Source: a virus. From it: a stretch of DNA of 39,188 bases. The stretch spans positions 1-39,188 of IMG/VR virus record IMGVR_UViG_3300005613_000178. One strand, written 5' to 3'. The notes under the pieces were generated by a model that saw only the letters and a list, made by a program, of their open reading frames with translations, was not told the DNA's origin and searched no databases. This document shows positions 1 to 39,188 of the stretch, piece by piece (the stretch's first letter is position 1; every line of letters begins with the position of its first letter). The translations under genes and the position numbers were made by a program.

Positions 1-120
1 GCCACCGGAACCGTCACCGCCACCGGAACCGCCACCGTAACCGCCACCGTCACCGTAACCGGAACCGTAACCGTAACCGGAACCGGAACCGTAACCGGAA
101 CCGTCACCGTCACCGTCACC
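1..120. repeat. Hexanucleotide array, left segment (20 units)
   Basis: There are twenty uninterrupted 6-base units of the form CCG-N-N-A on the plus strand. The words used are CCGGAA, CCGTAA, CCGTCA and CCGCCA; CCGTTA, common in the right arrays, is absent here. Read on the minus strand, each unit is a Gly codon followed by TCC, TAC, GAC or GGC. It has the same orientation and phase logic as the arrays at 38594-38866 and 38911-39188. Confidence 0.95.
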
Positions 121-144
121 GTTACTACTTTTTATTTCCTCCAT
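1..144 (-). CDS. Gly-X repeat protein, N-terminal part (runs off window)
   Basis: The ATG at 144 opens with MEEIKSSN and continues as 40 residues of strict Gly-X, with X being Asp, Ser, Tyr or Gly. The start overlaps the end of the upstream 120-residue gene (stop at 132-134). An AGGGGG ribosome-binding site lies about 7 bases before the ATG, so this start looks real and translationally coupled. There are no hydrophobic segments or Cys; the product would be a flexible, Gly-rich, acidic/tyrosine chain. No family is recognised. The frame is open to base 1. If the window ends join directly, it continues in frame from 39188 to a TAG at 38904-38906, giving about 142 residues. Function unknown. Confidence 0.6.
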   Translation of the reverse strand, partial: MEEIKSSNGDGDGDGSGYGSGSGYGYGSGYGDGGGYGGGSGGGDGSGG

Positions 145-151
145 ATCGGCA
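121..151 (-). repeat. Spacer module, copy 1 (intact gene start)
   Basis: This 31-base segment recurs at 38867-38897 with one mismatch (A143 versus C38889). On the minus strand it carries the last codons of the 120-residue gene and the ATG plus first eight codons (MEEIKSSN) of the Gly-X gene. The mismatch falls in the start codon: ATG here, AGG in the other copy. Confidence 0.9.
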
Positions 152-494
152 CCCCCTTAATTGATTGTTGTGCAATTTTAGTGCAGGGAATCATTTCAAT
201 AGCTTCAAGCAATTTAATCTCCGTCACCTCACACGGAAATTTACACTCTTCTGGCCTACTCGTTCCATCCACTGCAAGTTGTGATAAGCTTGCTGCACCC
301 GCCCAGTACCAGATCCGCCTAGCGTTTTTAAGTACAACCTCTTTTCCCTCCTGAGACACCAATTCCCCTGCATGTACACCAGCAGAATAAGTACGAACAA
401 TATAATAATTATCCGCTAATACAGCGGGCGTCCCCTTGGGCACATATACTTGCCCGTCAATGGTTACCTCGTCTACCTTAAGTTTTTTATCCAT
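132..494 (-). CDS. DUF6948-like phage protein
   Basis: A 120-residue soluble protein with the conserved segments IVRTYSAGVHAGEL (about 32-45), EVVLKNARRIWYWAGA (about 52-67) and CEVTEI plus IEMIPC toward the C-terminus. This pattern recurs in small proteins of many tailed phages; I recall it as DUF6948, function unknown. The start has AAGGAG about 7 bases upstream. It sits in the leftward early operon after the recombination genes, and its last 13 bases overlap the Gly-X gene start, implying coupled translation. Confidence 0.75.
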   Translation of the reverse strand: MDKKLKVDEVTIDGQVYVPKGTPAVLADNYYIVRTYSAGVHAGELVSQEGKEVVLKNARRIWYWAGAASLSQLAVDGTSRPEECKFPCEVTEIKLLEAIEMIPCTKIAQQSIKGVPIWRK

Positions 495-521
495 ACTTTT
501 TCTCCTTGTTAATAAAATTAC

Positions 522-695
522 CTAGTCCTTGTCTTTGTTCTCATCCCTCAAGGCTTCCTGCGCAATTTCCGCCGCCTCGTAGAAAGCATCGTGAGTGCCA
601 CGCCTATATTCTTCCTCATCTGAGTAAATACACATCCCCTTTTTACCCGCTATCTCTCTTAACGCCTTCTCATACTTTTCTAATAATTTCTCCAT
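522..695 (-). CDS. Small charged hypothetical protein (57 aa)
   Basis: The ATG at 695 has AGGGG five bases upstream and reads MEKLLEKYEKALREIAGKKG, then a central acidic segment, and ends DENKDKD. It is mostly helical and strongly charged, with no membrane segment. It lies in a gap between two leftward genes, on the same strand, 27 bases upstream of the 120-residue gene start. The middle part (EEYRRGTHDAFYEAAEIAQE) resembles small helical phage accessory proteins. Function unknown. Confidence 0.65.
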   Translation of the reverse strand: MEKLLEKYEKALREIAGKKGMCIYSDEEEYRRGTHDAFYEAAEIAQEALRDENKDKD

Positions 696-749
696 ACTTA
701 CCCCTTAAATGTAACGAGAAAAACAGTTCTAATCACTTTGTCACAAAAA

Positions 750-1010
750 TTAGTTAGTATTTGTGATATTTTCCGGCAACTCACCGCCCCGGTATTCGCG
801 GGTATGGTGTGCCCTACCCTCAAATTCTGCCCTAGTTAAGTCGCAGGTGTCGGCGGTTTGTTCTTCTACCTCAACTACCATATCACCAGGCACGTCTATG
901 CCCTCAAGCCTAGCAACCCGCAACACCAGCGATTCCAAGTTATGCTCTATTGTTGCGATCCGGTCGCGATTTTCCGCGCCGTGCTCCTTTAGTTCGTCGT
1001 GTAACGTCAT
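750..1010 (-). CDS. Coiled-coil hypothetical protein (86 aa)
   Basis: Residues 1-38 form a predicted amphipathic coiled coil (heptads around IATIEHNLESLVLRVARLEG). The C-terminal half is polar with a basic patch (RAHHTREYRG). There are two Cys-free halves apart from one Cys near residue 56, and no known domain. It follows the Gp157-family gene by 14 bases; AAGGGG lies about 10 bases before the ATG. Probably a small accessory protein of the early operon; function unknown. Confidence 0.6.
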   Translation of the reverse strand: MTLHDELKEHGAENRDRIATIEHNLESLVLRVARLEGIDVPGDMVVEVEEQTADTCDLTRAEFEGRAHHTREYRGGELPENITNTN

Positions 1011-1024
1011 GTCCCATAAGCCCC

Positions 1025-1498
1025 TTATTTAACTTGTAAATTCATTTTCTCGACCAATCTAGCCCCCGTTACTTGCTCGTCGTTTTTAAGCCTTTTCTTT
1101 ACCGCAACCTTGTCAACCGCATACGTCGTTTTAATATATTCGGGTGGTATTAATGTTTCATCTTCGATCTCACAAACCTCAGATCTTCGCCAACTAAAAC
1201 CCGCGATCCCGTCCGGGCCTAGCCAGTCGTTACCCTCACCCACGCAGAAGCCTATATACGCCTTCAGACGCGATGTTTTGTTTTTGAGTACCTCACCCCG
1301 CCTTTTTAATCTTTTCGCTTCCTCGTGCAAGCTAGCGGCCTCAGAATCGAAATTACGGATGGCACGCCAACAGTTTTCGAGCTTTTCATTAAGCTGAAGA
1401 TCTAGCGCGGCTAATTCGGCGCGTAGATCCTCTTCGTCGAATTCGTCGCGGGCTTCTAGTACAGCGTTGATTGCGTCCACAATTTTATATAATTTCAT
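1025..1498 (-). CDS. Gp157-family protein (Siphovirus Gp157)
   Basis: A 157-residue protein beginning MKLYKIVDAINAVLEAR. An N-terminal helical region (about 1-95) with long coiled coil leads to RLKAYIGFCV (about 93-102) and then a short beta-rich end containing SWRRSEVCEIEDETLIPPEY and the basic segment VAVKKRLKN. This architecture matches the Gp157 family of tailed phages (known from streptococcal phage Sfi21), often encoded beside recT/bet genes as here. The biochemical role is not established. The 1498 start is chosen over an upstream ATG because AGGGG lies four bases before it. Confidence 0.85.
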   Translation of the reverse strand: MKLYKIVDAINAVLEARDEFDEEDLRAELAALDLQLNEKLENCWRAIRNFDSEAASLHEEAKRLKRRGEVLKNKTSRLKAYIGFCVGEGNDWLGPDGIAGFSWRRSEVCEIEDETLIPPEYIKTTYAVDKVAVKKRLKNDEQVTGARLVEKMNLQVK

Positions 1499-1511
1499 GT
1501 TACCCCTGGGG

Positions 1512-1817
1512 TTATCCCTTATTAAATGGATTTGCTTCCCTAACACGCGCAGAACGCGCCTCAGAATTCTTTAAAGCGGTTTCAGTGCGTATGCCGAACG
1601 TGTGTTTACTGAGATACTTGACCGGAACCCAGCAATCATACCAAACTGTTTTACCCTGTGAGTCAGTGTTCTCTTTTAGGGCAATAAGCTTACTCCTGCC
1701 ACCGATCCGCTTACATACTTTATTAAAGTGATCAGCTTTAGACGTTCCAAATCGGAAAAAGCCCTCGGAGCGATCCTGGTCACCAATAGTTAGAATTGTC
1801 TCGTGTTCACTCCGCAT
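1512..1817 (-). CDS. Hypothetical protein between bet and gp157 (101 aa)
   Basis: A small alpha/beta protein with a conserved-looking core: ETILTIGDQDRSEGFFRF (about 6-23), WYDCWVPVKYLS (about 59-70) and a basic tail. Its 5' end overlaps the 3' end of the Bet-like gene by 11 bases, implying coupled translation. Small proteins of comparable layout are common beside phage recombinase genes, but I do not recognise a named domain. A role connected with recombination is only a neighbourhood inference. Confidence 0.65.
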   Translation of the reverse strand: MRSEHETILTIGDQDRSEGFFRFGTSKADHFNKVCKRIGGRSKLIALKENTDSQGKTVWYDCWVPVKYLSKHTFGIRTETALKNSEARSARVREANPFNKG

Positions 1818-2619
1818 CGGCTACCTCTATAAATTGATATTTTTCAAACGCTTGAATGCGTTCAGCAGAACACCAACAGCCAGCGTCTTTATCAGCTATG
1901 CAGCCGAGGTCCTTAGCCGTCTTGTGTAGCTCTACAGCTTCCGCCGAATCAACGTTGGGCCAAGCGTACCTAAACGCCGTTCCGTTTTTCATAGCAGCGC
2001 GAGACTTTCTCTGTTGATCTTTCAACTGCTCTTCATACACCTTTCGTTCCTCCGACCCTTCCGGCGGTTCGGCGACGATACAGGCTCCGCTCGGCCGTTC
2101 CTTTGATTCGCCATAATCAGACGGCATTTCCTCAGTTGTATATAACCCATTTAATTCTTGGGGAAAAGCCTTTCTAAGCGCCATTGATTCGGCACACTTT
2201 AGGAGCATAACCCGTGGCATAGATTTCCAGTTGCCATAGTTTTTCCCGTACTCAACCAGATACGCTTCAGCCGTCGAAGGAAACCGCCGATCTTTTCGCC
2301 ACACTTTGGCGCGAGCAAGCTTAAGTTTATCCCCTTCAAGCTCAATCTCCGTTTCGGTTCCATCGTACATTGGGTGAGCATTGGCAATCTGATAAAAGCC
2401 ATTAATGCCCGTCATCATCTGTAGCGGACCGCCGCGTTCAGGCTTGATAAACCAAATTTCTTTTTTGTACGGATTTAGGCCGGTCGACTTACAATACTCA
2501 ATAAACACTGAAAATTCCGCTTCTGTTGCTCCGGCGGCAACGGTATTTTTTAGCTTTTTAAGCGTCTCCGCGTTATATGTAAGCCCGGTCTGCTGTATTG
2601 TTGGTAGATTTTTTGACAT
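1807..2619 (-). CDS. bet: Bet/RecT-family single-strand annealing protein
   Basis: A 270-residue protein with the Bet/RecT annealing domain at about 10-165. Diagnostic segments are EAEFSVFIEYCKSTGLNPYK, QMMTGINGFYQIAN and PRVMLLKCAESMALRKAFP, followed by LNGLYTTEEM. These proteins bind single-stranded DNA and anneal complementary strands in phage recombination and recombination-dependent replication. The C-terminal 100 residues are charged and poorly conserved, with a Cys-containing end. No RecE/lambda Exo-type exonuclease gene is adjacent; the only nuclease-like gene nearby is on the other operon (6339). GAGGGGA precedes the ATG. The gene overlaps its neighbours on both sides. Confidence 0.92.
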   Translation of the reverse strand: MSKNLPTIQQTGLTYNAETLKKLKNTVAAGATEAEFSVFIEYCKSTGLNPYKKEIWFIKPERGGPLQMMTGINGFYQIANAHPMYDGTETEIELEGDKLKLARAKVWRKDRRFPSTAEAYLVEYGKNYGNWKSMPRVMLLKCAESMALRKAFPQELNGLYTTEEMPSDYGESKERPSGACIVAEPPEGSEERKVYEEQLKDQQRKSRAAMKNGTAFRYAWPNVDSAEAVELHKTAKDLGCIADKDAGCWCSAERIQAFEKYQFIEVADAE

Positions 2620-2887
2620 TTTTCCCCTCTTGTTTCCATTCGTTCACATCACAAATTCGAGCAACGCCGGAATGTAAGTCAATTTCAACCTGACACTCCT
2701 CATTGTTCACGAAATATTTTTTCAGTAAATCTTTCAGCTCGGCTATAAAATGCTCTTTTAAAAGGAATAACTGATAGGTGGTGTCATACGGCTGGTCGAT
2801 TAGAAATTGATACGCCATATCCTCAGCGGCTTTAATTACGGCCTGCTCGAAGCCGTCCGTGTCCAGTAAATTCATTTTGATAATCAT
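2573..2887 (-). CDS. Hypothetical protein (104 aa) upstream of bet
   Basis: A helical N-terminal part (FEQAVIKAAEDMAYQFLIDQ, then HFIAELKDLLKKYF) is followed by a short beta segment (CQVEIDLHSGVARICD) and a basic tail. GGGGG lies about 8 bases before the ATG. Its last 47 bases overlap the start of bet in another frame, a long overlap that suggests coupling. No family recognised; function unknown. Confidence 0.65.
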   Translation of the reverse strand: MIIKMNLLDTDGFEQAVIKAAEDMAYQFLIDQPYDTTYQLFLLKEHFIAELKDLLKKYFVNNEECQVEIDLHSGVARICDVNEWKQEGKNVKKSTNNTADRAYI

Positions 2888-2900
2888 GGCATCCCCCGTT

Positions 2901-2934
2901 TAAAAGTGTGGGCACCCCGCCCGGAATGCCCACA
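2901..2934 (-). terminator. Intrinsic terminator or attenuator in leftward operon
   Basis: A perfect 8-base inverted repeat, TGTGGGCA (2907-2914) and TGCCCACA (2927-2934), with a 12-base loop. On the minus strand the stem is followed by CTTTTA. It lies between the 34-residue gene (stop 2950) and the 104-residue gene (start 2887), so it would limit read-through into the recombination genes. Confidence 0.6.
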
Positions 2935-2949
2935 ACTACCCGTCTTATC

Positions 2950-3054
2950 CTAACTGAACGCAACGGAAATCAGGCCCGTCGAAATCGCCACGAAAAAAAG
3001 CCCAATTCCCGCTAGCATAGATAGTATCACAGTTATAGTTTCGCGTATACTCAT
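2950..3054 (-). CDS. Tiny single-pass membrane protein (34 aa)
   Basis: The ATG overlaps the TGA of the upstream lipoprotein-like gene (ATGA junction). The peptide is one hydrophobic helix (ITVILSMLAGIGLFFVAIST, about 7-26) with a short polar start MSIRE. The frame closes with TAG just before the terminator hairpin at 2901-2934. Size and coupling suggest a genuine small inner-membrane peptide; function unknown. Confidence 0.55.
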   Translation of the reverse strand: MSIRETITVILSMLAGIGLFFVAISTGLISVAFS

Positions 3055-3350
3055 TTTTTCACCCGTTTGAATTTTAGTCCCCTAACAGCAGTTTCCTGCT
3101 CACGCACCTGCCAATAGCTTGATTTAATGTCCGGTGAAGCTTTGGTGTTGGTTATGAGTCCGTTAAGCCCTTGATTGTAAGCGCGTATACCCTCTGCATC
3201 TCCGGTGAGTAGCACGAAGCCCGTGTCTGAATCCTCAAACATTCGATGCGACATCACACCCGAACACCCAGAGCTTGCCAGCAGCGCAGCGAGTGCCGCG
3301 CCGTTAATCACAACTCGATGTTTCTTTTTCACAGCTTTTAAATGTTTCAT
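3051..3350 (-). CDS. Putative small lipoprotein (99 aa)
   Basis: The N-terminus is basic (MKHLKAVKKKHR), followed by a hydrophobic stretch ending LLASSGC at Cys29, which resembles a lipobox although the -3 Ser is suboptimal. The mature part is polar and contains EDSDTGFVLLTGDAEGIRAY. GGAGG precedes the ATG. It is coupled to the 34-residue membrane gene. Lipid modification is an inference; no known family is recognised. Confidence 0.6.
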   Translation of the reverse strand: MKHLKAVKKKHRVVINGAALAALLASSGCSGVMSHRMFEDSDTGFVLLTGDAEGIRAYNQGLNGLITNTKASPDIKSSYWQVREQETAVRGLKFKRVKK

Positions 3351-3381
3351 AGTTTACCTTCCTCCGATAACAACCTTAAAC

Positions 3382-3621
3382 CTATATAGTACCTATGTTA
3401 ATTTGTATCCGCTTGTCATTGATACACGGCGGTGTGCAACTTCCGTCAACTATATGAAGATCACAATCGCCGTCACCGGCTGAAAAGTCGGCAATAACCA
3501 AACCCGTTGTATGTTGTACGTGATCGATTAGGCTTGCCATTAAATCTCGCAGCTCCTTCGGTGAAAGCTCGTCTGTGATTTCGCCGAATAGCGCGGTGAT
3601 TCTATCCCTTCGTATGCTCAT
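3382..3621 (-). CDS. First leftward gene, hypothetical (79 aa)
   Basis: Residues 1-40 are helical (RDRITALFGEITDELSPKEL, then LMASLIDHVQHTT). The C-terminal half is acidic with two Cys (GDCDLHIVDGSCTPPCIND). AGGGG lies about 8 bases before the ATG. As the first gene after the leftward promoter it is probably expressed early. No family recognised; a regulator or host-takeover factor is possible but unsupported. Confidence 0.6.
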   Translation of the reverse strand: MSIRRDRITALFGEITDELSPKELRDLMASLIDHVQHTTGLVIADFSAGDGDCDLHIVDGSCTPPCINDKRIQINIGTI

Positions 3622-3656
3622 TTTTAAACCCCTCGTTAGTTAGTTAATTTTACCTC

Positions 3657-3685
3657 TTGACTCCAACTCTACGCCCATGTATATT
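3657..3685 (+). promoter_or_regulatory. Rightward sigma70-type promoter
   Basis: TTGACT at 3657-3662 and TATATT at 3680-3685 with an ideal 17-base spacer, upstream of the first rightward gene at 3724. It overlaps the leftward promoter face to face. Confidence 0.75.
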
Positions 3686-3694
3686 GGCTGTCAA
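3666..3694 (-). promoter_or_regulatory. Leftward sigma70-type promoter
   Basis: On the minus strand, perfect TTGACA (3694-3689) and TAGAGT (3671-3666) are separated by 17 bases. It would drive the leftward operon starting at 3621. The two divergent -35 boxes form a perfect 7-base inverted repeat (TCTTGAC and GTCAAGA). Confidence 0.6.
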
Positions 3695-3723
3695 GAACAA
3701 AAAGAGAAAAAAGGAAAAATACA

Positions 3724-3936
3724 ATGGTGTTTTATTCCAACATAGAATTAGCAGAATACCTTGGGTGTTCCCCATCTGCGATCACGCGCTGGCTCGCAAA
3801 GGGATTACCTCATGATTTTGATGGATTTAGGTACGTATATAAGTTAGACTCGGTTCTCGATTGGCTTGTTACGCAATCACCCCGCCTTCAAAGGTGGGTT
3901 AATTCGATTGCTAACAGGCCCGCCGATGGTAGATGA
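3724..3936 (+). CDS. Small helix-turn-helix DNA-binding protein
   Basis: A 70-residue protein whose segment YSNIELAEYLGCSPSAITRW (about 4-23) has the spacing of a helix-turn-helix of the excisionase/MerR-like or phage-regulator type. A wing-like part follows (DFDGFRYVYKLDSVLDWL). AAGGA lies about 8 bases upstream. As the first gene of the rightward operon, directly after the divergent promoter, it may regulate that switch; this is inference. Confidence 0.7.
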   Translation: MVFYSNIELAEYLGCSPSAITRWLAKGLPHDFDGFRYVYKLDSVLDWLVTQSPRLQRWVNSIANRPADGR

Positions 3937-4675
3937 TCCCGGCTCATACATTCTACTATTCAGAAAATTTCGCGACTGGCAGTGGTATACTGACACCAAC
4001 ACAAAAGCCCTCTTCCTACACTTCCTTATCGCCGCCAATTATAAAACAACATTTTGGAGAGAGGAAACCATTGAGAGGGGCCAGCTACTAACCGGCCTCA
4101 ATTTACTACATACGCAAACGGGTTTAAGCGTGCAATCGATCCGCACTTCACTAAAAAAATTAGAAAAAACCGGAGAAATCAAGCGTCGAGCAACAAACGA
4201 GTTTTCGATAATAACTATCTGTAATTATGAAAAATATCACGGCGAAAATTCGGGGGCTAACAAGCAGATCAACAAACGAGCAACAAACGAGCAACAAACG
4301 ACTAACAAACGACTAACAACATCTAATACCCTTAATACCCCTGATACCCCTAAAGCCCCTAAGAAGAAAAGGCGGGTTTTTGATCCATCGGGAAAAAAGA
4401 AGTATTTCGATCATGTATATTTAGATGAGAAACAACTGGAGAGCGTCAAACAGTATTACCAAAAGAAGGGCCTAACGTGGGCAGACTGTCAGGAAGCTAT
4501 GCGCGAACTCGACCGGTGGTTTGACGATAATCCGAACAAGCGTAAAACGCGGGTTGATGACGCTAAGGCGCTTAAGGGCTGGCCCCTCGACAAAGCGATA
4601 CGGCGCAAAAAAGATATGTTGCAACTAGAGCGGCAAGAAATGTATAATTATCAAGCAGGGAGGAAAAAAATATGA
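3926..4675 (+). CDS. Replication initiator, DnaD/replisome-organiser-like
   Basis: A 249-residue protein. Residues about 15-105 form a winged-helix region of phage replication proteins: DTNTKALFLHFLIAANYK, ERGQLLTGLNLLHTQTGLS, SIRTSLKKLEKTGEI and ITICNYEKYH. A low-complexity linker (about 110-150, Asn/Thr/Lys/Pro-rich) follows, then a conserved C-terminal helical domain (LDEKQLESVKQYYQKKG to LKGWPLDKAIRRKK). In related phages such proteins bind the origin and recruit the host helicase. The ATG at 3926 is chosen because it overlaps the preceding stop by 11 bases; an upstream ATG at 3866 lies deep inside the previous gene. The linker is encoded by tandem repeats that could be the origin. Confidence 0.82.
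   Translation: MVDDPGSYILLFRKFRDWQWYTDTNTKALFLHFLIAANYKTTFWREETIERGQLLTGLNLLHTQTGLSVQSIRTSLKKLEKTGEIKRRATNEFSIITICNYEKYHGENSGANKQINKRATNEQQTTNKRLTTSNTLNTPDTPKAPKKKRRVFDPSGKKKYFDHVYLDEKQLESVKQYYQKKGLTWADCQEAMRELDRWFDDNPNKRKTRVDDAKALKGWPLDKAIRRKKDMLQLERQEMYNYQAGRKKI
4270..4320 (+). repeat. Iteron-like 11-base repeats, candidate origin
   Basis: Tandem 11-mers inside the replication gene: CAACAAACGAG at 4270 and 4281, CAACAAACGAC at 4292, TAACAAACGAC at 4303 and a partial at 4314. A further exact copy stands alone at 4191-4201. Directly downstream, 4324-4359 holds four 9-mers of the type TAATACCCC. Iterons inside an initiator gene are the arrangement of lambda O, so an origin here is plausible. 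They could also simply encode a repetitive linker. Confidence 0.5.
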
Positions 4676-4986
4676 GCAGATTAGATTCGGTCTTACCAAA
4701 CAACCTAAAAATCAGTGAAGCACCAAACCTAGAGGAGCTAGAGCGCGATGCAGAGGCTAGAGGAATAAGCTTGCGCGAAAGAATGTGCCTCGAACTTAAA
4801 GAACAATACAAGGCCATATCCGGCGAAGGAACGCGAGGGGAAACGGTTTGGTTGTGTATGAATCCGGCAATTATGTCTTATCAGTGTTGGCTTGGAAAAA
4901 GAGTAATCAAACGACTGCTACCTAAACAGGTTGCTGTAGGCCGTGAGGTTACCCGCATGGCAGTAAAAAACGACTTATGGGGATAA
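4672..4986 (+). CDS. Hypothetical protein (104 aa) after initiator
   Basis: The start forms an ATGA overlap with the initiator gene, with AGGGAGG upstream. The N-terminal half is helical and acidic (NLEELERDAEARGISLRERM). The C-terminal half has two Cys, and the protein ends in basic residues then LWG. No domain recognised. Co-translation with the initiator suggests a replication-linked role, but this is position only. Confidence 0.65.
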   Translation: MSRLDSVLPNNLKISEAPNLEELERDAEARGISLRERMCLELKEQYKAISGEGTRGETVWLCMNPAIMSYQCWLGKRVIKRLLPKQVAVGREVTRMAVKNDLWG

Positions 4987-5315
4987 TGGAGCTACTGAAG
5001 AACGATAGCACCGGATATTACGATTTATACATCGGTGACATACTGGTGTGCTCTTTCGAAACGGAAGGAAAGGCACATTTTTTCGGCGATTGGTTTGCGG
5101 AAAAACTGGGAAGGCCAACAAGTATCGAAAGCAGCGCGGAACTTTACGGCCTTAACCACGCACTAGAAAACGCAGAGCGCCGGGTATTAAAGCACGCGCT
5201 AAAACTTGCTAAAGGTAATCAGGCACGGGCAGCCAGGTTGCTGCAGATTAACAGGACAACTTTTATTTGCAAGGCTAAACGATTAGGCTTAGATCCAGCG
5301 GAGTTACTTAGGTGA
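4986..5315 (+). CDS. Fis-type helix-turn-helix protein
   Basis: About 109 residues. The C-terminal part, from ALENAERRVLKHALKLAKGN through QARAARLLQINRTTF to KRLGLD, matches the Fis/NtrC-type DNA-binding helix-turn-helix (HTH_8). The N-terminal 50 residues form a small beta-rich module (YYDLYIGDILVCSFETEGKA). The start at 4986 is preferred because GGGG lies just upstream and it forms a TAATG junction; an ATG at 4977 is in frame but lacks a ribosome-binding site. Probably a DNA-binding regulator or architectural protein. Confidence 0.75.
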   Translation: MELLKNDSTGYYDLYIGDILVCSFETEGKAHFFGDWFAEKLGRPTSIESSAELYGLNHALENAERRVLKHALKLAKGNQARAARLLQINRTTFICKAKRLGLDPAELLR

Positions 5316-5398
5316 TAGAACTAGCGGACGCGATCATAATTTGGTTATGCTTTGTTGTGGGTATAATAATTTTCACTTTACTAAAGGGGACGGGGTGA
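5312..5398 (+). CDS. Tiny membrane protein (28 aa, GTG start)
   Basis: A GTG at 5312 overlaps the preceding TGA (GTGA) with GGAG eight bases upstream. The product has a short acidic start, then a hydrophobic helix (IIIWLCFVVGIIIFTLL), and ends KGTG. Its TGA in turn overlaps the GTG of the next gene. The linked overlaps on both sides are the main evidence. Function unknown. Confidence 0.5.
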   Translation: MIELADAIIIWLCFVVGIIIFTLLKGTG

Positions 5399-5610
5399 GC
5401 GGGCAAGCTTGTTGGAATTGTGTTTATTGGCGTGGCGCGGGGTTGGCGGTTTACGGGGATTGTTTGAGGTATCCACCAACACCACTCACAAACATAACGT
5501 ACACCGAACCCGGCGACGAGGATTACCCGACCGATGAATTAAGCTATGTGCGACCAGTCACGGGCCGGACTAGTTGGTGCGGTGAGCATAAACGGAAAAA
5601 GGGGCAATGA
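5395..5610 (+). CDS. Four-Cys small protein, putative zinc-binding
   Basis: A GTG start at 5395 with AAGGGG upstream gives 71 residues beginning MSGQACWNCVYW. The Cys pattern CxxC (6 and 9), Cys near 22 and a terminal WCGEHKRKKG is typical of small phage and bacterial proteins with a C-x2-C, GxCxRYPP and WCGE signature, thought to bind metal. Upstream in-frame ATG codons at about 5341 lie inside the tiny membrane gene and are rejected. Function unknown. Confidence 0.65.
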   Translation: MSGQACWNCVYWRGAGLAVYGDCLRYPPTPLTNITYTEPGDEDYPTDELSYVRPVTGRTSWCGEHKRKKGQ

Positions 5611-5774
5611 ACAACTTCGCGATGTTTTTAATAGCGGCGGCATTCATGTTTATTGCGGGATGCTTAGGTGAAGCAATGGCGGAACGGCGTATGCGCCAAT
5701 TAACAATTGATGCAGGTTGCGGTTACTACGAAGCAAAAACGGGTAAATTTAAATTCGGGAGGTTAAATGACTGA
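5607..5774 (+). CDS. Small membrane-anchored protein (55 aa)
   Basis: The ATG at 5607 overlaps the preceding TGA. Residues 3-21 are hydrophobic (FAMFLIAAAFMFIAGCLGEA), followed by the basic part AERRMRQ and the tail DAGCGYYEAKTGKFKF. The tail resembles a motif common in tiny phage membrane proteins (His/Gly, then Tyr-x-x-x-TGxF). The stop lies eight bases inside the sigma factor gene. Function unknown. Confidence 0.6.
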   Translation: MNNFAMFLIAAAFMFIAGCLGEAMAERRMRQLTIDAGCGYYEAKTGKFKFGRLND

Positions 5775-6336
5775 TCCAGAACTGATTGCCGGAATATTGG
5801 CGGGTGAAGCAGGCTACTTTCACACGTTGTTTATGCGCTATGAAAAGTTAGCCTACGGGATAGCATGGAAGTATCTGAATCAGGAAGCCGATGTACACGA
5901 CGCAACCCAAGCGGCATGGTGTAGGGTTTATACAAAATTAAACACACTAAAAAACGCCAAGCAATTTAAGACCTGGTTTTATTCAATAGTTGCTAATGAA
6001 TGCTTAATGCTACTTAGAAAAACATATCGGAAAAAAGAGGTGTTTTTTACCGATATACGAAAGCTCTTGTGTCACGAAGCAAATGAGGATGAGTACCTAG
6101 ATGATTTAATGAAAACGGACGATCCAACAAAAGAGCTTGAGGATCGAGAGCGTGTTAGGCTCGCAACCAAAGCACTTGCGCACATAAAAGAAGAGCACCA
6201 ACTACCACTTTTTTTGCACGGGTGGTTGAATATTAAAAATGAAGATATTGGAGTAATTATTAATCGGACAACTGAGGGCGCAAAAAGCCGGATATATCGC
6301 GGTCGGCGTGAGTTAAGGGATATTATGGAACGCTAA
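5767..6336 (+). CDS. Phage-encoded ECF-type sigma factor
   Basis: A 189-residue protein with sigma region 2 at about 18-88 (LAYGIAWKYLNQEADVHDAT then FKTWFYSIVANECLMLLRK) and region 4 at about 135-187 (NIKNEDIGVIINRTTEGAKS then RIYRGRRELRD). The acidic linker between them is typical of extracytoplasmic-function sigma factors. It would bind host RNA polymerase core and direct it to dedicated promoters, a plausible switch to late transcription. No anti-sigma gene is evident nearby. The GGGAGG upstream of 5767 is a strong ribosome-binding site. Its target promoters cannot be assigned by eye. Confidence 0.85.
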   Translation: MTDPELIAGILAGEAGYFHTLFMRYEKLAYGIAWKYLNQEADVHDATQAAWCRVYTKLNTLKNAKQFKTWFYSIVANECLMLLRKTYRKKEVFFTDIRKLLCHEANEDEYLDDLMKTDDPTKELEDRERVRLATKALAHIKEEHQLPLFLHGWLNIKNEDIGVIINRTTEGAKSRIYRGRRELRDIMER

Positions 6337-6338
6337 AA

Positions 6339-6635
6339 ATGAAATACATGCCGAAATTTAAGGCGCGTACAGACGCGAACCATAAGGAGCATATCCACAC
6401 ACTGAAAAAGGCTGGATATTCGGTGGTAGACTTATCCCGCGTGGGTGGCGGTTGCCCCGATCTGCTAGTTGGTAAAAACGGACATTGCTGGCTCGTAGAG
6501 GCAAAAACCGAGAGTGGAAAAATATCACCCAAACAGGACGAATTTGCAAATAATTGGCGCGGTGGGCCTATCTATGTATCAAGAGATCCATCGTGGGCAC
6601 TTGTTGCACTTGAGATAAAGTTAAAAACGCTATGA
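6339..6635 (+). CDS. PD-(D/E)XK nuclease (VRR-NUC/resolvase-like)
   Basis: A 98-residue protein with the nuclease signature GGGCPDLLVG (about 36-45) followed by WLVEAKTESG (51-60): catalytic Asp41, Glu54 and Lys56. The N-terminal RTDANHKEHIHTLKKAGYSV and the Lys/Gln/Phe motif (SPKQDEF) fit small VRR-NUC or Holliday-junction-type nucleases found in many phages. Its likely role is DNA processing during replication or packaging, or resolution of branches. It begins two bases after the sigma factor stop. Confidence 0.8.
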   Translation: MKYMPKFKARTDANHKEHIHTLKKAGYSVVDLSRVGGGCPDLLVGKNGHCWLVEAKTESGKISPKQDEFANNWRGGPIYVSRDPSWALVALEIKLKTL

Positions 6636-6952
6636 AACGAGGCCGGGTTGTTAATAATATCGGTGATGGGGCAGGAATGCCAGAGGAAAACCTCTGCTCC
6701 GCAATCGTTATGAGGGCGCTCCAGGACGCGCTTTGTCCTGGTACAGCAACAACCGATACAGCGAGCAACTGCACTCGAAATACAAAAATTAGCCAGTGTA
6801 ATTGGATTATGGCTAGAGTTATAGAGCCAGCGCCCCCGTTTTCGTGTCGCTGGTGTTTAGAGCAGATCAGCGAATGTCCTGCTCGAAGGCATCATGAACT
6901 AAAGTTAAAAGTACTTAAAGAGAGTGGATTATATGGAAAAGAAAAAAAATAG
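6632..6952 (+). CDS. Hypothetical protein with Cys-rich C-terminus
   Basis: A 106-residue protein. A helical segment (MPEENLCSAIVMRALQDAL, about 16-34) and a later aromatic segment (PPFSCRWCLEQISECP) recall a common small phage protein in which a Leu/Ala helix is followed by W-x-S-x-x-F-x-x-VC. Cys are spaced CRWC and could bind metal. Its start overlaps the nuclease stop (ATGA). Function unknown. Confidence 0.6.
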   Translation: MKRGRVVNNIGDGAGMPEENLCSAIVMRALQDALCPGTATTDTASNCTRNTKISQCNWIMARVIEPAPPFSCRWCLEQISECPARRHHELKLKVLKESGLYGKEKK

Positions 6953-7256
6953 CTGGGAAGATCGGCCAATTTGTTCAACTGAAATCGACGACTACACAGA
7001 AAGGGCGGTAAAAATCGACCCCGCAAGCGTTACGGCTAAGGATGTTCTGGCACTACAGGACGCATATGCAGAAATCGCCGAGTTAAAAGATAAAATCTTC
7101 GACCTGGAAAACGGACTAATCCAGGAAAAAGAGCGCCGAGAACAGGCGGAGGAACAGTCTGAGGCACTGCTAGAAACACAGCTGGAAGACCGGGATTTCT
7201 ATCGTAGGCTAATGCATGGCCTGTGTGATGCGCTTATTGATGGCCGGTTCGAATAA
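6933..7256 (+). CDS. Coiled-coil hypothetical protein
   Basis: About 107 residues. Residues 35-85 form a long charged coiled coil (DAYAEIAELKDKIFDLENGL and onward), ending in a short non-coiled segment (FYRRLMHGLCDALIDGRFE). The start overlaps the preceding gene by 20 bases; a GTG at 6924 is an alternative start. It is the last gene before the promoter at 7258. Function unknown. Confidence 0.6.
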   Translation: MEKKKNSWEDRPICSTEIDDYTERAVKIDPASVTAKDVLALQDAYAEIAELKDKIFDLENGLIQEKERREQAEEQSEALLETQLEDRDFYRRLMHGLCDALIDGRFE

Positions 7257-7257
7257 C

Positions 7258-7284
7258 TTGACAAATAAAAAAGTATGGTATAAT
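7258..7284 (+). promoter_or_regulatory. Strong sigma70 promoter with extended -10
   Basis: A perfect TTGACA at 7258-7263 and a perfect TATAAT at 7279-7284, with TGG immediately before the -10 (extended -10). The spacer is 15 bases, shorter than ideal. It lies between the early rightward block and the HTH gene at 7338. Confidence 0.75.
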
Positions 7285-7337
7285 GGGAGGTAGGAAGCGC
7301 GGACTAAGCATATATGTTCTATTCCTTAGGTGAGTTA

Positions 7338-7712
7338 ATGTCATGGTATAACACTCACAACCCCGCAAGGCAGCGATTTTTCAATCTTTTCGAGCCAGAA
7401 TCAGGCTCGAATAGCTACGCATCAGACTTTTCAGGTGATTCAGAATCGGATATTTGGGCTTCAATAACGTGGGCAATTAAGAGAGCTTTACGCGGAAGAT
7501 CGTACCTAGAGGCTAGATCGTGGGCCCTTCGTAACCTAAATGAAACAGCGTTTCAGTATTCTATTGAAGAAATTGCGTGCGATTTGCAAAAAACACCAAA
7601 AAAAATTAGTCGATGGATTAGACAAATAGATCGGGACTTAGAACGCGAATGTATACGACGCGAATTACTACCCGCAGAAGATATTGTAAAAACGACCCAA
7701 CTTTCGACTTAA
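7338..7712 (+). CDS. Helix-turn-helix regulator-like protein
   Basis: About 124 residues from ATG 7338, which has AGGTGAG just upstream; an in-frame ATG at 7314 lacks one. The C-terminal part (FQYSIEEIACDLQKTPKKIS then RWIRQIDRDLERECIRREL) is a clear helix-turn-helix plus recognition helix. The N-terminal segment contains a Ser/Asp-rich stretch (about 20-45). It lies alone between its own promoter (7258) and a terminator (7724), so it is a separate transcription unit and a candidate late-gene regulator. Sequence-level family unknown. Confidence 0.7.
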   Translation: MSWYNTHNPARQRFFNLFEPESGSNSYASDFSGDSESDIWASITWAIKRALRGRSYLEARSWALRNLNETAFQYSIEEIACDLQKTPKKISRWIRQIDRDLERECIRRELLPAEDIVKTTQLST

Positions 7713-7723
7713 AACGGAGTTTT

Positions 7724-7757
7724 GGCGGGTGACTCCCCCCGATACCCGCCGATTTTT
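7724..7757 (+). terminator. Intrinsic terminator after HTH gene
   Basis: Stem GGCGGGT (7724-7730) with ACCCGCC (7744-7750), a 13-base loop and a GATTTTTC tail. It ends the monocistronic HTH transcript. Confidence 0.75.
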
Positions 7758-7804
7758 CAACATACACAAACCTTCCTTCACATTCGGTTTTAGGTAGGTT
7801 TTCA

Positions 7805-7837
7805 GCCGCCGGGTGAATCGCTTCCAGACCCGGCGGC
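7805..7837 (+). other. Second GC hairpin before terminase
   Basis: A perfect 10-base inverted repeat, GCCGCCGGGT (7805-7814) with ACCCGGCGGC (7828-7837), loop 13 bases, no T-tract. It shares the core CCGGGT/ACCCGG idea with the terminator 50 bases earlier. It could be a processing or regulatory hairpin, or a packaging-related site upstream of the terminase genes. Confidence 0.5.
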
Positions 7838-7878
7838 ATTCTTATCAAGTAACCACACGGAATTAGGGAATATAAAAA

Positions 7879-8247
7879 ATGGCGCAACATAAACCGACAG
7901 AACAAAGCCGGTTGCGCGTTATGTGTGATGCCATTGCGGGCTTTACGCAGAACCAGATTGCAGACCGCATGGGCATCAGCGATGATACTCTAAGAAAATA
8001 CTACAGAGAAGAGCTGGACAGTGGTGTGAAAAGCATCGTTTCGGAGGCGGTTAGCGTTGTGGTCCAAGAAATGAGAGACGGCGACCGGACTAGCGCATTC
8101 TTTATTCTAAAGTGCAAAGGGCGGTGGAGAGAGACAGACACACTAGAACAGGGCGTTACGGCTCTTAAGCGCTTTTTAGTCGAGGAAATACCACAAGGCG
8201 AAGAAGAAACCCCAGGGGAATTTGACACCGAAACAGAGCGAGATTGA
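7879..8247 (+). CDS. terS: Terminase small subunit
   Basis: A 122-residue protein. The N-terminal helix-turn-helix (AIAGFTQNQIADRMGISDDT then LRKYYREELD, about 17-46) is the DNA-recognition domain. A central helical part follows (SAFFILKCKGRWRETDT), matching the common short terminase small subunits in which an FWLK/GWRE motif follows the HTH. It recognises the genome for packaging and stimulates the large subunit. The C-terminus is acidic. It overlaps terL by 26 bases. Confidence 0.8.
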   Translation: MAQHKPTEQSRLRVMCDAIAGFTQNQIADRMGISDDTLRKYYREELDSGVKSIVSEAVSVVVQEMRDGDRTSAFFILKCKGRWRETDTLEQGVTALKRFLVEEIPQGEEETPGEFDTETERD

Positions 8248-9631
8248 CGAACATACGTCCATCATTAAAGAACATTGGTGGGTTACGCGGGCTAAGGCTG
8301 ACTTTAATGCGAACCTAATCGCAGTAACGGCAGGGCTAGGCTCCGGTAAAACGCACGGGGCTATACAGTGGTGCTACGACAGAACGGTATTAAATAACAA
8401 GTCGCCGTTTAGCTTCTATATGATGCCCATATACGAGCTGCTACACAACACGGCGATACCAGTAACACGCAAGGTTTTAGGCTCATACGGTCTAATTGAG
8501 GGCACAGATTACACAATTCTCAAAAGCCCTTTTCCTAAGTGTATATTCAATGCTACCAAGCAAGAGCTGCACTACATCTCAGGGAATAGGCCGGAAAAGA
8601 TTAAGTCAGTACAGTACAGTCATGGCGTTGTAGATGAGCCCGGCGTAACGGACGAAGAATCATACAAGCGGGTGAGGGAGAGAACCCGTGACATGACGGC
8701 GGTGGTCAATCAGATAATCCTACCCGGAACGCCGGAGGGGATAAATTGGTTTGCAGATGAATTTGACAGTGATACGGGTGAAGGATGGGATCGCTCAAGG
8801 GATCGCGACCACACGCTAATACGGCAGGTTGAGGACGGTTCAACCGTAAGGCTCAGGCGCTTTCGGCTTACAACATACGACAATCAGATATACTTGCCGC
8901 CGGGATATATCAGCAGCTTGCTGGATACGCACCGGGACAACCAAGCGTATATCGATTCATATGTTTTTGGCCGATTTGTACCACTTGTAACCGGTAACTG
9001 CTATGGCAACTATAAGCCACAGAAGCACAAGATCCCGAATCTGGAGCCGTCACCATACCGAGATATTTATCTCACATGGGATTTTAATGCCTCACCACTA
9101 ACCTGGATTAGTGTTCAGGAATTTCCCTTTACAGACCCGAAAACACGAACATTGAAGTACGTGGCGATTCACGAGGCAAGTAAAGACGCGAGTCTAATCG
9201 ACGATGCCTGTGTGGAGTTTAGAATCAAACACCCGGTAGAGCTGTTTAAGGACACACCAATCTTGCTCTATGGTGATAGTAGTGGACACGCGGAAAGCCA
9301 TAAGTCGAGCAGAACGGACTATGAATCAATTCGGTTCTACTTAGGTAAAATGGGCTATCGAAATATTTCGGTTAATGCATTACGCTTTAACCCACTCGAG
9401 ACTGAAACGGTTCAGGCTCTAAACACACTTTTCCTTAAGGATGAGATGATGGTCTGCGAGAGAACTAGACTTCTACAGCGCAGTCTATCAGCAACCAGAT
9501 GGAAGGATGGTGTTCGTAAGATTGATAAGCCAGCAGGTGAGGATTGGACGCATCCAGGTGATGCACTGAAGTATCTAGCGTATGCAAGACAAGTGGGCGC
9601 AAGCCGTAATGTGACGAGTAGGAATTTATGA
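8222..9631 (+). CDS. terL: Terminase large subunit
   Basis: A 469-residue packaging motor. Walker A is GLGSGKT (38-44), Walker B is GVVDEP (135-140) with catalytic Glu139, and a coupling motif is likely at LPGTPEG (167-173). The C-terminal RNase H-like nuclease shows the three acidic positions: Asp287 in TWDFNAS, Asp352 in LLYGDSSG and Asp447 in HPGDALKY. It pumps DNA into the prohead through the portal and cuts concatemers. The start is TTG with AGGGG just upstream, inside the terS gene; no suitable ATG exists nearby. Confidence 0.93.
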   Translation: MTPKQSEIDEHTSIIKEHWWVTRAKADFNANLIAVTAGLGSGKTHGAIQWCYDRTVLNNKSPFSFYMMPIYELLHNTAIPVTRKVLGSYGLIEGTDYTILKSPFPKCIFNATKQELHYISGNRPEKIKSVQYSHGVVDEPGVTDEESYKRVRERTRDMTAVVNQIILPGTPEGINWFADEFDSDTGEGWDRSRDRDHTLIRQVEDGSTVRLRRFRLTTYDNQIYLPPGYISSLLDTHRDNQAYIDSYVFGRFVPLVTGNCYGNYKPQKHKIPNLEPSPYRDIYLTWDFNASPLTWISVQEFPFTDPKTRTLKYVAIHEASKDASLIDDACVEFRIKHPVELFKDTPILLYGDSSGHAESHKSSRTDYESIRFYLGKMGYRNISVNALRFNPLETETVQALNTLFLKDEMMVCERTRLLQRSLSATRWKDGVRKIDKPAGEDWTHPGDALKYLAYARQVGASRNVTSRNL

Positions 9632-9804
9632 ACGAACAAGAAAAAGACGAACTAGAGGCATTGTGTATAGATGCCCTAAGGGAATGTTTCATTCGGGCCT
9701 GGAGTGATGCTCGTACAGAGAGAGCAAAAAGAGCATTTAGGGAAAACCTATCACCTTGGGCGAAGGAGCTACCTAGTTTTCAGGATTTAGACGATGCCAG
9801 TTGA
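9628..9804 (+). CDS. Small helical hypothetical protein (58 aa)
   Basis: The ATG overlaps the terL stop (ATGA) and TAGGA lies four bases upstream. The product is acidic at the N-terminus (MNEQEKDELEALCIDALREC), then basic and helical (RTERAKRAFRENLSPWAKEL). Its stop overlaps the next gene by 11 bases. No family recognised. Overlap on both sides supports it as a real gene. Confidence 0.6.
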   Translation: MNEQEKDELEALCIDALRECFIRAWSDARTERAKRAFRENLSPWAKELPSFQDLDDAS

Positions 9805-10096
9805 AGCAACGTTTGCACTAACAACAGTAGCACACACATCGATAGGGGCGGCCTATGCGCTTGCGGTTGAGTTGCCAAGGGATTGCGCGGGCCTTGTGTT
9901 TGATAACCAAACGGACGGCGACGTGCAACCAGCAACGAATGATTCAACGGCAGACATACCACCACTACAATCAAACCAGGTAATCTCAGTCGATCTAGCA
10001 GCTATGAACCTACACACAAACGCAAGTATATACCTTAAGGATGGCACAAGCGCACCCACAAGCGGTAATTTCTATATTTGGTCAATGCGTAAATGA
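9794..10096 (+). CDS. Small beta-rich structural protein
   Basis: A 100-residue protein rich in short beta strands and Thr/Ala/Asn, ending SAPTSGNFYIWSMRK. This C-terminal pattern (lysine, polar, then APTSGxFY) is frequent in small phage virion proteins near fibre genes. It is coupled to the following fibre gene (ATGA). Probably a decoration or fibre-associated protein; function inferred from context only. Confidence 0.6.
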   Translation: MPVEATFALTTVAHTSIGAAYALAVELPRDCAGLVFDNQTDGDVQPATNDSTADIPPLQSNQVISVDLAAMNLHTNASIYLKDGTSAPTSGNFYIWSMRK

Positions 10097-11004
10097 GCAT
10101 CTATTTTAGCCGCCCCCAGGACTTATCCGGCTATGTGCCATATACCGGGGCTACCGCCGATGTTGATATTGGCTCACAGCGGTATTTTGGTAGAGGTTAT
10201 TTGGCCATTGACGACGCCGTCCCGGCATTTAGCGCCTATGACTCCACATATACGTGGGGTTTCGATTTTTATGCCACACCAACAAATGGTGTGTTTGCGG
10301 GCACCGGTGGCTTAATATTTCAAACCGCCACAAACCCTATAGTTGAATTTAGCAGCTCCGTTGCCGGCCAGGAAAACGGCATACAATTTGAGTCAAACGG
10401 TTGGGACGGTCAGTTAATATTTAAATACGACAACCCTCTAGGGCGAAGGCGTTTTGATTTCAGTCATGATGTTGATATTACCGGTGACATTCTGGCTTCT
10501 GGTACTGGCACCTTTGGCGGCGGCGGAGCTGGTCAATCAGCAATTCAAAGCGGCCTGGTAGTTAATGAGGCAGGCGGTGCGACGGGAGACGACGACTTTA
10601 GGGCGGAGACCAATACCAACGCAAGCGCGCTTGTAGTTGATGCATCGGCGGAGGAAGTAAAGATAGGTGCGGAGCTGGTATACACGCCTTCCGCCACTCA
10701 GAGCATAACGGCTACTTCAGATGCAATCTCAGCTAATGCTACAATGATAGTGCTTAATCCATCGTCTAATTTAACCCTAGTATCCACACCAACAATCGCC
10801 AATGGTACCACTGGACAGATACTTTATATCACCTGCGGTAATGCAGAGGTCAATACGGTTACCCTACAAGATCAGGATACGCTTGCCAGTAGTAACCTAC
10901 AGCTAGGCGGCGCAACTCGCAGCATAAAGGGCAGGGATGTTTTACAACTTTTATTTGACGGAACCAACTGGCTAGAGGTTTCGTATTCGCAAAATAGCAA
11001 CTAA
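10093..11004 (+). CDS. Fibre-like virion protein
   Basis: A 303-residue protein. The N-terminal segment VPYTGATADVDIGSQ (about 15-29) is a motif recurrent in phage fibre and baseplate proteins. The middle segment VVNEAGGATGDDDFRAETNT and VVDASAEEVKIG (about 154-195) is another virion signature. The C-terminus is a beta-rich region (about 200-300) resembling the adhesin-like repeats that end with LLFDGTNWLEVSY. No catalytic motif is visible. A fibre or head-fibre role is inferred; the exact location on the virion is unknown. Confidence 0.75.
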   Translation: MSIYFSRPQDLSGYVPYTGATADVDIGSQRYFGRGYLAIDDAVPAFSAYDSTYTWGFDFYATPTNGVFAGTGGLIFQTATNPIVEFSSSVAGQENGIQFESNGWDGQLIFKYDNPLGRRRFDFSHDVDITGDILASGTGTFGGGGAGQSAIQSGLVVNEAGGATGDDDFRAETNTNASALVVDASAEEVKIGAELVYTPSATQSITATSDAISANATMIVLNPSSNLTLVSTPTIANGTTGQILYITCGNAEVNTVTLQDQDTLASSNLQLGGATRSIKGRDVLQLLFDGTNWLEVSYSQNSN

Positions 11005-11531
11005 TGGGCACCAGAAAAGAGTCATCAATATACGAGTTTGAAAACGGGCTAAACGTAGAAGACGGTTGCACAACGATCCGTAAGGATGGGAGTAATAATC
11101 TTGAGTTTTATGATTCAGTAACCGGCACTAAAACATTAGCGGACGTGTCGGCAGCGGACGTTGTGGGGCCGGGTTCTTCAACTAATAACACAGTGGTGCG
11201 CTGGGACGGCGCGGCGGGCACTGCCATACAGGGTAGTAATGTAACGATAGATGATTCCGGTAATATGGGTGTTCCGGGAGGTGTTTCCTCATGCGGTAGC
11301 GTTTATGGTTATAGCGGCGTATCATCGGGCGACTATATGTGTGCCCCTTATGATATTTGTTCGAGTTCTGGCAGTATATGTGCCTACTGTAATGTTTATG
11401 CAAGTTGTGGCTGTGTGTGTGCTTACTACGGGTTTTACTGTAGTGGTTATGGCGGCGGTACGAATAGTTTTTTAACCGGTGATGGTAGGACGGCGTATTT
11501 TTGTGGTGGTATATTTTATTATGCATGTTAA
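11004..11531 (+). CDS. Short fibre protein with Cys/Tyr-rich repeat tip
   Basis: A 175-residue protein. The N-terminal half contains the fibre motif VVGPGSSTNNTVVRWDGAAG and SNVTIDDSGNMG (about 53-89), a well-known sequence of phage fibre shafts. From residue 96 to the end composition changes abruptly: Cys, Tyr, Gly and Ser dominate, with 11 Cys and about 13 Tyr in 80 residues and a loose 6-7 residue period (for example SGSICAY, CNVYASC, GCVCAYY). In typical fibres this region would be Gly/Ser/Asn/Thr repeats. The gene overlaps its neighbour (TAATG). It could be a disulfide- or metal-stabilised beta-helix or receptor tip. Confidence 0.75.
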   Translation: MGTRKESSIYEFENGLNVEDGCTTIRKDGSNNLEFYDSVTGTKTLADVSAADVVGPGSSTNNTVVRWDGAAGTAIQGSNVTIDDSGNMGVPGGVSSCGSVYGYSGVSSGDYMCAPYDICSSSGSICAYCNVYASCGCVCAYYGFYCSGYGGGTNSFLTGDGRTAYFCGGIFYYAC

Positions 11532-11537
11532 ATTAAT

Positions 11538-11729
11538 ATGAGTATTGTAATTAATAAAAAGGTAAGAGGCGACGTAGATCCCAAAAGGGTATTATGGGAA
11601 ATAGAGGAAACTCGGACAGACACAGCTACCTATGCAATATCAATTGAGCACCTAGAAAAGGCTCGTGCCGACTTTCAAGCTAAGATAAGCGAGATAAACG
11701 AGAAAATAGCCGAAATAGAGAAAGGGTGA
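11538..11729 (+). CDS. Small coiled-coil protein (63 aa)
   Basis: The N-terminal MSIVINKKVRGDVDPKRVLW is followed by a helical region with heptads (LEKARADFQAKISEINEKIA). It resembles small trimerisation or chaperone-like proteins in fibre cassettes; a second protein of this type follows the glycosyltransferase (12301). A role as fibre chaperone is inference. Confidence 0.6.
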   Translation: MSIVINKKVRGDVDPKRVLWEIEETRTDTATYAISIEHLEKARADFQAKISEINEKIAEIEKG

Positions 11730-12301
11730 TGCACGAAGTCACAGTATGCATTCCAACCTTCAACGGTTCGGATACTATTCAGAAGTGCTTAAAGTCCGTC
11801 CAGATTCAGGGTGTTAATGCCCGTATAATTGTGATGGACAACGGAAGCACGGACGGCACACTAGAGATGCTCCAATCCGCCGTTAAGAATGGTTGGTATG
11901 GTAATCATGACATAGAGGTACATGCAGGCGGTAGGGTTCCGGGTGGTAGGCCAGAGAATATAAAGCATGTTCGCTCTAAGTTAGCCGAACTAGTTGAAAC
12001 CAAGTTTGTTCTTTGGTTAGATGATGATATAAAACTCCCGCCATTTGCTCTAAAGCTAATGATGGAAATGGCGGACGTTATGCCTAAGCTTGGTTGTGTT
12101 GGTCTACACTACCAGCCCTTCAATGGTCATATGGCAGTAGGTGCAACGCTAATGCAGGCCGGGGTGGCAAAACAACTCACTTGGGACTATAAGCCGGGCC
12201 AACCGTGCGAGTGCAATCAAGCGATAGAAGACATTAAAAAACTAGGCTATGAAGTGCAATATATGAATAAGATAACCGCCTTAGATTTGGATTATGTATA
12301 A
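11729..12301 (+). CDS. GT2-family glycosyltransferase
   Basis: A 190-residue GT-A fold enzyme: CIPTFNG (7-13), VMDNGSTDGT (35-44) and the metal-binding LWLDDDI (95-101) are the hallmarks of family-2 glycosyltransferases, which transfer sugar from a nucleotide-sugar. It is about 60-100 residues shorter than typical bacterial GT2 enzymes but keeps these core motifs. There is no membrane segment. It lies inside the fibre cassette, between two coiled-coil genes, so it may glycosylate a virion protein or modify the host surface or phage DNA; the target is unknown. The start at 11729 uses a TGATG junction. Confidence 0.82.
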   Translation: MHEVTVCIPTFNGSDTIQKCLKSVQIQGVNARIIVMDNGSTDGTLEMLQSAVKNGWYGNHDIEVHAGGRVPGGRPENIKHVRSKLAELVETKFVLWLDDDIKLPPFALKLMMEMADVMPKLGCVGLHYQPFNGHMAVGATLMQAGVAKQLTWDYKPGQPCECNQAIEDIKKLGYEVQYMNKITALDLDYV

Positions 12302-12516
12302 TGCCTAGAGTGCTAACAGTTGAGAAACCAAAACTAAAGACCGTATCGGAAATAAAATCTAGGCTACAAGAAAGGCGTGTATACGTAGATTCAGAGCTTG
12401 AGCATATAAAAGCCGAGCGGGCAGAACGGTTAGAAAGACTTATTCCGGAAGGTTTGGTACGGGAGCTGGAGGTTGAGGCAGAAATATTAGAGCAACTAGA
12501 GGCAGAAATTGAGTAA
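12301..12516 (+). CDS. Coiled-coil protein (71 aa)
   Basis: The region from about residue 15 to the end is a continuous charged coiled coil (SEIKSRLQERRVYVDSELEH and onward, ending EAEILEQLEAEIE). The start and stop both form TAATG junctions with neighbours. Probably a fibre-associated oligomerisation or chaperone protein; function unknown. Confidence 0.55.
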   Translation: MPRVLTVEKPKLKTVSEIKSRLQERRVYVDSELEHIKAERAERLERLIPEGLVRELEVEAEILEQLEAEIE

Positions 12517-14396
12517 TGGCCACGTTTACCTTTAGTATCAGCGCAACTAAGATTGATGTACTTTCCGGCACGGGCACACTTGCGCAGCTTTATACCGATG
12601 CTATAGCGGCGAGTGCCGGTTGCATGACCAATCCATCCGGCACCACTTATCAAGTTGAGGGAAATCGGGAACTCGAATTATCAAGTGGTGTAACCCTTAA
12701 TGTGGAGACGGGTGATAAATTACAGTGGAACCTAACGGCTAATAAATATCCCACTTTTGGGGTTGCCGCCGGTTCTACACTTAATCTTGCAGCGGGTTGT
12801 ACAATTAGCGGCGACACCACAACACCAGCCAGTCATCTTTCTTATTGGTATTGGCACGGCACAATACAGATTAGCGGCACCGAGGAGAATCCGGTCATCC
12901 TAGAGAATTACCGGTCGATTTATCTAGGTACATATGACACAACCCCTATGACCTGGACGTATGTAACGCTTAGGGAAAACGCCTATGCAAGCGGGTATTT
13001 TGTATATTTTTATGGCAACTCTACAACTGGTTTTGACGGAACACAAGTAGCACACTCATTTACAAATATTACCGTTTCAGACACGAGGGGCTATGGTATT
13101 ATCTCTTTTTTATACGGGGATTACTCCGCATGGACAATAGAAGATTGGACGGTAGACGGAATAGAGGAATTAAACTTTAACTACAATCACGCACTAAAGC
13201 TTAAGGGGTGGGAGATAAAAAACACGGCTGATTATATAAGGCTATATAATGTCGGTTCCGCACTAGAATCCGCTAAGATTAATTCTTCTAAGGCCCGTGA
13301 CTTCGAGGCAAACGGTCATAATCAGCCAATGGTAATGTTTGAGGAGTGTACTTTTGACAACCTTGATAGTGGTGTTTATAACTTCCTGGCTTATTGTGGG
13401 GGGCATTGTTTGGTTAAGGGTTGCACATTTAAAAATGCCAGTAGCGGACTTTTTGCCCTTGATACCATCATTCGTTTATACGGCACCCAAACTTATACAT
13501 CCGTTACAACCGAAAAAAGCTGGAACGGTGGAGGAACATACCTGCATTCTCGCAAGCTGGACATAACCGTAACAGATGGCACAGACCCAATTGAAAATGC
13601 AACGGTTAGAATACGAACTAAGCTGGAGAAGACGGTATCGGGCAGGGATTACCCCTATGAGGAATACTCGTTTCTCACAGACGAGAATGGTCAGGTTAAG
13701 GGTATGGTAGAAGACCCTATTTACCTAACAGAAAAAGAAGAGTCTTCAGCGAATAATTTTATAAACTGGTCCTTAACAGAAGATTACACAGAGAAAATAA
13801 CTAACGGCGACTTTGAAGGCGGCATTACGGGCTGGACGCAACAGCCGGCTGACGGAATGATTACATGGGTACCGGCTAATGGAAACCCCAAAAATAGCAT
13901 ACAACTACAACAGGGGCCGGGCACATCTGATTATATACACGCCTATCAAACACTAACTTTAACTCCTGGTATACAGTACGATTATGCATTTGAGATAGTA
14001 GCGGCCACTAATCCGGCGTATGCACGCTTTAAGATAGGCTCTACCGCGCCGATTGAGGGCTCTTATTACGCGGGCGACATAATAAATGATAATTCTAATG
14101 CGGTAGGTGTGCATACCGGAACATTTACTCCATCAGTTGATACTGTGTATTTTGTACTTGAGGACAGTAACGCAGCAAACGGCTCAACTAATTATGCGGG
14201 GCTGAGCGTTAATGCAACGGCCAATGAGTTTGACGATATGGTGCATATCATTGAGGTCTCTAAAACCGGCTATACACTGGATTCTCAAGAGATAGCAATG
14301 GATCAGGACAGGTCGATTGAGGTAGTGCTAACCACAAACCCAGCTGACCAAACAACAATTTACGACGCAACCTTTTATGATTGCAATCTGTATTAA
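12516..14396 (+). CDS. Tailspike-like beta-helix protein with adhesin domains
   Basis: A 626-residue protein. Residues about 50-330 form a right-handed beta-helix (repeated short strands with Asn/Gly turns such as GVTLNVETGDKL). Residues about 346-405 resemble a carboxypeptidase-regulatory/Ig-like domain (RKLDITVTDGTDPIENATVR then TDENGQVKG). About 428-567 is a jelly-roll, CBM-like domain (ITNGDFEGGITGW), after which the Ig-like pattern resumes (VHIIEVSKTGYTLDSQEI). This looks like a CBM inserted into the regulatory domain. No obvious lyase or hydrolase triad is visible. It is likely a host-binding spike; enzymatic activity is possible but unproven. Confidence 0.75.
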   Translation: MATFTFSISATKIDVLSGTGTLAQLYTDAIAASAGCMTNPSGTTYQVEGNRELELSSGVTLNVETGDKLQWNLTANKYPTFGVAAGSTLNLAAGCTISGDTTTPASHLSYWYWHGTIQISGTEENPVILENYRSIYLGTYDTTPMTWTYVTLRENAYASGYFVYFYGNSTTGFDGTQVAHSFTNITVSDTRGYGIISFLYGDYSAWTIEDWTVDGIEELNFNYNHALKLKGWEIKNTADYIRLYNVGSALESAKINSSKARDFEANGHNQPMVMFEECTFDNLDSGVYNFLAYCGGHCLVKGCTFKNASSGLFALDTIIRLYGTQTYTSVTTEKSWNGGGTYLHSRKLDITVTDGTDPIENATVRIRTKLEKTVSGRDYPYEEYSFLTDENGQVKGMVEDPIYLTEKEESSANNFINWSLTEDYTEKITNGDFEGGITGWTQQPADGMITWVPANGNPKNSIQLQQGPGTSDYIHAYQTLTLTPGIQYDYAFEIVAATNPAYARFKIGSTAPIEGSYYAGDIINDNSNAVGVHTGTFTPSVDTVYFVLEDSNAANGSTNYAGLSVNATANEFDDMVHIIEVSKTGYTLDSQEIAMDQDRSIEVVLTTNPADQTTIYDATFYDCNLY

Positions 14397-14399
14397 AAT

Positions 14400-14418
14400 A
14401 GATTTTAATTTTCGGAGT
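14400..14418 (+). promoter_or_regulatory. Conserved A/T-rich leader, copy 1 (variant)
   Basis: AGATTTTAATTTTCGGAGT, eight bases before the ATG at 14427. It is the most divergent of four similar leaders (others at 18285, 18608 and 21701) made of AGATTT, an A/T run and a GGAGT ribosome-binding site. Confidence 0.5.
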
Positions 14419-14426
14419 TTTCGAGT

Positions 14427-14831
14427 ATGACTTTCAAAAAAGCATTGAGTTATGAGCCGTCTTCATTGGTAGCGGCAGCATATCAGAGCACTACTAACCA
14501 AGCTTATGGCAACTTGGATAATATCGCAGCACTTGCGGGCTATGCCGGGACGGGCACCTGGACGGGTAACGGGAACGCAATCTTTCGTTATTCCACAGCA
14601 CTCGACCAAAAGGATGCAGACGCCAATTGGTTTGAGGCCGTATCAACTATAACACTCACATCTAGTACCGTAAGCCTTGGCTATCTAAGCGACGGTAAGG
14701 GTAGTGTAACGGACGGTAACCCCGTACCTCCGCTTCCATATGGCCGCGCACAGATAGAAATTCAATCAACCGATGCGGGCGGTCTACAAATTGACGACCT
14801 TATTTGCTCAATTTTAGGTGACTTTAAATAA
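14427..14831 (+). CDS. Hypothetical virion protein (134 aa)
   Basis: A beta-rich protein with Thr/Ser/Gly-rich strands (GTGTWTGNGNAIFRYSTAL) and an acidic C-terminal segment (DDLICSILGDFK). It has one of the four conserved leaders, suggesting high expression and hence a structural role. It ends one base into the portal start (TAATG). No family recognised. Confidence 0.65.
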   Translation: MTFKKALSYEPSSLVAAAYQSTTNQAYGNLDNIAALAGYAGTGTWTGNGNAIFRYSTALDQKDADANWFEAVSTITLTSSTVSLGYLSDGKGSVTDGNPVPPLPYGRAQIEIQSTDAGGLQIDDLICSILGDFK

Positions 14832-16291
14832 TGCCGGAAAATAAATTCAGTACACACCCGGATTACGATGTTAAGCGGGATGACTGGCAGACCTATCAGG
14901 CATTACATCAAGGCCGCCACGATACCCTATCAAGCGCAAATTACCTTTGGCGGCATGAGTTTGAAGAGAACTTAGCAAAGGGCGGCGGTAAGCTTAGGCA
15001 GATTCGAGAGCAGCGCACGCGGTATGTGAACCTAATTACACCGATTGTAAATAGCTTTGTTGCTCTGATATTTAAAACCGACCCAGACCTTGAGGAAGTT
15101 AGGAAGGTTTTAGATGAAGAGGAAATAGCCGATTTTGACGGCAACGGAACTAATCTGATTAACTTCCTGCGTAATGAGGTTGCGTTTAATTATTTCCTCT
15201 ATGGCAAGCCGATCGTTCAGGTGGATACCATGCCTATGAAGGCAAACAGCCGGGGTGAAGAGATTGCAGCCGGGTTAAGGCCCTTTGCTGATATTTGGAG
15301 CCCATTAGATCTAAAAGATTGGCAGATTGAGACTATAGACCCCAAAAGAAAGGGGAAGTACAACGCCATGCGCTTCGAGTACACTATCATAGAGGACAGG
15401 GGAAGCTTAATGGAAGCGCCTGTACAGCGGCGCTATAGCACAATTATAGAATCAGACGGAACTACCGTTACAGCGCAGCATTATGCAGGCGAGCTAATAA
15501 GCCGCTATGCGGCAATGGACGAAGCCGAGGCAGTCTGGACACCATCAGGAGAAGCTCACGTTATCGAGGGGCAATCTGAAATCCCGGTAGTACTGGACAA
15601 TATCGAAAGCTGGATCAAGGCGGTTTCACCGGTCGCACTACTTAGGCACAATACTCAAAGCTCACTTGATAACGGTCTGCTGTATCAAGCTCACCAAAGG
15701 TTAGTTGGCATCGGTGAGTTTAAAGAGGGTGACGCTGTTATAATGAATGAGGCTGGTATTATGTTTCTACCAGAGGGTAGCACATTGGAGACTATCCAGC
15801 CCTCAGACCCATCTGCATTAGAGCGAAGATTAAACGCGCTAACAGCGAGAATGTTTCAGATAGCATTTAGCCGGGTACGTTTAATTCCAAGCGATAGCAA
15901 GGAAACACAGGCCGCAGACGCGCAACAAGAGGAAGATAAACTTTTAGTTGCGCAGCTCAGAGCAGCTAGTAAAGACTTATCTGATAACTTCACACAGATT
16001 ATAAAAGTGTTTGCAGAGCTTAAGGGGCAGACTTTTGACGGGCGCATAGAGCTAGATGACAATATCACAAGTGAAGATATTACGCAGCAGATAGTAACAC
16101 TACAGGCGCATTGGGATGAAATCGTTAAATATCCAGAATGGCGAAAGGCAATTAATAAAAAGCTTGCCATGCAGATGCACCTTGATGAGATTGAGGACAT
16201 TACAAACGAGATTGACGAAGGGCCGAAAGAGGCCGCGTCAATGAGTCAGGATAGACTCTCAGGAATTACGAGCGCATTAGATGCCGGATGA
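14831..16291 (+). CDS. Portal protein (DUF4055-like)
   Basis: A 486-residue protein. The opening HPDYDVKRDDWQTYQALHQG then SSANYLWRHEFEENL is the characteristic start of DUF4055 proteins, which act as phage portals. A central segment with NLITPIVNSFVALIF and a later helical crown region (about 300-440, e.g. LERRLNALTARMFQIAFSRV) support this. It forms the dodecameric ring through which terL pumps DNA and to which the head-tail connector attaches. Its 3' end overlaps the next head gene by 11 bases. Confidence 0.85.
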   Translation: MPENKFSTHPDYDVKRDDWQTYQALHQGRHDTLSSANYLWRHEFEENLAKGGGKLRQIREQRTRYVNLITPIVNSFVALIFKTDPDLEEVRKVLDEEEIADFDGNGTNLINFLRNEVAFNYFLYGKPIVQVDTMPMKANSRGEEIAAGLRPFADIWSPLDLKDWQIETIDPKRKGKYNAMRFEYTIIEDRGSLMEAPVQRRYSTIIESDGTTVTAQHYAGELISRYAAMDEAEAVWTPSGEAHVIEGQSEIPVVLDNIESWIKAVSPVALLRHNTQSSLDNGLLYQAHQRLVGIGEFKEGDAVIMNEAGIMFLPEGSTLETIQPSDPSALERRLNALTARMFQIAFSRVRLIPSDSKETQAADAQQEEDKLLVAQLRAASKDLSDNFTQIIKVFAELKGQTFDGRIELDDNITSEDITQQIVTLQAHWDEIVKYPEWRKAINKKLAMQMHLDEIEDITNEIDEGPKEAASMSQDRLSGITSALDAG

Positions 16292-17054
16292 TAGTGTCAG
16301 TAAGCGAGCAAAAGACCGTGATAGGGAAATAGAGTTATTTACTACCAAGCTAAAAGCCTTCCTGGATACTCGACTTGCAAAGATTCTTAATCGGGTAAGA
16401 ATAGGTGATATACCGGCGCTAGAAGCCGCGTCACAGCTTGGCGGTATTCTACAAGGCATGAAAGATTTGGGGTTAGATGCTCAGTTAGCGGAGCTGGATA
16501 ACATCTACACCAAAGAGCTGTTAGCTGTAAAATCAGAGCTGGACGCACTCAGCACAGCAACCGGCCTAGGTACGCTAGTGTTTAGTGATGCTGATAAATC
16601 CGTGGTAGAAGCTCTGATAAGCGCCGATTACTCCCAGATAGAGGGTAAGATAGGGGCATATATAACCGACGTTAAGGCGGCGGTATTTCGCTCTGTGGTT
16701 GCACAGGACGCGCCGGATTACGATGCTGTTATAGAACGGTTTGGGCCACGCATGGCGGCGAATATGGAAACCGAGCTTAGGACGGGCCTTAGCGCATTCA
16801 ATCAGACCGTAACGAATCATAAGCTTGAGCAGTCAGGCATTGAATACGTTGAATACTTGGGGCCCGACGATAAGGTTACTAGGGATTTTTGCAGAAACCT
16901 CTTGCACAAGGGCGGTATCTTTAAGCTTTCAGAAGTAAAGAGAATGCAGAACGACCAGGGCACCGATGCATATATTTATCGTGGCGGCTATAACTGCAGG
17001 CACCAATGGCGCGGCCTCGATAGCGATACAGCTAAAAGTAGGCTTAGTAAGTAA
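16281..17054 (+). CDS. Minor head protein (Mu gpF-like)
   Basis: A 257-residue protein. The C-terminal domain YLGPDDKVTRDFCRNLLHKG through to IYRGGYNCRHQWRGL (about 190-245) is the Mu F-like head morphogenesis signature, with its conserved Cys and a GGYNCRHxW end. The N-terminal 120 residues are helical. Such proteins sit near the portal and are often injected or aid head assembly. Position right after the portal is typical. Confidence 0.85.
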   Translation: MPDDSVSKRAKDRDREIELFTTKLKAFLDTRLAKILNRVRIGDIPALEAASQLGGILQGMKDLGLDAQLAELDNIYTKELLAVKSELDALSTATGLGTLVFSDADKSVVEALISADYSQIEGKIGAYITDVKAAVFRSVVAQDAPDYDAVIERFGPRMAANMETELRTGLSAFNQTVTNHKLEQSGIEYVEYLGPDDKVTRDFCRNLLHKGGIFKLSEVKRMQNDQGTDAYIYRGGYNCRHQWRGLDSDTAKSRLSK

Positions 17055-17551
17055 TGGGCGTTACCTATAAGGCAAATTTTAACGCTAATTCACTTAGAAA
17101 AAAAACCGGGTTTGGCGACCACAGGAAATTTAAGGCTACTGTAGAAAAAGCGCTTGCCCCTACGGTTACAAAGATGATTAAGCGCATCCGGCGCGGGCAG
17201 GGTATAGACGGGCCATTGAAGAGACTAAGTGCACTGTACGCAGATTATAAACAGGCGGTTGGGCGTAGGCCGATACCAGATAGAACGTTAACGGGCGCAT
17301 TACTGCAGGCGATACACGAAAAGTATCAGAACAGGGGTTGTAGCGTAGAGGGAACAGTTTTCTTTACGGACAGCACACACCCACTAGCCCCAAAAAGAGC
17401 CGGTGGTGGGCGGTATAGCGGAAATAATAAGCGAACAACTATCCACGCCGTTGCTAGAGCAATGCAGGACAAACAACACTTTTTCGGATTTCGCAAACAC
17501 GAACGTGATTCGTTCGTAAGTCTATTAAGAAAATATTTAAGGGTAAAATGA
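17054..17551 (+). CDS. Head-tail morphogenesis-type minor virion protein
   Basis: A 165-residue basic protein. The segment GPLKRLSALYADYKQAVGRR then PDRTLTGALLQAI (about 56-85) resembles small virion morphogenesis proteins in which a Lys-rich loop precedes LTG and an Ala-rich helix. The C-terminal FFGFRKHERDSFVSLLRKYL is basic and amphipathic. Assignment to a named family is tentative. It lies between the F-like protein and the scaffold. Confidence 0.65.
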   Translation: MGVTYKANFNANSLRKKTGFGDHRKFKATVEKALAPTVTKMIKRIRRGQGIDGPLKRLSALYADYKQAVGRRPIPDRTLTGALLQAIHEKYQNRGCSVEGTVFFTDSTHPLAPKRAGGGRYSGNNKRTTIHAVARAMQDKQHFFGFRKHERDSFVSLLRKYLRVK

Positions 17552-18282
17552 CAGACACAGACAAAATCGTACCTTTCGACGAGCATCAACAAGTGGTTGA
17601 AAAACTCGATAAGACCACAGCTAGGGCACAGCGGTTCGAAGGCAAGCTAACCGACCTGGAAAGACAGCTTGAGCAATTCAAGGGTGTTGACCTTGAGGGA
17701 CTAAAGGCCGCTAAGGAAGAGCTTGAAATTCTACGTAAACAGCAAGCTACTAAAAGCCCGGACGATTTAGAGGCTTGGAAAAAGGAAGAGGCCGAAAAGA
17801 TTAAGAATAAAGTATTAAGCCAAACCCAATCTGAGATCGAGCGACTTAGCACAGAGCTTGCAACTAAAGACCAAATTCTAACGGAACTAACGGTTGTCGA
17901 TAAGGTAACTAACGAAATTGGGGAGAACTTCAATTCGGATGTAATGCCCTTTGTAAAAGATATTATTAGAAAGCGAGTTAAAAAGAACGAAGACGGCGAA
18001 TACGTAGTTTTAACCGAAGACGGCGAACCAATGTATGTTAGCGGAAAACCCGCAACGCCTCAAAACTTAGTAGACGAAATCGGCAGCAAACACGCATCAT
18101 TCCTTAAGCGCCAGGTATCGAGCGGTAGCAAGATGAATGGCACTAGAACAGAGACAATTTTCGGCGGTGATAAGGTGGCAGCTTATGCCAAGATGACACC
18201 AGAACAGCGAAAGGCAAACCTATCACGCGACGAACGAGGCAAGCTTGCAAGCGAATTACTCAAGCAGGCTAGTCCAAAATAA
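17548..18282 (+). CDS. Capsid scaffolding protein
   Basis: A 244-residue, highly charged coiled-coil protein. Coiled coil spans about 10-115. A conserved-looking middle (GENFNSDVMPFVKDIIRKRV, about 128-147) precedes a Gly/Ser-rich hinge. The C-terminal basic helix (MTPEQRKANLSRDERGKLAS) is typical for scaffold binding to coat. Located just before the major capsid gene, it guides prohead assembly and is probably removed before packaging. No protease domain is present. Confidence 0.78.
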   Translation: MTDTDKIVPFDEHQQVVEKLDKTTARAQRFEGKLTDLERQLEQFKGVDLEGLKAAKEELEILRKQQATKSPDDLEAWKKEEAEKIKNKVLSQTQSEIERLSTELATKDQILTELTVVDKVTNEIGENFNSDVMPFVKDIIRKRVKKNEDGEYVVLTEDGEPMYVSGKPATPQNLVDEIGSKHASFLKRQVSSGSKMNGTRTETIFGGDKVAAYAKMTPEQRKANLSRDERGKLASELLKQASPK

Positions 18283-18284
18283 CC

Positions 18285-18306
18285 AGATTTAAGAATTTTT
18301 AGGAGT
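18285..18306 (+). promoter_or_regulatory. Conserved A/T-rich leader, copy 2
   Basis: Starts AGATTTAAGAA and ends TTTTTAGGAGT, eight bases before the ATG at 18315. The same element recurs at 18608 and 21701, and as a variant at 14400. Confidence 0.65.
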
Positions 18307-18314
18307 AGAAACAA

Positions 18315-18599
18315 ATGGCAATAGTTAATGATGCCGAGGGCCTATACAGCATCAACGCACTTGGTTTGCAGGGCGCAACTAAATATATTGGAACCTCTGC
18401 AAATGTCGCAGCTTTTAATGCGAACGATGGCTCAGCGGTAACCTTTTCATTCACTAACTACAGTATTAACTCAGATACCAGCGTAGTTGCAATTAATTCG
18501 GCGGAATCAAACGCCTCTGATATTGCAGCTTGCTTATCTCAGCTAATCACAGAGTTAGCAAACCAGGGAATCGTAACGATTTCCTACGACGGGACATAA
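18315..18599 (+). CDS. Probable capsid decoration protein (94 aa)
   Basis: A small, beta-rich, Asn/Ala/Ser-rich protein without basic patches or Cys motifs (one Cys). It lies between scaffold and major capsid genes and has the same strong leader as the capsid and tail tube genes, so it is probably abundant in the virion. A decoration or stabilisation role is inferred from position and size; no family is recognised. Confidence 0.65.
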   Translation: MAIVNDAEGLYSINALGLQGATKYIGTSANVAAFNANDGSAVTFSFTNYSINSDTSVVAINSAESNASDIAACLSQLITELANQGIVTISYDGT

Positions 18600-18607
18600 A
18601 CAAACAC

Positions 18608-18629
18608 AGATTTAATAAATTTTAGGAGT
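18608..18629 (+). promoter_or_regulatory. Conserved A/T-rich leader, copy 3 (major capsid)
   Basis: Starts AGATTTAATAAA and ends TTTTAGGAGT, eight bases before the ATG at 18638. It forms the untranslated gap between the decoration-like gene and the major capsid gene. Confidence 0.65.
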
Positions 18630-18637
18630 TATTTCAA

Positions 18638-19495
18638 ATGGCTAACGAAACCGAAGTTAGTAATTTTGCACTAACAACCGATGTTATATCGGATGCAATT
18701 TCCCCGGCGTTAGTTCAAGCGCCGGTTGTGGCACCACATATCTATTATGAGGCCCTTCCGGCAGGAACAAACGTTAAATTGTGGCGCAAGGCCGCAAGTG
18801 TAACCGCTGCAGAAATCAATGAGTCTGCGATCGTTACACCCCAAGAACCTAGCGAGTCTACCGTAACCGCTACGGTCGTTAAGCTTGGCGGAACCATCTT
18901 ACTGACCGTTGAAGCTCAGAGAGTTGGAGCTTCACAGGGTGATATGGTTAGGTTACTTGCCGAGGCTATTGGGCGCGATTGGGACGATGAAATCATCGCC
19001 CTTTTTGCTTCAATCAGCAATCAGGTAACCGCGACCACTACGCTAACAATCAATGACGTACTTGAGGCAGCTTATAATGTTCGCGCTAATACAGCGGGCG
19101 TATCAAGCGGGCCGCTCGTGGGCGTGTTTGATTATAAGGGTATTCACGAGATTCAGAAAGAGCTTACCGGTTCTACCGCAGCACACCTTTCAAATGCTAG
19201 TGAAATTTCCTTACTGCAGGGCGTAGGAGCAAACGGCTATGTAGGTGAGAAATCCGGTGTATATTTCTACCAGACCGACGGCCTACCTACCAGTGGTTCT
19301 GATGACAATGCATTAGTATATGACCCGGCAATCACCTTTGGCGGAATGATTTCTCCAAGCGTTGAGACTCGGATCAACTTTATCGGCGGTGAAGGCCCCA
19401 CACGAGGCTTTGCTGACTCGATTAATGCGTGGATATTCTGTGATGTTATCGAATGGAATGACGGCGCAGGATGCGGAATATTGTCCGACAGCTAG
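18638..19495 (+). CDS. Major capsid protein
   Basis: A 285-residue protein with the composition and order of HK97-fold coat proteins. N-terminal strands are followed by VTATVVKLGGTILLTVEAQR (about 76-95), the spine-helix region (MVRLLAEAIGRDWDDEIIAL, about 103-122), a long loop with FDYKGIHEIQKEL, and a C-terminal strand FADSINAWIFCDVIEWNDG. It is preceded by scaffold, followed by a terminator and has a strong leader, all consistent with the most abundant virion protein. Confidence 0.85.
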   Translation: MANETEVSNFALTTDVISDAISPALVQAPVVAPHIYYEALPAGTNVKLWRKAASVTAAEINESAIVTPQEPSESTVTATVVKLGGTILLTVEAQRVGASQGDMVRLLAEAIGRDWDDEIIALFASISNQVTATTTLTINDVLEAAYNVRANTAGVSSGPLVGVFDYKGIHEIQKELTGSTAAHLSNASEISLLQGVGANGYVGEKSGVYFYQTDGLPTSGSDDNALVYDPAITFGGMISPSVETRINFIGGEGPTRGFADSINAWIFCDVIEWNDGAGCGILSDS

Positions 19496-19510
19496 AAGTA
19501 ATTAAACATA

Positions 19511-19537
19511 GGGGGCGAAGTTAGCCCCCGCACTTTT
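19511..19537 (+). terminator. Intrinsic terminator after major capsid gene
   Basis: Stem GGGGGC (19511-19516) with GCCCCC (19524-19529), a 7-base loop, then GCACTTTTT. It lies in the 51-base gap after the capsid gene and would reduce read-through to the connector genes. Confidence 0.7.
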
Positions 19538-19546
19538 TGAGGAAAC

Positions 19547-20155
19547 ATGGCGACCTATTACGACACAAGACCCAATTCAGCAGATTTAACACTTTATCAA
19601 GAATTATTTGAGGAACATAAATCAAAGCCAAGGGTACACAAAAACCCCTGGATATTGTTTGGATTTATAGCAACAGACAGGACGGGCGGGCAGACCCGCT
19701 ACACACCGAAGCTATTCAAGCTCAATTGTGGTTTAACGCACGGCGGAGCGCACGATTTAGACAGATACCTAAAGAGAGGGTTTGTCGTTCTAGATTATTT
19801 CCTACCGAGGCCGGAGCAAGTGCCAGGCCCGCAGGAAATCGGCGACTTCATTATAGAGCACGGCTGGAAACAGGAGTATAAAGACCCGCGCCATATGCGT
19901 AAAGTTGAGGAACTTAGGCAGGCGATTAAGCTCGCGCAAGGTGAGGCCGGTGTTGTATTCGAGGCTAACGAGGCCCTAAACAGCGAGCGCAAGCTAAGGC
20001 TTGAGTTAGAGGAAAAATACGAAAAGATGGCCGCTAAGCTCGAATCTGAGTTAGGCGATTTAAAAAGCCGGGTTGACGATAAGAAGCAAAAAGAGTCACT
20101 CCAAAAGAAGATAACACGTAAGAAAGATTTAAAGGAAAGGTCAGATGCCAAATGA
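19547..20155 (+). CDS. Hypothetical protein after capsid (202 aa)
   Basis: The N-terminal half is a small globular region (about 1-110) with Trp/Phe-rich segments (NPWILFGFIATDRTGGQTRY then HGGAHDLDRYLKRGFVVLDY). The C-terminal half is a strongly charged coiled coil (about 120-202). The GAGGAAAC ribosome-binding site lies 8 bases upstream. No family is recognised; the position suggests a head-associated or accessory protein. Confidence 0.7.
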   Translation: MATYYDTRPNSADLTLYQELFEEHKSKPRVHKNPWILFGFIATDRTGGQTRYTPKLFKLNCGLTHGGAHDLDRYLKRGFVVLDYFLPRPEQVPGPQEIGDFIIEHGWKQEYKDPRHMRKVEELRQAIKLAQGEAGVVFEANEALNSERKLRLELEEKYEKMAAKLESELGDLKSRVDDKKQKESLQKKITRKKDLKERSDAK

Positions 20156-20465
20156 GGGTTTTGTATTCCCTGCAGGGATAAAGAAAATTAGACGGCACAT
20201 TCCAAAAGAGCCGCAGACCTCGCGAGAGATGCTTAAACAGCAGCTTGCAGAGCGACCAGAATCGGGACTTATGGAACGGGCTGAGAGATTGCCACGGGAT
20301 GAAAAAGCCCGCCACGCGGTCGATATTATGACCCGTGATAGCATGGAGAGCCAGCGAGCTTACGGCAACCCACACCCTAGCGAAGAAAAAACCCGGCAGG
20401 AAATGACAGAATTAGCTAACGTTTGTGAACAGAAACGAGAGGCAGGAGAGTATAAAAAGAAATGA
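20145..20465 (+). CDS. Hypothetical protein (106 aa)
   Basis: A hydrophilic, basic and helical protein (EPQTSREMLKQQLAERPESG and later ELANVCEQKREAGEYKKK), with no membrane segment. It overlaps the preceding gene by 11 bases and the next by 4. No family recognised. Position between capsid and connector genes suggests a virion assembly role, without direct evidence. Confidence 0.6.
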   Translation: MPNEGFVFPAGIKKIRRHIPKEPQTSREMLKQQLAERPESGLMERAERLPRDEKARHAVDIMTRDSMESQRAYGNPHPSEEKTRQEMTELANVCEQKREAGEYKKK

Positions 20466-21205
20466 CATATCCATTCGGCAAAGACTTAACATATAACTTC
20501 TATGCTATAAGCGATAATAATGATTATGAATCGCTTCCAGATAGCCCAGAATCAATATATATCTATAAAACCGGATATAAACCCTCTAGGGCGCAAGCCT
20601 TAGCCGGCACCGATAACGGCGGTCTATTGGAAACTATAGCGTCGTGGTCTGATACTTCAGACTCTAATGGAAAAACTTTTACCATAGCAGCACTCGACGA
20701 TCCTGATGTTAGCAGCGAGGTGCGGCGTTTTACATATTATGTTGCGCTAAACTTTAAGTTATCGGCGGGAGAGCAGACACAGACCGTTATACGCGCACTT
20801 CCTATGGAGCGGGTATTAGGCCACCATAAAGCAGTTAGCACCGCAGCGGCGGATCTAGAGGCCATATACACCGACATAGATAGTCTCAGAAGTGAGGCAC
20901 AACAAGCAACAAGCATTACGCTTGCAACCAATATGATGAAAGACGATCTCACGGCATCCGGCTTTGAGTGGGTGGAGCTTTGGCGACCAGATGAGCTTAA
21001 CCAGGCGATAGCATATAGGGCGCTTGCTGACATTATGCTTGGCCTCATTACATCCGATAGTGACGAGTGGCATATTCGGTATTTAGAATATAAGGAAACC
21101 TGGAAGGGCCTCTATTCCATGCTTAAGCTTGAATACGACTCAACTAAAGACGGGGAGCCAGACATTAAGGAAGCCCCGCAGAGTTTTAGGCGCATAACAG
21201 TATGA
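20462..21205 (+). CDS. Head-tail connector-like protein
   Basis: A 247-residue protein. The N-terminal part is beta-rich (about 1-120). The C-terminal part is helical with LWRPDELNQAIAYRALADIM (about 170-190) and ends in a tyrosine/acidic region. A helical segment of this kind followed by a Trp-rich turn is typical of phage head-completion adaptors, which lie after the capsid gene. Named family uncertain. The start forms an ATGA overlap. Confidence 0.65.
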   Translation: MTYPFGKDLTYNFYAISDNNDYESLPDSPESIYIYKTGYKPSRAQALAGTDNGGLLETIASWSDTSDSNGKTFTIAALDDPDVSSEVRRFTYYVALNFKLSAGEQTQTVIRALPMERVLGHHKAVSTAAADLEAIYTDIDSLRSEAQQATSITLATNMMKDDLTASGFEWVELWRPDELNQAIAYRALADIMLGLITSDSDEWHIRYLEYKETWKGLYSMLKLEYDSTKDGEPDIKEAPQSFRRITV

Positions 21206-21699
21206 CAACACCCGCACAGGTAAGAGCGGCATGGAAGGCAAAGGTTTTTGACCACGCAACCGTGCAGGCCCTCACAAGTAAGATATATGACTTTGATTTG
21301 CAGTCTCTCGCTGAAGTATCAAGCGCACACTTAGCACTAACTAAGTTTGAAACTGAGATTAACTTTATTCAGTATCAGGTACAAAAGCGCCGGGCATGGA
21401 AACAATCGAGTCAATCCGGCGGGACAAAGGTACAATCGGAGCAGTTTGTTGTAACGGTGCGTTATATCCTCGATGCTAAAATGGATACAAGCGGCACAAA
21501 CTACAACGCACTAGAAACAAACCTCGACACTATTTGCGGGCTTGTAAATAGTAGTCTTGGCATAACATGGAACGGAACCGTTGAATATTACGAGTTTCAA
21601 CTAGAGGAAGCAACAATAATACCAGAGCTTTTAAATGATGTGCCCGTATGGGTTGGAGAATATCAATTTCTTGGCCACGGGCAAGCAACAATAATATAA
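21202..21699 (+). CDS. Tail terminator/completion-like protein
   Basis: A 165-residue alpha/beta protein. Two segments are notable: a strand-helix pattern around VVTVRYILDAKMDTSGTNYN and a C-terminal WVGEYQFLGHGQATII. Size and location just before the tail tube gene match tail terminator or completion proteins that cap the tube at the head. The assignment rests on synteny more than on a motif. Confidence 0.6.
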   Translation: MTTPAQVRAAWKAKVFDHATVQALTSKIYDFDLQSLAEVSSAHLALTKFETEINFIQYQVQKRRAWKQSSQSGGTKVQSEQFVVTVRYILDAKMDTSGTNYNALETNLDTICGLVNSSLGITWNGTVEYYEFQLEEATIIPELLNDVPVWVGEYQFLGHGQATII

Positions 21700-21700
21700 T

Positions 21701-21721
21701 AGATTTAAAAATTTTAGGAGT
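21701..21721 (+). promoter_or_regulatory. Conserved A/T-rich leader, copy 4 (tail tube)
   Basis: Starts AGATTTAAAA and ends ATTTTAGGAGT, eight bases before the ATG at 21730. It is nearly identical to the leaders at 18285 and 18608. Confidence 0.65.
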
Positions 21722-21729
21722 TAGTAACA

Positions 21730-22788
21730 ATGGCTAAACGATCAGGAGCAGAAACCCCTATCATAGTAGCTATCGGCGACACGTTCGATACTGCTGTTAC
21801 AGGTGGAGCAGGGGACAAGGCGCTCGTTAATAATCTTTCACAGAGTCGTAATGTCGGTGTCTTGAGAGAAAATCCGATAGGCGGTGGACAAGTCTTAGAC
21901 GGAGAGGATTCGCAGCAGGGCGCGGACGCTCCAACGGTTAATATTACCAAAGACATGCGCTATAATGACAGTGGTAATTTTCTTGTTTCCCAATTTTTCG
22001 GCGGTGCATCCGCTGTTGATTGGGGTGGTGCATATTGCCACAGCATTTTCCTTAACGAAACCGCAAACGCTTACTGGAACACCGTAGCGGCTGGTATGAC
22101 CACAACCGAGGTACAGGAGTGGACTTCTTGTGCAACTAGAAGTATTACACTTAGCGTTAGTGGATTTCCGGGGCCGGTTGTAGGAGCATTTGACCTACTC
22201 GCTAATGAGCGGCTAATCACCGGAACGGAAAACGAAACCGCAGACCTTGCGGCGGCTACCGTTGTAAACACCAAACGTGTTATTGCACGACCGGCTGATA
22301 GCTTTCGGATTAATGCACAGGCGGGTGCGGCACTAGATAGCGGTGATACCGTGGCGATTACCGATATTAGTATCGCCTATCAAAAACCACAGGAAGCCCC
22401 AAGCGAACTTAAGGGATCAGCGGGCAACCCCGAACCAGTATTAACGGGAGATCCTCCCCTTAAGGTAACCCTATCCGTAACTATGCGCACATTAGCCGAC
22501 TTTACGTATTTTACCGCAGCGGCGGCGGGTACAGCTTACAAGGCGAGCTTTGAGGCAGAATCAGCCGACTTTATTACCGGCGCAATTCCTTACAAGTTTG
22601 GCTGTTATTTTCCATATCTCAAGATTTTGGAAGATCCCGGTTATGATCTTGGCTCAACGGCTGACAACCCTCACACGGTAGTCTTCGAGGTATTAATGCC
22701 AGCAGATGGCGCATATCCTACCGGCATGATCGATCCGTATCCATACATTCTGATCCAGAATGATAGATCGGACGACTTACTAACTTAA
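21730..22788 (+). CDS. Major tail tube protein
   Basis: A 352-residue beta-rich protein. The N-terminal repeats (NLSQSRNVGVLRENPIGGGQ, SQQGADAPTVNITKDMRYND) resemble phage tail tube proteins of the Phage_tube_2 type, with two tandem tube-like halves (about 30-190 and 190-340). The C-terminal half has KVTLSVTMRTLADFTYFTAA. It polymerises to form the tail tube around the tape measure. Strong leader and position directly before the tail chaperone genes support this. Confidence 0.82.
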   Translation: MAKRSGAETPIIVAIGDTFDTAVTGGAGDKALVNNLSQSRNVGVLRENPIGGGQVLDGEDSQQGADAPTVNITKDMRYNDSGNFLVSQFFGGASAVDWGGAYCHSIFLNETANAYWNTVAAGMTTTEVQEWTSCATRSITLSVSGFPGPVVGAFDLLANERLITGTENETADLAAATVVNTKRVIARPADSFRINAQAGAALDSGDTVAITDISIAYQKPQEAPSELKGSAGNPEPVLTGDPPLKVTLSVTMRTLADFTYFTAAAAGTAYKASFEAESADFITGAIPYKFGCYFPYLKILEDPGYDLGSTADNPHTVVFEVLMPADGAYPTGMIDPYPYILIQNDRSDDLLT

Positions 22789-22809
22789 TAAACACTTAGG
22801 TATATTTTT

Positions 22810-23211
22810 ATGAGGATTAAGCAAAAAACTATCACTGTAACTTTAGATTCTGAGGATGGTGCGGCTATATTTGTTTTCGAGCGAATGAAGGCCAATGCAC
22901 ACGAAAAGCTTGTTTACGAGATAAGCAAGGCCAGGCAATTAGTAAAAGAAGCCGAAAAGGACGATAAGGACGTTGATGCGCTACCATTATTCTTGGCTAC
23001 TAAGGCAATGGAAACAGCAGTATTAAAAACCTGTAAGTCCGTCAAGGGCTTAGAATATGAAGATGGTAAGCCTATCACCGTTAAGGATGTTCGAGAAAAG
23101 AATCTGGACAGTGACATATTAGAGCTTATCCTTGCAGGATATACCGCAGCGGCTACACCGGAGGCGGAAGTAAAAAACGAGCCTTCGGAGCCAGAGTCGC
23201 CGAAAGATTAG
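22810..23211 (+). CDS. Tail assembly chaperone, short form (G-like)
   Basis: A 133-residue protein, helical in its middle (AHEKLVYEISKARQLVKEAE), ending in an acidic Glu/Pro/Lys tail. It occupies the place of lambda gpG between tube and tape measure. An A-AAA-AAC slippery sequence (23172-23178) sits near its 3' end, in the correct phase, and the -1 frame remains open for 114 more codons. The short product would chaperone the tape measure during tail assembly. The leader is the simpler TTAGG. Confidence 0.8.
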   Translation: MRIKQKTITVTLDSEDGAAIFVFERMKANAHEKLVYEISKARQLVKEAEKDDKDVDALPLFLATKAMETAVLKTCKSVKGLEYEDGKPITVKDVREKNLDSDILELILAGYTAAATPEAEVKNEPSEPESPKD

Positions 23212-23522
23212 AATATAGATTACTTGACAGCTTCGGCTACACTGGCTATCGGTGTAGCCGTTGCTATCACTACGCAGACGACGCGGCACCGGATTGTGAA
23301 TCTGGCAAATGTCCGATTGAAGAACTCGCAAGCGATCCAGCTATTGAGCGGTTTTGTAATGAGTTTATAGCCGCTCGTACTGTGTACGAGTATACGAAAG
23401 ACCCCAACGTATTAACGGAAGTTTATAACGATTGGGGTTTATATTCTGACCCATTCACATTACTTAAGTTAGAGGAAATCTACGCCAAATGGATAAAACA
23501 AGAGCAGATGAAAAACAGTTAG
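22810..23522 (+). CDS. Tail assembly chaperone, frameshifted long form (GT-like)
   Basis: The 0 frame is used to AAC at 23176-23178, then the ribosome slips -1 and reads from 23178 to TAG 23520-23522, giving about 237 residues. The extension begins RAFGARVAERLEYRLLD and carries four Cys in two pairs, CSRC and CESGKC, separated by an acidic segment: a possible zinc site. The region has no good independent start. The overlap of the last 34 bases with the next gene is normal here. This mirrors the lambda G/GT pair. Confidence 0.8.
23172..23178 (+). promoter_or_regulatory. Programmed -1 frameshift site A-AAA-AAC
   Basis: The heptamer is in phase with the upstream frame (gtA AAA AAC). Five bases downstream, TTCGG (23184-23188) can pair with CCGAA (23200-23204). 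A stronger 9-base hairpin (23234-23242 with 23252-23260) lies 55 bases away, probably too far to stimulate. Confidence 0.8.
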
Positions 23523-24136
23523 AGCCGATCGACAAGTTTGCAAAAGAACTACCCGAACTACTCATAAACCCTAAGATGAGTGATGCGGAAATTCTAGGCC
23601 GAGCAACCCGCATGTTGGGACATATGGTTGCAATTGCTAACCAGCATTTAATATTATGCACAGCTAACGATCACCTAGTAGCTACCTATTTTCTAGCTAA
23701 AATCGGCGGTAAACAAGTTAACCTACCACAAAAACCACACGCCGGAATAGCTACTAAAATCAGCGATTACATTCCATTTTTAATGAAAAAACTCCCACTC
23801 GAAACCCAAAAGAAAATCAACTCAATCCATTCCGAAGAATTCAAGCCAGGAATCCTTAACGAGATTCTGCACGTTATACCCGAATACTATCTATTACTTT
23901 CCGGGGGTGGCACGCGCCACGAAATCGCTGACTTTATTCACACGTCACACAGGCTAATTTCATCTCTAATTGTAGAATACAACCTGCTACATAAACGGCA
24001 TATGAAGTTAAAATCTAACCTCACGGCATTTTATGTTAATGATTCTGATAGGCCGCTAGGTAGCAACTTTAGAAAACACTTACCAATAGCGCCTAAAACG
24101 GTTAAAGATTTACATTTTCAAGATGGCTGGAAATAA
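23489..24136 (+). CDS. Hypothetical tail-region protein (215 aa)
   Basis: A helical protein between chaperone and tape measure. An acidic N-terminus (ADEKQLEPIDKFAKELPELL) precedes a long helical core with few breaks. Basic stretches occur near the C-terminus (RHMKLKSNL then HFQDGWK). No family recognised. It starts inside the chaperone extension and ends in a TAATG junction with the tape measure gene, so it is translated in series with tail assembly genes. Confidence 0.7.
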   Translation: MDKTRADEKQLEPIDKFAKELPELLINPKMSDAEILGRATRMLGHMVAIANQHLILCTANDHLVATYFLAKIGGKQVNLPQKPHAGIATKISDYIPFLMKKLPLETQKKINSIHSEEFKPGILNEILHVIPEYYLLLSGGGTRHEIADFIHTSHRLISSLIVEYNLLHKRHMKLKSNLTAFYVNDSDRPLGSNFRKHLPIAPKTVKDLHFQDGWK

Positions 24137-27100
24137 TGGGATTTGGTTCAGACGCTAACAATATAGAAATCAGCGTAACAGTAGACGCCAAGGGTACAAT
24201 AAAAGTATTCGACCAGCTAGGAAATGAATTAGACCGCGTAGAGACTAAATCCAAAAAGGCCGACCAGGGCTTTAGTAAACTACAAGCTAACCTCGTTACC
24301 CTAAATCAAGCTACCCAACTAGCGCAGACGGCGCTTAGGGGACTGACTAACGCGTCCACCGCCCTATTTAACGCGCTAGACCGGGCCGCTAAAGTTGAGG
24401 CATTAGCGGCGGGCTTTGAAAACCTACAAAGCTCCATCGGCAATCTTGCAAATGACAAGATGGAAGCCCTTAAGAAACAAACACGCGGCCTTGTTTCTGA
24501 AATGGACTTAATGCAGTCTGCTAACCAAGCCGTATTACTTGGCGTTGATGACGGTTCGGGAAAGTTTGAGGAGCTAACCGGCGCTGCGCTCAAACTTGGC
24601 CGGGCTATGGGAATCGACGCTAAGAGCGCCGTTGACAGTCTTACGATAGGAATTGGGAGACAGCAACCTCTTATTTTGGATAACTTAGGTGTTACGCTTA
24701 AGGCGGGTGATGCATATAAAAAGTTTGCAGCCGAGATTGGAAAAACCACAGAGCAACTAACCGACAACGAAAGGAAATTAGCATTTAATAGGGCGGCGGT
24801 TGAGGCTATTGAAAAGAGGGTGGCTAACCTCGCTGAAATTGAAGAAACCGCAGCTGTTGCTACAACTGGGCTAAAAGTCACATGGTCAGACCTTACAGCG
24901 GAATTTGTTACTAACTTAAGTAGTAGTGAGGCACTAAAGAAATCCATAGATGACTTAGACCGAGCACTTAAGGAAATAGACACAGAGCAGTTAATTGCTG
25001 CGCTCGCTGAAATTGCATCGTGGTTAGTTGAAATCGTTACCCAAGCGGCAAAAGCTGCGCAGGCGTTAAGCTTCTTAGGCCGCAAGGCTAGAGAACACAG
25101 CTTTAAGCGGTTCGGTGAAGACGCTAAAACGGCGGCGCGGGGCATTGAGTCCCTTGACCTATTTGCAAAACGTACAGCCGGAAATCTTGATAAACTAAAA
25201 ACACAAGTAGAGTTTTTACGGCAAAAGATAGTTGAAAACGGCTTTAGTACTGAACAGGCCAACGGATATCTAGAGGGCTATCTAAAGACTATTAAGGCGT
25301 GGGAATTAGAGCTTAAGGGCGCAACTAAGACCGTTCCTCTCCTTAACATGGAGCAGTCAAAGCTTAACGAAACAATAGATAAGTCAACAGAAAAGACTAA
25401 GAAGCTAACCGAAGCACAGAAAGAAGAGATAGCCGTCCTAGATGAGCTTTCTCGTATCGAGCTTGAACAGTTCAGGCAAAAAACAGAGCAGGTGGGTGAG
25501 GCGTGGGGTGCTCTCCTGGAAATGTTTGGCATGACCGGCAATGCAGCGGCCAGTGGCGCTAACTTCCTGCAAGGCATGTTTCCAGAAACGGGCGAATTTC
25601 TATCGGGCAACATGGGCCAAGTGGGATTAGTGGCCCTAGAGGTTTTTATCAAAGGCTTTGCGGGCGCATCGGCGGCATATGAAAACCGCGACAAGCTACA
25701 TGACACCGGAGTGCAGATAGGTCAAGATGTATACGAGGGTTGGTTATCGGGTATTTTTGGCGAGGATCTAGGGGAATTATTTACCGACATTGAAAAAGGC
25801 ATCGGTATTGACATAGGAGGCATGTTAGGTAAGCTTGGTCTATTCGGTTCCAACGACCCGCAGGCGGTATTTAGAAGCGGTGCGGCAGATTGGTTTGCCG
25901 ACCTATTTAAAGGCGGAATTAAATTTGGATTCGAGGAAGGCGTAAAAGAGCTTAAAAGCCTAGACTTTTCAAAATACACCGACCAACTTGGGGGCTTGTC
26001 CGACGCTGACTTCCAGGGGTTTGCTGGTATTGGTGATGCGTTCGCAGCCATGTTCGAGGATTCATTTGAAGGCTTTGGCGGGCAATTAGCGAATATTTTC
26101 GCAGGCAACTTAGAAGACTTAAACAACCTACAGATCATGCTTAAAATGACGGGCGTAAGCGCAGAGGACTTACAGGCCGCTATAGAGCAAGCATACTTAA
26201 TGGGTGACGTTACGGCGGGCGAATTCCTTCGGGCTTCCCGTGGTATCCAGGACGTATACGCGGACGGCATCCCCGGCGCTATTGGCGCAACGGGTGAAGC
26301 AATGCAAAACCTTATTACCGGCGGACTTGAATCCGGCGCAATTGCGTTTGATGCGTTAGGCGACATTGCAGCAGAGGCGGCGGAAAAGGGTATTGAGAAC
26401 CTTGACCAGTTAAGGGCAGACCTTATAGCAAGCGGCCATAGCGTTGAGTCGGTTGACCAGCTATTCCAAGCCCTTGCTGATAACGGAATTTCCTCTATTG
26501 AAGACCTGGCGGATATTAGCGTTGAGCAGACAGCGGGTGTTGTTGATGCACTTGAAAAGATGGGGTTCGCCTTTGATGAGCCAGTAGAGAAGGCGGACGC
26601 ACTGCTAAAAACACTACAAGAGATTGAGCATACAGATCCGACCGCGCACGTTACGGTTACAGCAGATATTGATCCCGGACTAATGAAGCTCTTAGACGCG
26701 GACTTACTACCAAATACCAAGTCCGCAAGCGGCGGGCCACAGATTCCAGGACTGGGCAGTATGTCATCAGGCGCTAGTGGTGGTAGTTTTTATGGTGGTG
26801 GCGCTAGTGGTGGCGACAAAGATGCTAGGCAAGAAGCTAGGCAGCGCAGACGCGAATTCATTGAAGACTTAAATAGCCTTGTAAGTAAATCGGACGAATA
26901 TAAGCGCGTTTTAGAGGAAGTCGCTAGGGGCACATATTCCAACGTGGAGGCCGGAGGCTTATTAAAGGCGCTCTATGGTGAGGGCCGTGATGTTCTAAAG
27001 GAGTATGAAAAGGCTGAAAGGAAGTATGAGAAAGCCCTAATGAACCGCAATGGAAAGACTGAAAAACAGTTTGGGCGCATTGCCAAGCGTTATGCAGACG

Positions 27101-27747
27101 CTAAGCGGGCAATGGAAGATCTCGGCAAAATAGCCGATGGTAACGGTGGTACAAAAAGCACTAATGAATTAATGGCTGAAATTGTTGAGCGGTTTAAGAG
27201 TGGTTCAATCGGTGCGGGTGAAGCTCGCGACCAGTTGGCCGACTTAATGAAAGGAGCGGGACAAGGTTTACCGGGCGTTGGTGATGTTACCGGCGCTCTA
27301 GACATGCTTATGGGAGCTACAACCGGCTCTGACCAGATTGCAGCACTTAAGAACCTTGCCATTGAGGCAAAAGAAAAGGGGTTGTCTCTAGGTGAAGTCG
27401 AGATAATGCTTCGTGAGAGTGGGTTTGCGGGCGAACAGGCACTAATGACGGCGCTCGGCCAAGGCGGAATCGACTCTCTTGATGACCTCTTAAAGATTTC
27501 AGATCAGGCGGCGATTAATCTGATTGCAACCCTACATGATTTAGAATTCCCGTTTAGGCGAGCAGAGGACGCGATAGACGATATAATTCACAAGCTTGAC
27601 TCAATACCAAGGAATAAAACAATCACCGTAGATGTGATTTATAACGACCAGAGCGGCAATCTGGACACAAGGCCCTTTGTTGGTAAGAAAACCCAAACAC
27701 CCGGACTTGGACAGGCAAGGCGGGCGGCTAGATTGGATGCGCGTTAA
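24136..27747 (+). CDS. Tape measure protein
   Basis: A 1,203-residue protein, the longest gene. The N-terminal 60 residues (EISVTVDAKGTIKVFDQLGN then FSKLQANLVTLNQATQLA) are a common tape-measure start. Long helical segments continue, with hydrophobic patches around 480-560 (ALEVFIKGFAGASAAYE). Gly/Ser-rich segments occur near 880-895 (SGGSFYGGGASGGDKDA). Phage tail length is set by such proteins; roughly 1.5 angstrom per residue would give about 180 nm, an extrapolation only. No lytic transglycosylase motif seen. Confidence 0.9.
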   Translation: MGFGSDANNIEISVTVDAKGTIKVFDQLGNELDRVETKSKKADQGFSKLQANLVTLNQATQLAQTALRGLTNASTALFNALDRAAKVEALAAGFENLQSSIGNLANDKMEALKKQTRGLVSEMDLMQSANQAVLLGVDDGSGKFEELTGAALKLGRAMGIDAKSAVDSLTIGIGRQQPLILDNLGVTLKAGDAYKKFAAEIGKTTEQLTDNERKLAFNRAAVEAIEKRVANLAEIEETAAVATTGLKVTWSDLTAEFVTNLSSSEALKKSIDDLDRALKEIDTEQLIAALAEIASWLVEIVTQAAKAAQALSFLGRKAREHSFKRFGEDAKTAARGIESLDLFAKRTAGNLDKLKTQVEFLRQKIVENGFSTEQANGYLEGYLKTIKAWELELKGATKTVPLLNMEQSKLNETIDKSTEKTKKLTEAQKEEIAVLDELSRIELEQFRQKTEQVGEAWGALLEMFGMTGNAAASGANFLQGMFPETGEFLSGNMGQVGLVALEVFIKGFAGASAAYENRDKLHDTGVQIGQDVYEGWLSGIFGEDLGELFTDIEKGIGIDIGGMLGKLGLFGSNDPQAVFRSGAADWFADLFKGGIKFGFEEGVKELKSLDFSKYTDQLGGLSDADFQGFAGIGDAFAAMFEDSFEGFGGQLANIFAGNLEDLNNLQIMLKMTGVSAEDLQAAIEQAYLMGDVTAGEFLRASRGIQDVYADGIPGAIGATGEAMQNLITGGLESGAIAFDALGDIAAEAAEKGIENLDQLRADLIASGHSVESVDQLFQALADNGISSIEDLADISVEQTAGVVDALEKMGFAFDEPVEKADALLKTLQEIEHTDPTAHVTVTADIDPGLMKLLDADLLPNTKSASGGPQIPGLGSMSSGASGGSFYGGGASGGDKDARQEARQRRREFIEDLNSLVSKSDEYKRVLEEVARGTYSNVEAGGLLKALYGEGRDVLKEYEKAERKYEKALMNRNGKTEKQFGRIAKRYADAKRAMEDLGKIADGNGGTKSTNELMAEIVERFKSGSIGAGEARDQLADLMKGAGQGLPGVGDVTGALDMLMGATTGSDQIAALKNLAIEAKEKGLSLGEVEIMLRESGFAGEQALMTALGQGGIDSLDDLLKISDQAAINLIATLHDLEFPFRRAEDAIDDIIHKLDSIPRNKTITVDVIYNDQSGNLDTRPFVGKKTQTPGLGQARRAARLDAR

Positions 27748-29750
27748 TGACAACTAAGCTCAGAATTTCACGGCCACACATTCCTAAAGACGCGAAAACA
27801 CTAACCCCGAAATCCGCCTATAATGAGGATCTACCCGCTTATTCCGCTACCACTGGAAAACGCCATAATTTCGCAGCCTTAGAGACGGCGGAAAATAACA
27901 CTTTTATCGATTTTGATGCTGGTAGTACGATTTCGAACGCTTGCGATCACCTGGTTATCGCCCGCGCCGATTTACTTCAGCAGGACGATGTTAATGTAGT
28001 GACATTAAAGGGTAGTGATTCCCCTCGTAATATGCCGGAATTAACCAGCACAGCACCGACGTTATGGCTTAAGGCTTCGGACGGTGTGACCGCAGACGCT
28101 CAAAGGCGCGTTTCCTCATGGGCAGATCAATCAGGGAACGGGTATGATTTTACACAGAGCACGGACGCTAACAAGCCACTAATCACGCGGGCAGACAATA
28201 AGGAAAACTTGGTGTTAGACTCCAATGATCCGGCGTCCGCCAAATGGCAGAATCTATCAGCCGGAACTGGAAGTGCGCCGGTAATTACAGCAGCCGCCGG
28301 AACAGATCCGGACGGCGGAAACGCGGCAGTAAGAGTACAGCTTGATTTAAATGGCGGAACTACAAGCGGCGACTATAGCGGTGTGCGGGCTAGAAGCGTT
28401 TTAGGCAGTTTACCGGGGGGCGGAATTCCGACGGGCTATTATGGAAGCCTTTATGTTAAGAGTTACGACGGCGTATCAACCTATGATGTTGGTTGGCAAA
28501 AGGACGGCACCCAGAACATGTTTCAGGTTACGGGCGATTGGACTCTTGTAACCGTCTTGCTTGAGGGCGCAAGCCTTAAAACAGTAAATTTTGGTATATG
28601 GTTAAGGGGCAATCTAGTAAACGACGACGCCGTAGATCTTTTATTCTACAACCTAGTTGCCAAGCACCCGGACGCCGACGACGACCGTCTAATCACTGGT
28701 GATTACATGCTACATCGGGGCGTTAATGGGTTGCCCGCGTTACGGTTTGACGGCTCTAATGATACCATGCTAGGCGTGGCCGTGTCTAGTCTGGTTAGTT
28801 CGTCAGCATACACGATCTTTACTGTTATTGCACCCGAACCGAGTGCGGCTAGTAGGATTATAGATTACACAACATCGGGGCGACCCTATATAAACGTAGC
28901 AGCAAACAACATAGTATCAGCCGCCGATCATGATGGGAGTTGGCGTAGTGCCAATTCCCCCACAGCGGCGGTTGATAGCGAGGCTAATATAATCGCGACA
29001 CGACACGACACGGGTGATCTATACGTTGAAGTAAATGGCGGCGGAGAGGGTAGCGGGACATGTGGCAATACAACCCCTAGCGGATCGTGGGAACTTTCCG
29101 GGTATGGATCGGGACTTTTTACCGGTAAGATTTGCGAATATATTATATATAACGTAGCACTATCAGCCGCAGACCGCGCACTAATGTATGAATACCTAGC
29201 AGCCAAGTACACGCGCACCCCCACGGTATCAAACACAAGTTTTGATTCTGAAACACTAATCGGGCCTGACGCGCATGATTATATAACAACCTTCACAGAA
29301 TCAACGGCCTATCGTTATTGGTGGCTTGATTATTCAGTAGATTTCGGAACCTCAGATAGTAAATTTCCGCGCTCTAAGGAATATTTCGGAACGCTTGTGG
29401 ACTTAGACAGAAACCCAACAGCCTATGACTATAAACTAGTAGATCCGGGCGTTACGGAAGTGGTGTTTCCAACAGGCAATATCTTTGTAGCTGAATCACG
29501 TGATCCACGGTACATTTTCAGCGTTAGATGGGACGGCGTAAACGATGCCGACACACAAACCTTTCTTGATAACGTAATGACAAACCCACACGAGCAGCAT
29601 GTATTTCTATACACTACTGATAATGACCAGATTCTAGCGGATAATCAGTTGGTGCACGTAAAGCTAGACCAGGCAAACACAACCATACGACGCACATCTA
29701 CAGCAGACTGGAATATTATCACGGCGGTTTTTGAACAGGTGGTAGGATGA
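27747..29750 (+). CDS. Tail protein with inserted LamG-like lectin domain
   Basis: A 667-residue protein. The N-terminal (about 25-90) and C-terminal (about 495-667) parts align with the next gene, sharing HLVIARADL/YYVIARADL, an ESRDPRYIFSVRWDGV/ESRPHYEISMKYEGV pair and HVFLYTTDND/PVFLFTTLDH. Between them, about 92-490, sits a concanavalin-like domain: TLWLKASDGV, VSSWADQSGNGYDF, LPALRFDGSNDTM and a closing EYIIYNVALSAADRALMYEY. This insertion is likely a carbohydrate-binding module on a distal-tail-type protein. Confidence 0.75.
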   Translation: MTTKLRISRPHIPKDAKTLTPKSAYNEDLPAYSATTGKRHNFAALETAENNTFIDFDAGSTISNACDHLVIARADLLQQDDVNVVTLKGSDSPRNMPELTSTAPTLWLKASDGVTADAQRRVSSWADQSGNGYDFTQSTDANKPLITRADNKENLVLDSNDPASAKWQNLSAGTGSAPVITAAAGTDPDGGNAAVRVQLDLNGGTTSGDYSGVRARSVLGSLPGGGIPTGYYGSLYVKSYDGVSTYDVGWQKDGTQNMFQVTGDWTLVTVLLEGASLKTVNFGIWLRGNLVNDDAVDLLFYNLVAKHPDADDDRLITGDYMLHRGVNGLPALRFDGSNDTMLGVAVSSLVSSSAYTIFTVIAPEPSAASRIIDYTTSGRPYINVAANNIVSAADHDGSWRSANSPTAAVDSEANIIATRHDTGDLYVEVNGGGEGSGTCGNTTPSGSWELSGYGSGLFTGKICEYIIYNVALSAADRALMYEYLAAKYTRTPTVSNTSFDSETLIGPDAHDYITTFTESTAYRYWWLDYSVDFGTSDSKFPRSKEYFGTLVDLDRNPTAYDYKLVDPGVTEVVFPTGNIFVAESRDPRYIFSVRWDGVNDADTQTFLDNVMTNPHEQHVFLYTTDNDQILADNQLVHVKLDQANTTIRRTSTADWNIITAVFEQVVG

Positions 29751-30496
29751 CGAATTTACTCATCGGCCATAACCGTTACACGATTGACGCTACCCCAAGC
29801 GCGACAACAGCAGCGACCGGCTATGGTGAGAGTAATCTACAGACCGGCGACCGTTGGAAAATGTATAAGCCGAGCAGTAATCAGACTAGCACGGAAATAA
29901 CTTATAGTTATAGCGCAAACCGAAACGCCAATTATTATGTAATTGCCAGAGCGGACTTAGCAATTAAGGCCGACGCCTCACCGACGTTTACGGTTGCAAG
30001 TAGTACAGATGACGTTTCCTACACAAACTTCCATGCATCTGGAACGCTTTCAAGCTCTGATTTAGTAGGCCCAAATTCTGAGGATTATATATATTATGAT
30101 GCGGCCCTCGGAACAGCGGGCGATTTCTGGAAGCTTACGATCGGATATGCCGTGGCGGACGTTCCGCAGATTAGCAAATTCTACATCGGCGAAGCATTAG
30201 ACTTAGGCCGTGATCCGGTTGATTTAGTGATACAACGAAAACAAAGCGTAAGCGAATCCAGACCACATTATGAAATCTCAATGAAATACGAGGGCGTGTC
30301 ATATACCAACACGCTAACACTGCTTGATACGGTGGCGGAGATTGGACAGTATCACCCGGTTTTTCTATTTACCACATTAGACCACGACGTATTAAACGGA
30401 GCACGTGTGATTCATTGTAAGCTGGTATCAATTAACACGCCACAGAAAATCACAAATCAAAATGATATTGATATGGTTTTTAGAGGGCTTGTATAG
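29747..30496 (+). CDS. Distal-tail-like protein, paralogue without insertion
   Basis: A 249-residue beta-rich protein. Its order (IARADL at about 66-71, FWKLTIGYA, RPHYEISMKYEGV, PVFLFTTLDH, VIHCKLVSI) matches the flanks of the 667-residue neighbour, so the two arose by duplication. It is probably part of the tail tip ring or connects tube and tip. It lacks any lectin domain. ATGA and GTG junctions link it to its neighbours. Confidence 0.68.
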   Translation: MTNLLIGHNRYTIDATPSATTAATGYGESNLQTGDRWKMYKPSSNQTSTEITYSYSANRNANYYVIARADLAIKADASPTFTVASSTDDVSYTNFHASGTLSSSDLVGPNSEDYIYYDAALGTAGDFWKLTIGYAVADVPQISKFYIGEALDLGRDPVDLVIQRKQSVSESRPHYEISMKYEGVSYTNTLTLLDTVAEIGQYHPVFLFTTLDHDVLNGARVIHCKLVSINTPQKITNQNDIDMVFRGLV

Positions 30497-32826
30497 TGAC
30501 ACTACCAAATAGGAATTACTATACCGGTGTCAAACTTACACTAGCACTAAAATCAGCGCCCGCAACGACCAAAACAGTGTGGTTTACAAATAGGCATAGT
30601 CTACACAACACAGCGGCGGATACGGTTTATTGGCCGATACTTCAAGACCTATCAGATTTAGGCGTTGAAGCCGATCTGTACATGCCTAAACAAACTACCG
30701 GATTTTTTACTATCGATAATTCGCCGGGCAGCTTTGGTTTTAGGCGAAAGTTTAGCGACGTACTAGAACGCTATACACCTACGGCGGTAACTGTGTATAT
30801 AGATGGCACATCGCACAGCACCACAGATGTTAGCTTTGATCCTCCCGATAAGATTTGGGAAGGCACTATAGAGAGCATTGATAATGATTTTATGGACGGC
30901 GCTCAAAGCCTACGTTTTAATGTTATTTTAGACATAATCCCCGATCGAACAATTTCAATGCAAATCGACTCAGCCTATACGGATTATGCAGACGCGCCAA
31001 ACGAATCATTAGGGAAACACTTACCGCTAGTTGTGGGAGGCCCGCCGGTATTTGTTCCGGGCTATCGAATTTCAGCATTGGGGAGTGCAACATCTGCGAC
31101 CTATGCACTCGCCACTGATTTAGATGAATTCTTGCATGAAGCATGGCCAACCGGGTATTATGCACAAGGCTATGATGGCGATTGGGTTGAAATTACAGGC
31201 AACGATGCGCAGTCCGCGCCGACCGGCGCAAGTAAAGCGGATTATGCCTTTGACTCCACTAATGAGCGCATTTTTGAATTAGCGGACCTGTCCGGCTCAC
31301 AAATAATAGCAGGTTGGCAGATAACGGTAACTGATCAAGGGCCAGTTGCGGGCGGAACAACAGCGGCATTACATGTTAAGCTATACGAATTCGATCCGAC
31401 CAGTTATGTTATTGGGCGTGTGGTTGCACAAGGTGGCGTTGATTTGACTACATGGACGGATGCGAGCAGTAATACATATGACGACTTGAATGATGATAGT
31501 AGCGGAACCTTTGATATATATGGGCCGTTTAACACCCCCGCAGTTATGGACACCTCGCGCTTTGGCTATGCGCTAGGCGTTGAGATGACAAACTGGCAGG
31601 CTAACGACGCTTCATGGGATAGCGTTGAGGGTAATGCAAACATGTGGTTGCGTGGTGCGGGTGACACTGAGCCCGTTGACTACGGTAGCCAGGATTCGGG
31701 AAATCTTTTAGTAGATCTCGTTTATGCAAGTACTGTTTCAGCAACATTAGGCGACGATGGCTTCCGAGGTAGCCAGATAACATTCTCAACAAGTGGGGCC
31801 AGCACAGCGCCGTCAATAGCCTTTGATAGCTTAAATATTATCTTTAAGCTTGGCGGTATAGAGGATGACGGTTCCGGCTCGGTATCGGGCGGCGCTAATA
31901 CCAGGCTCGTTAGACCTGATCATATAATCGATTTAATTGAGCGTGAGTGGGATGGGGCTGATTTTTCATCAACCGGCAATTGGGACTTGACCACACTATC
32001 AGATGAATATGATGCGGCCTATGCGGCAAGCGGTAATAAAACCCGACAGCTTGAGGGTTTTATGGAGGGCCAGTTAAAACTTTGGGATGTTATAGAAAGC
32101 ATTTGTCAAGATTCAGCAAGTAGAGTTGGTGTAGATAACGCAGGAAAGCTTTTTCTTTGGCCGTGGGGCGTGGAGTATGACGTACAAGCGACAATTCCCC
32201 CGCGTGATATTATCCCGTTATCATGGGAAATCGGCGATAAAACAAGCGTTATAAACCGTGTAACATTCGCCTATGGTAAGACTAGCGTAAACATTAACCT
32301 ACAGCGCAACCTAATGAGCGGGCAAAGGGTTAACTACGGAAGTAATATCGATTGGCATTCCACAACCAACGCACTAACTTCAGAGTTGTCAGCCGACAGC
32401 GTTACGCTTTACGGAACCAGGGCGCTTGAGGCTTTTACAACTAACTGGATAGCTTCCGACACGGCAGCAGAAACGCTCGCAGAAAGTTATCTAGCCAGAT
32501 TCCCCTATGCAGAACAACGTTGTACATTCTTAGTTCCAATGGAAGGTTTTGTCGCCGGATATAACGGCCTAAAAATGTTTGATGTGATTAAGTTTTATCA
32601 TCCAGATTTCCCGGCGTTTTATGGAACCGATCCGGATTCAAGTGAAGGCGTGGAATCCGGCCTGGGGGCAGGCGACGCGAACGCGCAAGAGGGGCACTAT
32701 TCATATAGAGCAAAAACCTATCGGGGTTTAATCGAAGGCCGATACATAGTACAGGGTGCTACTAACGCGCCACTAATTAAACTTGTGGTAAGAATTTTAG
32801 AGAATTATCCAGGTGATCCGACATGA
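30496..32826 (+). CDS. Tail tip / baseplate hub-like protein
   Basis: A 776-residue protein with a GTG start overlapping the previous stop. The N-terminal part (about 1-200) has the structure of tail-associated proteins (NRHSLHNTAADTVYWPILQD then FTIDNSPGSFGFRRKFSDVL). About 240-430 is a beta-rich insertion. The C-terminal part (RQLEGFMEGQLKLWDVIESI then DNAGKLFLWPWGVEYD, about 520-560) resembles phage tail hub (gp27/Tal-like) cores. Function as tail tip hub and host contact is inferred by position. Confidence 0.68.
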   Translation: MTLPNRNYYTGVKLTLALKSAPATTKTVWFTNRHSLHNTAADTVYWPILQDLSDLGVEADLYMPKQTTGFFTIDNSPGSFGFRRKFSDVLERYTPTAVTVYIDGTSHSTTDVSFDPPDKIWEGTIESIDNDFMDGAQSLRFNVILDIIPDRTISMQIDSAYTDYADAPNESLGKHLPLVVGGPPVFVPGYRISALGSATSATYALATDLDEFLHEAWPTGYYAQGYDGDWVEITGNDAQSAPTGASKADYAFDSTNERIFELADLSGSQIIAGWQITVTDQGPVAGGTTAALHVKLYEFDPTSYVIGRVVAQGGVDLTTWTDASSNTYDDLNDDSSGTFDIYGPFNTPAVMDTSRFGYALGVEMTNWQANDASWDSVEGNANMWLRGAGDTEPVDYGSQDSGNLLVDLVYASTVSATLGDDGFRGSQITFSTSGASTAPSIAFDSLNIIFKLGGIEDDGSGSVSGGANTRLVRPDHIIDLIEREWDGADFSSTGNWDLTTLSDEYDAAYAASGNKTRQLEGFMEGQLKLWDVIESICQDSASRVGVDNAGKLFLWPWGVEYDVQATIPPRDIIPLSWEIGDKTSVINRVTFAYGKTSVNINLQRNLMSGQRVNYGSNIDWHSTTNALTSELSADSVTLYGTRALEAFTTNWIASDTAAETLAESYLARFPYAEQRCTFLVPMEGFVAGYNGLKMFDVIKFYHPDFPAFYGTDPDSSEGVESGLGAGDANAQEGHYSYRAKTYRGLIEGRYIVQGATNAPLIKLVVRILENYPGDPT

Positions 32827-33290
32827 CCTATGCAGACAATTTTGACCTTAGAGATAAGGATTTATACACAATTAACGACGTTGCAGATGCAATAGACGGC
32901 CTAACCGCCGTGTTTGCTACAGATTATTATTCGTCGAAAATCAGCACCACGTCTTCCAGCTTCGCCGCCACCGGGTTGAGTCAGGCAATTACCGTTCCGG
33001 CTAACGCGGTTGTTTATATAATCGCAAGTATGCAGGTAACAACAGCAACCACAGAGAAGCTTTTAGATGTTCAAATCTCTGAGGATGCGGGTAGTATTAC
33101 CTCTCGGCAAGTTGAGATGGAATGGGTTGACGCGGACGGAAAAGGCCCAACAATCACTTGGTTTATTACCAGCGAACCGGCGGCAGGAAGTCGCACATAC
33201 TCGGTTGAGTGGGCTAGTAATGACAATTCTACACAAATGAACAGCCGCTATGGGGCAATGTTAGTTTTTATTCAGAGGCAAGATGCATAA
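32823..33290 (+). CDS. Small beta-rich tail protein (155 aa)
   Basis: The N-terminus is short and polar (DNFDLRDKDLYTINDVADAI); the rest is beta-rich with a Thr/Ala/Ser pattern (SSFAATGLSQAITVPANAVV) ending SRYGAMLVFIQRQDA. It may be a fibre or tail tip component. No family recognised. ATGA and TAATG junctions connect it to neighbours. Confidence 0.65.
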   Translation: MTYADNFDLRDKDLYTINDVADAIDGLTAVFATDYYSSKISTTSSSFAATGLSQAITVPANAVVYIIASMQVTTATTEKLLDVQISEDAGSITSRQVEMEWVDADGKGPTITWFITSEPAAGSRTYSVEWASNDNSTQMNSRYGAMLVFIQRQDA

Positions 33291-33649
33291 TGATAAAATT
33301 CTATAAATTCACCGATCCGGAGCAATTACCCGCCGTATTTAATACTTGGGAACTAAAAGAAAGGCTCTCCAAGAAATTTAAAATCCCAGAATCTAATATA
33401 GGGGTGTGCGCTTATTATACCCCAAATGATACAATAAGCGCTGTGCAGGTACATATAGATGATAGCGTAAAGGGTGTGTCACACCAGGAAATTGCAAAAG
33501 AATTAATAATCGATGCCGAAAAAGATGATGGGCAGGTGATATTAGAAAAAAAAGCGGGGGTAGCAAAGGAGAAATTAAAAACCGATTTGTTAGCCCTAAT
33601 TCAAGAGGACGTTGAAACCATTTCAGCACTCAAGGCGGCATTAGCGTGA
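33290..33649 (+). CDS. Hypothetical protein (119 aa)
   Basis: An alpha/beta protein beginning MIKFYKFTDPEQLPAVFNTW, with a beta-strand centre (NTISAVQVHIDD-like) and a charged helical C-terminus (KEKLKTDLLALIQEDVETIS). It is last in the tail block, before the lysis membrane proteins. No family recognised; possibly fibre-associated. Confidence 0.6.
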   Translation: MIKFYKFTDPEQLPAVFNTWELKERLSKKFKIPESNIGVCAYYTPNDTISAVQVHIDDSVKGVSHQEIAKELIIDAEKDDGQVILEKKAGVAKEKLKTDLLALIQEDVETISALKAALA

Positions 33650-34035
33650 GTGAGTTAGGGGTTGTAAAACTTCTAGCGGTTGGATTACAGGCGGCGCTTC
33701 AGTGTTGCTGCATCGTTCTAGCATACAAGGCTTGGAGCAATGTTTACTCAAACGGAGATAGAACATTCTGGCTATGGTTTGCGGGTGGATTTTCCTTTCA
33801 ACTTGTTAGGCGTATTCTGTATGTGTTAGTACTCCTACAATTATCCACTCCAGACCTAAGGCTTCTTACGTTTATAATCATTCCAAGCGCCGTCTCTATC
33901 TGTTATACGGTCGCAATGTGGAAGGTGTTTTTATACATAAAAGACAGGGCGATATTAATAAACCGGAGTCGAAGGGAACTGGAGGTTTTAAGGCGTGAAC
34001 TAGAAAGGCGGGTATCTAATGGCGTTCGAGTATGA
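33646..34035 (+). CDS. Multi-pass membrane protein, holin candidate
   Basis: A 129-residue protein with three hydrophobic segments at about 5-28 (LAVGLQAALQCCCIVLAYKA), 42-66 (FWLWFAGGFSFQLV and following) and 72-96 (LLTFIIIPSAVSICYTVAMW), then a basic coiled-coil C-terminus (RSRRELEVLRRELERR). Starts with GTG overlapping the previous stop. Three membrane segments and a charged tail, next to endolysin, fit a class I-like holin; this is inference. Confidence 0.6.
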   Translation: MSELGVVKLLAVGLQAALQCCCIVLAYKAWSNVYSNGDRTFWLWFAGGFSFQLVRRILYVLVLLQLSTPDLRLLTFIIIPSAVSICYTVAMWKVFLYIKDRAILINRSRRELEVLRRELERRVSNGVRV

Positions 34036-34255
34036 TAAAACCCAACTCCTAAAGAGTTGGGAACATTGTTCGTTGTTTATTATCGAAAAGATAAGCGATT
34101 TAGATACGGATGTAAAGGAGTTAAAAACGGAACTTAGAAAAATCTCATCCAGACTTACACAACAAGAATTAAAAATGACTATTATTGGAGGCGTTGCGGG
34201 AACGCTCGGAATGTTTTTAGCTAGGTTTATTATGGAGTCACTAGGTAAACAATGA
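34019..34255 (+). CDS. Coiled-coil membrane protein (XhlA-like)
   Basis: 78 residues. A coiled coil at about 20-50 (EKISDLDTDVKELKTELRKI) is followed by a C-terminal transmembrane segment (MTIIGGVAGTLGMFLARFI). This layout matches XhlA/hemolysin-like lysis accessory proteins encoded beside holins. It overlaps both neighbours. Confidence 0.65.
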   Translation: MAFEYDKTQLLKSWEHCSLFIIEKISDLDTDVKELKTELRKISSRLTQQELKMTIIGGVAGTLGMFLARFIMESLGKQ

Positions 34256-34347
34256 TTAAAGAATTTAAAGACCTCGCGCCGACAATAATATTTTATATAA
34301 CATTTGTTGTGGTAGTATTTTTTTTGTGGGTAGCCTTAAGCCCGTGA
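34252..34347 (+). CDS. Tiny single-pass membrane protein (31 aa)
   Basis: The ATG overlaps the preceding TGA (ATGA), with AGGT five bases upstream. It reads MIKEFKDLAPTIIFYITFVV, then a strongly hydrophobic run ending LWVALSP. Its TGA overlaps the endolysin start (GTGA). A small lysis-block membrane peptide; role unknown. Confidence 0.55.
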   Translation: MIKEFKDLAPTIIFYITFVVVVFFLWVALSP

Positions 34348-34754
34348 CGTTCTTCTGGAGATGGAAACATTTTAAACCCTCTGAGGTATTATCTCCCGCA
34401 GGGCTTTGGCAGTATGAGCGCGAAAACTTAATGATACAACCCTATGCACTCGACAAGCTACATAATTTTAGGGTTAAGGTGGGTGAGCCGTTGCTAATCA
34501 ATCATAGCGGTCTAAATCTTCGCGGTTACCGCTCGATAATAGAAAACAATTCTGTACCCGGTTGCACACAATTTTCCAGACACGTTCAGGGGATAGCCTT
34601 TGACATTTCTCCAACAAAAAAAAGCTTAGAAGAACTTTACACCGAAGCTAAGCGGTTCGGCTTTGGCGGACTTGGATTTTATAAGCGGCAAAATTTCATT
34701 CACATTGATTGCAGGCCGGTACTAAATGACAAGCCGATTGAATGGAGTGGATAA
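34344..34754 (+). CDS. Endolysin, peptidase M15 family
   Basis: A 136-residue protein from GTG 34344. The order FKPSEVLSP (10-18), GxR-type GYRS (61-64), SRHVQGIAFDI (78-88) and FIHIDCR (118-124) is that of M15A D-Ala-D-Ala-type peptidases. Likely zinc ligands are His80, Asp87 and His120. It cleaves peptidoglycan peptide bonds at the end of infection. The GTG is chosen because it overlaps the previous stop; an upstream GTG at 34326 is inside that gene. No signal peptide, so release depends on a holin. Confidence 0.83.
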   Translation: MTFFWRWKHFKPSEVLSPAGLWQYERENLMIQPYALDKLHNFRVKVGEPLLINHSGLNLRGYRSIIENNSVPGCTQFSRHVQGIAFDISPTKKSLEELYTEAKRFGFGGLGFYKRQNFIHIDCRPVLNDKPIEWSG

Positions 34755-34757
34755 AAA

Positions 34758-35588
34758 ATGATTAAAGAAGCATTTTTAGGTGTGGCGTTTTTAGCACTAC
34801 AACACCCCGCGTTTCCCTATCGTAAGGCAATGAAGGTTTTTAGGCACGTTAAGCGCCCGGCGCTTGCGGTGCTTTGGTCAACCTTTGGGAATCGCAAGGC
34901 CGGAATAAAACACTACTTTAGACAAGTAGGAGATCGCCCACATTATTTTCAGGTTTACCTCATGAACGGTTGTGCCGTTCGAAACGGTAACGCAGCCAGG
35001 GGCGAGCTGTTTCCTAGATACTCAAAGGCCGATTGGAATCGTGCGCTTGCAACCGGCGATAAAAAAACTGAGAGAGCAATACTCAAGCGCGTTAGAAAAA
35101 TCCGGCGAGTAGTTGATAAATATAAGACCAATAAGTCTACGCTTGTGATGTGTATCAGCTTAGAGGATGATTTGCAAGCGAGGGCGGCGCGGGCGCTCGT
35201 AAAGTTAGTGCGTCAAGAATGGCCTTACTTGGTTTGCAGAAACCCCAACGGAGTGCTGCCTCAATCACTAGAGGGTGCAGACTTTTTAGAACTACACGGC
35301 GGTAGCCCGCTTGTTGTTCACGGCGTTGGTTACAGCTTAGACGGCCATGACATTTGGTTCCAACATAGAAAACCGGCACTTAAAAACTATATACATGGCG
35401 CACATGTTCCTATTTGGCTTGATAAATATAAAGATCAAAAGCGCGTTGTCATGCTTTGGGCCGCACCGCACCAAGGACTACACACCAACACAACTCACAG
35501 CGGGCCACCACGCCACCGAAAGATAAGCGTAGATCGCCGAGACGTTTTTGATTTAAATAGGTGGTTACGGCGTGCGCAAAATAAATAA
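34758..35588 (+). CDS. Uncharacterised protein next to endolysin (276 aa)
   Basis: A 276-residue protein resembling an uncharacterised bacterial/phage group with a barrel-like strand order: HYFQVYLMNGCAVRNGNAAR (about 62-81), STLVMCISLEDDLQARAARA (about 126-145), then YLVCRNPNG, ADFLELHGGSP (about 175-185) and GYSLDGHDIWF (about 191-201). Conserved acids (Glu/Asp near 135, Glu near 179, Asp near 197) could be catalytic in a glycosidase-like fold, but I cannot confirm this. Its location next to the endolysin makes a lysis-related role possible. Confidence 0.55.
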   Translation: MIKEAFLGVAFLALQHPAFPYRKAMKVFRHVKRPALAVLWSTFGNRKAGIKHYFRQVGDRPHYFQVYLMNGCAVRNGNAARGELFPRYSKADWNRALATGDKKTERAILKRVRKIRRVVDKYKTNKSTLVMCISLEDDLQARAARALVKLVRQEWPYLVCRNPNGVLPQSLEGADFLELHGGSPLVVHGVGYSLDGHDIWFQHRKPALKNYIHGAHVPIWLDKYKDQKRVVMLWAAPHQGLHTNTTHSGPPRHRKISVDRRDVFDLNRWLRRAQNK

Positions 35589-35676
35589 AATCGTTATACC
35601 TTTTCGAGTAGTATGGATAATTGGTAAGTTAATAATTTCAAGGGTAAAAATATTATGGGCGCGATTAAGTGGATAA
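35572..35676 (+). CDS. Possible amphipathic membrane peptide (34 aa)
   Basis: A GTG at 35572 with AGGTGG seven bases upstream opens a 34-residue peptide rich in Ile, Val, Lys and Arg (VIPFRVVWIIGKLIISRVKI). It bridges the 67-base gap between the preceding gene and the holin-like gene at 35655. It is basic and amphipathic, with features of antimicrobial-type or lysis peptides. Weak evidence; it may be noncoding. Confidence 0.3.
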   Translation: MRKINKIVIPFRVVWIIGKLIISRVKILWARLSG

Positions 35677-35879
35677 TTGACAAGCTAGATGGTTGGAAAA
35701 CTATTATAGCCTACATGCTTGCACAAATTCCCTATCTTGCGGATAAGCCGTGGTTGATTGAAGCAATTCAAAAAGTAATAGCAGCACCGGACGATCCAAA
35801 CGCTTGGGGTGAGTTAATTGTACAAGTATTATTTGCGATTGGTGTTCTTCACCGGATAGCGAAAAACATTAAGAAGTAA
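35655..35879 (+). CDS. Small holin-like protein (74 aa)
   Basis: The segment GAIKWIIDKLDGWKTIIAYM (about 2-21) is followed by a second hydrophobic helix (WGELIVQVLFAIGVLHRIAK, about 51-70). The pattern (DGWKT near the start, GVLHRIxK at the end) matches a common small phage protein near endolysins, sometimes called holin. AGGG is upstream. It is the last rightward gene before the terminators. Confidence 0.6.
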   Translation: MGAIKWIIDKLDGWKTIIAYMLAQIPYLADKPWLIEAIQKVIAAPDDPNAWGELIVQVLFAIGVLHRIAKNIKK

Positions 35880-35884
35880 AAAAT

Positions 35885-35913
35885 GCCCCGGCCAGGGGAC
35901 GTGAGGCCGGGGC
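35885..35913 (+). terminator. GC hairpin after the lysis block
   Basis: A perfect 9-base inverted repeat, GCCCCGGCC (35885-35893) with GGCCGGGGC (35905-35913), loop 11 bases. No T-tract follows, so it may be a partner of the bidirectional terminator 55 bases on, or an mRNA-stabilising hairpin. Confidence 0.5.
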
Positions 35914-35966
35914 TGACCAACAAATAGAAGCATAACCAAGTGAAAAACGCAATCAAAACCTACCAT

Positions 35967-35993
35967 AAAACCAGACGCTCGTCTAGTTTTTTT
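35967..35993. terminator. Bidirectional intrinsic terminator
   Basis: Hairpin 35971-35986 (CCAGACGCTCGTCTAG) has seven T on the plus side (35987-35993) and four T on the minus side (35970-35967). It lies between converging operons and includes the stop codon of the minus-strand metzincin gene. Confidence 0.75.
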
Positions 35994-36711
35994 CTAGCCA
36001 CAAATCACCCACTGGTTCGGCCAGTAAAAGCGGAATAGGCAGGAGCTTCTTACCACGTCTTTTTAACCGGATATTACGTAACCACCTTCGATTTCTTCTT
36101 TTCCAAAAATTAACACACTTCCGAATTTCCCTAAGACTCTTTTTGCTAAAAACCGGGTCTGGCTCTTCGCCTAGGTACTTTCCGGCGTTACCATGCATAA
36201 TGGTTGCTGGCAAGCTATCGTCGTGATTTGCGCCCGCAAGGTGTCCTTTTTCGTGAGTGTCTACAAGCGCCGATTTTAGCAAGTGATCCTTAGTGTGTAT
36301 AAGCGCAAATCCATCCATGTGCTGACACACACCAGCGGCCCATCCGCCTATATAAACACCTTCAATTGGTGGTGTGTACACAAGCGTAAAGTGTCTGCGC
36401 TTTCTAGTTGGTTTATAATACTGTTTTTTTACCACGTTATAGAATGAACGATCCCAAAAGCCGGAGAGGGTCAGCAGCTCCGGGTGTGTATTAGGAGCTG
36501 ACACCAATTCTTTTACCTTAATAGCCATTCCGAGCTGTTCGTTATATCGCTGGTGTGTAATCTCAGAGACTTCGCGGAGAAAATCTGGACTACCAGCACC
36601 CTCGATTAGTATGGCTTTTACCCGCAGCGTGTAAGGCTTTGCCGATGCCAGCTCAGCGTCACCCGCACCACAACCGACAAGCATTAATATAGGTAGGATT
36701 AGCTTTTTCAT
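35983..36711 (-). CDS. Metzincin-type zinc metalloprotease lipoprotein
   Basis: A 242-residue protein from ATG 36711. Signal peptide with lipobox LVGC at 11-14 (Cys14), then a mature domain. DTHEKGHLAGANHDD (151-165) contains HExxHxxGxxH (His153, Glu154, His157, His163), and a Met turn follows at ATIMHGN (Met172). These are the defining features of metzincins. The C-terminal 50 residues are basic. It would act on the outer side of a membrane, attached by lipid. It overlaps the upstream membrane gene (TAATG) and ends in the bidirectional terminator. It is not needed for assembly, so it is probably an accessory (moron-like) gene. Confidence 0.82.
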   Translation of the reverse strand: MKKLILPILMLVGCGAGDAELASAKPYTLRVKAILIEGAGSPDFLREVSEITHQRYNEQLGMAIKVKELVSAPNTHPELLTLSGFWDRSFYNVVKKQYYKPTRKRRHFTLVYTPPIEGVYIGGWAAGVCQHMDGFALIHTKDHLLKSALVDTHEKGHLAGANHDDSLPATIMHGNAGKYLGEEPDPVFSKKSLREIRKCVNFWKRRNRRWLRNIRLKRRGKKLLPIPLLLAEPVGDLWLEKN

Positions 36712-36884
36712 TATCCGTACCAATGCCCCGCGAGAAAACCAACAGCAAAGGGTATCACCGGGTATTTGTGGGAATACTTAATCATTACTTGAGAAAGCGT
36801 GTTTTCTTCAACATCATCACAAGCCATAAATAAATCAAACACCAATAGCAAAACAACAGTTCCGATAATTACAAATTCAGTCAT
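36711..36884 (-). CDS. Two-TM small membrane protein (57 aa)
   Basis: The ATG at 36884 overlaps the metallophosphoesterase end. Two hydrophobic segments: FVIIGTVVLLLVFDLFMA (4-21) and YPVIPFAVGFLAGHWYG (41-57). The second matches a recurrent phage motif (YPxxPFxxGxxxGHxxW). Both junctions overlap neighbours. Its coupling to the metzincin gene suggests joint expression. Function unknown. Confidence 0.65.
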   Translation of the reverse strand: MTEFVIIGTVVLLLVFDLFMACDDVEENTLSQVMIKYSHKYPVIPFAVGFLAGHWYG

Positions 36885-37627
36885 AATGAATATTCCCTTT
36901 CATTAATAATAAACTTTTTCCCGATTAACCTAACCTGATATGGGCTAAAATCATAGCTCTTTTGCACGTATGAGAACCAAAATCCGTTAGCATGTCCGCG
37001 TGGTTTTTGTGTCTTAGAAAATTCGGGGTTTAGGTGTGATAGTGTGCCAATATTAAATCCTGTATGCCTATGTGTGCATTTCTTTGCCTGAAAACTTTGT
37101 ATCCTATGGGTATGCCCGAAGACCACACACCCCCCCGCCGCGTCTGCCATTTCCCGCGCGGCGTACTGATTAGTCGTAAAACCGTGATGAAACCTAACCT
37201 TACCATGCTTAAAAAACTTATTATTCTGCCAGGGAATAAGCCCAATCCCCCGCTTTTTTAATCCTAGGTTACGCTCTAAACTAAGCATTCCCTTAAGTTG
37301 AGGACTAATTGCAGCCTCATTATATAATCGATATTCGTGGTTGCCACTAAGGTAAATTATTCTTGCATTTGGAGCCCGATACAGCAGCTCATCCAAAAAC
37401 CAGTTGGTGAGTGTAAATTCTTGTTCCAATGTGAATTTTGTGTATGGTGACGAAAACTTGCCTAAGCTCTCAACCTCCATCAGATCGCCTAATATCACTA
37501 TAATATCAGGCTTAAAATCCCTACAGAAGGCGAGCAAAATATTAACCATCTTTATATTGTGCAGCCCGAAGTGAACATCGGGCACGGCGAGAATTTTAGT
37601 TAGTAGTGAGGCTTTTTTCTTACTCAA
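36881..37627 (-). CDS. Calcineurin-like metallophosphoesterase
   Basis: A 248-residue protein with all core motifs of metallophosphoesterases: VPDVH (15-19), LGDLME (46-51), SGNHEYR (94-100), FHHG (146-149) and GHTHR (171-175), which bind two metal ions. In phages such enzymes dephosphorylate nucleotides or nucleic-acid ends, or remove host signals; the substrate cannot be inferred. The start is TTG 37627 with AGGA seven bases upstream; a nearby ATG is out of frame. A run of seven C at 37130-37136 (plus) lies in the coding region. Confidence 0.87.
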   Translation of the reverse strand: MSKKKASLLTKILAVPDVHFGLHNIKMVNILLAFCRDFKPDIIVILGDLMEVESLGKFSSPYTKFTLEQEFTLTNWFLDELLYRAPNARIIYLSGNHEYRLYNEAAISPQLKGMLSLERNLGLKKRGIGLIPWQNNKFFKHGKVRFHHGFTTNQYAAREMADAAGGCVVFGHTHRIQSFQAKKCTHRHTGFNIGTLSHLNPEFSKTQKPRGHANGFWFSYVQKSYDFSPYQVRLIGKKFIINEREYSL

Positions 37628-37649
37628 TCATATATCCTATCCCCCGATT

Positions 37650-37868
37650 TTAAATTAGTAATTCAACCCTTACGACGCGCCGACCCGGTGCGCTGTGTTT
37701 TTCCTCGCACTCAAAGCGCGTTCTTGTCAGTGTTCCATCAATTATATGCTGTGATTCGTCCATCATGGCGTATTGCTCCGGCAAATTGCTCTGTCTATTG
37801 CCGTAAACGGTCATCACAATCGCTTCCATTGCTAGATTATAGGCTTTTTTCTGGTTTTTGTCGAACAT
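37650..37868 (-). CDS. Hypothetical protein (72 aa)
   Basis: A short basic helical start (MFDKNQKKAYNLAMEAIVMT) is followed by a beta-rich C-terminal half (TLTRTRFECEEKHSAPGRRV). The ribosome-binding site is weak. It lies in the leftward block, 22 bases upstream of the metallophosphoesterase start. No family recognised. Confidence 0.55.
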   Translation of the reverse strand: MFDKNQKKAYNLAMEAIVMTVYGNRQSNLPEQYAMMDESQHIIDGTLTRTRFECEEKHSAPGRRVVRVELLI

Positions 37869-37929
37869 GTTTATATAGCCTATTTGTCATTATCAATGGG
37901 CGTAGAATTTCTAAACTCATCCCTAATGC

Positions 37930-38157
37930 TTATTGTTGGTTGCAGGGGCTTCTTGGTACTGCTTCTAGCCGAGCTTCTAGCCGAGACACTTTCCAAACCA
38001 ACTCTTCCGTGGCTTTGCGTCGTATCTTTTCCAACTCATCCCAGCGCAATTGCTCTTTCCGAATAACCCTGCCATCTACAACAACCTTAAGGAGCAACCA
38101 AAGTGGGTGCGCCTCTAAGTCAATGCGGTATAAGTCTGGTATTTCTATAGGCTCCAT
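37930..38157 (-). CDS. Hypothetical protein (75 aa)
   Basis: From ATG 38157 (AGGG just upstream), the product begins MEPIEIPDLYRIDLEAHPLW and is helical and charged to the end. An upstream in-frame start would overlap the previous gene much further and is less likely. The stop of the preceding gene is five bases before it. Function unknown. Confidence 0.55.
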   Translation of the reverse strand: MEPIEIPDLYRIDLEAHPLWLLLKVVVDGRVIRKEQLRWDELEKIRRKATEELVWKVSRLEARLEAVPRSPCNQQ

Positions 38158-38161
38158 AGCC

Positions 38162-38377
38162 CTAGTCCTTGTCTTTGTTGTCGTGAACCAATCTGTGCAT
38201 GTCGTCCACACATTCTATACATAGCCAAACGCCACACCCATTATAATCCCTGTCAGCAGGACACTCAAAATCTAATATCTCAAGGCCGTATCTTCCCGGC
38301 CCTAGTGGTTCAAAGCACACAGCACAATTCCTAATTTCCATAGGCGCGTGCCACTTAAAACAATTATTCACATTCAC
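38162..38377 (-). CDS. Putative zinc-binding small protein
   Basis: 71 residues from GTG 38377 (an internal ATG at 38341 is an alternative). Four Cys pairs in order: NCAVC (17-21), DFECP (about 36-40), GCGVW and LCIEC (about 47-56), then DMHRLVHD. The spacing suggests a zinc-ribbon fold. Its start overlaps the preceding gene. No family recognised. Confidence 0.65.
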   Translation of the reverse strand: MNVNNCFKWHAPMEIRNCAVCFEPLGPGRYGLEILDFECPADRDYNGCGVWLCIECVDDMHRLVHDNKDKD

Positions 38378-38543
38378 CTACCTGTGGTCTAGGGTTTTCA
38401 TAAACATCAATCAAAAGCTGTCGTAAGCGCCAACACTTCTCGGACACTTGTGCCCTAGGCTGGTCTGAGTGGAGTAGCGCATCGCAAATGTCCTCCAGCT
38501 CATCAACGGTGTATTGCCACATATGCTTATCTAACTTATCCAT
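38364..38543 (-). CDS. Small helical hypothetical protein (59 aa)
   Basis: From ATG 38543 (GGGG seven bases upstream) the product is MDKLDKHMWQYTVDELEDIC followed by a helical acidic part (PRAQVSEKCWRLRQLLIDVY). In-frame ATGs also occur at 38570 and 38585, but the 38585 start lies inside the duplicated spacer module and lacks a proper ribosome-binding site. It is the first gene downstream of the array in the leftward direction. Function unknown. Confidence 0.55.
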   Translation of the reverse strand: MDKLDKHMWQYTVDELEDICDALLHSDQPRAQVSEKCWRLRQLLIDVYENPRPQVGECE

Positions 38544-38572
38544 GCCGAAGCCCCATATAAATCCATCCATAA

Positions 38573-38596
38573 TCCCTATCGGCATCCTTACTAACC
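38573..38596 (-). repeat. Spacer module, copy 3 (partial)
   Basis: This segment matches 38886-38909, offset by 313 bases. It contains the sequence that reads SKDADR in the Val-Thr frame. The match stops just before the gene-start part seen in copies 1 and 2. It marks the inner edge of the array. Confidence 0.85.
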
Positions 38597-38900
38597 GGAA
38601 CCGTTACCGGAACCGGAACCGTTACCGTAACCGTCACCGGAACCGTAACCGTTACCGGAACCGTTACCGTAACCGTAACCGGAACCGTAACCGGAACCGT
38701 CACCGTCACCGGAACCGCCACCGTAACCGTCACCGTCACCGTCACCGGAACCGTAACCGTAACCGTAACCGGAACCGTAACCGGAACCGTCACCGTTACC
38801 GTAACCGTTACCGTTACCGTTACCGTAACCGTAACCGTTACCGTTACCGTAACCGTTACCGGAACCGTTACTACTTTTTATTTCCTCCCTATCGGCATCC
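38591..38900 (-). pseudogene. Start-less Gly-X copy in inner array
   Basis: The frame reads REEIKSSN followed by about 45 Gly-X pairs, ending GSG and TAG at 38591-38593. It is identical in opening to the gene at 144, except that the start codon is AGG instead of ATG. No other start codon of the Gly-X frame is upstream before a stop. It can be read only as the end of a Val-Thr frame that passes through the spacer (SKDADREEIKSSN), giving a 193-residue open frame from GTG 39172. Confidence 0.5.
38594..38866. repeat. Hexanucleotide array, inner right segment (about 45 units)
   Basis: About 45 units composed only of CCGGAA, CCGTTA, CCGTAA, CCGTCA and one CCGCCA. Minus-strand frames: Gly-X and Val-Thr/Pro/Ala are open through the whole segment; the third contains stops. 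The plus strand also stays open as Arg-Asn/Tyr/His. Together with the spacer it forms a unit of about 313 bases. Confidence 0.95.
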
Positions 38901-38910
38901 TTACTAACCG
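38867..38910 (-). repeat. Spacer module, copy 2 (start codon changed)
   Basis: The first 31 bases are 30/31 identical to 121-151; the remainder matches 38573-38596. On the minus strand it links the Val frame (VSKDADR) with the Gly-X frame (EEIKSSNG) because the hexamer phase changes across it. It also carries the TAG (38904-38906) that ends the outer Gly-X frame. Confidence 0.9.
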
Positions 38911-39188
38911 GAACCGTAACCGTAACCGTAACCGTCACCGTAACCGTTACCGTCACCGTCACCGTAACCGTTACCGGAACCGGAACCGTAACCGTTACCG
39001 GAACCGGAACCGTAACCGTAACCGTCACCGTAACCGTTACCGTCACCGTCACCGTAACCGTTACCGGAACCGTAACCGGAACCGTCACCGTCACCGGAAC
39101 CGGAACCGTCACCGGAACCGGAACCGTAAACGTAACCGGAACAGCAACCGAAACCGTTACCGGAAACGACACCGCAACCGTTCCGGGA
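38904..39188 (-). CDS. Gly-X repeat protein, C-terminal part (runs off window)
   Basis: The Gly-X frame enters at the right end and is open to TAG 38904-38906, about 94 residues. The first 23 residues near the window edge are degenerate (several Cys, Val, Phe and Arg in place of Gly or the usual X); the rest is regular Gly-X with X being Asn, Asp, Ser or Tyr. It is in frame with the gene starting at 144 if base 39188 is followed by base 1. No independent start is visible. Confidence 0.45.
   Translation of the reverse strand, partial: SRNGCGVVSGNGFGCCSGYVYGSGSGDGSGSGDGDGSGYGSGNGYGDGDGNGYGDGYGYGSGSGNGYGSGSGNGYGDGDGNGYGDGYGYGYGSG
38911..39188. repeat. Hexanucleotide array, outer right segment (about 46 units)
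   Basis: Regular to about 39128, then several units deviate (for example ACGTAA, CAGCAA, CCGAAA and CCGCAA). It includes a higher-order repeat of at least 62 identical bases (38921-38982 and 39011-39072) at a 90-base offset, i.e. 15 hexamers, which shows block duplication. Confidence 0.93.

Follow-up and report, generated by a model that had tools for sequence, protein, structure and literature searches.

We identified a pair of overlapping phage genes, of which the first encodes a DUF6948 protein and the second a strict (Gly-X)n protein, i.e., glycine alternating with one of a few other residues. The pair lies across the two ends of the window, by which we mean the whole 39,188-bp IMG/VR contig analysed here, and recurs in phages of unrelated hosts. 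The two genes almost certainly constitute a functional, coupled module. Within the open-licence literature searched the module as a whole appears to be undescribed, and its parts have known analogues. The sequence-only reading of this DNA knew of no described phage system with this arrangement; our search of that literature likewise found no description of one, nothing relevant on the gene pair, and no paper naming DUF6948. Term searches in papers on the Pectobacterium and Barba phages turned up neither this gene nor any reference to its glycines or repeats. DUF6948, a Pfam domain for which the sources used record no function, can now be given a predicted fold and a partner that is almost always present.

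The arrays at the two ends of the contig

Read on the minus strand, the repeat at the right contig end is GGT-NNC, i.e., Gly-X, with X encoded by TCC (Ser), AAC (Asn), TAC (Tyr), GAC (Asp) and, rarely, GGC (Gly). This agrees with the five-word hexamer array of the sequence-only reading, which had taken it as coding for alternating glycines on that strand. TRF reported 99 copies of the 6-bp unit at 38592-39181. The same reading had counted more than 100 units made of the five words. We found 87 GGTNNC units between 38594 and 39188, of which 83 are one of these words, and 100 is exceeded only by adding the 20 further units at the left end of the contig (window 1-120). The repeat is also not a single array, as had been assumed, but consists of two arrays that each end in a TAG codon (A and B), with a 27-bp linker between them, and of a third piece, at 1-144, that carries the real start (Table 1). 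The earlier description was thus right about the coding array and missed the DUF6948 partner, its overlap with the array start, the part of the array at the other contig end and the tandem duplication.

Table 1. Features of the window related to the Gly-X gene and its operon.
Feature	Coordinates	Strand	Remarks
5' part of (Gly-X)n gene (MEEIKSSN, then ~20 Gly-X units)	1..144	-	ATG at 144-142, modal position, 10 nt before DUF6948 stop; leaves via left contig end
DUF6948 gene, 120 aa	132..494	-	Pfam PF22253 E 7e-31; AF2 pLDDT 96.8; 3' end (GVPIWRK*) overlaps array start
RecT/Bet-like ssDNA annealing protein	1807..2619	-	phrog_2780 E 1.2e-37; upstream in same leftward operon
Next operon gene, 73 aa	38364..38585	-	Start sequence repeated in linker
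Array A, second (Gly-X)n copy, ~45 units	38591..38876	-	TAG at 38591-38593
Linker, 27 bp	38877..38903	-	Hybrid of following gene's start and DUF6948/array junction
Array B, 3' part of (Gly-X)n gene	38904..39188	-	TAG at 38904-38906; comes in from right contig end

Each end of the contig falls within the array, and the minus-strand genes there can be read together as a single leftward operon. Such arrays break short-read assemblies, and the contig was probably cut at this point because assemblers cannot cross the repeat. The register of array B is broken over its last ~70 bp (39119-39188), which looks like a poor contig end. In the linker, the ATG of the duplicated gene became AGG (ATATGG to ATAGGG), and array A has no ATG, GTG or TTG start in the Gly-X frame. 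The 198-aa open reading frame at 38591-39187 is a frame chimera, which follows a Val-Thr frame in B and the Gly-X frame in A. The 73-aa gene that follows array A matched no family.

The layout of two arrays at the right end, as distinct from the array itself, might be an assembly error, given that both contig ends fall within the array, that the right edge is degraded and that array A lacks a start codon. We consider this rather unlikely. The two sequences joined at the junction have only a short stretch of homology in common, and bridging it would not be easy for a k-mer assembler; moreover, two other loci (L266 and L268) encode at least three complete tandem Gly-X genes each, with junctions built like the linker of the window. 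Tandem duplication therefore seems to be a natural habit of this locus.

Association with DUF6948 and genomic context

The gene that overlaps the array start is a clear member of DUF6948 (106.6 bits; the curated Pfam cut-off is 27), whereas its Gly-X partner falls outside the families of Pfam, PHROGs and NCBIfam as searched. We scanned viral contigs for the pattern twice and collected 119 sequences, the window among them, whose mixed Gly-X arrays total 3346 units. Arrays of this kind thus recur in more than 100 viral contigs, which is more than chance. By clustering, DUF6948 was upstream in 86 of these loci, and 22 of the 32 loci lacking it have less than 200 bp of upstream DNA. When the two variable bases were left unrestricted in a contrast scan, DUF6948 preceded 34 of the 37 usable arrays with at least three words and only two of the 50 one-word microsatellites. 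We also sampled in the reverse direction, collecting relatives of DUF6948 from phage records, viral contigs and genome contigs with no requirement for an array: of the 55 loci, 53 are followed by a Gly-X run. The two exceptions are L294, which has a short degraded version, and L301, which is a truncated match. Synonymous changes exceed non-synonymous ones in the DUF6948 genes.

The start codon of the Gly-X gene lies within or at the end of DUF6948 in 145 of 157 pairs. The most common start, found in 62 pairs and in the window, is an ATG placed 10 nt before the DUF6948 stop, where it is formed by the base preceding the C-terminal Trp codon and the first two bases of that codon (..GTA TGG..). 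Of 129 genes, 90 have A as this preceding base, a bias that is absent from the third positions of their other Val codons (A in 314 of 1464). A motif resembling a Shine-Dalgarno sequence was present just upstream of the Gly-X start in only 75 of 129 ends, and the sequence evidence for ribosome binding at this start is moderate. Two loci (L114 and L145) encode natural in-frame fusions of DUF6948 and Gly-X.

The frame offset between DUF6948 and the array is nearly constant, and we therefore considered a programmed frameshift from one into the other. We found no common slippery sequence by eye, and an ATG or GTG is usual in the overlap, which favours an independent, coupled start.

The window belongs to a tailed phage (it encodes terminase, portal and tape measure genes) for which megablast searches of 14-30 kb against phages gave no close relatives. 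The pair occurs in cultured phages of Pectobacterium and Dickeya, in Iodobacter phage PhiPLPE, Vibrio phage IKEMa6-1, Chlorobiaceae phage CV-1-33 and Rhodobacter phage RcapNL, and in the Barba phages of Rheinheimera; the function of the pair is thus directly testable in culturable phages. It was also found on a Monoglobus plasmid record and in contigs assigned, by MAG binning as given, to Clostridia, Treponema, Bacteroidales, Verrucomicrobia and others. In Neisseria gonorrhoeae (L311, NZ_CP119142.1, 1151053-1154298), DUF6948 is present at three places, and the one that we read has a GN/GS/GD/GY array. This 2.17-Mb record is filed under plasmids and is probably a chromosome. Two divergent subfamilies of DUF6948 had no match in named phages, and a third had 119.

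Inspection of the clustered neighbours revealed ERF, a YqaJ-type exonuclease, SSB, helicases and a methyltransferase, and the records themselves annotate RecE, Bet, Erf and SSB; the window has a RecT/Bet-like gene in the same operon (Table 1). By these annotations, the module is shown to sit among early replication and recombination genes.

Public records misread or miss the Gly-X gene, which is translated in the wrong frame (MAMAMAL..), named 'lamprin' or left unannotated; examples are L239 (Chlorobiaceae phage CV-1-33), L302 (MW202613.1) and L240 (Iodobacter phage PhiPLPE). Elsewhere in the window, the open reading frame at 3866-4675 (plus strand) looks like a replication initiator. At 4270-4319 it contains an 11-bp repeat, CAACAAACGAC, in ~4.5 copies; these may be iterons of an origin located within the initiator gene, as in lambda O. 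In the structural region, a 175-aa protein (11004-11531, plus strand) has a C-terminal half rich in Cys, Tyr, Gly and Ser.

Turnover and composition of the arrays

The sequence-only reading had suggested a hypervariable protein of changing length, and proposed to measure unit-number variation. A comparison of existing isolate genomes bears this out in cultured phages with identical flanks. The Pectobacterium phages Ymer and Amona share 100% identity in the DUF6948 gene and over 600 bp of downstream sequence; nevertheless, the Gly-X protein has 73 and 67 residues, respectively, with the units in a different order (53 to 89 residues in relatives). Seven Rheinheimera Barba phages have identical flanks (318 bp upstream and 400 bp downstream); the differences among their arrays are an added TAC-GGC unit, which occurs at two independent sites, and a single exchange of Tyr and Asn. 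These comparisons indicate that the length and order of the array evolve faster than the flanking DNA. Such changes of whole units do not look like the adenine mutagenesis of a diversity-generating retroelement. The rapid change in unit number resembles that of phase-variable contingency loci, which had been put forward as an explanation. However, gain or loss of a 6-bp unit never shifts the frame: the isolates differ by whole units with the frame kept, so that length and order change instead of an on/off state, unlike at a locus where unit gain or loss switches the reading frame or a promoter.

We then compared the codon registers of the arrays, defined by the glycine codon and the third base of X. 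The arrays of the pattern scans fall into GGT-C (46), GGC-C (41), GGC-T (22), GGG-C (5), GGT-T (3), GGA-T (1) and GGA-C (1), and the glycine codon and X third base are ~95% uniform within one array. In arrays of at least 20 units, the first two positions of X have entropies of 0.96 and 0.92 bits, and the two synonymous positions only 0.16 and 0.19 bits. Whatever the register, X is mainly Tyr, Ser or Asp, with some Asn or Phe. Since the second pattern scan favoured Tyr, Ser, Asp and Ala words, the set seeded with DUF6948 is the fairer sample; there, X is Ser in 370, Tyr in 365, Asp in 294, Asn in 56 and Phe in 37 of 1237 units. Ala accounts for only 14 of the 3346 units of the pattern-scan arrays. 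The arrays are acidic and nearly devoid of Lys and Arg, and the common words TCC, GAC, AAC, TTC, TGC and CAC are each one base away from TAC.

The simplest reading of these patterns is a fast, homogenising turnover of units combined with selection, at the level of the protein, for a mixture of Tyr, Ser and Asp. Because the arrays change by gain, loss and recombination of hexamers, only this composition, in alternation with glycine, and a rough length would be under selection. That the array plays its role as a protein is, in our judgement, nearly beyond doubt, since the same amino acids are encoded in different codon registers. A structural or cis-acting DNA element, as the earlier reading had also allowed, would fit the strict DNA periodicity within each phage, but the hexamers vary from phage to phage and the amino acids do not, and we hardly give it any credit. 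It had further been argued that the words were chosen to keep two frames open. Yet, GGT NNC and GTN NCG are free of stops for any NN, so the two open frames follow automatically and are no evidence of selection. A neutral or selfish microsatellite, open by accident, would account for the uniform words inside arrays and the slippage-like changes of single units. It is nevertheless very improbable: X is limited to Tyr, Ser, Asp and Asn in every register, one-word arrays lack the DUF6948 gene that accompanies arrays of three or more words, the overlapping start is conserved, and the array is kept in nearly all of the loci seeded with DUF6948. The arrays thus offer a natural experiment on low-complexity proteins, in which order and length drift between near-identical phages at constant composition and the same Gly-X protein is rebuilt in different codon registers.

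Fold of DUF6948 and possible roles of the module

The AlphaFold2 model of DUF6948, made with 77 natural sequences, has a pLDDT of 96.8. Its matches in the PDB by Foldseek are almost all Sm/LSm proteins (probability ~1.00), with a best E-value of 4.7e-3, and the best Z score by VIA is 7.0, under the value of 8 that marks a firm match. As the E-value is above 0.001 and the Z score below 8, the similarity may reflect a common small barrel. The Sm fold is a small five-stranded barrel with an N-terminal helix, and the modelled core of DUF6948 lacks this helix. The sequence profile of the 77 proteins retrieved no Sm chain from the PDB up to E = 1, leaving the family outside the Sm1/Sm2 profile; a loose G-x-L-x-x-x-D-like stretch can be seen by eye only. 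The median pI is 7.6, i.e., not strongly basic. On the strength of the model we regard an Sm-like fold as fairly probable, and we do not file DUF6948 as a member of the Sm family.

The best overall explanation of the module, which we hold tentatively, is an Sm/Hfq-like protein with an acidic, glycine-rich tail. The DUF6948 barrel would bind nucleic acid, probably RNA, as an oligomer of the Hfq/Sm type, and the overlap between the Gly-X start and the 3' end of DUF6948 would couple the translation of the two proteins. The acidic chain of Gly with Tyr, Ser or Asp would be the separately encoded low-complexity tail of DUF6948. Most tails are indeed separate proteins, with fusions at only two loci; from the pairing, the coupling and these fusions we infer that the two proteins associate physically. 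Early in infection, the tail might then tune the nucleic acid bound by the barrel, compete for it or concentrate it, in the manner of the glycine-rich or acidic tails at the C terminus of Hfq. By this analogy, an Hfq-like nucleoprotein function with the tail in trans, early in infection, is conceivable at about the same tentative level or slightly below it. A more specific version, in which the Sm-like protein and the acidic polymer assemble a nucleoprotein condensate or protect phage RNA or single-stranded DNA, is on the doubtful side.

There are analogues of such an architecture. The eukaryotic SmD1 and SmD3 combine an Sm fold with tails of Gly-Arg dipeptides, and thus share with the module a strict Gly-X tail. 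However, their X is Arg, which makes the tails basic, whereas X in phages is acidic, aromatic or polar, and they belong to a different domain of life. The Hfq of Acinetobacter, whose C-terminal domain carries GGFGGQ repeats, similarly joins a small Sm-type barrel to a repetitive, glycine-rich, acidic tail of low complexity, and in A. baumannii the number of repeats in this tail affects RNA binding, autoregulation and fitness (PMC11617691). We take this as an analogy that falls short of proof. The Hfq tail is fused to a host regulator and of the GGFGGQ type, whereas Gly-X is strict, hypervariable, phage-borne and usually encoded by a separate overlapping gene, and at the sequence level no relationship of DUF6948 with Sm proteins is detectable.

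The main rival is that Gly-X acts early as a decoy or inhibitor directed at the host, e.g., at a defence sensor or a host enzyme, with its variation reflecting an arms race and DUF6948 serving as carrier or chaperone. The very fast change of the array beside identical flanks would suit such a role, as would the early-gene neighbourhood, and the C-terminal domain that follows the array in ~17 loci is also found after leucine-rich repeats, a typical binding scaffold. We nevertheless think it unlikely, as the palette of X is nearly constant across phages of unrelated hosts, which is odd for a host-specific target, and the turnover of short units suffices by itself to explain the speed. The regular glycines invite a further comparison with structural or adhesive polymers, such as a silk-like beta-sheet or a disordered fibre, located either on virions or inside infected cells. 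The heavy chain of silk fibroin is a (Gly-X)n, Ala-rich secreted fibre, in which Gly also alternates strictly with residues that include Ser and Tyr, and one phage copy is annotated as 'lamprin'. Yet, Gly-X proteins nearly lack Ala, the main silk residue, and thereby the Ala/Ser composition of silk, they are rich in Asp, and in the window and most annotated records their neighbours are early replication and recombination genes instead of tail genes, which points to an intracellular product. Phages also encode collagen-like proteins, with (Gly-X-Y)n repeats that are likewise glycine-periodic, of low complexity and variable in length. These differ from Gly-X in having a period of three instead of two, and Gly-X has almost no Pro or Ala and belongs to an early gene pair, not to a tail fibre. 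We consider a structural polymer improbable, more so than a decoy.

In the condensate or protection version of the Sm/Hfq-like explanation, phages of many bacterial phyla and a Neisseria prophage sequence would share this early module, with the order of the units free and fast-changing and their composition held by selection.

Some Gly-X proteins extend beyond the array. A conserved domain of ~147 aa (WHxxLTGSCxxGRxxF) follows it in ~17 loci, including L079, L134, L214, L297 and L298; in L139 and L292 this domain comes after leucine-rich repeats. This domain had no match in Pfam, NCBIfam or PHROG, and its model (pLDDT 91) gave no convincing fold match in the PDB. A second, different C-terminal domain (..ALHGTHNPKAWKGERWWIVGLY..), also without a family match in Pfam, NCBIfam or PHROG, follows the array in five loci (L003, L031, L112, L169 and L200).
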